From: Pseudomonadota bacterium
GTDB lineage: Bacteria > Pseudomonadota > Gammaproteobacteria > Steroidobacterales > Steroidobacteraceae
Assembly: GCA_021816775.1 (NCBI GenBank)
Contig: JAKAXA010000003.1
Span: 62,001 to 126,000, forward strand
Direction: 5' to 3'
DNA length: 64,000 nt
The stretch's first letter is position 1; each line of letters begins with the position of its first letter. Below the pieces are notes generated by a model. That model saw nothing but the letters and a program-made list of their open reading frames with translations, had not been told where the DNA came from and ran no database searches. The translations under genes and the position numbers were made by a program. Positions 1 through 64,000 of the stretch are shown piece by piece.

Positions 1-2
1 AG

Positions 3-1196
3 GTGCAGGTCGGCTCGAGCCGCTTCTCGGCCCCCGTCGAGAAGCTCTTCAGCGGCATCATCGGCAAGCGGCTCGACCCGAACGCGATCTCGCGGCGCAT
101 CACCACGCTCTACGGCCAGGGCGGCTTCGATACGATCGATTACCAGCTGGTGCGCCGCGGCAAGCGCTACGGCCTGCTGATCGACGCGCGCCGCGCGGCG
201 ATCGGCCCGAACTACCTGCGCTTCGGCGTCAGTTTGCAGGATGACTTCGCGGGGGATGCGACCTACGAGGCGGCCGCCCGTTACGTCATGTCGGAGATCA
301 CCCGACCGGGCGGGGAGTGGGTGACCGACGGGGAGATCGGCCAGACCTCCAGGCTCGCCACCGAGGTGTATCTGCCGTTTTCCAAGTTCTCCGGCTGGTT
401 CGTCCTGCCGCAGGTGTCGGTCGCGGCGAGCGACCTGCCGTTTCTGGTCGGCCAGAGCGTGCGCGCGCAGTATCGCGTGCACACGTTCAAGTACGGGCTG
501 GATTTCGGCAAGCAGTTCGGCGACTGGGGCGAGATCCGCGCCGGGGCGTACCGCGAGCAGGGGCACTCACGGCTGACGATCGGCGATCCGAGCGACCCCG
601 CGCTGCCGTTCCCGCCGCTGCAGAGCTTCGGCTCGCTCACCTACTTCGTGCGCTTCAGCTACGACACGCTCGACAACATCGATTTCCCGCACTCCGGCGA
701 GCAGGCGTCCCTGCAGTGGAGCAGCGCGCACGATGCGGTCGGCGCGGTGCCGAGCTACAACCGGGTGACGTTCAGTTTTCTCGCGGCGCACACCTGGCGT
801 GACCGCAATACCGTGGCGTTCTCGCTCTCGGGCGGGAGCCTGCTCAATCGCGCCACCAGCCTGCGCATGGAATTTCCGCTCGGCGGGTTCCTGAACCTCT
901 CGGGCCTGAAGCCCTACTCGCTCTACGGACCGCACTACGGCATCGCGCGGCTGCTCGTGTACCGCGAGGTCGACCGCGGGGGCCCGGGCTACCTCGGCGT
1001 GCCGATCTACCTCGGCATGTCGCTCGAGGCGGGCAACGTGTGGCAGAACATGAGCGAGGCGAAGTGGAGCGGCCTGCACAAGGATGCGAGCATCTTTCTC
1101 GGGCTCGACACCTTCCTCGGCCCGCTCTACCTCGGCAGCGGCTTCGACGACCACGGCAACCAGGCGTACTACCTGTTCCTCGGCCGTACGTTCTGA
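3..1196 (+). CDS. Outer-membrane beta-barrel protein, C-terminal part (PlpD/patatin-type, Omp85-like), 5' truncated by window
   Basis: The visible 397 residues are rich in alternating aromatic and small residues and end in FLGRTF, a terminal-Phe beta-signal typical of BAM substrates. The first 70 or so residues look like the end of a POTRA-type segment ([19 protein letters not shown]). The rest resembles the 16-strand barrel of PlpD-like patatin proteins or of other Omp85-superfamily members. In that family an N-terminal patatin phospholipase precedes this part. None of it is visible here, so lipase function is an inference. The reading frame is open at the window edge, so the true start lies upstream. 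Confidence 0.7.
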
Positions 1197-1218
1197 GGCG
1201 CCGCGCGCGCCCGAGCGG

Positions 1219-1485
1219 CTAGATGCCGTGGCTCCCGATGAGGTTCTCGACCTTCTCGAACAGCAGCGCCGGCTTGTCCCCGGCGCGCGAGTACAGGTGT
1301 CGGCGGCTCATCTCGGCGAGCGCCGCGTCGCGCTGCGCGGCCGTGGCGTACCAGTGCAGGCGGTGCCACTCGGGCCCGACCACTTTGCGGAACGGATCCC
1401 CGGGCAGCAGGCTCACGCGCACGCCATAGGGCCGCTGCCGCTCGGCGGGGGGCGCTTTGAGGTTCTGTGGCTGGCTGATTCCCAT
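1219..1485 (-). CDS. Conserved hypothetical protein, 88 aa
   Basis: This short soluble protein has no signal peptide or membrane segment and is Arg-, Pro- and Trp-containing ([12 protein letters not shown] in the middle). It lies convergent to the barrel gene and divergent from msrA. Codon use and GC-rich third positions match the neighbours, and no overlapping frame is more convincing. I do not recognise a functional domain, and small proteins of this style occur widely in proteobacteria without known role. Confidence 0.5.
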
Positions 1486-1569
1486 GGCGCGCGAAGCTTA
1501 CGGTGCGGGCCACGGCGGACGCAAGGGCGCGCCGCGGACGCGGTATCATTTGCCCCGGAGGAGCTCATC

Positions 1570-2211
<642 letters not shown>

Positions 2212-2360
2212 GGCGCCCCGGCGGCGCGCGTGATCCGGCGGTCATGAGCCTATGCCCGCGGGTGCTTGATTTTCCGCGCCGGCCCCCCCGAGAATCGCCG
2301 TGGATCGCCCGGCACCGGGCGAGCCTGCTGTCGGCGGCCGCGCCGCGCTCGAGGGGCTCA

Positions 2361-3677
2361 ATGTCACGTCGTAGTTTCGTCGCCTCGGCGGCGATTGTGT
2401 GCGTCTGCGCGCTCGCGCCGGGGCCGGTTCACGCGGCCGACCCCGCTGCGGTGCAGACCGCCAGTTCCGGCAACACCGCCTGGCTGCTCACCGCCACCGC
2501 CCTGGTGCTGTCGATGACGCTGCCCGGCCTGGTCGCCTTCTACTCGGGCCTCGTGCGCAGCAAGAACGTCCTGTCGGTGGCGATGCAGTGCTTCGCGATC
2601 GCCTGCCTGGTGAGCATTCTGTGGCTGGCGGGCGGCTATGGACTGGCGTTCGGCCGCGGCGGTGCGCTGCAGCCGTTCATCGGCTCGCCCGCGGCGGACT
2701 GGCTCGGCGGCATCGATCGCAATGCGCTGCACGGCACGACGCCCGTGGCCGCATTCGCGATGTTTCAGCTGACCTTCGCGACCATCACCCCGGCGCTGGT
2801 GATCGGCGGATTCGCCGAGCGGATCAAGTTCAGCGCCGTGCTGTGGTTCGCGGGCCTGTGGCTCGTGTTCGTCTACCTGCCGGTGTGCCACTGGGTGTGG
2901 GGCGGCGGCTGGCTCGCGCGGCTCGGGGTGCTCGATTTTGCCGGCGGCATCGTGGTGCACGTCACCGCCGGCGTCGGGGCGCTGGTGAGCGCGCTGGTGC
3001 TGCGCGAGCGCAAGGGGTTCCCGCACATCGCCATGCCGCCGCACAACATGACGCTCACCATCGTCGGGGCGGGCATGCTGTGGGTCGGCTGGTTCGGATT
3101 CAACGGCGGCAGCGCGCTCGCGGCCAACGGCTCGGCCGCCATGGCCATTCTCGTGACGCAGCTCGGCGCCTCGGCCGGGGCGCTGGCGTGGATGAGCGCC
3201 GAGTGGCGCAAGTTCGGCAAGCCGAGCGTGCTCGGGCTAGTGACCGGAATGGTCGCGGGGCTCGGCACCATCACGCCGGCCTCCGGTTTCGTCGGGCCGC
3301 TCGCCGCGGTGGCGATCGGCGCGGCCGCGGGCCTGGTGTGTTTCTCGGCGACGCAGGTGCTCAAGCGCAGGCTGCTGATCGACGATTCGCTCGATGTCTC
3401 CCCCGTGCACGGTGTCGGCGGCGCGCTCGGCACGACGCTCACCGGCGTGTTCGTCGCAGCGCCTCTCGGCGGGATCGGCTATGCAGCCGGGATGAGCATG
3501 GGCCGTCAGGTTCTCGTGCAGATCCTGGGTGTGGCGAGCGTGGCGCTGTGGTGCGCCGGCGCCACCTACGTGATCCTCAAGGTCCTGCAGGCCACCCTCG
3601 GGCTGCGCGTCAGCGAGGACCAGGAGCGTGAGGGGCTCGACCTCTCACAGCACGGCGAGCGCGCATACAATGAATGA
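2361..3677 (+). CDS. amtB: Ammonium transporter AmtB
   Basis: This is an inner-membrane ammonia/ammonium channel of the Amt/MEP/Rh family. The ATG at 2361 begins a cleavable signal peptide (MSRRSFVASAAIVCVCALAP, cleavage likely after VHA), as in other AmtB proteins. About eleven membrane segments follow. Family signatures are FAERIKFSAVLWF, the HNMTLTIVGAGMLWVGWFGF block carrying the first pore histidine, and DVSPVHGVGGALGT carrying the second. At 438 aa the length is normal. No glnK/glnB gene is adjacent, although amtB is often paired with one, so regulation by PII would have to act in trans. Confidence 0.95.
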   Translation: MSRRSFVASAAIVCVCALAPGPVHAADPAAVQTASSGNTAWLLTATALVLSMTLPGLVAFYSGLVRSKNVLSVAMQCFAIACLVSILWLAGGYGLAFGRGGALQPFIGSPAADWLGGIDRNALHGTTPVAAFAMFQLTFATITPALVIGGFAERIKFSAVLWFAGLWLVFVYLPVCHWVWGGGWLARLGVLDFAGGIVVHVTAGVGALVSALVLRERKGFPHIAMPPHNMTLTIVGAGMLWVGWFGFNGGSALAANGSAAMAILVTQLGASAGALAWMSAEWRKFGKPSVLGLVTGMVAGLGTITPASGFVGPLAAVAIGAAAGLVCFSATQVLKRRLLIDDSLDVSPVHGVGGALGTTLTGVFVAAPLGGIGYAAGMSMGRQVLVQILGVASVALWCAGATYVILKVLQATLGLRVSEDQEREGLDLSQHGERAYNE

Positions 3678-3764
3678 TGCGCGCGCCGCGCGCGCAACGC
3701 GCCGCGCGCGGGGGCGCGCGGTCGTGCCGGTCACGGGGTGGATCCGTTCGGGAGGGTAATCAGC

Positions 3765-4118
3765 ATGCACATTCTGGTGATGATCCTGTTGTCGGTTCAC
3801 GCGCTCGCCGGCGTGTTCTGGGTCGGCTCGACGCTGGCCCTGACGCACTCGTATTTCGAGGTGACCGCAAAACTGTTTCGCGCGCAGATGGCAGCGGCGG
3901 CGATCGCGGTCGTGGCGGGCCTGGCCTTGTGGGGCATCGTCATCCGCGGCGCGCAGGGACCCATGACGCAGACTCTGGCGCTCGGGGCGGTACTGGCTCT
4001 GATCGCCGCCGGCGTGCAGGGCGCGATGCGGCGCGCGCCGGTGCGCGCACAGCGCATCGCTGCGGTGCTCCTGTCCGGGACCGTGGTCTGCATGGTGATC
4101 GCGCCGTACGTGACCTGA
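3765..4118 (+). CDS. Small four-helix membrane protein of unknown function
   Basis: A 117-residue protein with about four hydrophobic segments (MHILVMILLSVHALAGVFWV at the N-terminus, then near residues 40-58, 65-80 and 93-115). The HALAGVFWVG start resembles short HemJ/CopD-like or DUF2269-like integral proteins, but no diagnostic residues fix a family. ATG 3765 is preferred over the upstream GTG at 3738 because GGGAGGG ends 8 bases before it. The gene lies 87 bases after amtB on the same strand and could be co-transcribed. Confidence 0.55.
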   Translation: MHILVMILLSVHALAGVFWVGSTLALTHSYFEVTAKLFRAQMAAAAIAVVAGLALWGIVIRGAQGPMTQTLALGAVLALIAAGVQGAMRRAPVRAQRIAAVLLSGTVVCMVIAPYVT

Positions 4119-4217
4119 CCGGCGGCGGGCGGTACCGCCGGGCGCGCCGCGGGTCTGAGATCGCGCAGCTCGAATCCGGAGCAAGCCGCCAGGCGCCTCG
4201 TCGCCCGGACTCGCCCC

Positions 4218-4325
4218 ATGACCGCAGGCCTCGCCGCGGTGTTGCTCTCGGCGCCCGCGCGGGCCCCGCCGGCTTGCGTGCAGGCGGTGTGGGTGGCGCG
4301 CAAAGTTCATTTCGGGCTCTATTGA
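4218..4325 (+). pseudogene. Possible N-terminal stub of an exported protein, interrupted at the group II intron
   Basis: From ATG 4218 the frame reads a short hydrophobic signal-like stretch (MTAGLAAVLLSAPARA), then PPACVQAVWVARKVHFGLY. It stops about 8 bases before the apparent 5' end of intron A. The AVWVARKVHF pattern resembles the start of small secreted proteobacterial proteins of unknown function. If so, the host gene was split and its 3' part lost to later IS decay. No downstream exon was found. This is tentative. Confidence 0.3.
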
Positions 4326-4633
4326 AAAGCGAGTGGGGGGGCGCCGGGAGATCGGCAAGGAGCAGGTGGTGAAAGTCCGCCGCGATGAAGATGGAGCGAG
4401 TCACATCGACCCCGAGTCATGCGCAGCGTTCCGCGAGGGAGCCGGCGAAGCGTTGACAGGGGAACGTGCGGGCCAGCCATCGAGCCGCGAAAGGCTTTAC
4501 GGTCAGGATGCCGACACTGTCCCACTGGCGGCAGGCAACACGAGCGACTGCGATATCGCGAACGATCGCTCGATCCTGCGTGGTCATAGAACCTGCCATG
4601 CACGCCCGCTCCTTGAGCGGGAACCGGGAGATC

Positions 4634-5418
4634 GTGCAGCGACGCTAGCTGCCATTCCAGCGGGTGTGAGTCCCGTCGGTGGAGATTGCCCAGTTGACAC
4701 CGTAGTGATATCCAGCGGCGGGGAGGGCGACCGAACCGTCGAAAGCCTGGAAGTAAAAGCTTCCGAAAGGGAGGCGAGCAACTCAGCAGGTTGTAGCGTA
4801 AGCGAATCAGTAAGCCCCGAAAGGTTGACTTTGGGAGTGGCCGAACCGTTGAGATCTCTCGGTGAAGGTCAGCGCTCGTCGTGAAGGAACTGGGTATATG
4901 CAACGACAGGCTCCCCGGGGACAGTGAGGACGACATGCTGGGAAGGAATGGTCAGCGAAAGCGCGGAACCACTCGCGGGTCGCCGAGGCGCTCCCGCACA
5001 GCGAAGGCATCGCATATAAGCCGCTGGGCGGTGAAGTTGTGATGTGCCGGCGAGTGGGGCGGATGGGGCCGGATAAGCGTTGATGGACCGGGACACTATA
5101 ACCCGGACCGGAGTGAGGGCCCCTGGGGTAGAGCGGCATAGGTCGCTCGAATGGCGGTGCTTGACGACGTGGGAAGCGGACGGCTCAGAACGTCGGCTCA
5201 ATCGCCGCGAACCGAGAGCACGAAGGACGGAGGCAAACCGCAATCTTGTGATGGGCATGCCGGGAGCAGGCTTAACCGGCCGAGATTTCGGGAAGGCGCT
5301 GTCTGAAAGGCCAGCCTTGGAGCCGTACTGGGGGAAACCCGCCGTACGGAATCTTAGGGGGGACAATGGAGACGTCGGCATCATTCGAAGCCCGGTCCGC
5401 GCCATTGTCCTACCCGAC
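4634..5418 (+). ncRNA. Group II intron B, ORF-less ribozyme with domains V and VI
   Basis: Domain V is seen at about 5320-5353: GAGCCGTAC, a GGG-GAAA-CCC hairpin with a GNRA loop, and the returning strand GTACGG. The basal pairs on the 3' side (AATC) are imperfect. Domain VI follows: GGACAATGG (5361-5369) pairs perfectly with CCATTGTCC (5402-5410). It ends in TACCCGAC at 5411-5418, a usual 3' end with a candidate branch A at 5412. The 5' end is placed at GTGCAG (4634), close to GUGYG. No protein is encoded, and 785 nt suits an ORF-less intron. Confidence 0.6.
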
Positions 5419-5480
5419 TCCAGCTTGGCCACCTGCCCCTCGGGGGTGGTCCGCATCGGCACGGCGAGGAGCCGCAGCCG

Positions 5481-5860
5481 ATGATGCACAAGCCGGAGAA
5501 GTCAGACCTCTCCGAAGTAGCGAGGAGGCCGACGAACGCCTGCGCGGGATTGCAGGCGGAGCCGGTGGAGCGATGGGAGGGGGCCGCGGGGAACACGGGC
5601 AAGACCAGCATGCATCGGACGCCGAGCCGGGCAAGCGTGTTTCCTGGGCTCGCACGTGTACGAGAGCGAGCGAAGCGAGAGAAGAAGGAGCGGCTCACCG
5701 CTCTGCTTCACCATGTTGATGTTGATCTGCTGCGGGCGGCCTTCTCCCGGCTGAGGCGGGACGCGGCTGCGGGGGGGTAGCTGGACTGACACGCGGACAA
5801 TGGGTATCTGAGCCAATCGAACGTCGAGCAATGCGAGGCGGCGAGCATCGAGCCCGTTGA
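5481..5860 (+). pseudogene. Intron-encoded reverse transcriptase/maturase, N-terminal fragment, frameshifted
   Basis: The first 99 codons (5481-5780) give an RT leader and the RT-0 region of group II intron proteins: KKERLTALLHHVDVDLLRAA followed by FSRLRRDAAAGG. At a run of seven G (5771-5777) the frame hits TAG. In the +1 frame (5777-5860) it continues as GVAGLTRGQW, corresponding to the family's PGVDGVTW, before ending. Everything after RT-0 (fingers, YADD, domain X) is missing, replaced by a transposase remnant. GAGGAG upstream of ATG 5481 is a good ribosome site, so this was once a functional start. Confidence 0.75.
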
Positions 5861-5862
5861 TC

Positions 5863-6148
5863 GCCCTCGGGCGCTGCGCCCATCACCTGACGTGGAAGCA
5901 GCGTTTTGCCCACGCTCCGAAATCCCCGCCCGACTCGGCCGCGCCGCTGGAGAAGATGGCGTATCGACTGCGTACCCCGCGCGGGAAGACGCTGTACGGG
6001 TTGCGCAAGCAGACCCCGGAACCGTTGTTCGGCGGGTGATGGGCTATCGCCAATGCCTGCTGCGAGGGCTCAAAACGTCAAAGGCGAGTGGAATCTGGTG
6101 AGCATGGGCTGGAACATCAAGCGGATGATCGCGCTGCAGGCCTGCTGA
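5863..6148 (+). pseudogene. IS1182-like transposase, C-terminal remnant with two frameshifts
   Basis: Three consecutive frames together reproduce the end of a DDE transposase of the IS1182 type. They read MAYRLRTPRGKTLYGLRKQT then PEPLFG (frame of 5857-6039), VMGYRQCLLRGLK (next frame) and GEWNLVSMGWNIKRMIALQA (third frame, stop at 6148). The TLYGLRKQTPEPLFG...GYRQ...LRGL...GEW...WNIKRM series is the conserved C-terminal signature, with the catalytic Glu in PEPLFG. The N-terminal two-thirds is absent. It directly abuts the truncated RT, so this insertion or a later deletion probably removed the rest of intron A. Confidence 0.7.
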
Positions 6149-6518
6149 GCCGGCATCGCGATCTCTCGGCCTCTCAATATCGATCGAAATCGACATGAAT
6201 TTCTGCTCCTTATCCGCTCCACCAGACCTCAGTCCGACAGGCTGCTGCGCGGATGACGGGGGTGAGACCAGGGGCGGATCCCCGTCTCCGGAGGTCAGCG
6301 TGTGCGCGCCAGCAGCTCCGCCGAAGTTCTGTAAGCGGCAGTGCGTGAGTGAACGGCTCTTGCCAACGAAGCGCTGTCGGTATCGGGTCGATGCACTGGG
6401 TGGATTACCGTGAGGGCACGGCAGGTCGCACTTCGCCTCGCCAAGGCGATTGGCGCGCCCTCAACGGGCGGCCCCGCACTGTCTCGGCATGACCGTCGGT
6501 GCCATACCTTTGCGGCCG
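6149..6518 (+). other. Gene-free stretch between decayed elements
   Basis: I see no convincing coding region. Candidate frames are short, low in family resemblance and lack ribosome sites. Composition is less GC-biased than in the flanking core genes. It is probably degenerate accessory DNA. Confidence 0.4.
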
Positions 6519-6713
6519 TCAACGCAACCCAGACGGTTCGGTCCCGGGATCTTTAGGCGGCGGATGATCGGTCGTATTGCCTTGTTCACGTTGGTCACTA
6601 TTATCCCGTCGGTTGTCGTGATGTTCTGTGTGGCCCTCTCGGTGGCGCTCTCGGTTCCCATCGTTCCGGCGGACCATCCAGCAGCTCGACAGAGCAAGGG
6701 CGCTCGCAACCAC
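6519..6713 (-). CDS. Possible small lipoprotein (or remnant)
   Basis: From GTG 6713 the frame reads MVASALALSSCW, a short hydrophobic run ending in a lipobox-like LSSC. A very hydrophilic, His/Arg/Asp-rich tail of about 50 residues follows. In the same frame the hydrophobic stretch extends upstream (KSYKPVAVIL) to an ATA at 6746, where an ATG would be expected, so the original start may have mutated. It lies on the same strand as the two small membrane-protein genes further along. Evidence is weak, and it may be a relic. Confidence 0.25.
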   Translation of the reverse strand: MVASALALSSCWMVRRNDGNRERHREGHTEHHDNRRDNSDQREQGNTTDHPPPKDPGTEPSGLR

Positions 6714-6746
6714 CAGAATGACTGCAACGGGTTTATATGATTTTAT

Positions 6747-7125
6747 CGTGGAACTCTAAGTTGGTTCGTTTATGCCGTCCGACGTTGCCGTCAGATCTGC
6801 GATGCGCAAGGGAAGCTCCGCCAGCGACCGAGAGACGCCGAACTGAGGTTCGCGAACGCGGAGGGTCGATTGGTCGCCGTCCGCAAGATCTCCAGCCTCT
6901 TTCTCGATACCGTTCTTTGGTGGTACTTCGATACGCGACAGATGCCGTCAGATATGCGCGTAGATAAAGCCTGAGTGCGCTGAATATTCGCGCAGGGGGC
7001 CTGCGGGCAACTCCGCAGCAAATCTCGTCCGATCATTCACGATGTCGGCGCTGGATATTGCTGCGGGGCGGCCATTTAAACCCAACACCACCATTGTCAC
7101 GCTCGCAGCCCTCCTCTGCGAAACA
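6747..7125. other. Gene-free stretch
   Basis: No frame here shows a recognisable domain, signal peptide or good ribosome site. It is AT-richer than the surrounding chromosome, and I see no clear terminator or repeat. Confidence 0.4.
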
Positions 7126-7344
7126 CTATTTTCCTTTTCCGGTCACCAGAAGAATGCCACCCAGCACGATGGCGCCGATGCCCGCCCATATGGGCACGCT
7201 GACGGATTCCTTGTGCTGTATGGTCAGTTCCATGGGCCCGATCTTGGCCTCGTGAGTTCTCTTCGTATATGTGAAGCCGCCGTACGCCAGGGCCAAAATG
7301 CCCGCCACGACGAGTGTCACCGCGAGGAATTTTAGTGGCTTCAT
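7126..7344 (-). CDS. Small two-helix membrane protein, DUF3185-like
   Basis: The 72-residue protein has an N-terminal membrane segment (FLAVTLVVAGILALAYGGFT), a polar middle (KIGPMELTIQHKESVSVP) and a second segment (IWAGIGAIVLGGILLVTG). This helix-KxGPxxL-helix layout is typical of DUF3185 proteins, found in many proteobacteria with unknown function. GAGGAAG lies about 7 bases before the ATG. It appears intact although surrounded by decayed elements, and it may be co-expressed with the 49-aa membrane protein just upstream on the same strand. Confidence 0.75.
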   Translation of the reverse strand: MKPLKFLAVTLVVAGILALAYGGFTYTKRTHEAKIGPMELTIQHKESVSVPIWAGIGAIVLGGILLVTGKGK

Positions 7345-7435
7345 TTCAACACTTCCTCATCGACCCGGCGACCTTGCGACGGCTCGGGATCTGCGCTTCG
7401 CGACATCCTGACGGCGCGGCGGCGTACCGCCACGC

Positions 7436-7585
7436 TTAGAGGTTCCTTCGGCCCCGCACGAAATTGATGACGATGATTACGAGCGCGATGACCAAGAGAA
7501 TGTAAATGAAGCCGCCGAGCGTGTGAGACGTGACCAAGCCTAGCAGCCAAAGAACGATGAGGATGATTGCAATGGTCCACAGCAT
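7436..7585 (-). CDS. Small membrane protein, lmo0937-family-like, 49 aa
   Basis: The 49 residues form two hydrophobic helices (MLWTIAIILIVLWLLGLV, then GGFIYILLVIALVIIVINFV) separated by TSHTLG and ending in a basic RGRRNL. This is the usual organisation of lmo0937-family peptides, which are often stress-induced. GGAGGG lies 6 bases before the ATG at 7585, a strong ribosome site. The stop is TAA at 7436-7438. The gene is only 150 bases but looks fully functional. Confidence 0.75.
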   Translation of the reverse strand: MLWTIAIILIVLWLLGLVTSHTLGGFIYILLVIALVIIVINFVRGRRNL

Positions 7586-8082
7586 GTCACGCCCTCCGTA
7601 ACGTCAGCTTCTATGCCAACTTACCCTCTCGCCAAGTTTACGCAATACGTACAATCATCCCGGAGCAGATTCGAATGATGTCCGCTGCGCGCCAACGGCG
7701 GTATCTCTCGCCGCAGCAGCGGGGCCAGCGGGCCCGGCTCATGGGGAATTGGTGCGTCGCGGGTGTGCCGCTGATGCGGATCACCTGTTCTCTCTCGACG
7801 TTGCCGCGGATCGCTGCGGAGTATGCGTTTCCCAAGGGTGAGTTCAATGGCGTGATGCGGCAGGATCTCGCGCTGAAGGTGTGCGTGTGGACGTTGCTGA
7901 GGCTCTGCTATTTCGTTGACACGCGGCGCCTGGGTCGAAGTGGTATTCAGTCGACACTGCGGGACGACCAGCAGCCGTGGCGTGGATGCGCCGGAGCACA
8001 CCGATTGGGAATGCGGCGGTGCACCAATCGTCGAAGGAGCATTGTGGGGCGTTCTCGACACTAGCCCGCGCGCCGTGAAAAC
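7586..8082. other. Gene-free stretch upstream of intron C fragment
   Basis: Several frames are open on both strands, but none resembles a known protein or has a convincing start. The promoter for the 49-aa membrane-protein gene should lie in the first 100 bases (minus strand), though I could not pick a clear -35/-10 pair. Confidence 0.35.
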
Positions 8083-8580
8083 GTGCGCTCTCCCAGTAGG
8101 GGATAGACCCACCCGGCAGACCGTCGCCCCAGCCGGTAGCCACCGGAGCGGTTGCGGGGATAACGAAGCGACCGGAGCCTTCGAGACAAGGGGTCACCGG
8201 CGGGTGAGTCTGTGAACATGCGGGCTGCAACGAGCAGTGAACGGTGAGCAGGTCCCGAACACGGAGCCACGGATGCCGACTCTGTCGGAACTCGGCAGAA
8301 GGCTGGCACGGCTGGCGAAGCGAGCGCTGAGTGCAGCCAGTCGGTCTGCCGGGATCATGACGGTGGCACGCGTGTCCAGGGGGAGTGGCGCGACACGGGG
8401 AGCCCTCGGGTGGCGGACGACGGCGTGCAACCGGATCTCCGAGAGGGGAAGACCGGGCCGCTCGAGGATGGCGGACGGGCTGGTAGGACCTGTGAAGACG
8501 GGTAATGCCGGCGGAGGTCAGGAGCCCGAGTTCAAGGTCAACGCAAGACGTGGTGCAGGGCCTGGGGATTGGATCGTATG
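8083..8580 (+). ncRNA. Group II intron C, 5' (domain I) fragment
   Basis: The stretch starts with GTGCGCTCTCCCAGTAGGGG, matching the GUGYG 5' consensus. It continues with many short complementary segments, including GCCGGTAGCCACCGG, CTGTCGGAACTCGGCAG and GAGTTCAAGGTCAACGCAAG, in the style of domain I of bacterial group II introns. Its sequence differs from introns A and B. No reverse transcriptase and no domain V/VI follow; at about 8588 a transposase remnant takes over. It is therefore a truncated, dead copy. Confidence 0.55.
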
Positions 8581-8587
8581 ATCCTCG

Positions 8588-8815
8588 ATGGCCCCCGCCA
8601 AGCGCGCCGAAGCGGCCCTACAGAAGGCCCTCGCGCATACTCTGCCTGACGGGACGCCGGCGCACAGTTTTCGCACCCGGCTGGAGGACTTGGGCGCCAT
8701 GGTGCGCAATACCTGCGTGACGCGCTCCGCGAAGACCGCTTCGCCAGCGTTCCCGATGGTCACCACCGCGAACGCAACTCAACGGCGAGCGCTGCGGCTG
8801 CTGCAGCGGATCACC
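8588..8815 (+). pseudogene. IS4/IS1634-like transposase, C-terminal remnant
   Basis: About 76 residues resemble the extreme C-terminus of IS1634-type DDE transposases: APAKRAEAALQKALAHTLP, then DGTPAHSFRTRLEDLGAMVR, then a TTANATQRRALRLLQ tail. The xxGxPxHSFRTLLxDL and TPxQRxAxxLL elements are the usual conserved end. The family stop is lost and the frame runs on to 9025 as non-homologous sequence. The catalytic core is absent. Confidence 0.55.
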
Positions 8816-9021
8816 GCGTCGCCAGGGCGCCAGCACCTCAAGCGCACGCAATTCGCTGATTCACCAGGAAATTGTGCTCGAGCTTCAGGGGAACTGAAGA
8901 CTGGCGGCGTGGCAGCGACGACGCAACGCCGCTCGATGTGGCATCGAGTGGACGTTTACCCGACGAGATGCGGATTGGAGGCTTCAGGGGCACTATGTTT
9001 CGCAATTAACGCGTCCCGGTA

Positions 9022-10248
9022 CTAGTGCGCCGCCTCGCGAGGCGGCCGGTCCACCTCGGGCAGGAATCCGGCGAGCAGGCCGATCACCGGCAGCCACGCG
9101 CACAGCTCGTACACCAGATCGATGCCGGAGGTGTCGGCGATGTGCCCGAGGACGGCAGCCCCGATGCCGCCCATGCCGAAGGCAAAGCCGAAGAACAGGC
9201 CCGCCACCGTGCCGGTGCGCCCGGGCAGCAGCTCCTGGGCGTACACGATGATGGCGGGAAAGGCCGACGCCAGAATCATGCCGATCGGCACCGTGAGGAT
9301 CCCGGTCCAGAAGAGATTGGCGTGCGGCAGCAGCAGCGTGAACGGTAGCACGCCGACGATCGAGCCCCAGATCACGTACTTGCGCCCGATTCTATCTCCG
9401 ATGGGGCCGCCGATGAGCGTGCCGGCGGCGACCGACCCGAGGAACACGAACAGGTGGATCTGGGCGCTCTGGATCGACACATGGAAGCGGCTGATCAGAT
9501 ACAGCGTGTAGTAGCTGGTCAGGCTCGCCAGATAGAAGTACTTGGAGAAAATGAGCGCGAGCAGCAGGCTGATCGCCAGGGTCACGTGCCGGCGCGGCGG
9601 TGGTGCGGCGGCGGATGCGTCCGCCTCGCGTGGCTTGAGCCGTTGCAGACCGTGCATGCGGTACCAGTGTCCGACCTGAAACAGCACGAACATCCCCACC
9701 AGCGCCGCGAACGAAAACCAGATCACGCTCGATTGGCCGTACGGCAGGACGATGAACGCAGCGAGCAGCGGTCCGACCGAGGAGCCGAGGTTGCCCCCGA
9801 CCTGGAAGACCGACTGCGCCAGACCGTGGCGCCCGCCCGAGGCCATGCGCGCCACGCGCGAGGACTCGGGGTGGAACACCGAGGAGCCGGTGCCGATCAG
9901 CGCGGCCGCGGCGAGCAGCAGCGGGTAGGTGCGCGCATAGGCGAGCAGGGCGAGGCCGCACAAGGTAAAGCCCATCCCCGCCGAGAGCGAGTAGGGGCGC
10001 GGGCGCCCGTCCGTGTAGCGCCCGACGAGCGGCTGCAGGATCGAGGCGGTGATCTGATAGGTGAAGGTCACGGCCCCGATCTGTCCGAACGACAGATCGT
10101 AGTGCGCCTTGAGCATCGGATACAGCGCCGGCAGGAGCGACTGCATCATGTCGTTCAGCAGGTGGCTGAAGCTGATCGCGCCCAGCACCGCGAAGGCGGT
10201 CTGGCTGGCGGCGCGCGCGGCGCGCGTGCTGGCGACGGTCTCGTTCAA
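9022..10248 (-). CDS. MFS exporter, fosmidomycin-resistance (Fsr) type
   Basis: A 408-residue major facilitator protein with about twelve membrane segments and a cytoplasmic loop near residues 205-225 (RLKPREADASAAAPPPRR). Its N-terminal block, FSHLLNDMMQSLLPALYPML, and the GTGSSVFHPESSRVARMASG block are diagnostic of the Fsr/fosmidomycin-resistance family. These are proton-driven exporters, and natural substrates are generally unknown. The start is a TTG at 10248 with GGAG about 7 bases upstream; shorter starts would remove the first helix. It is the first core gene after the decayed region. Confidence 0.85.
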   Translation of the reverse strand: MNETVASTRAARAASQTAFAVLGAISFSHLLNDMMQSLLPALYPMLKAHYDLSFGQIGAVTFTYQITASILQPLVGRYTDGRPRPYSLSAGMGFTLCGLALLAYARTYPLLLAAAALIGTGSSVFHPESSRVARMASGGRHGLAQSVFQVGGNLGSSVGPLLAAFIVLPYGQSSVIWFSFAALVGMFVLFQVGHWYRMHGLQRLKPREADASAAAPPPRRHVTLAISLLLALIFSKYFYLASLTSYYTLYLISRFHVSIQSAQIHLFVFLGSVAAGTLIGGPIGDRIGRKYVIWGSIVGVLPFTLLLPHANLFWTGILTVPIGMILASAFPAIIVYAQELLPGRTGTVAGLFFGFAFGMGGIGAAVLGHIADTSGIDLVYELCAWLPVIGLLAGFLPEVDRPPREAAH

Positions 10249-10381
10249 GGGCGGCTCCGGCTGAGGCGGCTACTGTGCCGCATCTGCGCCGTCGGCGCCT
10301 CCCCCGTGTGGCGAGCGGCTGGCCGCAACGGGGCCCCCGCCGGTTCGGGGGAGGCGGGGGATCCGCGGGCCGGCGCGCCGG

Positions 10382-11206
10382 TCAGTTCGGCGGGTTGGTG
10401 GCCGGCGGCTTGGCGCTCGGGGACTGCTCCTGCAGGGGGTAGGCCTGCGCCGCCGGGGAGGATGAGGGTGCCGGCTGAGAGGTGGCCGATGCGGCCGCCG
10501 CCGGCGTCGCGGCGCCCGTGCCGGCGGCCGTATAGATCGCGTTCAGGAAGCGGCTCGCCGCGGAATCGTCGCTCGTGACCGACCCGGACATGATCTGCGA
10601 GGCGCGCACGTGCGGCTGATGGTAGAAATCCGCGTCCGCGCCGTCATCGACCGTCATTTCGGCGCCGCCGATCGCCACGCCCGCGAACAGTCCCTTGTTG
10701 TGCGAGTAGGAATACACGGCGGCATTGAAGGTCTGCACGGTGGAGGCGGAGGCCTGCCGGCCGACGGGCCCGGCCGCCACGGAGGCGGATGCCCCGAGTG
10801 TCAGCTTGCCGCCGCTCAACCCCGCCACACCCTTGCGCGAGGTGAACACCAGCACGAGGTCGGTCTTCTGCACGCCCCACTGAAAGCCGAAACTGCCCCC
10901 GGTGATGGTGATGAACACGGGGCCGGAGAAACGGCCGTCGGGTTTGCGCACCACGAGCACCCCGTGGCCGCGGCGCGCGCCGAAGAAGAAGGCGACCTTG
11001 GTGAGCCCCGGGATGACGGCGATGCCGTAGGCGCGCTGCAGCAGCCACTGCGGGATGCCCTGATCCCGGGTGCCCTTCAGATCGTTCAGCACCTGGGTGG
11101 CGAGCAGCAGCCGGCCTTCCTCCAGGGCCTGCGCGTGAGCCGCGACCGTCGCCAGTGCGAACAGCACGCCGGCCAGCGCCGAGAGCAAGCGGGAACGAAT
11201 GCGCAT
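10382..11206 (-). CDS. SYLF/Ysc84-domain exported protein
   Basis: A signal peptide (LLSALAGVLFALATVAAHA) is followed by a SYLF (Ysc84) lipid-binding domain over residues of about 30-210: YGIAVIPGLTKVAFFFGARR, GVLVVRK, SGGSFG-like GGSFGFQWGVQ and FSHNKGLFAGVAI-like segments. The last 60 residues are a low-complexity Ala/Pro/Ser tail. Bacterial SYLF proteins are periplasmic and bind phosphoinositide-like lipids in some cases; their role is unclear. ATG 11206 is chosen because it opens a signal peptide and has GGAG upstream. The longer open frame has no homology. Confidence 0.85.
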   Translation of the reverse strand: MRIRSRLLSALAGVLFALATVAAHAQALEEGRLLLATQVLNDLKGTRDQGIPQWLLQRAYGIAVIPGLTKVAFFFGARRGHGVLVVRKPDGRFSGPVFITITGGSFGFQWGVQKTDLVLVFTSRKGVAGLSGGKLTLGASASVAAGPVGRQASASTVQTFNAAVYSYSHNKGLFAGVAIGGAEMTVDDGADADFYHQPHVRASQIMSGSVTSDDSAASRFLNAIYTAAGTGAATPAAAASATSQPAPSSSPAAQAYPLQEQSPSAKPPATNPPN

Positions 11207-11391
11207 GTCAGGTTTACTCCAGTGCTCGGGGCCGGGGAGGATCGAGCGTGGCTCGAGCGGTACGCACTGCGGTCGCGCCCTGACCCATCCCGATGCGTGA
11301 AGCTTACCGCAGACCGTGCGGCGAGGGGAGTTGGTCGTCGCGGCATCGCCGCCGTTCAGCGCTCGTTCAGCGCGAGCGCGGCAGTTGCCGA

Positions 11392-11877
11392 TCAGGCGGC
11401 GAGTCGCTCGAGCGCCGCGCCGGTCAGACGGAAGATCCGCCAGTCCTGCATCAGCTGCGCGCCGAGATTGCGGTAGAAGGCGATCGAGGGCGCGTTCCAC
11501 TCGAGCACCGCCCACTCCAGGCGCGCGCAGCGCCGCTCGATGGCCAGGCGCGCCAGATGGCCGAGCAGCTGCCGCCCGACGCCCCGGCCGCGCATGTGCG
11601 GCTTGACGTAAAGATCCTCCAGGTAGATGCCCGGCTGACCCTTGAACGTCGAGAAGTTGTGGAAGAAGAGCGCAAAGCCGACAGGCGTGCCTTCGTGGCA
11701 TGCAAGCACCACTTCCGCGTAGCGGCGCTCGCCGAAGAGCCGCTCGCGAAGGCCCGCTGCGCTCGCCACCACCTCGTGCTCCAGGCGCTCGTAGCGGGCG
11801 AGTTCGCGGATGAACTCGAGTATCTGCTCGCAATCAGCCTCGACGGCCGGGCGTATTTCGATCATGGCGGCGCTCAT
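11392..11877 (-). CDS. GNAT-family N-acetyltransferase
   Basis: The 161-residue protein has the GNAT fold. Motif A (acetyl-CoA pyrophosphate binding) is RGRGVGRQLLGHL. It is preceded by YLEDLYVKPHMR and followed by EWNAPSIAFYRNLGA. The FFHNFSTFKGQPGIYLEDLY block is characteristic of the spermidine/thialysine (SAT/SSAT-like) subgroup, so a diamine or lysine-analogue substrate is plausible but unproven. Its ATG overlaps the stop of ppc by four bases (ATGA), so the two are translationally coupled. Confidence 0.85.
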   Translation of the reverse strand: MSAAMIEIRPAVEADCEQILEFIRELARYERLEHEVVASAAGLRERLFGERRYAEVVLACHEGTPVGFALFFHNFSTFKGQPGIYLEDLYVKPHMRGRGVGRQLLGHLARLAIERRCARLEWAVLEWNAPSIAFYRNLGAQLMQDWRIFRLTGAALERLAA

Positions 11878-14591
11878 CCGGTGCTTTGCAGACCCTGTGC
11901 GATGCCGGTGGTGCTCACCAGCAGCGCCTCGAACAGATCACGGTCGGCGCGCCCGCCGGCGCGCCAGCGCTCGAGCAGGTCGACCTGCATGAGATTCATC
12001 GGGTCGATGTACGGATTGCGCAGGCGGATCGCACGCTGCAGCATGGGATCGCCGTCGAGCAGCGCGGCGGCATCCTTCACGCGCAACACCTGCTCGCACG
12101 TCAGCTCGTACTCGGCGCGGATCACAGCGGCGAAGCGCCGCAGCGGTTGCGGCGCGAGCGCATGGTATGCCGCGGCGATGTCGAGGTCGGCGCGCGCGAG
12201 CATCGATTCGACATCGTCGATCAGATTGCGCAGGAACATCCACTCTCCGTACATCGCGCGCAGCGTTGCGGCCCCGTGCCGCTCGGCGGCGGCCCGCAGG
12301 CCCGAGCCGGCCCCGAACCACGCCGGCAGCATGTGCCGGGTCTGCGTCCAGGCGAACACCCACGGCACCGGCAGCAGCGCCGCGATGCCCTCGCCGGCGT
12401 GCCGGTGCACCGAGCGGGAGCCGACCTGCATGCGCTCGATGACGTCGATCGGCGTGACCGCGCGGAAGAACTCCTGGAAGTCGCGCTCCTCATGCACCAG
12501 CGCACGGTACGCATCGCGGCTGGCGGCCGCGAGCGTCGCGGCGCAGTCGGTGTGCGCCGGCGGTGTCGCGCGCGGGGTGCGCTCGGCGGTCGCGAGGCTG
12601 AGCGCGTTGAAGGCGCGCTCCAGGGTGCGCATCGCGATCGGGCGCAGGCCGTAGCCCTGCTTGATGGTCTCGCCCTGCTCGCGCAGGCGCAGCACGCCAT
12701 TGACCGCTCCGGCGGGAGCGGATTTCACCAGCCGGTCGATGCGCGAGCCGCCGCGCGCGAGACTGGCCCCGCGAACGTGCATGATCGCCAGGCTCTGCAC
12801 GGCCGTGCCGACGGCCGCCTGCAGCGTGTGCTGCGCCTGATGGATTGCGAAGCGCGAGGCGCAGGGGCCCGCCTCCATGTTGCTGTCGGAGTAGCCGAGC
12901 AGCACGCTCTGGCGCCCGCCGCGGCCTTCTAGGTGCCGCGCATAGGCCGGCTCGGCGAGCAGCTGCTGCAGGATCGAGCCGCTGTGCTCGAGCGCGCTGA
13001 TGGATTCGAACTGCGGCGCGAGGTCGAGCGTCACCTCGCCGGTGCTCTTGTCGAACACCGACGCCCAGCGCGCGAGCAGCATGGCGGCGAGCACGTCGTC
13101 GACCCCCTCGGCGCCGCTGACGACGAAACAGCCCATCGCCGCCTGGCCGTAGCGGTGGCGGATCTGCGGGAAGGTCTCGAATACGGCGAGATTGCGCCGC
13201 GCCAGGGCGTCGAGCTCCACGCGGGGGCCTGTGTCCTTCTCGAGCGCCGCGGCAATGAGCCGCGCGCGCTCGTCGCTCGGGCGGCTCGGCCAGAGCGGAT
13301 CATCGCTTCCCTGGGCGATGATCTGGTGCAGCACGCTCGCGTGCTGGCGCACATCGAGGCTGGCGAGGTGAAAGCCGAAGGTATCGATGCGCCGCAGCAG
13401 GCGGCGAATCTGGAACAGCCCCGCGGTGGCGCCCTTGTTGGCCTGCAGGCTCTCGGCGATCAGCTGCACGTCCTCGCGGAACTGCTGCACCGTGTCGTAG
13501 CCGTTGCCGCGACCGTCCTGCGTGCCGCGCAGGCGCAGCGCAAGCTGCATCAGGAACAGCCGGTACGGCATGCGGTCGCGCCGGCCGAGCATCGCAGGGC
13601 GCGCACCGGGGGCCAGCAGCGCGTAATCCTCGATGCGCTGCGTCAGCTTGGCCGACACGCTGGTGCGCCGCTCGCCCTGCGAGAGCCGCTCGGCGAGCTT
13701 CTGACACTCGGCGATGTAGGCGCCGAGGACCATGTGCTGGTGCCGCGCCAGGGTCTCGCGGATGGTCCGGGCCTGTACGTCGGGATGACCGTCCATGTCC
13801 CCGCCCACCCACGAGCCGAAGCGCAGGATGCACGGCAGCTCGAGCCCTTCCGGCGGCACGCTGAATACCTTGCCGAGCGCGAGCGCGATCTCCTCGTAGA
13901 ACGCCGGCACGACCCGGTAGAGGATCTCGACCAGGTAGAAGACGACCTGCTCGCGCTCATCGCCCACGGTCAGCTGCTTGCGCGGCAGCTCCTCGGTCTG
14001 CCAGCTCGTGGTGAGCTCGAAACGGATCCCGCTCCAGAGGCTGCGCAGCTCTTGCGGGGTGAGCGTCGGGTCGAGCCGGTCGAGCAGGCGCTGCGCGACG
14101 CGCTGCTGCTTGCGCAGCAGGGTGCGCCGGGTCGCCTGCAGGGAGTGAGCCGAGAATACCGGCTCGATGCGCAGCGTCTCGATGAGCCCGAGGACCTGCT
14201 TGAGGCTCATGCCGGCCTCGGCGAGCGCGGCGATGGCGCTCTCGACGCCGCCGGGCTGCGGGTGATCGGTGCTGCGGAAGTACTCGCGGCGGCGGCGGAT
14301 ACGGTGCACGTTCTCGGCCAGGTTCACGGTGCGGAACCACATCGAGAAGGCGCGCACCAGCTCGCGGGCGAGCGCCGGTGGCCGCTCGCGCACCGAGGCG
14401 GCGAGCTCGGCGGCGGCCGCGGGATCGCCCTCGCGCCGGGCGATGGCCGCGCGCCGGTCGAGCTCCACCAGCTCGAACAGCGGCTCCCCGCCCTGCTCGC
14501 GCAGGATCAGCCCGATGAGCTCCCCGAGCGCGTGCACGTCCTCGCGCAGGGCTGCGTGCTCGGGGGGGAATTGGATGTCGCTTCGGTTCAC
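11874..14591 (-). CDS. ppc: Phosphoenolpyruvate carboxylase with altered active-site motifs
   Basis: PEPC makes oxaloacetate from PEP and bicarbonate. The 905-residue length and order of blocks match the family: LRFGSWVGGDMDGHPDV (257-272), LDVRQ (412-416), GYSDS (566-570), VRGASLARGG (606-615) and VPWVFAWTQTRHMLPAW. However, the usual TAHPTE is SAHSLQ here (His149 kept). The position of the catalytic Lys in GYSDSxK (K546 in E. coli) is Met572, and HGRGG has become HVRGA (His605, Arg607 and Arg613 kept). Family assignment is certain, but full activity is not. The start is GTG 14591, and the gene is coupled to the GNAT gene downstream. Confidence 0.9.
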   Translation of the reverse strand: MNRSDIQFPPEHAALREDVHALGELIGLILREQGGEPLFELVELDRRAAIARREGDPAAAAELAASVRERPPALARELVRAFSMWFRTVNLAENVHRIRRRREYFRSTDHPQPGGVESAIAALAEAGMSLKQVLGLIETLRIEPVFSAHSLQATRRTLLRKQQRVAQRLLDRLDPTLTPQELRSLWSGIRFELTTSWQTEELPRKQLTVGDEREQVVFYLVEILYRVVPAFYEEIALALGKVFSVPPEGLELPCILRFGSWVGGDMDGHPDVQARTIRETLARHQHMVLGAYIAECQKLAERLSQGERRTSVSAKLTQRIEDYALLAPGARPAMLGRRDRMPYRLFLMQLALRLRGTQDGRGNGYDTVQQFREDVQLIAESLQANKGATAGLFQIRRLLRRIDTFGFHLASLDVRQHASVLHQIIAQGSDDPLWPSRPSDERARLIAAALEKDTGPRVELDALARRNLAVFETFPQIRHRYGQAAMGCFVVSGAEGVDDVLAAMLLARWASVFDKSTGEVTLDLAPQFESISALEHSGSILQQLLAEPAYARHLEGRGGRQSVLLGYSDSNMEAGPCASRFAIHQAQHTLQAAVGTAVQSLAIMHVRGASLARGGSRIDRLVKSAPAGAVNGVLRLREQGETIKQGYGLRPIAMRTLERAFNALSLATAERTPRATPPAHTDCAATLAAASRDAYRALVHEERDFQEFFRAVTPIDVIERMQVGSRSVHRHAGEGIAALLPVPWVFAWTQTRHMLPAWFGAGSGLRAAAERHGAATLRAMYGEWMFLRNLIDDVESMLARADLDIAAAYHALAPQPLRRFAAVIRAEYELTCEQVLRVKDAAALLDGDPMLQRAIRLRNPYIDPMNLMQVDLLERWRAGGRADRDLFEALLVSTTGIAQGLQSTG

Positions 14592-14620
14592 GGGCGCGCG
14601 ATTGTAGCGTAGCGCGCCGC

Positions 14621-16597
14621 TCAGCCGGCCAGCAGTACCGCTTCAGTCCGCTCGAGCTCCTCGGGCGTTCCGTAAAGGACCACGACGTCGCCGTCGCGCA
14701 GCTGCGTGCTCTCGGCCGGATTGCGGCCCAGGATTCCGTGGCGGCGCACCCCCGTGAAGGTCACCTGCACCCCGCGCGCCCGCACGTCTCCCAGGGTCCG
14801 CCCGACCGCCCAGGCCCCCGGCGGCACCACCACGGATTTGACCTCCTCGCGGAACTCGTGCGACTCATCGAGCGCCGGCGCGCCAGCGCGCCGCACGATG
14901 TTGCGCAGCACGCTGTAGCGGTGATCGCGGATCTCTCCGACGGTGCGCACCACGCGCGAGACCGGCACCCGCAGCAGCATCAGCACGTGCGAGACGAGCA
15001 TCAGGCTCGCCTCGAAGGTCTCGGGCACCACATCGGTCGCGCCGGCCGCCTCGAGCTCCTTCAGGCGCGAATCGTCCTGGGTGCGCACCAGGACCGGCAC
15101 ATCCGGCCGCTCGGCGCGCACGGTGCGCAGGATGCCGAGCGCCGTGGCCGGGTCGGCGAAGGTGATCACCACTGCGGTGGCGGTGGCGAGGCCCGCGAGC
15201 GCCAGGATCTGCTCGTCGGAGGAATCGCCGTAGATGACCGGATCGCCCGCCTGGCGCGCCGCGGCGATGCGCGCCGGGTCCAGGTCGAGCGCGATGTACT
15301 CGAAGCCCTGCGCTTCCAGGACGCGCGCGACGTTCTGCCCGACACGCCCGAAGCCGCAGAGAATGACGTGTGCGCGCCCTCCGATGGCGCCCGTCGCCGC
15401 GCTCTCGCGCTCGAACGCGGTGCGCGGCGGCGGACCGCGCTCGCGCAGCAGCAGCCGGGCGATTCTCTTGTTGTGATTGAGCAGCAGCGGACTCAACACC
15501 ATCGAGAGCACGAGCGCGAGCAGCAGCGGCTGGCCGAAGCGCTCCGGCAACACCCGATCGGCCAGCGCGACGCTGCCGAGGGCGACGCCGAACTCCCCGC
15601 CGATCGCGATCACGATGCCGGTGCGCAGCGCCTTGAACCGGGAAGCGGCGAAGGGGCGCGTCACGAGCGCGGCGATCGCCGCCTTGAGCACGACGATGAG
15701 CGCGAGCAGCGCGAGCACGATGCCGGCCTCGCCCGCGAGCTGGCGCACATCGAGAAGCATGCCGACCGAGACGAAGAACACGCCGAGCAGAATGTCGCGG
15801 AACGGCCGCAGCACCGCCTCGAGCTGATGGCGGTACTCGGTCTCGGCGAGCATCATGCCGGCGAGAAACGCGCCGAGGCCGGCCGAGAGGTGCGCGAGCC
15901 GCGAGACCCAGGCTGCCGCGATGACCACCAGGAGCGCGGCGAGCGTGAACAGCTCGCGCAGGCGGCTGTGGGCGATCTCGTGAAACAGCGGGCGCAGCAG
16001 CCAGCGGCCCGCGGCGAGCACCGCGGCGATGGCGAGCGCCCCGCCCAGGGCGGCGAGCAGCGCGGCTCTCAGGTCGAAGTGATTGGTGCCGGGGCCGAGC
16101 GCCGAGGCGAGGGCGAGCAACGGCACGAACGCCAGGTCCTGAAACAGCAGCATGCTGAAGGCGAGCCGGCCGTGTGTGCGGTTGAGTTCGGCCCGCTCCC
16201 TCAGCTGGTGCAGCAGGATGGCCGTGGAGCTCATCGCCACCGCGCCGCCGGCGACGATCGCCGCCGGCCAGGCGATCCCGGCCAGGCGCCCGAGCAGGGC
16301 GAACACCAGCGTCGTGGCGCCCACCTGCGCTGCACCGAGGCCAAACACCTCGCGCCGCATCGCGATCATGCGCGGCAGGGAGACGTCCAGCCCCAGGGCG
16401 AACAGCAGGAAGGCGACACCGAGCTCGGCGAGCAGCGCCACTGCGGCCGAGCCGCTCACGACGCCGAGGGCGTGCGGTCCGCAGGCGAGTCCGACGGCGA
16501 GGTAGGGCACCGCGGTCGGCAGCCCGAGCCGGCGCGCGAGCGTCACCAGCAGCACCGCGGCGGCCAGCAGAACCAGCATCTCGGTGAGCGGCTGCAT
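14621..16597 (-). CDS. CPA2-family cation:proton antiporter with TrkA domains (KefB/KefC-like)
   Basis: Residues of about 1-380 form an eleven- to thirteen-helix antiporter domain (PYLAVGLACGPHALG near residue 31; LLFALGLDVSLPRM; GGAVAMSSTAILL; ATEYRHQ-like AETEYRHQLEAVLRPF). A Rossmann RCK/TrkA-N domain follows (HVILCGFGRVGQNVARVL; GxGxxG nucleotide fold), then a TrkA-C domain (ELERTEAVLLAG end). This layout is that of KefB/KefC and Ybal potassium or sodium efflux antiporters. No kefF/kefG ancillary gene is adjacent. ATG 16597 starts right before the first helix; the frame is open further upstream without homology. Confidence 0.9.
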   Translation of the reverse strand: MQPLTEMLVLLAAAVLLVTLARRLGLPTAVPYLAVGLACGPHALGVVSGSAAVALLAELGVAFLLFALGLDVSLPRMIAMRREVFGLGAAQVGATTLVFALLGRLAGIAWPAAIVAGGAVAMSSTAILLHQLRERAELNRTHGRLAFSMLLFQDLAFVPLLALASALGPGTNHFDLRAALLAALGGALAIAAVLAAGRWLLRPLFHEIAHSRLRELFTLAALLVVIAAAWVSRLAHLSAGLGAFLAGMMLAETEYRHQLEAVLRPFRDILLGVFFVSVGMLLDVRQLAGEAGIVLALLALIVVLKAAIAALVTRPFAASRFKALRTGIVIAIGGEFGVALGSVALADRVLPERFGQPLLLALVLSMVLSPLLLNHNKRIARLLLRERGPPPRTAFERESAATGAIGGRAHVILCGFGRVGQNVARVLEAQGFEYIALDLDPARIAAARQAGDPVIYGDSSDEQILALAGLATATAVVITFADPATALGILRTVRAERPDVPVLVRTQDDSRLKELEAAGATDVVPETFEASLMLVSHVLMLLRVPVSRVVRTVGEIRDHRYSVLRNIVRRAGAPALDESHEFREEVKSVVVPPGAWAVGRTLGDVRARGVQVTFTGVRRHGILGRNPAESTQLRDGDVVVLYGTPEELERTEAVLLAG

Positions 16598-16636
16598 GGG
16601 CGCTATTGTAGGGGGCCGGCGGCGCCGGTGCCTTTC

Positions 16637-16682
16637 GCCGGCCCGCAAGGATGTTGCGACGCACATGTCCAAGAACGCACAG
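16637..16682 (+). repeat. Degenerate copy of the 17.5-kb palindromic repeat
   Basis: The segment GATGTTGCGACGCACATGTC aligns with GGTGTTACTACGCACATGGC at 17552-17571, and the flanking bases are also similar (GCCGG before; AAGA...AACATGT after). About three bases in four match. Only one arm is present, so the perfect hairpin seen at 17.5 kb is lost. Confidence 0.5.
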
Positions 16683-16777
16683 AACATGTGCCTGCCCGGG
16701 GGCCAAGCTGAGGGGATAGGCAAAAGGGATGAGCGCTACGCGCGGGCCCCCGAATAGTTTTCACGAGCCCGTCATGC

Positions 16778-16808
16778 AGGCGCCACCCCGCGGGCCGTGG
16801 TGGCGCCT
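16778..16808. terminator. GC-rich hairpin, possible bidirectional terminator
   Basis: AGGCGCCACC (16778-16787) pairs perfectly with GGTGGCGCCT (16799-16808) around an 11-base loop. It lies between the antiporter promoter side and the IS1595 remnant. There is a weak T tract only on the plus side (CTCTTTA), so terminator function is likely but not certain. Confidence 0.4.
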
Positions 16809-16832
16809 CTGGGCGCCTCTTTAGGCTCGAGG

Positions 16833-17357
16833 TCAGGTGACCTGCACAGTCTCTCCAGCCTCACACGCAATCCGCAGCTGCATGCCATTGGACAGCCGCC
16901 GGGTGTCGGCCCGGAACGCGATTTCCACTGCGTAATCGAGCAGGTAATTCGGCTCGAGGTTCAAGTACACACCCTGCTCGGCGCGATCCATGCGCCAGTT
17001 GAGCTCCTCGACGAGATTGTTGTTCTCCCCCTGCGGCCCGACGAGTTCTTTGGCGTGCTCGACGGTTCGGTGATCGAGGAAACGGGCGCCGGCACTCGTG
17101 TATGCTGGCGAGGTGTCGGTGTTGAGGACGCTCTCGGACTCGGCGACGAAATCGCGGAGGACGGAGTCTGCGCTTGGCTTATCCTCACTCAAGCCCACAG
17201 CGACCCGGCCGCGGCTTCTGGCGCGCTTGCGCACCGCGTAGACGATGCGCCGGTCTTTTGGGAGGCGTCGTCCGAATTCGGGATCAATCACCCCTTGGCG
17301 CCTGCGACGATCCCGTGCATTTACTTGACCCGCAGTGCTATCGAGTGCGTGCCGCAC
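16833..17357 (-). pseudogene. IS1595-family (ISXO2-like) transposase fragment
   Basis: The 174-codon frame matches the C-terminal half of ISXO2-type DDE transposases: KPSADSVLRDFVAESESVL, NTDTSPAYTSAGARFLDHRT, VEELNWRMDRAEQGVYLNLE and LLDYAVEIAFRADTRRL. Asp of LNTD and Glu of VEELNW would be catalytic. The N-terminal zinc-ribbon half is missing, and the end (SNGMQLRIACEAG) diverges from the family, indicating a terminal frameshift. It is probably inactive. Confidence 0.55.
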
Positions 17358-17526
17358 GGTCGCACCGATGGCCCCTCCGGGAGTACCTGGCGCCGATGCC
17401 GGACTCTAGTCCTGAGAGGCGAGCGGGGATTGGCGGATTCTGATCAGGCCGCCGCCAAATCGAGGCTCCGGCTTCGGAACAGCAAAGGGCGCGATCAAGC
17501 TCTTGATTCTGCGCTATTTTGGTCAG
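17358..17526. other. Residual sequence between the IS1595 fragment and palindromic repeat
   Basis: No intact gene. The part nearest the transposase fragment is probably its decayed 5' half on the minus strand, but I could not trace a continuous frame. Confidence 0.35.
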
Positions 17527-17566
17527 GTGCGTAGTAACACCCGCCGGAAAGGGTGTTACTACGCAC
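17527..17566. repeat. Perfect 16-bp palindrome with 8-base loop (dispersed repeat, full copy)
   Basis: GTGCGTAGTAACACCC (17527-17542) is the exact reverse complement of GGGTGTTACTACGCAC (17551-17566), separated by GCCGGAAA. The right arm is followed by ATGGCCAAAAGAGC, shared in part with the copy at 16.65 kb. The left arm plus loop recurs at 20566-20588. It looks like a REP-type or miniature mobile repeat rather than a terminator, since no T tract follows. Confidence 0.75.
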
Positions 17567-17679
17567 ATGGCCAAAAGAGCCGAAAACGTGTTCTTTTGAG
17601 ACGTGGTCTGGCTGGCCAGCGTCGCTGTGAGCACCACACGCCCAAAACGATGCTACCGGTTTCCGGCTTACTTCCTGGG

Positions 17680-18335
17680 TGTAACCATCCCCCGGCAAAG
17701 CCGGGGGCTTTCGAAATGTGAGCCGCTCAAAGCGGCTATCCGGGGTCGCTAACGCGGCCCCGACCCGATCGGGCCACCAATAGGTGGCCCATCACCTCAA
17801 CAGGTTCATCTGCTCCAGTCGTTCGTCTTCGCGCTCCTGGTGCTGGATGTACGCTCGGATCACCGCTTCGTCGCGCCCCACCGTGGACACGAAGTACCCC
17901 CGTGCCCAGAAGTGCTGTCCCACGAAGTTCCGCCTGCGCTCTCCGTATACCCGCGCCAGGTGAATCGCGCTCTTGCCCTTGATGTAGCCCACCACCTGCG
18001 ACACCGCGTACTTCGGCGGTATCGAGATCATCATGTGCACGTGGTCCGGCATCAGATGCCCCTCCTCGATCCGGCTCTCCTTCTGCTTCGCCAGTTCCCG
18101 GAACACCTCCCCCAGATAGCGCCTCAGCTGCCTGTATAGCGTCTTTCTGCGGCACTTCGGAATGAACACTACGTGATACTTGCACTGCCATTTCGTGTGG
18201 CTTAGGTTCTCTGCTTCGTCCACCGTGAAACTCCTCTGCGTGTGCTTGGCGGCTCACGCTGTCGAGTTTCACCGGTGGACTCCCGGAACTGTCAAACTTC
18301 TAATGCCTCCCCGGCAGAGCCGGGGGGTCTCCTAT
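17680..18335 (-). mobile_element. IS200-type insertion sequence (IS200/IS605 family), apparently intact
   Basis: A single tnpA is flanked by two near-identical small hairpins: CCCCCGGC-AAA-GCCGGGGG at about 17688-17707 and CCCCGGC-AGA-GCCGGGG at 18309-18325. Such subterminal hairpins are what IS200/IS605 TnpA recognises. No terminal inverted repeats or target duplication are expected for this single-strand mechanism. There is no tnpB gene. Exact ends are approximate. Confidence 0.7.
17792..18223 (-). CDS. tnpA: IS200-type transposase TnpA (Y1 HUH family)
   Basis: The 143-residue protein is a Y1 single-strand transposase. HUH residues are His61-Val-His63 in HLMPDHVHMMISIPP, and the candidate nucleophile is Tyr125 in VIRAYIQHQE. 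The start WQCKYHVVFIPKCRRKTLY and the GKSAIHLARVYGERRRNF and HFWARGYFVSTVGRDEAV blocks are near-consensus for the IS200 group. Length is normal and no frameshift is seen, so it should be active. The start is GTG 18223 with GGAG 7 bases upstream. Confidence 0.9.
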   Translation of the reverse strand: MDEAENLSHTKWQCKYHVVFIPKCRRKTLYRQLRRYLGEVFRELAKQKESRIEEGHLMPDHVHMMISIPPKYAVSQVVGYIKGKSAIHLARVYGERRRNFVGQHFWARGYFVSTVGRDEAVIRAYIQHQEREDERLEQMNLLR

Positions 18336-18675
18336 TGGACTAGCGGTCAGACTACCACGCATGGCTAAGTCCACAGCAAATGCGGTGGCGGACCCACTGT
18401 ACGGTCTCCTCAAGAAGCTGTGGCTCTCTGACTTTCGGCACGTTTCACGCCACCGATAATCGCGGTCGGTACCAAAAAGGTGCCGGTCTCGAAACCAGCG
18501 TATCCGATCGACGGACGCGAATCGAGGATTCGAATCTACAATCATCGGCTAGCTGATTGCCTGGATGTTCTAAATGCCGTGTGTGACTTCCTGATTCGCT
18601 GGTCTGAGAGGCGACTCGATCAGCAGAAGGGTCGAGCCGATTCGACCCCGGCGGTATTCCAAAAGAAACTCCTTG
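18336..18675. other. Gene-free stretch between IS200 element and ATPase gene
   Basis: It has no gene-like frame and a lower GC content than the core chromosome. It holds the 3' flank of the ATPase gene. I saw no strong terminator hairpin followed by a T run. Confidence 0.4.
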
Positions 18676-20178
18676 TCAGACCAAATTGCTGTAGTCGCGC
18701 AAGTCCCTGCACAGATAGCCGTGAGCCGAGAGCTCTGCGCGTATGCTCGCATCAAACTCCGGTGCAAACAGGACCTTCTCCTGTTGCCACGCCTGAAGCC
18801 TTCGATGTTGAGGAGCTTTCAAGAATGCAGCAATGTGTTGTTCGAACCTCGCGAGCTCGGCCCGATCATGCGCGGAGGCACTGCGCTTGCAGGAACCGAA
18901 CCTGACCCGATTGCGGCCCTCGTCGAGTGCAACGACATCGATCTCGATGCTCCTCAAGGCCTCTCGCGGCCTGTTCCAGTAGCCGAGCTGAATCGAAGAG
19001 AGCTCGAAATCGCCTTTTCCCTTTCTGGACATCTCGATGTGCAGTTTGCGGATGAGCTTCTCGAACGCGGAGCCCTCCAGGGTCTCGAGTCTCTTCAGCG
19101 CCGGAGCCAGAGCTTTGTCGATAGGCTTCAATCGAGCTGCCTCGCGTGCGGGTTTGGCAATTGCGAGCCACGCCTTCAGGAAGTTGTCGGCGATGTAATA
19201 GCGTGCATTGCGATTCTTGCTATCGGAGAACACGGGATGCATTTTGTCGACCATGCCGTACTTGGTGACCAATCGCGTGATATGCGTGCCGAGAGGCGTG
19301 CTATCGTGCGGATCATTGAGGGCGCCGACGAGTTCGGCATGATTGCAGCCGGGATGATCTGCAAGGTAATGGAGAATCGATACAGCGCGTCCTCGCAATT
19401 CGCGCAGGAACCAGTTGTCGGCCTCCTCGGAGAGTGGGCTCGAGCCGCGGAGGAACATTCTGGTGAGCAGTTCCCGCGCAAGCTCTTGTGGAGGTAACTC
19501 AAATAGCCTCTGCTCGTAGGCGTCTGCATAGAACTTTGGGACTCCCTCGAAGAATGTCCAAAGGGTGAGCCACTGTCCGGGCGTGGAGATTCCCTGGTGG
19601 CGAAAGACCGTCATCAGGTCCTCGAAATCCCAATGATCGAGCTTCAATTGTCTCGTCACCCGCCCATAAAGCGGGGCTGCCTTGTCCTCGAGCAGCGCCG
19701 TCATGTCGGAGTGCAGTGAACCGAGGACGAAGAGCCCCCCGGCAGAGAGAGCGGCGTTGCGCAGCTTGTCCACCTCGGCCTGGAGAAAGGAGTTGAAGTG
19801 TTTCAAGGCCGACCGCGTGAAGTATTGAAATTCATCGAGAACAACGACCATGCCAGTGCGGCAGAGCTGGCCTATCGCCGCCGCCATTGATGGGAAGTCG
19901 ATGACGGAGGCCGCGAGCGCTTTGATTTCGTCCCTGTCGGATTCGGCGAGACTGCGTCGGAACGTTGCGGCGACGTCTCGTTCATCCGAGTCAGGCGTCT
20001 GCATGTAGACGATCCGTGAGCCGAAGTCGGGGTTCTGAAGCGCAAGCTGGCTGAGTAGCGTCGTCTTGCCAATTCGCCGCCTCCCTTCGATACGGCAGAA
20101 GAACCAGCGACCCGCACCGACGATATCGCGCAGCTCCGCCAGAGCCCCGGTGCGGCCGTAAAAGTGCCAAGTTGGCAT
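18676..20178 (-). CDS. AAA/STAND-type ATPase with DUF234-like C-terminal nuclease-fold region
   Basis: Walker A is GRRRIGKTT (32-40) and Walker B is VVVLDEFQYF (111-120). A winged-helix stretch follows around 265-330 (SILHYLADHPGCNHAELVGA). The C-terminus carries a PD-(D/E)XK-like trio: Glu373, Asp414 in SIEIDVVALDE and Lys431 in FGSCKRS. This ATPase_2 plus DUF234 architecture is common in archaea and scattered in bacteria, with unproven function. ATG 20178 is preferred over GTG 20181 because AAGGAG ends 5 bases upstream of the ATG. The gene is AT-richer than its neighbours and stands alone in an IS-bearing island, suggesting horizontal transfer. Confidence 0.8.
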   Translation of the reverse strand: MPTWHFYGRTGALAELRDIVGAGRWFFCRIEGRRRIGKTTLLSQLALQNPDFGSRIVYMQTPDSDERDVAATFRRSLAESDRDEIKALAASVIDFPSMAAAIGQLCRTGMVVVLDEFQYFTRSALKHFNSFLQAEVDKLRNAALSAGGLFVLGSLHSDMTALLEDKAAPLYGRVTRQLKLDHWDFEDLMTVFRHQGISTPGQWLTLWTFFEGVPKFYADAYEQRLFELPPQELARELLTRMFLRGSSPLSEEADNWFLRELRGRAVSILHYLADHPGCNHAELVGALNDPHDSTPLGTHITRLVTKYGMVDKMHPVFSDSKNRNARYYIADNFLKAWLAIAKPAREAARLKPIDKALAPALKRLETLEGSAFEKLIRKLHIEMSRKGKGDFELSSIQLGYWNRPREALRSIEIDVVALDEGRNRVRFGSCKRSASAHDRAELARFEQHIAAFLKAPQHRRLQAWQQEKVLFAPEFDASIRAELSAHGYLCRDLRDYSNLV

Positions 20179-20181
20179 CAC

Positions 20182-20565
20182 TTCTCCTTAAGAGACTTTT
20201 TTGTATGCTATGCGATTATCTGGGGCAATACAATGATTACACAAAGTTTTTTTGCGCGCGGTCGGCTGGGCGTGAGCCGCCCACGCCGCACCGGATACCG
20301 AAGTGTAAGCGCGGCAGGGAGTGTTCTGGCCAGTTGGACCGGCCCCCAGCTGAGGTAAGGGGCACGCTTTCCGAGAACCCGATCTCCGGTGCTGCACCGG
20401 CATCGCGCAAGACAAATAATCGCCGCGCGGGTACCTCACCCGACAGGGTTTGACGGCGGATCCAGGCAAGTCCGTTTAACAGTTTAAATCCAGAAAACGG
20501 TACTTTCGTTCGCGAGCGCAGTGGGGGCCTTGCTAAGCCATTGATAACTCAACAGATTGGGCATC
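20182..20565. other. Intergenic region upstream of the ATPase gene
   Basis: Besides the ATPase promoter at 20215-20244, I find no gene. It includes an AT-rich segment with T/A runs near 20200-20255, sharply different from flanking GC-rich DNA. Confidence 0.5.
20215..20244 (-). promoter_or_regulatory. Sigma70-like promoter for the ATPase gene
   Basis: On the minus strand TTGTGT (20244-20239) is followed after 18 bases by GATAAT (20220-20215). Both are close to the TTGACA and TATAAT consensus, within an AT-rich patch 37 bases before the start codon. Confidence 0.5.
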
Positions 20566-20588
20566 TGCGTAGTAACACCCGCCGGAAA
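20566..20588 (+). repeat. Partial copy of palindromic repeat
   Basis: TGCGTAGTAACACCCGCCGG followed by AAA is identical to 17528-17550 (left arm plus loop). The right arm is replaced by the terminator hairpin of the adjacent minus-strand gene. Confidence 0.7.
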
Positions 20589-20591
20589 CGA

Positions 20592-20618
20592 AAGAGCCCC
20601 GCTCGGGGCGGGGCTCTT
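20592..20618 (-). terminator. Rho-independent terminator-like hairpin
   Basis: AAGAGCCCCGC (20592-20602) pairs perfectly over 11 bp with GCGGGGCTCTT (20608-20618) around a 5-base loop. On the minus strand it is followed by a T-containing tail. It lies 18 bases after the stop of the Lys-rich protein gene, so it probably terminates that gene. Confidence 0.7.
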
Positions 20619-20635
20619 CGGGCATCAGCCGGGCT

Positions 20636-20875
20636 TTAGGCCTTCTTCTTCTTGGCCATGTGCTTCATGGCCTTCTTGTGCCACTTGGCATGCACGGCCT
20701 TCTTCGTCCACTTCTTGTGGGCGGCCTTCTTGGTCCACTTCTTGTGCACCATTTTCTTGTGCACGACGTGGTGAGCCGTGGCAGGGGCGGGAGCCGCAAC
20801 AGCGGCAATGGGGGCGGCCGCCAGCGAGCCGGCGAGCACCAACGCACCGAGTACAGGGACGAGCTTCTTGAACAT
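20636..20875 (-). CDS. Small exported Lys/His-rich repeat protein
   Basis: A signal peptide (LVPVLGALVLAGSLAAAPIA, cleavage near VAA/APA) precedes about 45 residues dominated by Lys, His and Ala. They form imperfect repeats of HKKWTKKA: HKKMVHKKWTKKAAHKKW and TKKAVHAKWHKKAMKHM. The composition recalls acid-shock (Asr-like) periplasmic proteins or histone-like tails, but the Trp in each repeat is distinctive. ATG 20875 is preferred over 20881 because GGAG abuts the first ATG and sits 6 bases before the second. A single-gene unit ends at the 20.6-kb hairpin. Confidence 0.65.
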   Translation of the reverse strand: MFKKLVPVLGALVLAGSLAAAPIAAVAAPAPATAHHVVHKKMVHKKWTKKAAHKKWTKKAVHAKWHKKAMKHMAKKKKA

Positions 20876-21004
20876 CGACATCTCCAGAGAGAATTTGAGC
20901 GGTTTTAGAATTGCCCCGGGCGCTCGGCGCCGGAACGGGCCGGATTATTGCAGGAAGACCCGGGCGCGAACCGTTGATGACCAGAACGTAATGTTGCGGC
21001 GCCG

Positions 21005-21550
21005 TCAGTGTCCCTGAAAAGCGACAAGACTGCGGACCGTTACCCCGAGGTCCTCCAGGCGGCGGGCCCCGCCGAGCTCGGGCAGGTCGATGACGAAGCA
21101 GGCGGCGAGGATTTCGGCGCCGAGGGAGCGCAGCAGTTTGACGGCCGCCTCGGCCGTGCCGCCCGTGGCGATCAGGTCATCGATGAGCAGCACGCGCTCG
21201 CCCGGCACGAGCGCATCGCGGTGCATCTCCATCTCATCGAGGCCGTACTCGAGCGAGTAGGCCACGCGCACCGTCTGGTGCGGCAGCTTGCCCTTCTTGC
21301 GGATCGGCACGAAGCCCGCTCCGACGCGGTGCGCCACCGCCCCGCCGAGAATGAAACCGCGGGCCTCGATGCCGGCTACCCGGCCGATGTCCCCCTCGCG
21401 CCAGGGTCGCGCCAGCTCGGCCACGGCGAGCTGGAACATCGTTGCATCGCCGAGCAGCGTCGTGATGTCCCGGAACATGATGCCGGGCTTGGGATAGTCG
21501 GGAATGCACCGAATGGCGCTCCTCAGCGCCTCGAGGTCACGCGGGTCCAT
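21005..21550 (-). CDS. apt: Adenine phosphoribosyltransferase
   Basis: Apt salvages adenine to AMP using PRPP. The 181-residue protein shows the family start ([18 protein letters not shown]), [14 protein letters not shown], and the PRPP-binding loop [17 protein letters not shown] at about residues 119-135. Length and motif spacing are standard. It is divergently transcribed from the nitroreductase gene across 49 bases, which must hold both promoters. Confidence 0.95.
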
Positions 21551-21599
21551 GATCGCGGACTCTACACGGTTTACCTGCCACTTGTGTCAAGATTACCTG

Positions 21600-22163
21600 A
21601 TGGATGCCATCGATCTGTTGTTACGGCGGCGTTCGGCCAAGACGCTTGCCGAGCCCGGACCCGACGATGGAGCACTCGAGTTGTTGCTCCAGAGCGCGGC
21701 GCGGGCGCCCGATCACGGCCGGCTGCGGCCGTGGCGCTTCATCATCATCCGCGCTGCGGCCCGCGCGCGCTTCGGGGATCTGCTCGCCGCACAGTTGCGT
21801 CGCGCGCGGCCCGCCTCGAGTCCCGAGGCGCTCGAGCGCGAGCGGCTCAAGGCGTTTCGAGCCCCGATGATCATCGCGGTCGCAGCGGTGAAGGATCCGC
21901 ACTCCACGGTGCCGATGGCCGAGCAGATGCTGAGCGCGGGCGCGGCGGCCGAGAACATACTGCTCGCGGCGCGCGCGCTCGGCTTCAACGGCATGTGGAA
22001 GACCGGCGGCGCCGCGTACGACGAGGAGGTCAAGCGGGCACTCGGACTCGAGCCGGCCGATGCGCTGGTGGCTTTCCTCTACCTCGGCACCGAGCCCGCC
22101 GGCACGGACGAGCCAGCGCTGCGCCAGGACTGGCGCGAGCGGGTTTCCAACTGGAGTGGCTAG
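21600..22163 (+). CDS. YdjA-like nitroreductase family protein
   Basis: This is a 187-residue FMN-dependent nitroreductase-fold enzyme. The start MDAIDLLLRRRSAKTLAEP, the SAARAPDHGRLRPWRF block and GFNGMWKTG with the C-terminal FLYLGTE match E. coli YdjA, whose physiological substrate is unknown. The RRS near residue 10 and the N-terminal Arg cluster would contact FMN phosphate. ATG 21600 begins exactly at the family's conserved N-terminus; an upstream frame extension is not homologous. Confidence 0.85.
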   Translation: MDAIDLLLRRRSAKTLAEPGPDDGALELLLQSAARAPDHGRLRPWRFIIIRAAARARFGDLLAAQLRRARPASSPEALERERLKAFRAPMIIAVAAVKDPHSTVPMAEQMLSAGAAAENILLAARALGFNGMWKTGGAAYDEEVKRALGLEPADALVAFLYLGTEPAGTDEPALRQDWRERVSNWSG

Positions 22164-22214
22164 CTAGCGCTGCGGGGGCGGACCCCGCGTGCCGGTCCGC
22201 GCCGATTCGTGGGC

Positions 22215-22838
22215 TCAGCGCGCGCCCGCAGCCACCGGAAAGTGCGCGAAGATCTGGTTCACCGCCTCGTCGAGGGAGCGGTCGGGATGATAGAGCTCGT
22301 GCTGCGAGACATCCTGGGAGGCGGTCCCGCTCCAGATCACCGAGCGGTTCGAGCGCTCGATGACCGAAATGGTCAGCGCCGCGGAGGTGACCGTTCGCAC
22401 ATCGCCGTAGTAGCCGCTCCAGCCCCAGCCCATCGGCCAGCCCCAGCCGCCCCAACCCCAGCCGTACGGACCAAAGCCGCCCCAGTAGCCGCCGAAGGCC
22501 GGCCCCATGCCGCCCTCGATGTGGTCGCGGGTCCTGACGCGGAAGTTCACCAGCAGATCCGGCTCGGCGTCGGCAGCGACCAGACTGTAGCCGCGCGCCT
22601 CCATCTGCTGCGTGACGTCGCGCTCGAGGCGCTGCGTCGTCAGCGATTTGTACCGGCCATGATCGGTGCCGGGATGGCGGACGAATGCAAAGGTATGGGC
22701 GCCTGAGAGATTGGCTCCCACGGCCATGCGCGTGTGGATCACGGGCGCCGTGGCGCACGCGGCCAGTAACAGACACGCGGTGCCTGCCACGAGGGTCAAC
22801 GACCCCTTGCTGACCCGGCCAAACGACTTTGCGCCCAT
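22215..22838 (-). CDS. DUF4136 lipoprotein
   Basis: The signal peptide has a clear lipobox (LLLAAC, Cys about residue 28), so the protein is probably outer-membrane or periplasmic and lipid-anchored. The mature part (FAFVRHPGTDHGRYKSLTTQ, EPDLLVNFRVR, DVSQHELYHPDRSLDEAVNQ) follows DUF4136. A central Gly/Trp/Tyr-rich insert (GGYWGGFGPYGWGWGGWGW) is typical of the family. Function is unknown. GGAGGTGG lies just before ATG 22838. Confidence 0.85.
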   Translation of the reverse strand: MGAKSFGRVSKGSLTLVAGTACLLLAACATAPVIHTRMAVGANLSGAHTFAFVRHPGTDHGRYKSLTTQRLERDVTQQMEARGYSLVAADAEPDLLVNFRVRTRDHIEGGMGPAFGGYWGGFGPYGWGWGGWGWPMGWGWSGYYGDVRTVTSAALTISVIERSNRSVIWSGTASQDVSQHELYHPDRSLDEAVNQIFAHFPVAAGAR

Positions 22839-23001
22839 CGTTACCACCTCCACGATGTACTGACCCGTATAACGGCCGGAGGTTCCGGCGGTTGACTCCG
22901 ATCGACGACATGCCCCGCCGCGGTCGCGCGTGCGCTTACGGCTGCCGCGCCGGGCCGGCACTATACGGCCGAGCCCGTCCCGGGAACAGCCGGGACTGCG
23001 C

Positions 23002-25371
23002 TCAGGCAGCCGACCGCACCATGATGCGATAATCCTGCCCGGCCCACTGCCCGTCGGACTGGCGGCGGTAAGTCAGATCGATCCACCGCCCGGCCGCAAG
23101 TCCGCGGGTGCCGAGCTCGACCAGGTGCAGCCCGAGCGGATTGGGCTCGGTGGCCCGCTCCTCGATGTCCTGCCAGCCGTCGAAGCCCCAGCGGAACACC
23201 CCCGGCTCGGTGAGCGCGAGGGTGAGGGGAGTCCCCTCCGGGAGCCGTCCCACCGGAGCGTGGGGCAACCAGAACACGCGCGTCAGCGCCGGGCGCTTGC
23301 CGCCGTAGCGGCGCCACAGCGGCTCGGGGCGGTCGAAGGGCCGGCCGATCGAGCGCGAGACGGCGAGTTTGATGAACTCGGCGTGGGCCCACACCAGTGG
23401 CATCGCCCCGCCGGTCGGCCGGCCAAGCTCGAGGAACCGCCGGGGGATGGGCTCGGCGTCCCAGACCTGCTCGGGCAGCATGCCGCCGGGGGAGGCCATG
23501 CGCACCATGGTCTCGAGCAGCGGCAGCGGGTCGCGCCCGGCGACGAGCTCGAAGTGTCCGCGCTCGCCGGTGAGCAGCGGCCAGGCCCGCCCCCGGCCGG
23601 TGCCGTCGTACGCCGAGCCGTCATCGTGCTCGCCGTAGCCGTCGTCGTTGTAGCGGTGCCAGCTTGGGCCGTTCGGCGTGTCGACCTTCAGCAGCGCATC
23701 GACCAGCTTGACGGTGTCCGCGATCAGCGGGTCGTCCGGGGAGCGCAGGCCGAAGCGCACCAGCTGCAGGAAATCGACCCCGACCTGGGCGTCAGCCGGC
23801 AGACCCGGATCGATCACCTGATTGCGGATCGGCAGCTGGTCCTGCAGCGCGCCGCGGTCGTGCAGCGCCTCGGCCGGCGCGACGCGCACGTAATACCCGC
23901 TGATGCCGTGCTCGCGCGCGAGCGGCGTGTTGCACACGGCCGTCCAGCTCTCGAGGCTCGCGTTCCAGTAATCGGCGATCGCGAGCGCCAGATCGCGCGC
24001 CGCGGGCGGCAGGTGCGAGGCACCGCACACGAGCGCCGCGATGCACGCCGAGAGGGTGAAGGTGTTGATGCCGGCATCCTCCTCCCAGCGGTCCTGGTCG
24101 GATGCCGGCCCGTTGCGCACGATGAACGAGAGCGCCCGCTGGATCATGTCTGTCACGTGCACCCCATCGAGCACGTCGCGCTCGTGCAGCGCGCAGGCGA
24201 GCAGCACCGGGAAGGCGGTCTCATCGAGCTGCACCGCGGTCCAGTAGGGCGAGCCGCCGAGCCACTGGTTCTGGTTCCAGTGGCCGTCGGCGAGCTGCGT
24301 GGCGCGCAGGTAGCGCACCGTGTCGAGCGCCTCGCGCGAGGCGCCGGAGGCGAGCAGCGCGCCGGCGCACTCGCACAGATCACGCGGCCAGACCAGGTGA
24401 TAGCCGGCACGCTCGTCCCGGGTGTTGCCCCATGGCACGCTCAGGCTCGCCACCATCGCGCCGGGAAAGGTCTTGTCCTTGTGGGCGCGCAGTACCATGG
24501 TCGAGAGAGTGAACTGCGCGCGGCACTGCGGCGGCAGCGAGCCGGCGAGCGAGGCGCGCGCGGCGCATTCCTTCTGCCAGGCCGTCCAGTCGCCGACCTG
24601 CCGCTGCCAGCTGTTCTCGAACGGCTCGAACAGCGCCGACAGCGCCAGCGTCGCGGCCGATTCGGTGCCGCTGCCGATGCCGAGTCCGAGCACCGCCTTG
24701 CGCGGCAGCTCGCCGATCAGCGCGACGTTGCCCGGTCCGGCGCGGTCGTATTCCCAGCTCATCGCCCCGTTGCACTTGAAGTCCTGCCAGCCGTCCGAGG
24801 TGCCGACGCAGCCGCAGCTCGCGCGCCCCCAGGCGTCGCGCTGATCGGTGTCGACCGCAGCGAGGGCGAGCGCGAACGGGCCCTGCTCGGCGAGCAGCAG
24901 CCGGTGGCCGCGGTGGCCGGCCACGCTCGCCGTGTTGTCATGCCCGGTGCCGCCGAGGTGCGGCGCGATCAGCGCGTAGGGGCGCAGCTGCTCATCGCCG
25001 GTGAGCTCGATTTCCACCAGCAGCACGTCGCGGTCGGCGGCCGGCGCGATGCGCAGGCGCAGCTCGAAGCGCTCATGATGGTGCACCACGCGTACCGCGG
25101 GAATTCCGGGGCCGGCGAGCGTGACGGCGGGATTGCCGAGGCGCTTGACCTCGACCCAGAACCCGCGGCCGTCGGCGACGATGAAGCCCAGATCGCGGAT
25201 CTGCGGGATGTCGACGCGCGGACAGTAGACTTCGTTGACGATCCCGCCGCCGATGGTGAACCACAGCCGCGACTCGCCGAGTGCGCAGCCCACGATGTCT
25301 TTGGCGCTGCTGCACCAGGTGGGCGATAAACCCGGGGCGCCCGGGGCCTCTCCTGAGCCAGATTCGCTCAT
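23002..25371 (-). CDS. Glycoside hydrolase family 15 (glucoamylase/glucodextranase-like)
   Basis: The 789-residue protein has the two-domain layout of bacterial GH15 enzymes. An N-terminal beta-sandwich (about 1-280; WFTIGGGIVNEVYCPRVDIP) precedes an (alpha/alpha)6 barrel (GYHLVWPRDLCECAGALL; DGHWNQNQWLGGSPYW; RWEEDAGINTFTLSACIAAL). EEDAG would carry the general acid and the FIKLAVSR region lies near the base. They cleave terminal alpha-1,4 or alpha-1,6 glucosyl bonds. There is no signal peptide, suggesting a cytoplasmic role such as glycogen or dextrin turnover. ATG 25371 is chosen since GAGGAGG lies 6 bases ahead. Confidence 0.85.
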   Translation of the reverse strand: MSESGSGEAPGAPGLSPTWCSSAKDIVGCALGESRLWFTIGGGIVNEVYCPRVDIPQIRDLGFIVADGRGFWVEVKRLGNPAVTLAGPGIPAVRVVHHHERFELRLRIAPAADRDVLLVEIELTGDEQLRPYALIAPHLGGTGHDNTASVAGHRGHRLLLAEQGPFALALAAVDTDQRDAWGRASCGCVGTSDGWQDFKCNGAMSWEYDRAGPGNVALIGELPRKAVLGLGIGSGTESAATLALSALFEPFENSWQRQVGDWTAWQKECAARASLAGSLPPQCRAQFTLSTMVLRAHKDKTFPGAMVASLSVPWGNTRDERAGYHLVWPRDLCECAGALLASGASREALDTVRYLRATQLADGHWNQNQWLGGSPYWTAVQLDETAFPVLLACALHERDVLDGVHVTDMIQRALSFIVRNGPASDQDRWEEDAGINTFTLSACIAALVCGASHLPPAARDLALAIADYWNASLESWTAVCNTPLAREHGISGYYVRVAPAEALHDRGALQDQLPIRNQVIDPGLPADAQVGVDFLQLVRFGLRSPDDPLIADTVKLVDALLKVDTPNGPSWHRYNDDGYGEHDDGSAYDGTGRGRAWPLLTGERGHFELVAGRDPLPLLETMVRMASPGGMLPEQVWDAEPIPRRFLELGRPTGGAMPLVWAHAEFIKLAVSRSIGRPFDRPEPLWRRYGGKRPALTRVFWLPHAPVGRLPEGTPLTLALTEPGVFRWGFDGWQDIEERATEPNPLGLHLVELGTRGLAAGRWIDLTYRRQSDGQWAGQDYRIMVRSAA

Positions 25372-25437
25372 GATCATCCTCCTCGATCGTGTCGCCCGCT
25401 TTTTGGTCAAGCGTGCCGAAGCCGGGTACGATACTGC

Positions 25438-25851
25438 ATGCTCTGGCTCAAGGCATTCCATATCGTGTTCGTGGTGACGTGGTTCGCGGGTCTGTTCTAC
25501 CTGCCGCGCCTGTTCGTCTATCACTGCGAGACCACGGATGCGCCGGGGCTGGCGCGATTTGCGGTGATGGAGCGGCGGCTGTTCGCGCTGATGAGTCTCG
25601 GTGGCGCGCTCGCGGTGGCCTTCGGGCTCTCCATGCTGATCGCCGCGCCGGTGTTCCTCGAGCTCACCTGGCTGCGCGTGAAGCTCGTGCTGGTCGCCGC
25701 GCTCATCGCATATCACCTGTGGTGTTACGTGCTGATGCGCTCGCTGATCGAGGGGCGCAATCGCCGCTCGCAGCGCTGGTTCCGCGTGTTCAACGAAGTG
25801 CCGGGCGTGTTGCTGATCGCGATCGTGGTGCTGGCGGTCGTGAGGCCCTAA
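25438..25851 (+). CDS. hemJ: HemJ-type protoporphyrinogen oxidase (UPF0093)
   Basis: The 137-residue, four-helix membrane protein begins MLWLKAFHIVFVVTWFAGLF and contains LPRLFVYH, MERRLF, the Lys of WLRVKLVL, YHLWCY and NEVPGVLLIAIV. These are HemJ signatures, with the FHI histidine and conserved Arg/Lys residues being needed for activity. HemJ oxidises protoporphyrinogen IX in heme synthesis. It is divergent from the GH15 gene and its last bases overlap the end of yciH on the opposite strand. Confidence 0.9.
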   Translation: MLWLKAFHIVFVVTWFAGLFYLPRLFVYHCETTDAPGLARFAVMERRLFALMSLGGALAVAFGLSMLIAAPVFLELTWLRVKLVLVAALIAYHLWCYVLMRSLIEGRNRRSQRWFRVFNEVPGVLLIAIVVLAVVRP

Positions 25852-26183
25852 CCGCCGCTGCGCTTGGCCTCATAGCCGCGCTGGCGCAGCGCCTCGACCA
25901 GCCGGTCGCGGTGCTCGCCCTGGATCTCGATGCGCCCCTCGCGCACCGCGCCGCCGGCGCCGCAGAGTCTCTTCAGCTCGCGGGCGAGCGCCTCGAGCTG
26001 CTCGGCCGCGAGCGGCAGGCCGAGGATGACCGAGACCGCCTTGCCGCCGCGCCCGGCGACCTCGCGCGCCACGCGCACGCGCGCGGGGGTGCCTGGCGGG
26101 ACAGGGAGGCTCGGCGGCGGGCGCTGCGGCGCGGGGGGCGTCTTGCGCAGTACGACGCCGCGGGCGGTGGGGTAGGATTTCAC
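25848..26183 (-). CDS. yciH: SUI1-domain translation factor YciH-like
   Basis: A protein of about 111 aa with the eIF1/SUI1 core: VRVAREVAGRGGKAVSVILG, LARELKRLCGAGGAVREG and RIEIQGEHRDRLVEAL. Bacterial YciH is a translation-initiation fidelity factor homologous to eIF1. The N-terminus is Pro/Arg-rich and variable. GTG 26183 is chosen as it gives the usual length; no strong ribosome site is seen, and the frame runs upstream without homology. Confidence 0.85.
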   Translation of the reverse strand: MKSYPTARGVVLRKTPPAPQRPPPSLPVPPGTPARVRVAREVAGRGGKAVSVILGLPLAAEQLEALARELKRLCGAGGAVREGRIEIQGEHRDRLVEALRQRGYEAKRSGG

Positions 26184-26339
26184 GGCGGGATTATGGCCCG
26201 CCGGCCGATCCCCGCCAATCGGGGGCGCGGATGGCGATGCGATGATTATTGCGACGATTGCCCTATTCGCGAACGAATTGGAACATGCGTTGCACTTTTG
26301 GGGCGGTAAGATTTGCAATCAGCCGGTTACCGGCGGTGA

Positions 26340-27626
<1,287 letters not shown>

Positions 27627-27629
27627 GCG

Positions 27630-28646
27630 ATGGCGCAGATGAACATGGTGCAGGCGATCAACTCCGCGCTCGATGTCATGCTCGGGCGCGATCCGCGGGT
27701 GGTGGTGTTTGGCGAGGATGTCGGCTATTTCGGCGGCGTGTTCCGCTGCACCGACGGCCTGCAGCGCAAGTACGGCGAGCACCGGGTGCTCGACACGCCG
27801 ATCGCCGAGGGCGGCATCGTCGCGGCGGCGATCGGCATGGGCGTCAATGGACTGCGCCCGGTGGCCGAGATCCAGTTCGCCGATTACATCTATCCGGCCT
27901 TCGATCAGATCGTCAGTGAGCTCGCGCGGCTGCGCTACCGCACCGCCGGTGACTTCTGCGCGCCCGTCACCATCCGCACCCCGTGCGGCGGCGGCATCCG
28001 GGGCGGGCAGACGCACTCGCAGAGCCCGGAAGGGGTGTTCACGCACGTCTGCGGCCTGAAGGTCGTGATGCCCTCCAATCCGTACGATGCCAAGGGCCTG
28101 CTGATCAGCTCCATCGAGAACGAGGACCCGGTGGTGTTCTTCGAGCCGAAGCGCATCTACAACGGCCCCTTCGATGGCGACCCGCACAAGCCGGCGGTGC
28201 CCTGGAGCACGCATCCGAAGGGCGAGGTTCCCGAAGGCCACTACGCCATTCCGATCGGGAAGGCGGAAATCGTCCGCCCCGGCAAGGACGCGACGCTCCT
28301 CACCTACGGCACGATGGTGCACGTTGCGGAGGCGGCCGTGCGGCTCGTCGGCGTCGATGCGGAGATCATCGACGTGCGCACCATGGTGCCGCTCGATGTG
28401 GATACGCTGTGCACCTCGGTGTGCAAGACGGGCCGCTGCGTCATCGTGCATGAGGCGACCCGCTTCAGCGGTTTCGGCGCTGAGCTGTCGGCGACCGTGC
28501 AGGAGGAGTGCTTCTGGCACCTCGAGGCGCCGATCCAGCGCGTGACCGGCTGGGATACGCCCTATCCGCATGCGTTCGAGTGGGATTATTTTCCCGGCCC
28601 TGCGCGCATCGCTGCGGCGCTGCGCGGTGTGATGGAGGCGCGATGA
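27630..28646 (+). CDS. bkdA2: Branched-chain 2-oxoacid dehydrogenase E1 beta subunit
   Basis: The 338-residue beta subunit pairs with BkdA1. Family marks are NSALDVMLGRDPRVVVFGED, the DTPIAEGGIVAAAIGMG block, FADYIYPAFDQIVSE and TPCGGGIRGGQTHSQSPE. A C-terminal transketolase-type domain ends with HLEAPIQRVTGWDTPYPHA. It starts 3 bases after bkdA1 and overlaps bkdB by the ATGA junction, so translation is coupled. Confidence 0.93.
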   Translation: MAQMNMVQAINSALDVMLGRDPRVVVFGEDVGYFGGVFRCTDGLQRKYGEHRVLDTPIAEGGIVAAAIGMGVNGLRPVAEIQFADYIYPAFDQIVSELARLRYRTAGDFCAPVTIRTPCGGGIRGGQTHSQSPEGVFTHVCGLKVVMPSNPYDAKGLLISSIENEDPVVFFEPKRIYNGPFDGDPHKPAVPWSTHPKGEVPEGHYAIPIGKAEIVRPGKDATLLTYGTMVHVAEAAVRLVGVDAEIIDVRTMVPLDVDTLCTSVCKTGRCVIVHEATRFSGFGAELSATVQEECFWHLEAPIQRVTGWDTPYPHAFEWDYFPGPARIAAALRGVMEAR

Positions 28647-29890
28647 GCCGCTACGTCTTCAAGCTCCCGGACCTCGGCGAGGGCACCGTCTCGGCCGAGA
28701 TCGTCGGCTGGCACGTCAAGCCGGGCGATGCGGTCGAGGAAGAGCAGGTGCTGGTCGAGGTGATGACCGAGAAGGCAGCGGTCGAGGTGCCCTCGCCCGT
28801 GAGCGGACGGGTGCTGTCCACCACCGGCGAGCCGGGCGAGATGGTCGCCGTCGGCGCCGAGCTGATCGTGTTCGAGACCGGCGCCGCCGCGGCGGGTGAG
28901 CCGGCGAAGGCGGCCGAGGTCGCGCGGCCGCCCGCACCGGCGTCGGCCCCGCGGGGCAACGGTGCGGCCGCGCCGACGGCCGCCGCCGCGCACGGCCGAG
29001 TGATGACTTCGCCGGCCAATCGCCGCCGCGCCCACGAGGCGGGAATCGACCTGAAGCGGGTGCCCGGCAGCGGCCCCCAGGGGCGCATCCTGCGCGAGGA
29101 CCTGGAGGCGTTTCTGCGCGATGCGAAGGGCGGCGGGGGCGCCCCGCCCGCCGCACGCCCTGCGGACGCGGCGCCGCTGGCGCCGGAGCGTGAGGAGATC
29201 AAGGTCATCGGCTTGCGCCGGCTGATCGCCCAGCGCCTGAGCGAGAGCAAGCGCAACATTCCGCACTTCTCCTATGTCGAGGAGGTCGATGTGACCGAGC
29301 TCGAGGCGCTGCGTCGGCATCTGAACGGCCGGCTCACCCCCGCAGAGCCGGCGCTGTCCTACCTGCCGTTTCTGGTGCTGGCGCTGGTGCGCGCGCTCGA
29401 GGACTTCCCGCAGTGCAACGCCCACTATGACGCCGAGCGCGGCGTCATCATCCGCCACCGTGCGGTGCACGTGGGCGTGGCGACCCAAACGCCCGACGGC
29501 CTGAAGGTGCCGGTGGTGCGCAACGCCGAGCGGCGCTCGCTGCGTGAGATCGCCGCCGAGATGCGCCGCGTGACGGAGGCGGCGCGGCAGAACAAGGCGA
29601 CCCGCGAGGAGCTCGCCGGCTCGACCATCACACTGACCAGTCTCGGCAAGCTCGGCGGCATCGCCAGCACGCCCATCATCAATGCCCCCGAGGTGGCCAT
29701 CATCGGGGTCAACCGCGCGCTCGAGCGGCCGGTCGTGCTCGCGGGAGCCGTGGCGATACGGCGCATGATGAACCTCTCCTCATCGTTCGATCACCGCTTC
29801 GTCGACGGTTACGACGCGGCCGCGATGATCCAGGCGATGAAGGAGCGCATCGAGCACCCGGCGATGATCTTCATGCGCGAGGGGCGCTGA
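28643..29890 (+). CDS. bkdB: Branched-chain 2-oxoacid dehydrogenase E2 (dihydrolipoyl acyltransferase)
   Basis: The 415-residue E2 has one lipoyl domain (1-78; lipoyl lysine Lys44 in VMTEKAAVEV) and an Ala/Pro linker. An E1/E3-binding domain follows (121-158; SPANRRRAHEAGIDLKRVPG), then the acyltransferase core with the catalytic SSFDHRFVDG near the end. It transfers the branched acyl group to CoA. No E3 (lpd) gene follows, so dihydrolipoamide dehydrogenase must come from elsewhere. ATG 28643 overlaps the bkdA2 stop; an upstream extension is not homologous. It is convergent with the regulator, with stop codons touching. Confidence 0.92.
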   Translation: MSRYVFKLPDLGEGTVSAEIVGWHVKPGDAVEEEQVLVEVMTEKAAVEVPSPVSGRVLSTTGEPGEMVAVGAELIVFETGAAAAGEPAKAAEVARPPAPASAPRGNGAAAPTAAAAHGRVMTSPANRRRAHEAGIDLKRVPGSGPQGRILREDLEAFLRDAKGGGGAPPAARPADAAPLAPEREEIKVIGLRRLIAQRLSESKRNIPHFSYVEEVDVTELEALRRHLNGRLTPAEPALSYLPFLVLALVRALEDFPQCNAHYDAERGVIIRHRAVHVGVATQTPDGLKVPVVRNAERRSLREIAAEMRRVTEAARQNKATREELAGSTITLTSLGKLGGIASTPIINAPEVAIIGVNRALERPVVLAGAVAIRRMMNLSSSFDHRFVDGYDAAAMIQAMKERIEHPAMIFMREGR

Positions 29891-31441
29891 TCAGCGCGAG
29901 GTCCCGAGGATCTCGGAGCGCACCTCGTCGATCTCGCGCGCCCGCGAGGGGCGCGCCTTGGCGCCCGCGCAGCGCTCGGGCCGCGGGCAGCGCGAGCTGC
30001 GCGGACAGATGATGCGCGCCGGCCGCTCGAGCGCGGTATCGATCCAGGCGATGTTCAGCACGTTGGCGATCGCCTGCAGCGCGGATCTCGCCGCCTTCGG
30101 CGGGCGCGCCTCGCCGCCCTCGCGCACGCATTCGGCGAGAATCGACGCCGCGAGAGCGCCGCTCGATGCGCCGTTGGCATCGAGCGCCGGGGCGAGATCC
30201 ACCCCGACCGACAGGACGTGCGGATTGCCCGCCATGTCGCGCACCCGGCGCGAGTGGCAGCAATACAGCAGCGAGCGCTCCCCGTCGCGCAGCACCGAGA
30301 TCTGCGAGCCGGTGTCGCGGTCGCCGCCGAGCATGCGGAACACCGCCCAGTTGGGGCACGGATCGCTCACCTGGGCGAGGTTGCCCCAGGGCAGCGGGAT
30401 GCCGTTGCCGCGGTACACCGCGCGCAGGTACCCCGGCGGATACGCATCGAAGAAATGCCAGTAAGGATACGGGGACACCTTGGTCATGCGCCGCATGATC
30501 ACCGCGGGGGTGAGCTCGAGACGCGCGCCGGACTCGACGCGGTAGCGCTCGCGCGCCAGGAAGCGCCGGAACGGCACCCGGGGGGCGAGCAGCGCGCCGG
30601 CGAAGAAGCTGCACTCGAAGTCGCGCCAGGCGTGCAGGACGTCCTCGCCGTTCATGCCGGCGGCCGAGGCGCCCTCGGGGCTGCCGCCCATCTCACCGCC
30701 CGTGGCGTGGGGGGATTTCAGGCCGTCGCCGCCGTGCAGCACCTTGTGGGCGATGTGCGCGGCCAGATCAAACTTCAAGCGCGCCGGGTCGGACAGCAGC
30801 GCGCGGTTGGCGTAGATGAAGCGCGGCGGCTCGTAGAACGAGCGCACCATGCTGCGCACCTCGCGGTCCTTGTCGCGCGCCAGCACGGGCTTGCGCTCGA
30901 ACCAGCGGATCTCCAGGCCGTGCCGCCGGGTGAGGCGCAGCAGATCCTCGACTCCAAGCGGAAATCGCCGCTCGCCCACTTCCTCGGCCGCGCGCTCGAG
31001 GTCCGGAAAATCGTTGCGCGAGAACTCCTGGTGCGAGCGGATCAGCAGGTGCGCGAACTGCCGCCCGCTCGTGCCGGTCTGCTGCAGCAGCTCGGGAATC
31101 GCCGCCTGCAGCACCTCCTTGGAGAAAAGAAAGGCCGGCTCCAGGGGCACTTTGGCCGCGCCGCCGGCCGGCGCCGATACCGCTCCGAGCTCAGCCCCGC
31201 CGGTCTCGTCGAGAAACCAGTTCGGATCGCGTTGGAACACCTGCGCGAGCAGCGCGAGCAGCTCGCTCGAGGGCACGCGCTTGCCGCTCTCGATCATGCT
31301 GAGGTACGACACCGAGGGGGCCCGCTCGGCATCGCGCTGGATGCAGCGCGAGGAGAGCTCCTCGAGCGTCAGCCCGTTGCGCTTGCGCAGCTCGCGCAGC
31401 TTTGCACCGAGAAAATGGCCTTTGCGCAGCAGTGGCGGCAT
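29891..31441 (-). CDS. XRE-type transcriptional regulator of the DUF3612/short-chain acyl (ScfR/RamB-like) group
   Basis: The 516-residue protein has an N-terminal helix-turn-helix (about 12-70; LRELRKRNGLTLEELSSRC, SYLSMIESGKRVPSSELL). A long central part has an IrrE/DUF-like region (AAHIAHKVLHGGDG, FAGALLAPRVPFRRFLAR) and a DUF2083/3612-like C-terminal domain with a Cys cluster (CPRSSRCPRPERCAG). Such proteins sit beside glyoxylate or methylcitrate genes and respond to acetate or propionate metabolites. This one is divergent from aceB across 90 bases, which supports that role. ATG 31441 is chosen. Confidence 0.75.
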   Translation of the reverse strand: MPPLLRKGHFLGAKLRELRKRNGLTLEELSSRCIQRDAERAPSVSYLSMIESGKRVPSSELLALLAQVFQRDPNWFLDETGGAELGAVSAPAGGAAKVPLEPAFLFSKEVLQAAIPELLQQTGTSGRQFAHLLIRSHQEFSRNDFPDLERAAEEVGERRFPLGVEDLLRLTRRHGLEIRWFERKPVLARDKDREVRSMVRSFYEPPRFIYANRALLSDPARLKFDLAAHIAHKVLHGGDGLKSPHATGGEMGGSPEGASAAGMNGEDVLHAWRDFECSFFAGALLAPRVPFRRFLARERYRVESGARLELTPAVIMRRMTKVSPYPYWHFFDAYPPGYLRAVYRGNGIPLPWGNLAQVSDPCPNWAVFRMLGGDRDTGSQISVLRDGERSLLYCCHSRRVRDMAGNPHVLSVGVDLAPALDANGASSGALAASILAECVREGGEARPPKAARSALQAIANVLNIAWIDTALERPARIICPRSSRCPRPERCAGAKARPSRAREIDEVRSEILGTSR

Positions 31442-31476
31442 GAGAGCACCTTGGCGTGGCGGGAACGGCTCCGCGA

Positions 31477-31520
31477 TGTGAAATTAACAATGTGAAGTTT
31501 CCTTAGTCAAATTATTCACG
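31477..31520. promoter_or_regulatory. Candidate operator between regulator and aceB
   Basis: TGTGAA occurs at 31477-31482 and again at 31491-31496, 14 bases apart. A reverse copy TTCAC is at 31515-31519. The stretch is AT-rich in an otherwise very GC-rich intergenic gap, as expected for a shared regulator site and promoter. Confidence 0.35.
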
Positions 31521-31531
31521 TCATCGGGCTT

Positions 31532-33181
<1,650 letters not shown>

Positions 33182-33199
33182 GCTGCGGAGACCCCCATC

Positions 33200-34498
33200 A
33201 TGAAAGCGACCGAACTGTTGCCGAGCGCGCAGGATCTGCGCCGGACGTGGCAAGACTCTCCCCGCTGGCGCGGCATCGAGCGCGCCTACAAGGCCGAGGA
33301 CGTCGTGCGCCTGCGCGGCACCATCGCCGTCGAGCACTCGCTGGCGCGCCTCACCGCCGAGAAGCTCTGGCGCACGCTCAACGAGCGGCCCTTCGTCAAC
33401 GCCCTCGGGGCCCTCACCGGCAATCAGGCCATGCAGCAGGTGAAGGCCGGGCTCGAGGCCATTTACCTCTCCGGCTGGCAGGTGGCGGCCGATGCAAACC
33501 TCGCCGGGCAGATGTACCCGGACCAGTCGCTGTATCCGGCCGATTCGGTGCCGGCGGTGGTGCGCCGGATCAACTCCACGCTGCGGCGCGCCGATCAGAT
33601 CCATCACGCCGAGGGGGACGACAGCGTCGACTGGCTCAAGCCCATCGTCGCCGACGCGGAGGCCGGATTCGGCGGCGTGCTGAACGCCTTCGAGCTGATG
33701 AAGCAGCTGATCGAGGCAGGTGCGGCCGGCGCGCATTTCGAGGACCAGCTCTCCTCGGCGAAAAAGTGCGGCCACATGGGCGGCAAGGTGCTGGTGCCGA
33801 CGCAGGAGGCGATCAACAAGCTGCTGGCCGCGCGCCTTGCGGCCGACGTCTGCAACGTCCCGACCGTGCTCATCGCGCGCACCGATGCCGAGGCCTCGAG
33901 CCTGCTCACGGCGGACGTCGATGAGCGCGATCGGCCGTTCATCGATGCCGCGCGGGGGCGCACCGCGGAGGGCTTCTTTCACGTGCGCGCGGGGCTCGAG
34001 CAGGCGATTGCGCGCGCCTGCGCCTACGCGCCCTACGCCGACCTCCTGTGGTGCGAGACCGCCAAGCCCGATCTCGAGGAGGCGCGCCGCTTCGCCGAGG
34101 CCGTGCATCGGCGCTATCCGGGCAAGCTCCTCGCCTACAACTGCTCGCCGTCGTTCAACTGGCGGCGCAAGCTCGACGATACGACCATCGAGCGCTTCCA
34201 GCGCGAGCTCGGCGCGATGGGCTATCGCTTCCAGTTCATCACGCTCGCCGGCTTCCACGCGCTGAACTTCTCGATGTTCGAGCTGGCGCGCGGCTACCGG
34301 CAACGGCAGATGGCCGCTTATGTCGAGCTGCAGCAGGCGGAGTTCGCTGCCGAGCCGCACGGCTACAGCGCCACGCGGCATCAGCGGGAAGTCGGCGCCG
34401 GCTACTTCGATGAGCTGACGCAGGCGATCACCGGCGGTACCTCCTCGCTCGCAGCGCTCGCCGGGAGCACGGAGGCGCAGCAGTTCGCCACGGCGTGA
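33200..34498 (+). CDS. aceA: Isocitrate lyase
   Basis: AceA cleaves isocitrate to succinate and glyoxylate. The active-site loop KKCGH is at residues 188-192 (Cys190), with [37 protein letters not shown] and [16 protein letters not shown]. The 432-residue length matches the bacterial short form. With aceB it completes the glyoxylate shunt. Its regulator is probably the divergent XRE protein. KKCGH also appears in the separate methylisocitrate lyase gene at 36.5 kb, which is distinct in length and context. Confidence 0.95.
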
Positions 34499-34522
34499 GC
34501 GAGGTGCCGATATACTCGCCGA

Positions 34523-35131
34523 ATGACCGTTGAGCGGCTGTTCGCGACTCTAATCTACTCTCGGCGTGTGGCAGGGGCGGGCCGTCTCGGACCGCCCCTG
34601 CTGCGCGAGTGCCGCCAGCTGCGCCTCGACGATGCAGCCGGAAGGCGCTGGTCCGCGAAGAGCTATCCCGGCGGGTATACCTCGTACGGCTCGGTGTGCC
34701 GCATGCACCGGCTCTCGCCGACGTTCGCCGCGCTTGAGCGGGCCATCGATCCGCACGTCGTCGCCTTCGCGCGCGCGCTCGAGCTCGATCTGACCGGCCG
34801 GGCGCTCGCCATGACCGACTGCTGGGTCAACATCATGCCGCGCGGCACGGCGCACGGGCTGCACCTGCACCCGCTCGCCACGATCAGCGGGACGTTCTAC
34901 CTCAAGACGCCGCGCGGGTGCGCGGCGCTGAAGCTCGAGGATCCGCGCCTCGAGCGCATGATGGCCGCCCCGCCGCGGCGGCCGGGGGCGAGCCGGGCCA
35001 ACCGGCCCTGGGTGCAGATTGCCGCCGCCGCCGGCAGCGTGGTGCTCTTTGAGAGCTGGCTGCGCCACGAGGTGCCGGCCAATCCGGCCGGCGAGCGCAT
35101 CAGCATCAGTTTCAACTACGGCTGGTTCTGA
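34523..35131 (+). CDS. 2OG-Fe(II) oxygenase-like protein (TIGR02466 type)
   Basis: The 202-residue protein fits the TIGR02466 family, a putative 2-oxoglutarate/Fe(II) double-stranded-beta-helix oxygenase. Features are MTDCWVNIMPRGTAHGLHLH near the metal, SGTFYLKTPRGCAALKLEDP, and the C-terminal VLFESWLRHEVPANPAGERI with SFNYGW. The HxH and distal H plus Arg are the expected Fe and 2OG ligands. Substrates of this family are unknown. It follows aceA by 24 bases and could be read in the same transcript. Confidence 0.7.
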   Translation: MTVERLFATLIYSRRVAGAGRLGPPLLRECRQLRLDDAAGRRWSAKSYPGGYTSYGSVCRMHRLSPTFAALERAIDPHVVAFARALELDLTGRALAMTDCWVNIMPRGTAHGLHLHPLATISGTFYLKTPRGCAALKLEDPRLERMMAAPPRRPGASRANRPWVQIAAAAGSVVLFESWLRHEVPANPAGERISISFNYGWF

Positions 35132-35232
35132 GGCCGGCGGGCGGGGCCGGCGTCGCACGGGCAATCTGCTCGAGCGCCGCCGCCGGCGTGCGGTCGGTCG
35201 CGGCGAGGCGCTCAGGCGCTTCAGCCGGTCCG

Positions 35233-35718
35233 TCAATGGTCGTGATGCCCGTGCGGACCGTGCACGTGGCCGTGAGAGAGCTCCTCTTCGGTGGCCGCAC
35301 GAACCGCTTCGATACGCACGTCGAAATACAGGATCTTGCCCGCCAGCGGATGGTTGCCGTCCAGGGTCACCATGTCACCGATGACTTTGGTCACCGTGAC
35401 CGCGCGCGTGCCTTCGGCGGTCTGTGCGTGCAGGCGCATCCCGGTCTTGATGTCCTTGATCCCGCGCAGCGCCCGGCGCGGGACGCTCTGCACCAGCTCG
35501 TTGTCGTACTCACCGTAGCCCTCGGCCGGCACTACCGTCACGGTCAGAGCATCACCGGCGTTCCTGCCCGTCAGTTCCTTCTCCAGTCCGGCAATGATGC
35601 TGCCGTGGCCATGCAGGTATGCAAGCGGCTCTCCGGGCTCGGACTGGTCGATGACCACGCCGGCCTCGTCCTTGAGCGTGTAGTGGAGGGTGACGATGGA
35701 ATCTGTGCCAATGGCCAT
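35233..35718 (-). CDS. slyD: FKBP-type peptidyl-prolyl isomerase SlyD
   Basis: SlyD is a cytosolic prolyl isomerase/chaperone that also handles metals. The 161 residues follow the family closely: DSIVTLHYTLKDEAGVVIDQ, LAYLHGHGSIIAGLEKEL, an IF domain (about 75-125) and VTLDGNHPLAGKILYFDV. A His-rich tail (HGHVHGPHGHHDH) is consistent with nickel/zinc binding. ATG 35718 is preferred; the frame continues upstream without homology, and GGGAG lies 8 bases ahead of this ATG. Confidence 0.93.
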   Translation of the reverse strand: MAIGTDSIVTLHYTLKDEAGVVIDQSEPGEPLAYLHGHGSIIAGLEKELTGRNAGDALTVTVVPAEGYGEYDNELVQSVPRRALRGIKDIKTGMRLHAQTAEGTRAVTVTKVIGDMVTLDGNHPLAGKILYFDVRIEAVRAATEEELSHGHVHGPHGHHDH

Positions 35719-35953
35719 CAAGGGAGCTCCCGGAGTGCAGAAGTAAGGCCGCGCCGCAGGGGTTCTGCGCACAGGTAGCGGCATTCTATCGCGCGGCTGT
35801 GACGTGCGTCACGCGGCGCAGGCTGAGCTCTCCCGAAAGGAATACCCGCGATGCTCTCGCTGAGATTACGCCCGGCACCCCCGCGATGGACATGTTGCGG
35901 GCCCTGCCGATCCCTACACTTGCGCGCGTTGGTTGGCCCAAAGGAAGAGCATC

Positions 35954-36040
35954 ATGACCCTCGCCGTTTCCCAGTTGATCCTCACCGCCGTGCTGCTGAT
36001 CGGCTTCTCCGTCGATTCGATCGGATCGCGCCGCCGCTGA
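35954..36040 (+). CDS. Tiny single-helix membrane peptide, 28 aa (candidate)
   Basis: A 28-codon frame, MTLAVSQLILTAVLLIGFSV then a basic SIGSRRR end. GGAAGAG lies about 6 bases before the ATG. The pattern (short hydrophobic helix, Arg-rich C-terminus, good ribosome site in a 250-base gap) is typical of uncharacterised small membrane peptides. No homologue is recognised, so this is a candidate only. Confidence 0.35.
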   Translation: MTLAVSQLILTAVLLIGFSVDSIGSRRR

Positions 36041-36067
36041 GCCTCCCCGCGCGCGCAGCGCGTCCCA

Positions 36068-36970
36068 CTACGGAACGACGCTCTTGACGATCGAGGCGTC
36101 GAGCGCCTCGTAATCCGCATAGGCGATCGTCTCGTAGAGCTCCTGGCGGGTCTGCATCTCGCCGATGAGAGCTTTCGGGCCGCCCTCGCGCGCGATCGTG
36201 GCGTAGAGCCGCTCGTGCGCCTTGGCGGCGATGCGCAGTGCGCTCACCGGCCAGATCACCATCCGAAACCCCAGCGCCTGGAATTGCTCGGCCGTGAAGT
36301 AGGGCGTGCGGCCGAATTCCGTCATGTTGGCGAGCAGCGGCGCCTCGATGCGCCGTGCGAACTCGCGGAACATCTCGGCGCTGGTCAGCGCCTCGGGGAA
36401 GATGGCGTCGGCGCCGGCATCCAGATAACGTTGCGCGCGCTCCACGGCCCCGTCGAGTCCCTCGCTGGCTGCGGCGTCCGTGCGCGCAATGACGTACAGG
36501 TGACGCCGCGCGCGGACCGCGGCGGCGATTTTCGCCGCCATGTCCTGCACCGGGATGAGCTTCTTGTCGTTCAGGTGCCCGCATTTCTTGGGCAGCACCT
36601 GATCCTCGATGTGCACCGCCGCGGCGCCCGCGTCCTCGAACGCGCGCACCATGTGCATCACGTTCAGCGCCTCGCCGTAGCCGGTGTCCCCGTCGACGAG
36701 CACGGGCAGTCCCGCGGCGCGGCTCACCTGGCGGATGAACACGCACACGTCTTCCACGGTGAGGATGCCGAGGTCAGGCAGCCCCATCGAGGCGCTCATC
36801 GCCGCCCCGGACAGGTACAGCGCCTCGAAGCCGGCGCGCCGGGCCTGCAGCGCCGCAAGGCCGTTGTAGGCGCCGGGAATGCGCAGGATCGGCCCGCGCC
36901 GCACCAGCGCCGCGAAGCGCTCGCCGGCGGGCACGGCAGGCACGTCGGCGCCAATCAGATAAGTGCTCAA
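36068..36970 (-). CDS. prpB: 2-Methylisocitrate lyase
   Basis: PrpB splits 2-methylisocitrate to pyruvate and succinate, the last step of the methylcitrate cycle. The KKCGH loop is at about residues 128-132 and is joined by LVDGDTGYGEALNVMHMVRA, VHIEDQ and MTEFGRTPYFT, which distinguish PrpB from isocitrate lyase. No ATG fits the N-terminus; TTG 36970 (SD-like GAGGG 8 bases upstream) gives about 300 aa, near the family's 290-296. GTG 36943 is an alternative. It is last in the prpC-prpD-prpB series, 11 bases after prpD. Confidence 0.88.
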   Translation of the reverse strand: MSTYLIGADVPAVPAGERFAALVRRGPILRIPGAYNGLAALQARRAGFEALYLSGAAMSASMGLPDLGILTVEDVCVFIRQVSRAAGLPVLVDGDTGYGEALNVMHMVRAFEDAGAAAVHIEDQVLPKKCGHLNDKKLIPVQDMAAKIAAAVRARRHLYVIARTDAAASEGLDGAVERAQRYLDAGADAIFPEALTSAEMFREFARRIEAPLLANMTEFGRTPYFTAEQFQALGFRMVIWPVSALRIAAKAHERLYATIAREGGPKALIGEMQTRQELYETIAYADYEALDASIVKSVVP

Positions 36971-36981
36971 GGGCTTGACCC

Positions 36982-38433
36982 TCAGATGACGAACAGGTCG
37001 AGGTACTCGTTCACCGGCGTGCGCTCGAGGCGCGCCTGATCGAGCGAGAGCTCCGCGATCGCACGCTGCTGCTTCTCGGGGAAGCGCCGCGCGAGATTGC
37101 GGCGGAATTTCTCTATCAGCAGCGGAATCCCCTCGGCGCGGCGACGCTTGTGCCCGATCGGATACTCGACCACCACTTCCGGCAGCTCCCGGCCGTCCTT
37201 CAGGCGCACGGTCACTGCATTGGCAATCGAGCGCTTCTGGGCATCGTGGTAGTCGCGGGTGAACTGCGGGTCCTCCACGCAGCGAATGCGCGCGCGCAGC
37301 GCATCGATGCGCGGATCGGACGCCACGCCGTCCTCGTAATCCGCCGCGGTGAGGCGGCCGAAGATGAGCGGCACGGCCATCATGTACTGGATGCAGTGGT
37401 CGCGGTCGGCAGGATTGGCGAGCGGGCCGCTCTTGTCGATGATGCGCATGCACGCCTCGTGCGTGCGCACGACGACGTGCTCGATCGCCTCGGCGGTCAC
37501 ACCGAGCTCGGCGAGCTCGCGGTGGATCTGCATCGCCGCCTCGACCGCCGTCTGCGCGTGGAACTCGGCCGGATAGGAGATCTTGAACAGCACGTTCTCC
37601 ATCACGTACGAGCCGTAGCCGCGCTGGAACTTCAACGGCTGCCCCTTGAACAGCGTGTCGTAGAACCCCCAGGTCTTGGCGGTGAGCGCCGTCGGGTAGC
37701 CCATCTCTCCGGTGCGCGCCATCAGCGCGAGGCGCACGGCGCGGCTGGTGGCATCGCCTGCGGCCCAGCTCTTGCGCGAGCCGGTGTTGGGCGCGTGCCG
37801 GTAGGTGCGCAGGCTCTGCCCGTCGATCCAGGCGAGCGAGACGGCGTTGATGATTTCCTCGCGCGTGAGGCCGAGCAGCCGCCCGACCACGGCGGTCGAG
37901 GCCACCTTCACCAGCACCACGTGGTCGAGCCCGACGCGGTTGAAGCTGTTCTCGAGCGCAATCACGCCCTGGATCTCGTGCGCGCGGATCATCGCGCTGA
38001 GGACCTCGCGCAGGGTGAGCGGCGCGCGGCCGCTCGCGAGCGCCTGGCGCGAGAGCCAGTCGGCCGTGGCGAGGATGCCGCCGAGGTTGTCCGAGGGATG
38101 GCCCCATTCGGCAGCGAGCCAGGTGTCATTGAAATCCAGCCAGCGGATCATCGCGCCGATGTTGAAGGCCGCCTGCACCGGGTCGAGCTGGAACTGCGTT
38201 CCCGGTACGCGCGCGCCGTGCGGCACCCAGGTGCCGGGCACGATCGGGCCGAGCAGCTTCGTGCAGGCGGGGTACTCGAGCGCCTCGAGCCCGCAGCCGA
38301 GCGTATCGAGCAGGCAATAGTGCGCGGTCCGGTAGGCGAGCTCGCCGCCGGGCTCGCCGCCGAGCACATAGTCGGCGATGTCGGTAAGGACCCGATCGGG
38401 CGCGGGCCGGGTGCAGTCGTGAGGAGTGGGCAT
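36982..38433 (-). CDS. prpD: 2-Methylcitrate dehydratase PrpD
   Basis: PrpD dehydrates 2-methylcitrate. The 483-residue length equals that of E. coli PrpD. Marks include [80 protein letters not shown] and [20 protein letters not shown]. The cluster uses PrpD rather than AcnD/PrpF. ATG 38433 gives the family's N-terminus; the longer open frame upstream is not homologous. Confidence 0.93.
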
Positions 38434-38456
38434 GGTTCGGATCAGTCCTGCAATGC

Positions 38457-39617
38457 TCAGGGGCGCTGCTCGATGGGCAGCAAGCGCCGGGGTTCCGGGC
38501 CGATGTAATTGGCGGTCGGACGGATGATCTTGCCGTCGGCGCGCTGCTCGAGCACGTGCGCGGCCCAGCCGGCGGTGCGCGCGATGACGAACAGCGGAGT
38601 GAACATGCCGGTGGGCACGCCCATCAGGTGATAGGAGACCGCAGAGAACCAGTCGAGGTTGGGGAACATGCGCTTCTCGCGCCTCATCACCGACTCGATC
38701 CGATCGGCGATCGCCCACATCTTCAGGTCGCCGGTCTCCTCGGCGAGCGCCCGCGCGAGGCGCTTGACCACCTCGTGGCGCGGATCGGCCACCGTGTACA
38801 CCGGATGGCCGAAGCCGATGATCACTTCCTTGTTCGCGAGCCGCGCGCGGATGTCCGCCTCGGCGCCGTCGGGATCCTCATATCGCTGCTGGATCTCGCA
38901 CGCCACCTCGTTCGCCCCGCCGTGCTTCGGTCCGCGCAGCGCGCCGATCGCCCCCGCGATGCACGAGTACAGGTCCGATCCGGTGCCGGCGATCACCCGT
39001 GAGGTGAAGGTCGAGGCGTTGAACTCGTGCTCGGCGTAAAGAATGAGCGAGGTGTGCATGGCCCGCACCCACGACGGTGGTGGCGGCCGGCGGTGCAGCA
39101 GGTGCAGGAAGTGCCCGCCGATCGACTCGTCCTCGGTCTCGACGCCGATCCGCTGTCCGCCGTGGCTGGCGTGATACCAGTAGGTGAGCATCGAGCCGAG
39201 CGAGGCGATCAGCCGATCGGCGATGTCGCGGGCGCCCGCGGCGCCATGGTCGTCCTTTTCCGGCAGCGCGCAGCCGAGCGTCGAGACGCCCGTGCGCAGC
39301 ACGTCCATGGGGTGGGCCGCGGCGGGCAGGCTCTCGAGCACCGCGCGCACCGCCGCCGGCAGGCTGCGCAGCTCGCGCAGCTTGGCCTTGTAGGCCGCGA
39401 GCTCCGTGCGGTTCGGCAGCTTGCCGTGAATCAGCAGATAGGCGATTTCCTCGTACTCGCACGCCTCGGCGATCTCGAGGATGTCGTAGCCGCGGTAATG
39501 CAGGTCATTGCCGCTGCGTCCGACCGTGCACAGCGCAGTGTTGCCCGCCGCAACGCCCGAGAGCGCGACGGATTTCTTCGGTTTCGGCGCGGGGGCCGTC
39601 TGTTGGTTGTCGTTCAT
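38457..39617 (-). CDS. prpC: 2-Methylcitrate synthase (citrate synthase 2)
   Basis: PrpC condenses propionyl-CoA with oxaloacetate. The 386 residues show the citrate-synthase His-His-Asp set: [10 protein letters not shown] (first His), [15 protein letters not shown] (second His) and the C-terminal [10 protein letters not shown]-like [20 protein letters not shown] with Asp nearby. Length and the [13 protein letters not shown] block fit methylcitrate synthases. ATG 39617 begins MNDNQQ, and longer upstream frames are not homologous. It is divergent from the LysR gene across 76 bases, which include an AT-rich operator. Confidence 0.93.
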
Positions 39618-39672
39618 GAGCGAACTGTAGCCCCACCGCAGACCAGACGAAAATATATTGAAAATGGAAACT

Positions 39673-39691
39673 CGATATGTAAAAAATATCG
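39673..39691. promoter_or_regulatory. LysR-type operator between prpC and its regulator
   Basis: CGATAT (39673-39678) and ATATCG (39686-39691) form a perfect 6-bp inverted repeat around 7 A/T-rich bases, right before the LysR start codon. It contains an AT-N-AT core like the T-N11-A LysR box. The location in the divergent gap suggests autoregulation and prp control. Confidence 0.5.
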
Positions 39692-39693
39692 TC

Positions 39694-40602
39694 ATGGAGC
39701 TTCGCCACCTGCGCTACTTCCTGGCCGTCGCCGAGGAGCTCAATGTCACGCGTGCGGCGCGGCGGCTGAACATGTCGCAACCGCCGCTGACGCAGCAGAT
39801 CAGGGCGCTCGAGAGCGAGCTCGGCGTGGCGCTCATCGACCGATCGGGTTATCGCATCCGCCTCACCGATGCCGGGCGGCTCTTTGCCCTCGAGGCCGGG
39901 CGCATTCTCGAGGAGGTGCGCCGCGCGGCGCAGATGGCGCGGGCGGCCGCGAGCGGCGCCTCGGGGCGCGTGCGGGTGGGCTTCACCGAGTCCGCCTCGT
40001 TCAATCCGCTGGTCACCGCGGCGCTGCGGGTCTTTCGCGCCGCATACCCCGGCGTCGAGGTCTCCCTCGAGGAGCATCCCTCGACCGAAACCGCCGCGGC
40101 GCTGCGCGAAGGGCGGATCGATGTCGGGTTCGTCCGCCCGCCGCTGCGCGAGGGGCGGGGTCTTGCATTTGACCTGCTCGAGCGCGAGCCGCTCGTGGCA
40201 GCGCTGCCGCTCGGTCATCCCCTGGCGCGGCGCAAACGCCTTGCGCTCGGCGAGCTGGCCCGCGAGACGTTCATCTTGTACCCGCGCGCGGTGCGCCCGG
40301 GACTGGCCGACGAGGTGGTGAGCGGCTGCGAGGCAGCGGGCTTCACGCCGCGCGTCGGGCAATACGCCCCGCAGCTGTCCTCGACCATCAATCTGGTGGC
40401 CGCCTCGCTCGGGGTCTCCATCGTGCCGGCGAGCATGCGCTCGCTGCAGCCGCAGCTGGTGGTGTACCTGCCGCTCGAGGGTGAGCCGCTCGAGGCGCTG
40501 CTCGGGGTCGCCTATCGCGAGGAGGAGCCCTCGAGCGCCGTACGCAACTTCATTGCCGCGGCGAGCGAAGCCGCCGCGAGCGCGCCGCGGCGCGAGCGGT
40601 AG
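39694..40602 (+). CDS. LysR-family transcriptional regulator of the prp genes
   Basis: The 302-residue LysR has an N-terminal winged HTH (about 1-60; [37 protein letters not shown]). A periplasmic-binding-fold effector domain follows ([35 protein letters not shown]). ATG 39694 is preferred over 39658 because it starts the canonical ELRHLRYF. It is divergent from prpC, so it probably controls the methylcitrate genes. E. coli uses the sigma54 activator PrpR instead, so this is a different arrangement. The effector is unknown but likely a propionate-derived metabolite. Confidence 0.85.
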
Positions 40603-40659
40603 CACGGCGCGCATTTCGGTATCATCCAGTCCTCTGCGCTGGGCGCCCCGGGGCGAGTC

Positions 40660-42105
40660 ATGAATGCATCCACCGTGTCCGCCGAGCCGGCCAGGCTCGA
40701 TGCCGAGCTGGCCGCGCGGATTCGTCGAGTGTTCGATGCGCAGTGGCCGGTCGCGCTGCGGCTGCGCGAGACGACGGTGGCGGAACGCCTCGCGAAACTC
40801 GAGCGGCTGCGAGCGGCGATTCTGCGGCAGCGTGAGGCGATCATCGCGGCCGTTTTCGCCGACCTCTCCCGCCCGGCGGCCGAGACCGAGCTCGCCGAGC
40901 TGCTGCCGCTGCTCGGGGGCCTCACGCACTACCGTCGCTACCTCGCCCGCTGGCTTCGGCCGCGCCGCGTGCCTGCGACCGTCGTCACGCTCGGCACTCG
41001 CGCCTGGGTCCAGCGCGAACCGCGCGGACGCACGCTCATCAAGTCGCCGTGGAATTATCCCATCGTGCTCACGCTGGGGCCGCTGATCCCGGCGGTGGCG
41101 TGCGGCAATACCGCGATCATCAAGACATCCGAGCTCGCGCCGCACAGCTCAATGGTGCTCGCGAACGTCGTGCGCGATGCCTTCGACGAGAGCGAGGTGG
41201 CGCTCTTCGAAGGCGACGCCTCGGTGGGCGGGGCCCTGCTCGAGCTCCCGTTCGATCACATTTTCTTCACCGGCTCACCCGCCGTCGGCCAGGTCGTGAT
41301 GGCCGCCGCCGCGAAGCACTTGGCGAGCATCACCCTCGAGCTCGGCGGCAAGTCCCCGGCGATCATCGATGCGAGCGCCGATGTGAGGCGCGCCGTCGAC
41401 ACCATCGCCTGGGCGAAATGCCTCAACGCCGGCCAGACCTGCATCGCGCCGGACCACCTCTACGTGCATGCCGAGGTCTACCAGCAGGTAGTGGATCGGT
41501 TCAGGCGGCGACTGTCGAGCTGGTACGGCGCGGACGCGGCCGAGGCGCCGGACCTGGCGCGCATCGTCAATGCCCGTCACACACGGCGCCTGGCCGATCT
41601 GCTTGCCGATGCGCGCGCGCGCGGTGCGGCGCTCCTGCACGGCGGACAGATCGATCTCGAGCGGCGCTTCGTCGCACCGACGTTGCTCGGCGACATCCCC
41701 GACGCGGCGCACATCATGCAGGAGGAGATCTTCGGGCCGCTGCTGCCGATCATCGTCTACCGGAGCGAGGAGGAGGTGATCGAGCGCATCAACGCCGCGC
41801 CGAAGCCGCTTGCGCTGTACATCTGGACCCGCAAGCGCGAGCTGGCGCGCCGCCTGATCCGGCGCACCAGTGCCGGCGGCACCTGCATCAATCAGGTCGC
41901 CCTGCAGTTCCTGCACCACAATCTGCCCTTCGGCGGCGTCAACCATTCGGGCATCGGCAGCTATCACGGCGAATGGGGCATCCGCGCGTTCTCGCACGAG
42001 CGGGCGGTCCTTGACGCCAAGCTGCAGCTCTCGGGCGCGTTCTTCCCGCCTTACGGCGCTCGCGTCAAGCGCATGCTCGCGCTGCTCACGAAGTGGTCCA
42101 CGTAG
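40660..42105 (+). CDS. NAD(P)-dependent aldehyde dehydrogenase (ALDH3/coniferyl-aldehyde type)
   Basis: The 481-residue enzyme has the ALDH3-like pattern: IKSPWNYPIVLTLGPLIPAV, FFTGSPAVGQVVMAAA, LELGGKSPAIIDASAD with the general-base Glu, and the nucleophile Cys in NAGQTCIAPDHLY. The end PFGGVNHSGIGSYHGEWGIR is typical of fatty or coniferyl aldehyde dehydrogenases that act on medium- to long-chain or aromatic aldehydes. There are no clear C-terminal membrane anchors. It follows the LysR gene on the same strand at 57 bases. The exact substrate is not predictable. Confidence 0.85.
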   Translation: MNASTVSAEPARLDAELAARIRRVFDAQWPVALRLRETTVAERLAKLERLRAAILRQREAIIAAVFADLSRPAAETELAELLPLLGGLTHYRRYLARWLRPRRVPATVVTLGTRAWVQREPRGRTLIKSPWNYPIVLTLGPLIPAVACGNTAIIKTSELAPHSSMVLANVVRDAFDESEVALFEGDASVGGALLELPFDHIFFTGSPAVGQVVMAAAAKHLASITLELGGKSPAIIDASADVRRAVDTIAWAKCLNAGQTCIAPDHLYVHAEVYQQVVDRFRRRLSSWYGADAAEAPDLARIVNARHTRRLADLLADARARGAALLHGGQIDLERRFVAPTLLGDIPDAAHIMQEEIFGPLLPIIVYRSEEEVIERINAAPKPLALYIWTRKRELARRLIRRTSAGGTCINQVALQFLHHNLPFGGVNHSGIGSYHGEWGIRAFSHERAVLDAKLQLSGAFFPPYGARVKRMLALLTKWST

Positions 42106-42139
42106 CGCGGCCGGATGCGTGGCGCTTGCGCGCCGCCGC

Positions 42140-42862
42140 TCACTGCGAGGTCTTGCCGAGACCTCGCGTCACGCTCGCGGCCGTCTGCCCGAACAGAATC
42201 CGCCGCGACTCCTCGGTGACCACCGGCTGAGTCGCGAACTGCGGCGCGCGCGCGTAGGCGCGCACCGTCGCCGGTCGCGCCGCGATGTGCGTGAACCAGC
42301 GCTTCAGGTGCGGGAAATCATCGAGGCTCTGCCGCTGGCGCTCGTGCGGCACGATCCACGGGTAACTGGCGATATCCGCCACCGTGTAGCTCTCGCCGGC
42401 GATGTAGGGCCGGTCGGCGAGGCGCTGGTTGAGCACCCCGTAGAGGCGGTTGGTCTCCTTGACGTAGCGGTCGATCGCGTAGGGGATCTTCTCCGGCGCG
42501 TATTGCGTGAAGTGGTGGTTCTGACCCGCCATCGGGCCGAGCCCGGCGACCTGCCAGAACAGCCACTGCAGAGTCTCGGTCCGTCCGCGCAGATCCGGCG
42601 GAATCAGCTTGCCGCTCTTCAGGCCGAGATACCACAGGATGGCGCCGGACTCAAACACCGACAGCGGCGCGCCGCCGTCGGCCGGCTCGTGATCGACGAT
42701 CGCCGGCATGCGGTTGTTCGGCGAGATGGCGAGAAACTCCGGCCGGAACTGCTCGCCTGCGCCGATATTCACCGGCACGATGCGGTAGGCCAGTCCGGCC
42801 TCCTCCAGAAACATCGTGATCTTGTGGCCGTTCGGCGTCGGCCAGTAGTACAGCTCGATCAT
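42140..42862 (-). CDS. Glutathione S-transferase (YghU/YfcG-like, nu class)
   Basis: The 240-residue GST has a thioredoxin-like N-terminal domain (MIELYYWPTPNGHKITMFLE; NRMPAIVDHEP; VFESGAILWYL as the SNAIL/TRAIL-type helix) and an all-alpha C-terminal domain (GPMAGQNHHFTQYAPEKIPY; PYIAGESYTVADIASYPW). The YYWPTPNGHKIT and MAGQNHHF signatures are those of YfcG and YghU, which act as disulfide-bond reductases or peroxidases with GSH. It is convergent with the ALDH gene. Confidence 0.88.
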   Translation of the reverse strand: MIELYYWPTPNGHKITMFLEEAGLAYRIVPVNIGAGEQFRPEFLAISPNNRMPAIVDHEPADGGAPLSVFESGAILWYLGLKSGKLIPPDLRGRTETLQWLFWQVAGLGPMAGQNHHFTQYAPEKIPYAIDRYVKETNRLYGVLNQRLADRPYIAGESYTVADIASYPWIVPHERQRQSLDDFPHLKRWFTHIAARPATVRAYARAPQFATQPVVTEESRRILFGQTAASVTRGLGKTSQ

Positions 42863-43024
42863 GCTACCTCCGTCGATGGACCGCAGCGGCGCGCGAGGCG
42901 GCTCGCGCGCTCACCCTAGCACAAAAGCCGAAGCGGCCGGTCGGACCGCGCGGCGCGCTTCACTTGCGCGCACTTCCTGCGTACGATCGGCTGGCGGCGC
43001 GCTGCGCCTGGAGGAACCAACACC

Positions 43025-43621
43025 GTGACCATCGATTTGCCGATCATCTGCCTCGTCCGGCACGGCGAGACGGCCTGGAGTCTCACCGGGCAGCACACCG
43101 GCCTCAGCGACGTGCCGCTCACCGAGCGCGGCGAGCAGGACGCGCGCGCCCTGGCGCAGCGGCTGCGCGAGCCGGCGTTTTCTCTGGTGTTGACGAGCCC
43201 CCTGCAGCGCGCAGCGCGCACCTGCGAGCTCGCGGGATTTTCCGCCACGGCGCAAGTGGACGCGGATCTGTGCGAGTGGAACTATGGAGCCTACGAGGGG
43301 CGCCGCACGGCGCAGATCCGCGCCGAGCAGCCGGACTGGGAGCTGTTTCGCGACGGCTGTCCGGGCGGGGAGTCGGCCGCCGAGGTCGGCGCGCGCGCCG
43401 ATCGTATCATCGCGCGGGCCCGGGCCGCCGGCGGCAACGTGCTGCTGTTCTCGAGCGGGCACCTGCTGCGGGTGTTGACCGCGCGCTGGCTCGCTCTGCC
43501 GCCCGAGGCAGGCCGGCTGTTGCTTCTCGGGACCGCCAGCGTGAGCGCGCTCGGCTACGAGCACAACGCGCGCGAGCCGGTCGTGCGGCTCTGGAATGAC
43601 ACGCGCCATCTCCCTGTATGA
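43025..43621 (+). CDS. Histidine phosphatase family protein (GpmB/CobC-like)
   Basis: The 198-residue phosphatase has the RHG motif at residues 12-14 (LVRHGETAWS). Its second His lies in SSGHLLRVL, with the GLSDVPLTERGEQDARAL and LTSPLQRAARTCELAGF blocks that define the family. The family covers phosphoglycerate mutase-like and sugar-phosphate phosphatases, so substrate is uncertain. GTG 43025 is preceded by GGAGG about 10 bases upstream. It lies 215 bases before the sugar-phosphate operon. Confidence 0.85.
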   Translation: MTIDLPIICLVRHGETAWSLTGQHTGLSDVPLTERGEQDARALAQRLREPAFSLVLTSPLQRAARTCELAGFSATAQVDADLCEWNYGAYEGRRTAQIRAEQPDWELFRDGCPGGESAAEVGARADRIIARARAAGGNVLLFSSGHLLRVLTARWLALPPEAGRLLLLGTASVSALGYEHNAREPVVRLWNDTRHLPV

Positions 43622-43636
43622 ACTCACCCCCGCGAG

Positions 43637-43666
43637 CTGACGCGCGCGGCCGGGATATGCTAATCT
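43637..43666 (+). promoter_or_regulatory. Candidate sigma70 promoter for the tal operon
   Basis: CTGACG (43637-43642) and TAATCT (43661-43666) are 18 bases apart, 170 bases ahead of tal. These are weak but plausible -35 and -10 matches in the only sizeable gap before the operon. Confidence 0.3.
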
Positions 43667-43835
43667 AAAGGTCTACGGAGTAGCGCCGGTTGGCGTCGCT
43701 CGAGGCCGCGACAGCGGCCGGGCGGCCCCTGCGTCGTCCCCCGCGGCGATCGTCCCGGTCGTACGAATCGATTCCCTGCGCCAGTACGCTTCGCCCGCAG
43801 CGGCGCTCGATCCGGTTTGCGATGGAGGTTAGATC

Positions 43836-44921
43836 ATGAAAGCGACTCAGCTCCTGCACGAGTTCGGACAGAGCATCTGGCTCGACAATATCACCCGTGA
43901 CCTGCTCGACAGCGGAACGCTGCGGCAGTACATCGCCGAGCTCGCGGTCACCGGCCTGACCTCGAATCCCACGATCTTCGATCAGGCGCTGAAGTCGAGC
44001 GCCGCCTACGACGCCTCCCTCCGCGCTCGCCTCAAGCAGGGCCGCTCCGGCGAGGCGCTGTTCTTCGATCTGGCGCTCGAGGACATCACGCGCGCAGCGG
44101 ATGAGTTCCGTGCCACCTTCGACCGGACCAACGGCGTCGACGGCTGGGTCTCGCTCGAGGTCTCGCCGCAGCTCGCCTATGACACCGGCAGCACCATCGC
44201 GGCGGCGAAGGATCTGCATCAGCGCGCGAACCGACCGAACCTGTTCATCAAGATTCCCGGCACACGGGAAGGACTGCCCGCCATCGAGGAGGCGATCTTC
44301 GCCGGCATTCCGGTCAATGTGACGCTGCTGTTCTCACGCGAGCAGTACCTGGCGGCCGCCGAGGCGTATCTGCGCGGCATCGAGCGGCGTATCGCCGCCG
44401 GCCTCAATCCCGCGGTCGGATCGGTGGCCTCGGTGTTCATCAGCCGCTGGGACGTGGCGGTCGCGGGCAAAGTGCCCGCTGAGCTCACCAACCGTCTCGG
44501 CATCGCCATCGCCGGGCGCACCTACCGCGCCGCGCAGCAGCTGTTCCTCTCGCCGCGCTGGCAGCGCATCTACAACGCGGGCGCACGGCCGCAGCGGCTG
44601 CTGTGGGCCAGCACCGGGACGAAGGATCCGAAAGCCGACGCGCTGCTGTACGTCAAGGCGCTGGCCGCGCCGTTCACCGTCAACACCATGCCCGAAGCCA
44701 CGCTGAAGGCTCTGGCCGGGCGCACCGAGATCGGCTCGGGGATGAGCGCCGATGGCGGTGAGTGCGAGGCGGTGCTCGCGCGCTTCGCCACGGCGGGGGT
44801 CGATGTCGCGGCGCTCGCCGCGCAGCTGCAGGACGAGGGCGCCAAGGCGTTCGTCAAGTCCTGGCAGGAGCTGCTCGGGGTGATCGGCGCGAAGAGCTCG
44901 GCGCTCGGCGCGGCGGCCTGA
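43836..44921 (+). CDS. tal: Transaldolase
   Basis: Transaldolase links the pentose phosphate pathway and glycolysis. The 361-residue protein is of the longer type seen in actinobacteria and cyanobacteria (E. coli TalB has 317). Marks are LLHEFGQSIWLDNITRDLL, VTGLTSNPTIFDQALKSS, the Schiff-base lysine in NLFIKIPGT, and the final GGECEAVLARFATAGVD. GGAGG lies 7 bases before the ATG. It is the first gene of a same-strand series tal-ppgK-pgi-gnd-zwf with short gaps. Confidence 0.92.
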   Translation: MKATQLLHEFGQSIWLDNITRDLLDSGTLRQYIAELAVTGLTSNPTIFDQALKSSAAYDASLRARLKQGRSGEALFFDLALEDITRAADEFRATFDRTNGVDGWVSLEVSPQLAYDTGSTIAAAKDLHQRANRPNLFIKIPGTREGLPAIEEAIFAGIPVNVTLLFSREQYLAAAEAYLRGIERRIAAGLNPAVGSVASVFISRWDVAVAGKVPAELTNRLGIAIAGRTYRAAQQLFLSPRWQRIYNAGARPQRLLWASTGTKDPKADALLYVKALAAPFTVNTMPEATLKALAGRTEIGSGMSADGGECEAVLARFATAGVDVAALAAQLQDEGAKAFVKSWQELLGVIGAKSSALGAAA

Positions 44922-44924
44922 CAC

Positions 44925-45635
44925 ATGGACGTGCTCGTCCTCGATGTCGGCGGGACCCATGTGAAGATTCTCGCCACGGGGCAGACGGACAAGCGCGAGT
45001 TCGCCTCCGGACCGAAGATGACCGCGCGCCAGATGGTCACGCAGGTCAAGCGTCTGGCGCGCGGCTGGCGCTACGATGCCGTGTCGATCGGCTATCCGGG
45101 GCCCGTGCTGCACGATCGGGTGCTCGCCGAGCCGCATAATCTCGGCCCGGGCTGGGTCGGATTCGACTTCAAGCGGGCCTTCGGCCGCCCGGTGCGCATC
45201 CTCAATGACGCGGCCATGCAGGCGCTCGGCAGCTACAGGGGCGGCAGGATGCTCTTCCTCGGGCTCGGCACGGGGCTCGGGACTGCGCTCATCGCGGACG
45301 GCATCGTCGAGCCGATGGAGATCGGCCATCTGCCGTACCTGAAGCATACGTACGAGGATTACGTCAGCGAGCAGGCGCTCGAGCGCATGGGCAAGAAGAA
45401 GTGGCGCAAGCACGTCGCGGATGTCATCGAGCGCCTGTCCGCCGCGCTCGAGCCGGACGAAATCGTCATCGGCGGCGGCAATGTCAGACATCTGAAGGAG
45501 CTGCCGCCGCACTGCCGCGCCGGCGACAACGCCAACGCCTTCGCGGGCGGCTTCAAGCTCTGGGAGAAAGCGGGCGCCGGGACGCGCGGCGCACCCCGGG
45601 GGCGCGCGCGCAAGGGCAAAGGAGGCCGCGCATGA
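44925..45635 (+). CDS. ppgK: Polyphosphate glucokinase-like ROK kinase
   Basis: The 236-residue protein resembles polyphosphate/ATP glucokinases: [15 protein letters not shown] (phosphate-1), [40 protein letters not shown] and [11 protein letters not shown]. It would feed glucose into the operon as glucose-6-phosphate using polyphosphate and/or ATP. The last 30 residues are Gly/Arg/Lys-rich. It starts 3 bases after tal and its stop overlaps the pgi start. Confidence 0.85.
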
Positions 45636-47275
45636 GCGCCTCGAGCCCGTCGCTGACCGAGCGGCCCGCATGGCGGGCGCTGGCTGCGCATCACCGCGAG
45701 GTCGCCAAGGCCCATTTGCGCCAGCTGTTCGCCGATGACGCCCGGCGCGGCGAGCGGCTCACCGCAGAGGGCGCGGGCATCTTCCTCGATTACTCCAAGA
45801 ACCGGGTGACCGACGAGACGCTGCGTCTGCTGGTGCGGCTCGCCGAGGAGTGCGGCCTGCGCGAGCGCATCGAGGCGATGTTCAGTGGCCGCAAGATCAA
45901 CGTGACGGAAGATCGGGCCGTGCTGCACGTGGCGCTGCGCGCGCCGCGCGATGCGAGCATCCTCGTCGACGGCACGAACGTCGTTCCCGAGGTGCATGCG
46001 GTGCTCGAGAAGATGGCCGCATTTACCGACCGGGTGCGCAGCGGCGAGTGGCGCGGCCACAGCGGCAAGCGCATCAGGAACGTGATCAATATCGGCATCG
46101 GCGGCTCGGACTTGGGGCCGGTGATGGCGTACGAGGCGCTGCGCCACTACAGCGAGCGCTCGATGTGCTTCCGGTTTGTCTCCAACATCGACGGCGCGGA
46201 CTTCCTCGAGGCGACGCGCGATCTCGACCCGGCCGAGACGCTGTTCATCGTTTCCTCGAAGACCTTCACGACGCTCGAGACCATGACCAATGCGCACACG
46301 GCGCGCGATTGGCTGCTGCAGGGCCTCGGCGGCGAGGCCAAGGCGGTGGCGAGGCATTTCGTCGCGGTGTCGACCAACGCGGAGAAAGTTGCGGCGTTCG
46401 GCATCGATACGGCCAACATGTTCGGCTTCTGGGACTGGGTCGGCGGGCGCTACTCGATGGACTCGGCGATCGGGCTGTCGACCATGCTCGCGGTGGGCGC
46501 GGAGAACTTTCACGCCATGCTGGCGGGCTTTCATCAGATGGACGAGCATTTCCGCGCGACGCCGTTCGAGCGCAACCTGCCGGTGCTGCTCGGGCTGCTC
46601 GGGGTGTGGTACACGGATTTCTTCGGCGCGCAGACCATCGCCGTGCTGCCGTACGAGCAGTATCTGAAGCGCTTCCCGGCCTACCTGCAGCAGCTGACGA
46701 TGGAGAGCAACGGCAAGCACGTCACGCTCGAGGGCGCCCCGGTCGGCATCGACACCGGGCCGATCTACTGGGGAGAGCCGGGAACCAACGGGCAGCACTC
46801 CTTCTATCAGCTGATCCATCAGGGCACGCGGCTCATCCCCTGTGACTTCATCGCCTTCGCGCATGCGCTGACGCCGCTCGGACCGCATCACGACATGCTG
46901 CTCGCGAACGTGTTCGCCCAGGGCGAGGCGCTCGCATTCGGCAAGACTCCCGAACAGGTGCGCGCCGCGGGCATTCCCGAGTGGCTGGTGCCGCACCGGG
47001 TGTTCGAGGGCAACCGCCCCTCGAACACCATTCTCGCCGAGCGTCTCACTCCCGAAACGCTCGGCAGGCTGGTCGCCCTGTACGAGCATGCCGTGTTCAC
47101 ACAGGGGGTCATCTGGAACATCAATTCGTTCGACCAGTGGGGCGTCGAGCTCGGCAAAGCCCTGGCGCAGGCGATCATTCCGGAGCTGCAAGGCGAGGCC
47201 ACACCGACTCTGCGGCACGACAGCTCGACGAACGGTCTGATCCGCCGCTACCGCAAGATGAAAGGCGCGCCGTGA
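45632..47275 (+). CDS. pgi: Glucose-6-phosphate isomerase
   Basis: Pgi interconverts glucose-6-P and fructose-6-P. The 547-residue length is that of the E. coli enzyme. Signature stretches are [55 protein letters not shown], and the C-terminal [15 protein letters not shown] with the catalytic Glu/His/Lys set. ATG 45632 overlaps the ppgK stop by four bases (ATGA) with GGAGG ahead, so the two are coupled. Confidence 0.95.
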
Positions 47276-47348
47276 GCGTGTGCGCCGGCGCGGCGCCGCT
47301 GCGGCGTCGGCGCCGGTAATCCGTCGTCAACAGACAAAGGAGCGAATC

Positions 47349-48365
47349 ATGCAACTCGGAATGATCGGCCTCGGACGCATGGGCGCAAACATGGTGCGGC
47401 GGCTGCTGCAGGGCGGCCACGACTGCGTTGTATTCGATCGGTCGGCGGCGGCCGTCGCCGAACTGGTGAAGGAGAAGGCCACCGGCGCCGCATCGCTCGC
47501 CGAGTTCGTCCACAAGCTCCAGACCCCGCGCGCCGTGTGGCTGATGGTGCCGGCCGCGGCGGTCGATGACACGCTCGCGGATCTGGTGCCGCTGCTCGGC
47601 AAGGGCGACATCGTCATCGATGGCGGCAACTCCTACTATGTTGACGACATTCGCCGGGCGCAGACGCTCTCCGGCAAAGGCATCCGCTACGTCGATGTCG
47701 GCACCAGCGGCGGGGTATGGGGCCTCGAGCGGGGCTACTGCATGATGATCGGCGGCGAGAGCGCAGCGGTGAAGCGCCTCGACCCGATCTTCGCGTGCCT
47801 CGCACCCGGCATCGGCTCCATCGCGCGCACACCGGGGCGCAAGGACCCGCCCGCCACCGCCGAGCAGGGCTACCTGTACTGCGGACCGAACGGCGCCGGC
47901 CACTTCGTCAAGATGGTCCACAATGGGATCGAGTACGGCATCATGGCCGCCTATGCCGAGGGACTCGGCATCCTGCGCGCCGCGAACGTCGGCAAGGGGG
48001 CCAAGGAGATCGATGCCGAGACGACGCCGCTGCGCGATCCGCAGAACTACCAGTACGATCTGAACCTGCCGGACATCGCCGAGGTGTGGCGGCGCGGCAG
48101 CGTGATCGCCTCCTGGCTGCTCGACCTGACGGCAGCGGCCCTGTGCGGCGACCCGGGGCTCGCAAAGTTCGCCGGCCACGTTTCGGACTCGGGCGAGGGA
48201 CGCTGGACGATCAGGGCTGCGATCGACGAGGGGCAACCGGCCCCGGTGCTCACGACCGCGCTGTACGAGCGCTTCAGTTCGCGCGGCGCGGCCGATTTCC
48301 AGGCGAAGATCCTCTCGGCGATGCGCTACGGATTCGGCGGCCATCTCGAGAAGCCGGAGAAGTGA
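47349..48365 (+). CDS. gnd: 6-Phosphogluconate dehydrogenase, decarboxylating (short, YqeC-type)
   Basis: The 338-residue enzyme is the short class (about 300-340 aa) of 6PGDH, often NAD-preferring, rather than the 468-residue E. coli form. It has [20 protein letters not shown], the catalytic [20 protein letters not shown] block, and [19 protein letters not shown] carrying the Lys and Asn. AAGGAG is 7 bases before ATG 47349. It is followed by zwf 22 bases later. Confidence 0.9.
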
Positions 48366-48387
48366 GTCGAGACCCGACGAGGTTCGC

Positions 48388-49767
48388 ATGAGCGATACCC
48401 ACAGCGATGCGCTGGTGTTCTTCGGCGCCACCGGCGATCTGGCTCACAAGAAAATCTTCCCCGCGCTGCAGGCGATGATCAAGCGCGGCAGGCTCACCGT
48501 GCCGGTCATCGGCGTGGCCAAGGCCGGCTGGGGCATCGGGCAGCTGCGCGAGCGCGCCCGCGACAGTCTGGAGAAGTTCGGCGGCGGCGTGGACGAGGAG
48601 GCGTTCGCGAAGCTGACCTCGCTTCTGTCCTACGTGGACGGTGATTACGCCGACGCGGCGACCTTCGCCGCGCTGCGCAAGCTGCTCGGCGCGGCGCGCC
48701 GTCCGGCGCATTACCTGGCCATTCCGCCGTCGCTCTTCGGCGCAGTCGTCGAGCAGCTCTCGAAGGCCGGATGCACCGAGAAAGGCACCCGGGTGGTGGT
48801 GGAGAAGCCCTTTGGCCGCGATCTGCTGTCGGCGCGGGCGCTCAATCAGATCCTGCTCGGCTCCTTCGACGAGGAGCACATCTTTCGCATCGATCACTAC
48901 CTCGGCAAGCGCCCGGTGCACAACATGGTGTTCTTCCGCTTCACGAACGCGCTGCTCGAGGCGTTCTGGAATCGGGACTACATCAAGAGCGTGCAGATCA
49001 CGATGGCCGAGAACTTCGGTATCGCCGGGCGCGGTGCGTTCTACGATCCGGTCGGCACGGTGCGCGACGTCGTGCAGAACCATCTGTTCCAGGTGATGGC
49101 CAATCTCGCCATGGAGCCGCCGGCGCGCACCGACAGCGAGTCGATCCGCGATGAGAAGGTGAAGGTCCTCAAGGCGATACCGGCGCTCGCGCCGACGGAT
49201 CTGGTGCGCGGGCAGTTCCGCGGTTATCTCGATGAGAAGGGAGTCGCGCGGGGATCGAAGACCGAAACCTTCGCAGCCGTGCGGCTCGAGATCGACAACT
49301 GGCGCTGGCAGGGCGTGCCGTTCTTCATCCGCGCCGGCAAGTCGTTGCCCGTGACCTGCACCGAGGTGGTTGCGCATCTGCGCCGCCCGCCCGCGGTGTA
49401 TCCGGGCTGCACGCCGCAACATGACTACTTCCGCTTCCGTATCAGCCCGCAGAACGAGATGGCCATCGGCCTGAACGTCATGGACGAGGCGGAGCTCGGT
49501 ATCGGCCAGACCAATGAGCTGCTGGCGAGCCGGCATCCCGGATCCAACGAAATGGACGCCTACGAGCGGGTGCTCACCGATGCGATGTCGGGCGATCGGA
49601 CGTTGTTTGCCCGCGAGGATTACGTCGAGGAAGCCTGGCGGATCGTCGATCCGGTCCTCAAGGCGGACACGCCCGTGTATCCGTACGAGCCCGGCAGCTG
49701 GGGCCCGCAGGAAGCGGTGCGCGTGGCACCGCCGGAAGGCTGGTACGATCCGGACGTTGCGGTCTAA
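48388..49767 (+). CDS. zwf: Glucose-6-phosphate 1-dehydrogenase
   Basis: Zwf oxidises glucose-6-P, producing NADPH or NADH. The 459-residue protein has the coenzyme motif GATGDLAHKKIFPAL, the substrate motif HIFRIDHYLGK, KSVQITMAENFGIAGRGAFY, and the final YEPGSWGPQEA typical of a bacterial G6PDH. Length is slightly short of E. coli Zwf (491), mainly at the C-terminus. It closes the tal-ppgK-pgi-gnd-zwf operon. Confidence 0.93.
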   Translation: MSDTHSDALVFFGATGDLAHKKIFPALQAMIKRGRLTVPVIGVAKAGWGIGQLRERARDSLEKFGGGVDEEAFAKLTSLLSYVDGDYADAATFAALRKLLGAARRPAHYLAIPPSLFGAVVEQLSKAGCTEKGTRVVVEKPFGRDLLSARALNQILLGSFDEEHIFRIDHYLGKRPVHNMVFFRFTNALLEAFWNRDYIKSVQITMAENFGIAGRGAFYDPVGTVRDVVQNHLFQVMANLAMEPPARTDSESIRDEKVKVLKAIPALAPTDLVRGQFRGYLDEKGVARGSKTETFAAVRLEIDNWRWQGVPFFIRAGKSLPVTCTEVVAHLRRPPAVYPGCTPQHDYFRFRISPQNEMAIGLNVMDEAELGIGQTNELLASRHPGSNEMDAYERVLTDAMSGDRTLFAREDYVEEAWRIVDPVLKADTPVYPYEPGSWGPQEAVRVAPPEGWYDPDVAV

Positions 49768-49978
49768 AGCGCCCATCCCCTCAAGACGGACGACGCGGCA
49801 ATCTCCTACACGTGAGCGCACGCGCGCCGCTGCGCGCGACGTAAATCGCCCCGTGCGGCTTGCAGGCCCCAACCCGTCGGCGCAGGCTCGCTGGCGCGAG
49901 AGGGGCGAGTGGCGGCAGTGGGCTTGATATCTTCTCGAGGCGCTCGTGTTGTGGGCGATGCGGCGCCAGGGCGAGCGC

Positions 49979-51085
49979 TCAGTCGACCTTGAACAGGCCG
50001 CGCAGCCGCGCGGGCTCACAGCGCAGATACTGTCGCGGCGCGCGCACCTGCCCGCCAAGCTCGGCGGCGGCATGCCAGGGCCAGCGCGGGTCGTAGAGTG
50101 CCGTGCGGGCAAGGGCGATCAGGTCTGCATCCCCGGTGGCGATGATGGCCTCGGCCTGCTCGAAGCCCGTGATCAGCCCGACGGCAACCACCGGGATGCG
50201 CACGGCGGCCTTGACGGCGCGCGCCAGCGGCACCTGATAGCCGGGTCCCGCGGGGATGCGCTGGGCGGGGTGCAGCCCGCCGCTCGAGACATGAATCGCA
50301 TCGCAGCCGCGCTGCTGCAGCTTCTCGGCGAATGCGATGGTCTGCTCGAGGTCCCAGCCCCCGTCGAACCAATCCGTCGCCGACACGCGCACCGAGACCG
50401 GCCGCTCGGCCGGAAACGCGGCGCGAACCGCCTCGAAGATCTCCAGCGGAAAGCGCAATCGGTTCTCGATCGAGCCGCCGTATTCGTCAATGCGGTGATT
50501 GGCGAGCGGGGAGAGGAACTGGTGCAGCAAATAGCCGTGAGCGGCATGGATCTGCACGGCGTCAAGACCAATGCGGGCCGCGCGCGCCGCGGCCGAGGCG
50601 AACGCCTCGCGCACCGAGCGCATGGCGCTGTGATCGAGCGCCGCCGGTGGCTGCTGTCCCGCGGCGAAGGCGATGGGAGAGGGTGCGGTGGTCTGCCAGC
50701 CGTGCGGATCGCCGGGCGCGAGCTGCCTGCCGCCCTTCCAGGGCACCTCAGTCGAGGCCTTGCGGCCGGCATGCGCCAGCTGTACGGCGACCGGTATCGC
50801 CGACCAGCGGCGGATGCGCTCAATCGTGTGCCCCATGGCCGCCTGGGTCTGCTCATCCCACAGCCCGACGTCGGCGTAGGTGATGCGGCCCTGCGGCATC
50901 ACGGCGGTCGCCTCGATCGTGAGCAGTGCGGCCCCGGAGAGCGCCAGATGACCGAGGTGGATCAGATGCCAGTCGCTCATGCGGCCTTGGTCCGCCGAGT
51001 ACTGACACATCGGTGCGATCACGATCCGATTGACGAGATCGAGATTGCGGATGCGCAGGGGGGTGAAGAGAGCGGGTGTATTCAT
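49979..51085 (-). CDS. Old-yellow-enzyme-type NADH:flavin oxidoreductase (YqjM-like)
   Basis: A 368-residue (from ATG 51085) FMN-binding TIM barrel. Family elements are LFTPLRIRNLDLVNRIVIAP, the short-chain (YqjM class) MCQYSA, QLAHAGRKAS, DAVQIHAAHGYLLHQFLSPL, NHRIDEYGGSIENRLRF and VAVGLITG. Such enzymes reduce activated double bonds or nitro esters. The substrate is unknown. ATG 51085 is chosen as it precedes the conserved start. It shares no operon with the convergent zwf. Confidence 0.88.
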   Translation of the reverse strand: MNTPALFTPLRIRNLDLVNRIVIAPMCQYSADQGRMSDWHLIHLGHLALSGAALLTIEATAVMPQGRITYADVGLWDEQTQAAMGHTIERIRRWSAIPVAVQLAHAGRKASTEVPWKGGRQLAPGDPHGWQTTAPSPIAFAAGQQPPAALDHSAMRSVREAFASAAARAARIGLDAVQIHAAHGYLLHQFLSPLANHRIDEYGGSIENRLRFPLEIFEAVRAAFPAERPVSVRVSATDWFDGGWDLEQTIAFAEKLQQRGCDAIHVSSGGLHPAQRIPAGPGYQVPLARAVKAAVRIPVVAVGLITGFEQAEAIIATGDADLIALARTALYDPRWPWHAAAELGGQVRAPRQYLRCEPARLRGLFKVD

Positions 51086-51206
51086 CGCGACCTGGCTGTT
51101 CGCTTCGACGGTGGACGGCAACGGTGGATGGCGCGGATTCTAGCAGCGCGCGCCGTCGGGAACGAGTCGGTGCAGGCGCGACCGTCCACGGCAGCATGGG
51201 CCCGAG

Positions 51207-51662
51207 TCAACGGCGCACGCGATGCTCGTGGTCCTGCTCGCGGGCGACGATGTCGGCGAGGGTCGCCGCGTCGGCCGCCAGTCGCCGGATCAGATCGTCC
51301 AGAGAGAGCACGCCGACGAGTTTCGAGGCGTCGTCCACCACAGGAACGCGGCGCACACCGTGCACTCGCATCCGCTCGAGTGCGTTCTCGGCTTCTTCCG
51401 AGGCGCGCGCGATGACGAGAGGAACGCGCATGATATCGCGCACGGTGACCTTGGCCGGATCGAGATCCTTGGCCAGCACCTCGACCACGATGTCGCGGTC
51501 GGTCACGATGCCGATCGGCGCGGGGTCTTCGCTGTTCTCGTCGACGACGACCAGGTCGCCCACATGCCGCTCGCGCATCAGCCGCGCCGCGTGCAGCGCC
51601 GAGATCTCGGCGCTGCAGGAGATGACCTCAGGCGTGCAAATCTCTGTCAATTTCATGATCAC
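51207..51662 (-). CDS. Tandem-CBS-domain protein
   Basis: The 151 residues contain two CBS motifs: CTPEVISCSAEISALHAARL to VTDRDIVVEVLA, and TVRDIMRVPLVIARASEEAE to VPVVDDASKLVGVLSLDDLI. Stand-alone two-CBS proteins bind adenosyl ligands (ATP, AMP, SAM) and act as energy sensors. It lies just downstream of pfkA on the minus strand (57 bases) and is paired with the CBS gene on pfkA's other side. Confidence 0.9.
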   Translation of the reverse strand: MIMKLTEICTPEVISCSAEISALHAARLMRERHVGDLVVVDENSEDPAPIGIVTDRDIVVEVLAKDLDPAKVTVRDIMRVPLVIARASEEAENALERMRVHGVRRVPVVDDASKLVGVLSLDDLIRRLAADAATLADIVAREQDHEHRVRR

Positions 51663-51719
51663 CGCTCCTCGGTATGGAATGCGTCGCAGTGGCTTCGCCC
51701 GCTCGCCTTGGCAGCGGGC

Positions 51720-52694
51720 TCAGCGCGAGAGCACGTGCGCCAGATGCAGCCACTGCGGCTCCAGCGGCTTGACGGCTCGCACCGCCTCGCGCAAGGTGCT
51801 GGTCACGACGCGTGTCCCGGCAAGACCAAGCAGAATCCCGTGCTCGCCGGCGCACAGGCGCTCGACGGCCGTCGCGCCGAGCAGGGTCGCGCTCAACCGA
51901 TCGAAGGCGCCGGGGCTTCCGCCGCGCTGTACGTGGCCGAGCTTCGTGACCCGCAGCTCGAAGTTCAGCCGCTCGGCATGCTCGGTGAAGTGGCGGGCGA
52001 GCGCATCGGCGTTGTGCCTGGCGCCCTCCGCAACGACCACGATGGCGTGGCTCTTGCCGCGCTGATAGGCCTCCTGGATCGCGGTTGCGACCTCCTCGGG
52101 CGACTGCTCCGCCTCCGGAATCACGATCGCCTCGGCGCCGCCGGCGATGCCGGCCATCAGCGCCAGATACCCGCACGTGCGACCCATGACCTCGACGAGA
52201 AAGACGCGCCCGTGCGCCGAAGCGGTCACGCGCAACCGGCTGATGGCCTCGAGCGCAACATCAAGCGCCGTGGTCGCCCCGAGGGTGACTTCCGAGCCGG
52301 CCAGATCGTTGTCGATCGTCGATGCGATACCCACTACGGCAACTCCCCGCTCGGACATTGCGAGCGATCCGTGCTGCGAGCCGTTGCCCCCGATGACGAT
52401 CAGCCCCGATATTGCCCGCTCGGCGAGCTGCCGCACGGCCGTCTGCTGGCCTTCGTCGGTCAGAAAGGGCGGGCATCGGCTCGTGCCCAGCATGGTGCCG
52501 CCGCGGTCGATGATGCCGCCGACCTCGCGGGCGCCGAGGCGCAGGAAATCACCCGCGATCAGCCCGCTGTAGCCGTGACGGACGCCGAACATCTCGAGCT
52601 CGCGCGCGATGCCCGTGCGTGCCGCCGCGCGGATCGCCGCGTTCATCCCCGGAGCATCGCCCCCGCTGGTCAGTATCGCAACACGGGTCTGCAT
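51720..52694 (-). CDS. pfkA: 6-Phosphofructokinase
   Basis: The 324-residue enzyme phosphorylates fructose-6-P. ILTSGGDAPGMNAAI, STIDND (catalytic Asp128), MGRTCGYLALMAGIA and LGHVQRGGSPGAFDRLSA are standard. At the nucleotide/phosphoryl-donor loop it reads GGNGS (103-106 region) where E. coli PfkA has GGDGS; a Gly at the next position favours ATP over PPi. It sits between two CBS genes and upstream of ppsA, an unusual pairing of glycolytic and gluconeogenic enzymes. Confidence 0.9.
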   Translation of the reverse strand: MQTRVAILTSGGDAPGMNAAIRAAARTGIARELEMFGVRHGYSGLIAGDFLRLGAREVGGIIDRGGTMLGTSRCPPFLTDEGQQTAVRQLAERAISGLIVIGGNGSQHGSLAMSERGVAVVGIASTIDNDLAGSEVTLGATTALDVALEAISRLRVTASAHGRVFLVEVMGRTCGYLALMAGIAGGAEAIVIPEAEQSPEEVATAIQEAYQRGKSHAIVVVAEGARHNADALARHFTEHAERLNFELRVTKLGHVQRGGSPGAFDRLSATLLGATAVERLCAGEHGILLGLAGTRVVTSTLREAVRAVKPLEPQWLHLAHVLSR

Positions 52695-52826
52695 GCCTCA
52701 CCGCGGTTCCGTGCATCGATCGGGCAGGCGGGTTGCTTGCGCGCGCGCCCGCGGCGCAGATGCGCCTGCGGGCTGAGCCTGCGGATGGCACACGCGCACA
52801 TCAGCGGCGTCTCGGCTGCCGGCCAA

Positions 52827-53279
52827 CTAGCGCAGCCGGGTCTCGATGCGCTGCTCGTTGCGCACCGTGCCGGACACGTCGCTGATCTCACCGGACAGCA
52901 CATCGAGCACGTCATCGAGCGCGAGAATGCCCGTCAGCATGCCCGCGGAGCCGACGACCGGCAGGCGCCGCACGCCCATGCGACGCATGGTGTGCAGCGC
53001 CTGATCGAGCGGATCGGTCTCATCGACCATCGCCGGGTACTGCTTCATGACATCCGCGACCGTGAGCAGCTTCGGATCTGCTTCGCGCGCCACGACCGTA
53101 ATGACGATGTCCCGATCGGTCAGAACGCCGACGGGGCGGCCGTACGTCGTGTTCGGTTCGGGTTCGACGACCACGAGAAAGCCGACGTGCTGTTCACGCA
53201 TCAGCTGCGCCGCCGCGACCAGATCGGTGCGCGGCGTCACGGTGACGACCTCGTGTCTGCAGATGCTTCCGACATTCAT
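52827..53279 (-). CDS. Tandem-CBS-domain protein
   Basis: The 150-residue protein has two CBS modules: CRHEVVTVTPRTDLVAAAQL to GVLTDRDIVITVVA, and TVADVMKQYPAMVDETDPLD to VVGSAGMLTGILALDDVLDV. It is close in size and layout to the CBS protein at 51.2 kb but diverged in sequence, so the pair looks like an old duplication. It follows ppsA by 44 bases on the same strand and likely shares its transcript. Confidence 0.9.
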   Translation of the reverse strand: MNVGSICRHEVVTVTPRTDLVAAAQLMREQHVGFLVVVEPEPNTTYGRPVGVLTDRDIVITVVAREADPKLLTVADVMKQYPAMVDETDPLDQALHTMRRMGVRRLPVVGSAGMLTGILALDDVLDVLSGEISDVSGTVRNEQRIETRLR

Positions 53280-53323
53280 AAAAGCGCCATCCGGTGGAGT
53301 GGTTCAGGCAGTGGTGGGGCCGG

Positions 53324-55756
53324 CTATGCCGCCGACTGTTTGCCGCCGGCGGCGAGCTCGCGCTCGAGCTCGAGCACGCGCAGCGTCGTCGGAATGAGCG
53401 CATCGGGATTCAGGCCGATCGAGTCGATCCCGAGACGGACCAGCTCGGCGGTGATCTCCGGGTAATCCGACGGCGCCTGGCCGCAGATCCCGGAGTGCCG
53501 TCCGTTGCGGCGGCAGCCTTCGACCGCGAGCCTGAGCAGCTTGCGCACGCCCGGGTCCCGCTCGTCGAACTCGAACGCAACGGTGGCCGAGTCGCGGTCG
53601 ACGCCGAGCGTGAGCTGAGTGAGGTCATTCGAGCCGATCGAGAAGCCGTCGAAGATGCGGCTGAACTCATCGATCAGCAGCACATTGTTCGGGATCTCGC
53701 ACATGACGTAGATCTCGAGCCCGTTCTTTCCCCGCTCCAGGCCGAGCTCGCGCATGCGGGCGACGACGGCGGCGCCTTCCTCGACACGCCGGCAGAACGG
53801 GATCATCGGCGTGATATTGACGAGCCCCATGACCTCGCGCGCGCGCTTGATCGCCGCGCACTCGAGCGCGAACCCCTCGGCATAGGCCGGGTGCGTGTAG
53901 CGGGCGGCGCCGCGGAAGCCGAGCATCGGATTGTCTTCCTTCGGCTCGAACCAGCGCCCGCCGAGAAGCCCCGCGTATTCGTTGCTCTTGAAGTCCGACA
54001 TGCGCACGATGACCGGCTTCGGATAGAACGCGGCTGCGATCGTGCCGAGGCCCTCGGAGAGCCGTTCGATGAAGAACTCGCGCGGCTCGGCGTACCCGCG
54101 CGTCAACTCATCGAGCGCGCGCCGTTCGGCCTCCTCGGCGACACGCTCCGGATGCAGCAGCGCCATCGGGTGCGCCTTGATGTACTCGGTGATGATGAAC
54201 TCCATGCGCGCGAGCGCCACGCCGTCATTCGGCAGAAAGCTCAGCTGAAAGGCGGTCTGCGGATTCGCCAGAATGAGCATCATCTGGGTGTGCGGCCGCT
54301 CGATCGTCGCGAGGTCGGTGCGGCGCACCTCGAAGGGGATCTTCCCCGCGTAGACCTTGCCGATGTCGCCTTCGGCGCACGAGACGGTCACGAGCTGACC
54401 GCTCGCCAGCCGCTCGGTCGCGTTGGTCGTGCCGACGACCGCGGGAATGCCGAATTCACGCGCGACGATCGCCGCATGGCAGGTGCGCCCGCCGCGGTTG
54501 GTCACGATCGCCGCGGCACGTCGCATGATCGGTTCCCAGTCCGGCGTCGTGCTGTCGGTGACGAGAACCTCGCCGGCGCGGAAGGAGGCGATTTCCGCGG
54601 CGTTCTTGATCAGCCTCGCCGGTCCGCTCGCAATGCGCGCCCCGACCGCGTGGCCGCTCACGAGCGGCTCGGGTCGCGCGCCGAGCCGATATTCCTCGAG
54701 CAGCGCGCCGTGGCGGCGCGAGGCGCCCGTCTCGGGGCGTGCCTGCACGACATACAGGCGCTCATCCAGCCCGTCCTTCGCCCACTCGATGTCCATGGGC
54801 ATCGGCCGACCGGCCTGCCGGCTGTAGTGATGCTCGATCTTGATCGCGTAATCGGCGAGCACGAGCGCCTCCTCGTCGGCGAGGCAATAGCGCTGCTGTT
54901 GCGCCGGCGGCGTCGGCACGTTGCGGGTCGGCTCGCGCGCCTCGGAGTCTGAGTAGATCATCTTGATCTGCTTGCTGCCGAGCGAATGACGCAGCACCGC
55001 GCGATGCCCGGTGAGCAGCGTCGGCTTGAACACCACAAACTCGTCGGGCTCGACGGCACCCTGCACGATGTTCTCCCCGAGGCCCCAGCTGCCGGTGATG
55101 AGCACCACGTCGCGGAAGCCACTCTCGGTGTCCAAGGTAAACATGACGCCGCTCGCACCGCGGTCCGCGCGGACCATTTTCTGGACCGCGATGGACAGAG
55201 CGACCTTGAAGTGATCGAAGCCGTTGTCGACGCGATAGTGGATGGCGCGATCGGTGAACAGGCTCGCGAAGCAGCGCCGGCAGGCATCCAGCAGCCGTGT
55301 CTCGCCTGCGACGTTGAGAAAGGAGTCCTGCTGCCCGGCGAAGCTCGTGGTGGGCAAATCCTCCGCGGTCGCGGAACTGCGAACCGCAACGCTCATCGGC
55401 TCACCGGATTCCTCGCGCAGGCGGCGATAGGCGGTGAGGATCTCATCCTGAAGGTCGCGCGGCAGTCCGGCGCCGTAGACGATCTGCCGGGCGCGCTGAG
55501 CGCGCCGGGCGAGGTCGTCGGGGTCATCGACCCGCAGATCCGCGAGCAGCGCGCGCAGCGGCTGCCATGCCTGCGCCTGCTCGAGCATGTCGCGATATGC
55601 GTCGGTGGTGATCGCAAATCCGTTGGGAATGAGGACACCTTGCGGGCGCAACGCGCGATACATCTCCCCGAGAGAGGCGGTCTTGCCGCCGACGAGACGC
55701 AGGTCCGAGCTCGAGAGCTGCTCGAAGAACCGGGTATAACGTGGTGCGGGAGACAT
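53324..55756 (-). CDS. ppsA: Phosphoenolpyruvate synthase
   Basis: PpsA makes PEP from pyruvate for gluconeogenesis. The N-terminal ATP-grasp/PPDK domain (about 1-350; LVGGKTASLGEMYRAL near residue 22) precedes the phospho-histidine domain (TNRGGRTCHAAIVAREFG, with catalytic His) and the PEP-binding TIM barrel (GSNDLTQLTLGVDRDSATVA; NGRHSGICGQAPSDYPEITA with Cys). The 810-residue length matches E. coli PpsA (792). ATG 55756 is preferred over the preceding GTG/ATG because AGGGG then has suitable spacing. It is divergent from the COG2187 kinase gene. Confidence 0.93.
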   Translation of the reverse strand: MSPAPRYTRFFEQLSSSDLRLVGGKTASLGEMYRALRPQGVLIPNGFAITTDAYRDMLEQAQAWQPLRALLADLRVDDPDDLARRAQRARQIVYGAGLPRDLQDEILTAYRRLREESGEPMSVAVRSSATAEDLPTTSFAGQQDSFLNVAGETRLLDACRRCFASLFTDRAIHYRVDNGFDHFKVALSIAVQKMVRADRGASGVMFTLDTESGFRDVVLITGSWGLGENIVQGAVEPDEFVVFKPTLLTGHRAVLRHSLGSKQIKMIYSDSEAREPTRNVPTPPAQQQRYCLADEEALVLADYAIKIEHHYSRQAGRPMPMDIEWAKDGLDERLYVVQARPETGASRRHGALLEEYRLGARPEPLVSGHAVGARIASGPARLIKNAAEIASFRAGEVLVTDSTTPDWEPIMRRAAAIVTNRGGRTCHAAIVAREFGIPAVVGTTNATERLASGQLVTVSCAEGDIGKVYAGKIPFEVRRTDLATIERPHTQMMLILANPQTAFQLSFLPNDGVALARMEFIITEYIKAHPMALLHPERVAEEAERRALDELTRGYAEPREFFIERLSEGLGTIAAAFYPKPVIVRMSDFKSNEYAGLLGGRWFEPKEDNPMLGFRGAARYTHPAYAEGFALECAAIKRAREVMGLVNITPMIPFCRRVEEGAAVVARMRELGLERGKNGLEIYVMCEIPNNVLLIDEFSRIFDGFSIGSNDLTQLTLGVDRDSATVAFEFDERDPGVRKLLRLAVEGCRRNGRHSGICGQAPSDYPEITAELVRLGIDSIGLNPDALIPTTLRVLELERELAAGGKQSAA

Positions 55757-56009
55757 CATCACCCCTGTGGCCTCAGGCGAAATGACAGGCTCGCCGGCAT
55801 CGACCGGCGCGGCGCATATCCTGCCCCTGAACGGACGTTACGCGCCTCGCGCATAGCGGGAATCCGCAGTTGTGCCTATCGGCAGCGCGGCGGCGGCCCA
55901 CGGCTGCGGAAAATGCGGATCGCGGCGGCGCAGGTGGCCGGGGGACAATTGCTTTTCGTATGGGTGAGCCGGGCCCGGGCAGTTCGCGCGGCGCCCGGAG
56001 GCTGCGCGA

Positions 56010-57065
56010 ATGAAACCCATTGCGTCGCGGACTCGCGCCGCGCGAGGCACGCTGCAGGAGAAGGTCGCCTTTCTCGCCGATGCGCGTCACTATCCGCACC
56101 GCCCGCGCGCGGTTTGGAGCATCGAGACGCATTTCGCCTGGGTCTTTCTCGCCGGCGAGCGCGCCTACAAGCTGAAGAAGCCGCTGCGCCAGGCGTCCAT
56201 GGATTATCGTACCGTCGCGCTGCGCGAGCGGGCCTGTCGGGCCGAGCTCGAGCTCAACAGGCGTCTCGCTCCGCAGGTGTATCGGCGCATCGTGCCGCTC
56301 GGACGCACTCGGGACGGACGGCTCGCGCTGCGCGCCGGCGCGGGCGGCGTGGTGGATTGGCTGGTGCAGATGCGCCGGCTTCCCGCCTCCCGCCTGCTCG
56401 ATCAGGCGCTCGCCGAGCGGTCGGTTGGCGCGCGCGACATCGAACGCGTCGTGGCCCGCCTCGTCGCATTCTTTCGCGGTGTTAGGCGGCGGCCGATGAC
56501 CGATCGAGCCTATCGCGCCCACATGCGCGAACAGATCCGGCGCGGCGCGCGCGAGCTGCTGGCGCCTGATCTTGCGCTGCAGGCGCGTCGTGTGAATCGA
56601 GTGATGCAGCGGCAGCTTGCCTGGCTTGCGCGCCGCGGGCGGCTGCTTCAGGGGCGCGGGGCGATGCTGCGCGACGGACACGGGGATTTGCGCCCGGAGC
56701 ACGTGTTCCTCGGCACTCCGCGGCACCCGTGCTGTGTCATCGACTGTCTCGAGTTCGACCCGCGGCTGCGCCGGCTCGATCCGGCCGAGGAGATGGCTTT
56801 TCTCGCGATGGAGTGTGCCCGGCTGGGGGCGGAGCGGCTGGGCCGCGATCTGCTCGACCGCTACGCGCAGGCCATGCCCGATCCGATCCCGCAGCCGCTG
56901 ATCGAGTTCTACATGAGCCGCCGGGCCATGGTCCGTGCGCAGATCGCCGCCTGGCACGTGCGCGATCCGGAATTCGCCGGCCACGCGCGGCAGTGGCGGG
57001 CACGGGCGTACTCCTACCTGGACGATGCGCTGCGCTACGTTCGCCCGGCCAATGCGCGGGATTGA
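56010..57065 (+). CDS. Aminoglycoside-phosphotransferase-like kinase (COG2187)
   Basis: This 351-residue protein has an APH/choline-kinase-type fold. The catalytic loop is DGHGDLRPEHVFL and the metal DFG-equivalent is VIDCLEFDPRLR. N-terminal ETHFAWVFLAGERAYKLKKP corresponds to the glycine-loop and lysine. COG2187 members are often fused to an AAA-type kinase domain; here only the phosphotransferase part is present. Substrate is unknown. It is divergent from ppsA and convergent with the PRPP synthetase gene. Confidence 0.75.
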   Translation: MKPIASRTRAARGTLQEKVAFLADARHYPHRPRAVWSIETHFAWVFLAGERAYKLKKPLRQASMDYRTVALRERACRAELELNRRLAPQVYRRIVPLGRTRDGRLALRAGAGGVVDWLVQMRRLPASRLLDQALAERSVGARDIERVVARLVAFFRGVRRRPMTDRAYRAHMREQIRRGARELLAPDLALQARRVNRVMQRQLAWLARRGRLLQGRGAMLRDGHGDLRPEHVFLGTPRHPCCVIDCLEFDPRLRRLDPAEEMAFLAMECARLGAERLGRDLLDRYAQAMPDPIPQPLIEFYMSRRAMVRAQIAAWHVRDPEFAGHARQWRARAYSYLDDALRYVRPANARD

Positions 57066-57097
57066 GCGAGGGCCGCCGCAGCCGCGGGGCCCGGTGC

Positions 57098-58108
57098 TCA
57101 GGCCGGCCAGCGCTCGAGAAGGGGCGCGACCGGCTGGCCGGCGAGCATGCGCCTCACGGTCTCACCGAGCAGCGGCGCAGTCTGCAGCGTGATGAGCCGA
57201 TCGGCGGCGGCGCCGGCGAGCTCGGCGGGCAGCGCGAACCCGACGCTGTCGGTGACCGTGATGCTCGCGATCGATTCCGCGGCGATGAGCGCCGCGACAC
57301 CTGTGGGCAGTGGGGTGTGAGTGACGGCGACGTGCACCGCCGTTGCGCCACCGTCGCGGCAGGCCGCCGCCGCCCGGATCAGCGTGCCTCCGGTGGCACA
57401 CAGGTCATCCAGGACGATCGCCGCCCGCCCGGCCATCTGCCCGGCAAGCGTGCCGCCGGAGACGATGCCCTTGGCGCGGCGCTTTTCGACGAACGCCAGC
57501 CCGACTTCCTGGTCCGAGCGCGCGGCGAGCAGCTCGCGGAAGATCTGCGCACGCTTGATGCCGCCCACATCGGGCGAGACGACGGTGAGCGCCACGTGTC
57601 GGGTGAGGCGGCGCAAAAAGTGCTCCGCGAGCATCGGCAGTGCGGTCAGATGCACCGTGGGGATGCGAAATGCGTTGTCGAATGCGGCGGGATTGTGGAC
57701 ATCGAGGCCGATGAGGCCGCTGGCGCCGGCCGCCTCGAGCAGCTCCGCGACATAGCGCGAGGTGACCGGATCCCGGATCTGGGTGCGCCGGTCCTTGCGC
57801 GCGAACGCGAAGTAGGGCAGGAGCACCACGCGGGTGTCGGCGCCGGCATCGCGCAGGCATTGCAGCAGGAACAGCAGACGCACGAGCCGCTGCGGCGCCG
57901 GCGCTTGCTCGGTGGCCGCGAGGGACTGCACGACGAACAGCCGTCGTCCGCGGGCCGACTCAAGCGGCCTCAATTTGAACTCTCCGCCGTCGAACGCCCG
58001 CTCTTCGATGGGCAGCAGCGCTACGCTCGCTTCGCGGGCGATCGCGGTCGCCAAAACATGGCTCTCGCTGAGCCCGACAACCGCCGGTGGTGTGTGGTTC
58101 GGCTGCAT
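57098..58108 (-). CDS. Ribose-phosphate pyrophosphokinase, divergent paralogue
   Basis: The 336-residue protein matches PRPP synthetase: FDGGEFKLRPLESARGRRLF, RKDRRTQIRDPVTSRYVAEL, VVSPDVGGIKRAQIF, FVEKRRAKG (flexible-loop KRR) and the PRPP loop VLDDLCATGGTLI. The usual DLHAxQIQGFF is DVHNPAAFDNAF, and the loop differs from the Prs consensus (VDDMIDTGGT). So it belongs to a divergent Prs subgroup, often found beside nucleoside phosphorylases; none is next to it here. The housekeeping prs is presumably elsewhere. ATG 58108 is used, with weak ribosome site. Confidence 0.8.
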   Translation of the reverse strand: MQPNHTPPAVVGLSESHVLATAIAREASVALLPIEERAFDGGEFKLRPLESARGRRLFVVQSLAATEQAPAPQRLVRLLFLLQCLRDAGADTRVVLLPYFAFARKDRRTQIRDPVTSRYVAELLEAAGASGLIGLDVHNPAAFDNAFRIPTVHLTALPMLAEHFLRRLTRHVALTVVSPDVGGIKRAQIFRELLAARSDQEVGLAFVEKRRAKGIVSGGTLAGQMAGRAAIVLDDLCATGGTLIRAAAACRDGGATAVHVAVTHTPLPTGVAALIAAESIASITVTDSVGFALPAELAGAAADRLITLQTAPLLGETVRRMLAGQPVAPLLERWPA

Positions 58109-58327
58109 GGGGACTGACCGGATGCGCCGAGCCGATTGCGACGCCGGGTGGGCACCGCACAATCGGTCGGAACGCATCTGTGCGCAGCGAGTCTCGCGCA
58201 GGTGCCCCGGCGCCGGTATCCGCAGCACTGCGTATACCGTCGGTAAACACACGGATGGGCAGCCGGCCGGCGAGACGTATTCTGAAGCACGATCCGGCGC
58301 GAAATCAGGAGGCCGGAGCCGGCCGAC

Positions 58328-60055
58328 ATGAGCATTCACAACGCCGATATCGCAGCGGCATTCGATGAGATCGCCGATCTGCTCTCGATCCAGGGGGCGA
58401 ATGCCTTTCGAATCCGTGCCTACCGGCGCGCAGCACAGAACATACGCGGCCTGCCGCATCAGATCGCCGAGGCGGCCGACCTGGCGGCGTACGAGGCGGT
58501 GCCCGGCATCGGCGCGGATCTGGCGGCGAAGATTGCGGAACTGACCCGCACTGGCCACCTCGCGGCGCTGCAGAAGCTGCGCCGCCAAGTCCCGCCCGGT
58601 TTGCGCGACCTGTTGAGTCTGCCGGGCCTGGGTCCGGTGCGGGTGCGCGCGCTCATGACAGCGCTCAAGATCAAGAATCCGGCGGATCTGCGACGGGCTG
58701 TGGCCACCGGCCGGCTCGCCGAGGTGCGCGGCTTCGGTCCGGCCGTGCGCGCGCGCCTCGAGCAAGCCCTCGCGCGCGCACCGAGCGAGGCGCTCAAGCG
58801 GATGCCCATCGCTCAGGCCGCCGAGTACGCCGAACCGCTGCGGCGCTTCCTCGCCGCCGTGCCCGGTGTCGAGCGTGCCGAGATCGTCGGGAGCTACCGG
58901 CGGGGCCGCGACACCGTAGGCGATCTTGACGTGCTGGTGTGCGCGCCACCGACAGTCGATCCGGCCGCGGCGCTGCGCGGGTATTCCGATCTCGGCGCGC
59001 TCAACGCCTCCGGCCGGACCAAAGCCTCCGGAGTGTTGCGCAACGGACTGCCATTCGATCTGCGGGTGGTTGCCTCCGAGAGCTTTGGCGCCGCGCTGCA
59101 GTACTTCACCGGCAGCAAGGAGCACGGCATTCGCCTGCGCCAGCGGGCCAGGGCGCGGGGGCTGAAGCTGAGCGAATACGGGCTGTTCCGCGGCCGGCGG
59201 AGCCTGGCCGGGCCGAGCGAGCGGGACGTCTACGCAACGCTCGGACTCGAGTGGATCCCGCCGGAGCTGCGCGAGGACCGGGGCGAGCTGGAAGCGGCCG
59301 AGCGCCATGCCCTGCCGCAACTGCTCGAGCGGGCCGATCTGAAGGGCGATCTGCACGCTCATACCCGCGCGAGCGACGGGCACGACTCGCTCGAGGACAT
59401 GCTGGCCGCAGCGCGCGCGGCCGGTCTCACCTACGTCGCGATCACCGACCACAGCAGATATCTGGGCATCGTCCGGGGTCAGGACGCCGCGCGTCTCGCG
59501 CGTCAGTGCGACGCCATCGATGCGCTCAACGAGCGGCTGCGGGGGTTCACGGTGCTCAAGGGCGCCGAGGTCGATATTCTCGAGGACGGCCGGCTCGCGC
59601 TGGCGGATGCGGCGCTCGCGCCGCTCGATGTCGTCGTCATCGCGGTGCACAGCCATTTCGATCTGCCTGAGGCGAAGCAGACCGCGCGGGTCCTGCGCGC
59701 CCTGGAGCGGCCGCACGTCACGATACTGGCGCATCCGAGCGGCCGCCTGCTCGGCGAGCGCGAGCCCTATGCGCTCGACTTCGAGCGCGTGCTGTCCGCG
59801 GCGCACGAGCGGCCATGCTATCTCGAGGTGAACGGACAGCCTCTGCGGCTCGATCTGGATGACGTGCGCGTCAAGGCGGCCGTTGAGCGCGGCGTGCTGC
59901 TGTCGATCGCCAGCGACGCGCACTCGGTCGGGCAGTTCGCCAACCTGGACGGGGCGGTCCGTCAGGCGCGCCGCGGCTGGGCGCGCAAGGCCGACGTGCT
60001 CAATACCCGTCCCATCGCGCAACTGCGCAAGCTGCTGCGGGCGACCCGGCGATGA
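58328..60055 (+). CDS. polX: DNA polymerase/3'-5' exonuclease PolX
   Basis: The 575-residue enzyme has an N-terminal HhH/8-kDa-type region (1-150, AVPGIGADLAAKIAEL and LSLPGLGPVRVRAL). A Pol X nucleotidyltransferase core follows (GSYRRGRDTVGDLDVLV, catalytic Asp199 and Asp201), then a C-terminal PHP phosphoesterase (DLHAHTRASDGHDSLEDMLA; AITDHSRYLG; HSHFD). Bacterial PolX works in base-excision repair and gap filling, with Mn2+-dependent exonuclease activity. Length equals the family's usual (about 570 aa). Confidence 0.93.
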   Translation: MSIHNADIAAAFDEIADLLSIQGANAFRIRAYRRAAQNIRGLPHQIAEAADLAAYEAVPGIGADLAAKIAELTRTGHLAALQKLRRQVPPGLRDLLSLPGLGPVRVRALMTALKIKNPADLRRAVATGRLAEVRGFGPAVRARLEQALARAPSEALKRMPIAQAAEYAEPLRRFLAAVPGVERAEIVGSYRRGRDTVGDLDVLVCAPPTVDPAAALRGYSDLGALNASGRTKASGVLRNGLPFDLRVVASESFGAALQYFTGSKEHGIRLRQRARARGLKLSEYGLFRGRRSLAGPSERDVYATLGLEWIPPELREDRGELEAAERHALPQLLERADLKGDLHAHTRASDGHDSLEDMLAAARAAGLTYVAITDHSRYLGIVRGQDAARLARQCDAIDALNERLRGFTVLKGAEVDILEDGRLALADAALAPLDVVVIAVHSHFDLPEAKQTARVLRALERPHVTILAHPSGRLLGEREPYALDFERVLSAAHERPCYLEVNGQPLRLDLDDVRVKAAVERGVLLSIASDAHSVGQFANLDGAVRQARRGWARKADVLNTRPIAQLRKLLRATRR

Positions 60056-60092
60056 GTCTCGCCCGAGCCGCTCGGCTGGCGCTTCCCTGGCT

Positions 60093-62342
60093 CTAGGTGC
60101 TGCGCAGCAGGCGCGGGTCGATGGGCAGCGAGCGGATGCGCTTGCCCGTGGCGATGAACAGCGCATTGCACAGCGCCGGCAGCACCGGCGGCAGTGCAGG
60201 CTCGCCGAGGCCGGTCGGATCGTTGTCGCTGCGCAGGAAGTGCACTTCGAGCGGCGGCGCCTCATCGATGCGCAGCAGCCGGTACGTGTTGAGGTTGCTC
60301 TGCACGACCCGGCCGTCCTGCACCGTGATGTTCAGATGCAGCGCCTGCCCCAGCCCGTCGAGGATCGCGCCCTGTGCCTGGTTGTACGCCCCGGCGGGGT
60401 TGATGATCTGCCGCCCGATGTCGACCGCAGCCCAGATCTTGTGGACGTGCGGCGTGCCGTCGCGGTTCACGCTCGCCTTGACGACCTCGGCGACGTAGCC
60501 GAAGTGGCTGTAGTAGAAGGCGAGTCCCATCCCCATCCCGGCCGGCAGCGCGCTGCGGCGGGCCCAGCCGGACTTGTCCGCGACGAGCTCGAGAACCCCT
60601 CGGGCCCGACCGGTATCGAACGGCGGGATCTTCATCCCGAATTGCGGTGGCGGTGCCGGCAGGACGCGCGGCGGGCCATAGAGCTCGAGCCGCAGCTCGA
60701 GCGGATCACGGCCGCCCGCATGCGCCAGCTCGTCGATGAAGGACTCGAAGGCGAAGGCGAGCGCATTGCCGCCGGGGTTGCGCATCGGGCCGGTGGGCAT
60801 GTCCAGCTCGATCAGCGACTGGGCGAACTCGAGGCTCGGGACGTAGCCGGCCGGGAAATGATCGCGCGGCAGGCCGGCCGAGGAGGCGACCTGCCCGTTC
60901 TGACCGAAGGTGATGAAGTGATCGCGGAACGCGACGGGCCGGCCCGAGGCGTCGAGTCCTGCTTTGAAGTGATGAAAGCCCGCCGGGCGGTAGGAGTCGT
61001 GCTGAATGTCCTGCGGCCGGCTCCAGAGGAGCTTTACCGGGCGGCCGGCGTGCCTGGCAATCATCGCGGCCTCGACCATGTAGTCGTTGTTCAGCCGCCG
61101 GCCGAAGCCGCCGCCGACCCGGGTCATGTGCACGCGGATCCGTCCCGCATCGATCCCCAGGGTGCGTGCGACCAGCTTCGCTCCCGGGCCGGGGTTCTGT
61201 GTGGGCGCCCAGATTTCCACGCTGCCGTCGTGCTTGACGTGCGCGGTGCAGTTCATCGGCTCGAGCGTCGCGTGAGCGAGGAACGGATAGGAATACGATG
61301 CTTCCACGACCTTTGCGGCGTGCCCGATCGCCGCATGGAAATCGCCGTCGCGGCGGATGATCGATTGCGGCGCATCGCCGGCGAGCCGCGCCGCCTCGCG
61401 CTCGAAGGCGGGTGTGCTCTGCTGCGTGACCGAGCGCGGCTCCCACTCGACCCGCAGCTTCTGCAGCGCCTTCTGCGCGTCCCACCACTTGTCGGCGATG
61501 ATCGCCACACCATCGACCAGCCCCATCCGCACTGCCGCATCGCGCTCGGTCGCGTGCAGGATGAACGCGTCGCGGATCCCCGGCAGCGCCTTGATCTGCT
61601 CGATGTTGGCGCGCACGGCGCGGCTGCCGAACACCGGCGATTTCTCGTAGACCGCGTAACTCATCCCCGGCAGCATCGTGTCGATGCCGAACAGCGGCGC
61701 ACCCTCGAGCACGCGCGGGCTGTCGACGCCGCCGGTGAATTTTCCGATGATCGTGTATTGCTCGGGGCGCTTGAGCCTGACGGAGTCCAGATCCGGCGCG
61801 GCGAGCGCCGCGGCCTTGCTCGCCAGAGCGCCGTAGGTCAGTGTCCGGCCGCTCGGGCGGTGCCGCACCACACCCCTGCTGGCCTCGCACTGCGTGCGCG
61901 GCACGCCCCAGGTGCTCGCCGCTGCGCTGATCAGCATCTCCCGCCCGGCCGCACCGACCCGCTGCATCGGAAGCCAGTTGAGCGGCGTGCCGAGGCTGCC
62001 GCCGGCGAACTGCGCGCCGTAGATCGGATCGAGCATCGCCTGCTCGACGCGCACGTTCTCCCATTCGACCTCGAGCTCATCGGCGATCAGCATCGGCAGG
62101 GTCGTCTTCATGCCCTGACCGATCTCGGGGTTCTTGGCGGTGAGGGTGACGATGCCGTCGGGGGCGATCTTGATGTAGGCGCCGATCAGCGCGTCGTCTG
62201 CCGAGGCCTTTCCCACGAATCGCAGCGTCAGGAGCAGGCCGCCGCCGATGGCGGCGCCGGTGGTCAGAAATGCACGGCGCGAGATGTGCAGGCCCGACCC
62301 CGCCTCCGCGCCCGCCTGCTGCGCGGTATGTTTGCCGCTCAT
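60093..62342 (-). CDS. iorB: Molybdenum hydroxylase large subunit (isoquinoline 1-oxidoreductase beta-like)
   Basis: The 749-residue enzyme begins with a Tat-type segment (ISRRAFLTTGAAIGGGLLL), so it is probably exported folded and membrane-associated. It has the IorB-type xanthine dehydrogenase fold: IGQGMKTTLPMLIADELEVE, GGGFGRRLNNDYMVEAAMIA, GPMRNPGGNALAFAFESFID, and the catalytic Glu in GLGEPALPPVLPAL. Substrate is a heterocycle or aldehyde; isoquinoline is only the family's namesake. It is downstream of iorA with a four-base overlap (ATGA). Confidence 0.88.
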   Translation of the reverse strand: MSGKHTAQQAGAEAGSGLHISRRAFLTTGAAIGGGLLLTLRFVGKASADDALIGAYIKIAPDGIVTLTAKNPEIGQGMKTTLPMLIADELEVEWENVRVEQAMLDPIYGAQFAGGSLGTPLNWLPMQRVGAAGREMLISAAASTWGVPRTQCEASRGVVRHRPSGRTLTYGALASKAAALAAPDLDSVRLKRPEQYTIIGKFTGGVDSPRVLEGAPLFGIDTMLPGMSYAVYEKSPVFGSRAVRANIEQIKALPGIRDAFILHATERDAAVRMGLVDGVAIIADKWWDAQKALQKLRVEWEPRSVTQQSTPAFEREAARLAGDAPQSIIRRDGDFHAAIGHAAKVVEASYSYPFLAHATLEPMNCTAHVKHDGSVEIWAPTQNPGPGAKLVARTLGIDAGRIRVHMTRVGGGFGRRLNNDYMVEAAMIARHAGRPVKLLWSRPQDIQHDSYRPAGFHHFKAGLDASGRPVAFRDHFITFGQNGQVASSAGLPRDHFPAGYVPSLEFAQSLIELDMPTGPMRNPGGNALAFAFESFIDELAHAGGRDPLELRLELYGPPRVLPAPPPQFGMKIPPFDTGRARGVLELVADKSGWARRSALPAGMGMGLAFYYSHFGYVAEVVKASVNRDGTPHVHKIWAAVDIGRQIINPAGAYNQAQGAILDGLGQALHLNITVQDGRVVQSNLNTYRLLRIDEAPPLEVHFLRSDNDPTGLGEPALPPVLPALCNALFIATGKRIRSLPIDPRLLRST

Positions 62343-62824
62343 GCCCGTTCCTCCCGCGTGTCGGCCGTGGGCAGGCCGGCGGCCCGCTTGATGGCGGCCC
62401 TGATGCGTGTATACGTGCAGCAGCGGCAGATGTTGCCGCGCATCGCCTCGTCGATGTCCTGGTCGGTGGGCCGGGGATTTTTCGCGAGCAGCGCCGTCGC
62501 GGCCATGACCTGACCGGCCTGGCAGTAGCCGCACTGCATGACGTCGAGCTCGAGCCAGGCCGCCTTGACCTTGCGGCCCCATTCGCTCTCGCCGATTCCC
62601 TCGATGGTGACGATCGGTGCATCGCCGACGGCAGAGATCGGTGTCACGCACGCGCGGGCGGGGACCCCGTTCAGATGCACGGTGCAGGCGCCGCAGGCGG
62701 CGATGCCGCAGCCGAACTTGGTGCCTACCAGATGCAGATCGTCACGCAGGACCCACAGCAGCGGTGTATCGGCGTCTTCCTCCAGCGTGCGCCGCTTGCC
62801 ATTGACCAGAATGGAAAATCTCAT
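62339..62824 (-). CDS. iorA: Molybdenum hydroxylase [2Fe-2S] subunit (IorA-like)
   Basis: The 161-residue iron-sulfur subunit has the plant-type cluster GCGIAACGACTVHLNG and the second cluster motif QCGYCQAGQVMA plus GNICRCCTYTRIR. In most homologues the last motif is RCGTY; the Gly is replaced by Cys here, adding one cysteine next to a cluster ligand. It passes electrons between IorB's Mo centre and an acceptor, probably cytochrome c. It is transcribed ahead of iorB with coupled translation. Confidence 0.88.
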   Translation of the reverse strand: MRFSILVNGKRRTLEEDADTPLLWVLRDDLHLVGTKFGCGIAACGACTVHLNGVPARACVTPISAVGDAPIVTIEGIGESEWGRKVKAAWLELDVMQCGYCQAGQVMAATALLAKNPRPTDQDIDEAMRGNICRCCTYTRIRAAIKRAAGLPTADTREERA

Positions 62825-63007
62825 CAGCGCCTCCGCTTCAGTGGCGCCGTCGAACGACGGCCCGGCGTTCGCGTCGCAAAATTATAGGAGATCGCGGAGG
62901 GCCGGTCAGCTTCGCCGCATCGTGGTGCCGGATTTCCCGGTGTGCCCGCCGGCCGGGCGAGGAACCGAGGCAAGGCAAGCGTTGCCTCGGGCGACGCGCC
63001 GCCGGTC

Positions 63008-63607
63008 TCAGCGCATGGCGGAATTGACCATCACGGCGAGGTCATCGGGGGTGTCGAGGTCGAATTCGGCACTCGGCATCGGCACCGAGCGCACCTCGTC
63101 GGCGTGATGCTCGAGGACTGTCCGTGCGCCCACATCGCCGCGGAGCCGGCGCAGCTCGGCGAACAGCCGGCGCGGAAAGATTGCCGGCGCGCCGTGTCGC
63201 TCGCGGTATTGCGCGGCGGCGATGCAATCCGGCGCGTCGCGCCAGCTCTCGGCAAGCCGGGAGAAATCCGCAGCGCTGATCAGCGCCTGGTCGGCCAGGA
63301 CCAGCATCACCCCGGCGCAGGAGGGCGGCAGATGCTCGATGCCTGTGCGAATCGATGCCGCGAGTCCCTCGCTCCACTGCGAATTGACCCGCACCGAGAC
63401 GGGCGCATGTGCCAGGATCGGTGTCAGCTCGTGCGCGTGGGCGCCGAGGATGACCCAGGTCCGGTCCGCGGCTGCGGCGGCACGGCGCACGACACGCAGC
63501 AAGAGCGGCTCGCCCTCGAGGGGGGCAAGCTGCTTGACGGCGCCGAATCGGCGCGCCGCGCCGGCGGCGAGCACGAGCGCATGCAGTTCGATGCGAGGCG
63601 CGGGCAT
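63008..63607 (-). CDS. mocA: MobA/MocA-like molybdenum cofactor nucleotidyltransferase
   Basis: The protein has the LAAGxxxRFGxxKQL nucleotide-binding start (VLAAGAARRFGAVKQLAPLE) and the DQALISAADFSRLAES region, with GAPAIFPRRLFAELRRLRGD, all standard for MocA (CTP:molybdopterin cytidylyltransferase). That makes the MCD form of the cofactor, which iorAB-type enzymes use. ATG 63607 is used; TTG 63628 would overlap the upstream stop codon. The 183-base gap to iorA probably holds the iorAB promoter. Confidence 0.75.
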   Translation of the reverse strand: MPAPRIELHALVLAAGAARRFGAVKQLAPLEGEPLLLRVVRRAAAAADRTWVILGAHAHELTPILAHAPVSVRVNSQWSEGLAASIRTGIEHLPPSCAGVMLVLADQALISAADFSRLAESWRDAPDCIAAAQYRERHGAPAIFPRRLFAELRRLRGDVGARTVLEHHADEVRSVPMPSAEFDLDTPDDLAVMVNSAMR

Positions 63608-63624
63608 GTGGCGCTTGCGTCGGC

Positions 63625-64000
63625 TCAACCTGACGGGGCGGCCGCCTTCAGCCGCCCATGCAGGAAGGCGAGGATTTCGGCGACGATCGACACTGCGATT
63701 GCCTCCGCAGAGCGGCCGCCGAGGTTCAATCCCACCGGGGCGTGCAGCCGCTCGCGCAAGGCCGACGCGTGCGCCGCGAGTTCGCCCAGCAGCCGCGCCG
63801 CGCGCGCCGGCGGGCCGAGCAGGCCGATGTAGGGCAGCCTCGTTGCAGACAGCACGCGCAGGTATTCGCGGTCCATCTCGATCTGGTGCGTCATGACGAC
63901 CGTCGCGTCAAATGTCGATGGGTCCACGCACTCGAGGAGTGTCTCCGGGCGGGCCTGCACGACCCGCTCGGCAGCCGGGAATCGCGCGGGCACGGCCCAA
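63625..64000 (-). CDS. XdhC/CoxF-family maturation protein, truncated by window end
   Basis: Only the C-terminal part is visible: DATVVMTHQIEMDREYLRVL, LPYIGLLGPPARAARLLGEL and LHAPVGLNLGGRSAEAIAVS, which define the XdhC_C Rossmann-like domain. XdhC proteins bind and sulfurate the molybdenum cofactor for insertion into xanthine dehydrogenase-type enzymes. It overlaps or abuts mocA on the same strand and supports an iorAB assembly function. The N-terminus lies beyond the window. Confidence 0.8.
   Translation of the reverse strand, partial: WAVPARFPAAERVVQARPETLLECVDPSTFDATVVMTHQIEMDREYLRVLSATRLPYIGLLGPPARAARLLGELAAHASALRERLHAPVGLNLGGRSAEAIAVSIVAEILAFLHGRLKAAAPSG

Follow-up and report, generated by a model that had tools for sequence, protein, structure and literature searches.

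The window, a 64,000-nt stretch of contig JAKAXA010000003.1 from a Steroidobacteraceae bacterium (assembly GCA_021816775.1), carries a nested pair of group II introns (a twintron), in which an intron lacking an open reading frame (ORF) is inserted in a second, RF02005-type intron encoding a reverse transcriptase (RT). Rfam models detected two distinct group II D1-D4 cores in tandem in the window: RF02005 at 4372-4593 (165.2 bits) and RF02003 (group-II-D1D4-4) at 4658-4801 (89.6 bits; gathering score, 49), the latter covering part of the core of the inner intron. Three uninterrupted introns from Bradyrhizobium, Cupriavidus, and Microvirga plasmids (L002 to L004), the first two with an annotated ltrA and the third in a record without annotation, match both sides of a single gap at 4634-5418. 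When 300 nt from each flank of the window were joined, they matched all three introns in one piece of ~600 nt at 71.7 to 73.9% identity. Because the joined flanks align continuously with uninterrupted introns, positions 4339-4633 and 5419 to ~5790 were taken as a single outer intron, which is continuous once the insert is omitted. The insertion point lies in the leader of the outer intron, between the ribozyme 5' part and the RT ORF, after ...CGGGAACCGGGAGATC and before TCC.... The original prediction had proposed at least two introns, with an ORF-less one at 4634-5418 in the leader of a larger RT-encoding intron; the gap is exact against the three uninterrupted introns, and the continuous alignment of 4339-4633 with 5419 onward bears this proposal out.

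The domain V and VI features predicted at 5320-5418, upstream of the RT start at 5481, are likewise present, with the domain V hairpin at 5320-5353 and the end of the insert at 5418. Placement of D5-D6 upstream of an RT start would also fit a single intact intron at 4333-5418 that adjoins an RT fragment of unrelated origin, or else a circular permutation in which D5-D6 of the group II RNA precede D1. Both are contradicted by flanks that join continuously with uninterrupted introns and by the insert, which alone possesses both ends and runs from D1 to D6, as holds for all 20 full-length members of its family. These two readings have practically no chance of being correct.

Both introns of the nested pair, their features given below, and the transposase remnant that follows them lie on the plus strand. 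The 5' part of the outer intron, from domain I onward, occupies 4339-4633, as assigned by the RF02005 match and the alignment with L002 to L004. Its 5' end, set by homology near 4339, reads GGGCGCC (GTGCGCC in L002 and L003); the stretch predicted at 4333-4633 is thus an intron 5' part, with its start moved from 4333. The continuation at 5419-5790, aligned with the same three introns, comprises the remainder of the leader and the start of the RT ORF, from which a truncated RT/maturase N terminus of 99 amino acids (5481-5780) is 48% identical to residues 1 to 81 of the L002 RT. The outer intron is incomplete: homology ends near 5790 and not at 5860 as first proposed, the frame is lost near 5775, and the rest of the intron is replaced by an IS1182-family transposase remnant at 5990-6137, with 73.9% identity to a gene annotated as an IS1182 transposase. 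This remnant begins near 5790 by reading only. Because the frame is lost near 5775 and the remnant follows after ~5790, we regard the outer intron as truncated in the window. Five translated fragments of the window gave no match above the cut-offs in Pfam. Elsewhere in the window, a second RF02003 core was found at 8094-8235 (71.5 bits), and positions ~8490-8530 read like leader sequence from the RF02003 introns in which the GAS478 copies described below are nested, with no RT noticed beyond; this region looks like another intron remnant.

The inner intron (4634-5418) is 785 nt long, runs from GTGCAG to TACCCGAC, and is missing from the three uninterrupted introns. Its EBS1 loop, GATCTCTC at 4853-4860, pairs with an IBS1, GGGAGATC, at 4626-4633 within the outer intron. 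By reading, this interaction amounts to 8 pairs including one G-U, with the last six nucleotides pairing 6/6. Full-length homologues of the insert, with corresponding ends, occupy unrelated sites. The window copy lacks three stretches of D1 (24 to 41, 17 to 18, and 5 to 6 nt), all of which are kept in each of the 16 other main-type full-length members aligned, a comparison set that leaves out L019, L022, and L023; this copy is therefore probably decayed and may be dead. Minimum free energy folding of the whole insert gave a z score of -1.48, with 3 of 20 shuffles as stable. Given the truncation and frameshift of the outer intron and the deletions within the inner copy itself, the twintron in the window is probably a nonworking relic.

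Plain DNA similarity recovered relatives of the inner intron in 1 of 60 related genomes and 1 of 369 genomes of the class, both hits being the window's own genome, and recovered none in phages; two patterns run on viral contigs also found no relative. Among plasmids, four Bradyrhizobium records matched, nearly equal in length and matching only the 3' half of the insert, and the 5' half searched alone had no plasmid match. The 3' half in one of these plasmids (L006) is 70% identical to the inner intron, with changes in D5 and D6 that are compensatory by reading. A cobalamin riboswitch (4572-4772 in L006) lies just downstream of the L006 family member.

The inner intron has an atypical domain V. 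A 34-nt D5 with an AGC triad and a two-base bulge and a D6 with a bulged A near the 3' end are both present, and the match of RF00029 to 151 bases of the window (5318-5418; 21.9 bits; E value, 0.014) falls below the gathering score of 40. The D5-D6 match expected at 5320-5418, whose absence the original prediction had named as a ground for refutation, was thus not obtained at the gathering score, but the subthreshold match, together with covariation and the existence of relatives, shows an unusual domain V/VI. Domain V (5320-5353), as defined by alignment and covariation of 31 members, has a pentaloop, a CC bulge, and a 1x2 internal loop beside the AGC triad. Against the RF00029 consensus, the family domain V differs in the pentaloop (GNAAA) that caps its upper helix, in its CC bulge, and in an additional A opposite the G of the triad; the standard for the usual form is in part general knowledge of group II introns. 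RF00029 did not match the family domain V of 20 further loci (family or related members) at E values up to 10; in the same scan, a 24.7-bit match elsewhere than the family D5 had an E value of 1.1. At the gathering score, none of the 40 pattern-derived loci scanned (all 41 save L039) was matched on its own domain V. In the portion of a 2022 survey available to us, the D5-D6 cut-off was >24 bits, above the score of the window member (PMC8919778). Since RF00029 does not match the family D5, domain-V-based surveys would tend to miss the family.

Domain VI (5361-5410) consists of a covarying stem, with double changes in 6 of 12 pairs, and a conserved terminal part. The perfect 9-bp stem of the original prediction is there, formed by GGACAATGG (5361-5369) and CCATTGTCC (5402-5410) and followed by TACCCGAC ending at 5418. 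The A at 5412, the seventh nucleotide from the 3' end, is the predicted branch point; it forms part of a bulged UA, and the corresponding A93 is invariant in the 31 rows of alignment A1. Covariation was assessed on 31 main-type members (29 distinct). In the D5/D6 structure, 98.7% of cells were paired, 77 cells carried a double change, and the outermost D5 pair was AU in 13, CG in 11, and GC in 5. The covariation score was 0.303, against at most 0.084 for slid versions of the structure, and three of five measures beat all 500 column shuffles. The other two were not above the shuffles: 9 pairs showed a double change (mean of shuffles, 7.4; reached by 59 of 500), and 22 further pair types were counted (mean of shuffles, 23.2; reached by 460 of 500). 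Within domain VI, conservation is higher in the terminal part (A1 columns 51 to 83, GTCGGCATCATTCGAAGCCCGG) than in the stem beneath it, which suggests a binding site or tertiary contact.

A D5/D6 pattern drawn from the window intron and its Bradyrhizobium plasmid relative retrieved 41 stretches when run against 84,980 species genomes, match counts here being lower bounds because they are based on few reference introns and an exact pattern; the D5-D6 of all 41 were read. Both ends were recognized in 20 members including the window (18 by alignment, with the 3' ends of L019 and L022 placed by motif). These members are 759 to 885 nt long, begin with GTGCAG (16 members), TTGCAG (3 members), or TGCCAG (1 member), and end with TACCCGAC (17 members) or TACCCGGC (3 members). 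In a translated search of 43 stretches with two RTs, the matches in full-length members fell outside the insert; in L046, which has no recognized 5' end, an RT match lies 95 nt upstream of its D5. RF02003 matches were found in 12 of 12 carrier genomes searched, with ORF-less copies scoring 51 to 90 bits where listed above the cut-off and L016 scoring 49.8. By record title, the carriers include Acidobacteria, Myxococcota/Deltaproteobacteria, Alphaproteobacteria, Nitrospinae, Nitrospira, Planctomycetota, Omnitrophota, and others; single taxon assignments may be wrong because most carriers are metagenome-assembled genomes (MAGs). With stricter filters, a D5-D6 model matched 6 of 396 genomes of one phylum at E values up to 1e-9, the seed genome included, so the family is widespread but not common.

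Several matches fell outside the family or at its edge. The candidate member L007 (an H29 match) turned out to be an RT intron of the ordinary kind, whose D5-D6 scores above the Rfam cut-off, and was rejected; weak R1 matches (35 to 60 bits) were a mixture that included an ordinary-looking RT intron (L075). Further D5-D6 matches at L071, L072, L073, L084, and L085 have other odd forms of domain V (for example, ACCGGA...TCCGGGATT); L073 and L084 are followed by sequence that, by reading, resembles a host domain V in its 3' half.

In every full-length member (20/20), the EBS1 loop in D1, homologous to that of the window, pairs 6/6 with the last six bases of the member's own 5' flank. In 5,000 reassignments among members, the mean number of perfect pairings was 2.1 and the maximum was 8. 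The number of independent cases is somewhat below 20, because loop and six-base flank are the same within two pairs of members (L019 with L022 and L040 with L044). This fit to each site bears on the possibility that the inner intron is dead DNA carried along by recombination and that the family consists of degenerate, ORF-deleted relics without mobility. Such a reading would agree with the D1 deletions of the window copy and with the atypical domain V, but the compensatory changes in D5 and D6, the 20/20 fit of EBS1, and the presence in one genome of a relative in ten nearly identical copies (see below) argue against it, and we consider it improbable.

We favor a mobile ORF-less lineage and turn to where its members sit. 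The comparison started from 43 stretches (the 41 pattern-derived ones plus L006 and the window). L016, L036, L039, and L047 were excluded; the other 39, each with a usable end and 50 nt or more of flanking sequence, had their flanks matched against a limited panel of group II introns at E values up to 1e-4. Flanks of 16 of the 39 members matched other group II introns, compared with 5 of 280 control windows from the same loci (all five in L012, L020, and L021); the positives are not all independent, as several loci come from one MAG. The match was continuous across the junction in 9 of the 19 members having both flanks. The remaining 23 members had no group II intron flank by alignment, and three of these were nested by reading: L024 before the D6 of its host, L030 within a D6 belonging to a member of the family itself, and L019 joined head-to-tail to a second copy, for a total of 19/39. 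The earlier statement that natural bacterial twintrons are rare therefore needs qualifying, since nesting is frequent in the lineage of the inner intron.

Insertions were distributed over much of the host intron: the 5' stem (L031 and L032), domain I (L010, L012, L021, and L022), the leader (window, L027, and L042), the RT gene (L009), domain V (L020 and L028), and the D5-D6 linker (L013, L024, L035, and L046). L041 is a weak case in which the match begins 91 nt from the insert. Open host RTs above the TIGR04416 cut-off were present in L020 (425 amino acids), L022 (505 amino acids), and L027 (514 amino acids). Some members are located elsewhere, an example being L025, where the neighbor is a transposase-like frame. 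In L030, at 572-1406, a family member lies within domain VI of a member of the same family. Two ORF-less introns stand head-to-tail with zero spacer both in L019 and in L153 (reverse strand, 2326-4163), which suggests that such pairs arose by insertion at the 3' end of an existing copy.

The nesting might be a by-product of insertion anywhere in nonessential DNA, with mobile introns serving as tolerant landing pads that are seen more often. The 23 of 39 members without an aligned group II flank would be expected under this explanation, the EBS1 matches are short, and the insertion sites share no obvious common motif by reading. Against it stand the excess over control windows (16/39 versus 5/280) and the recurrence, by reading, of similar host positions in different genomes (L010 and L021; L035, L024, and L046). 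We regard a by-product as possible but doubtful.

A related ORF-less intron was found in Bradyrhizobium erythrophlei GAS478 (G427, reached via L021), in ten copies of 918 to 920 nt that are 97.5 to 100% identical. Alignment of the insert with family members (E value, 1.4e-20 to L022 and 1.5e-8 to the window copy) was the sole ground for accepting these copies as relatives; their domain V is another variant, scoring only 37.6 to 44 bits with R1. Four of the ten show a junction-spanning alignment to an uninterrupted intron of the RF02003 type in a different genome (L128), and the hosts of these four are higher-scoring RF02003 introns. For L152 and the first copy in L153, the intron match was confined to the upstream flank; the second copy in L153 is in tandem, and three copies have no match. 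The genome has 46 matches to the group II RT model, 12 of them above the cut-off. Judged from the sequences, this case looks recently active.

Among the carriers, a group II RT above the cut-off was found in 23 of 34 genomes or records (11/12 and 12/22; the L031 genome is outside this count). The other 11, many of them MAGs and one a plasmid record, had no RT above the cut-off, and 3 of these had no match at all. The genome from which the window comes has, on another contig, one open RT above the cut-off (592 amino acids), and it also has one fragment. This distribution may be read as compatible with help in trans. We propose that the lineage presumably moves by retrohoming with RTs of other group II introns acting in trans and that it would often land inside those same RT-supplying introns, sometimes in domain V, the D5-D6 linker, domain I, or the RT gene. 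A host so interrupted would work again only after the inner intron had spliced out first. In the window, the ORF-less intron would have reverse-spliced into the leader of the RF02005-type intron, guided by EBS1-IBS1 pairing; the outer intron would then have lost its 3' part, and the inner copy probably decayed. Splicing, use of RTs in trans, and the order of events are all inferred from sequence comparison.

The arrangement is known in kind. In the available portions of the account of Thermosynechococcus elongatus, ORF-less TeI3 introns lie inside RT-encoding TeI4 introns, with EBS/IBS pairing as here, and ORF-less introns were mobilized in assays by the protein encoded by the host intron (PMC2882425). 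That case concerns one genome, whose ORF-less introns descend from a resident intron through deletion of its ORF, and five twintrons, with one site between two start codons (PMC2882425). The family described here, unlike that of T. elongatus, occurs in many bacteria, has a ribozyme type unlike that of the RF02005 host and an atypical D5, and is found at many positions, including the host D5. The nested introns of Methanosarcina acetivorans (Dai and Zimmerly 2003, as described in PMC4424553) similarly show repeated homing into group II introns and ORF-less members; these are nested arrays in one archaeal genome, and the available part of that description makes no mention of an unusual domain V. 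The Trichodesmium erythraeum twintron also has a group II intron in domain I of another, and sequential splicing was shown there, but it is a single case in a protein gene, and the portion of the report at hand describes no family of ORF-less invaders (PMC4649490). Circularly permuted group II RNAs, according to the part of the source available, are likewise bacterial, group II-like, and without an ORF (PMC8637638), whereas the insert described here has the normal domain order. A search of the open-licence literature found no title or abstract on this ORF-less family. We accordingly regard the lineage, but not the nested arrangement, as a new variant.

The GAS478 case looks testable, since one genome combines ten nearly identical copies with 12 RT matches that exceed the cut-off. 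If the family does splice and move, its members would be natural nonautonomous introns dependent on the proteins of other introns, and such dependence is a stage that is often proposed for the evolution of spliceosomal introns.
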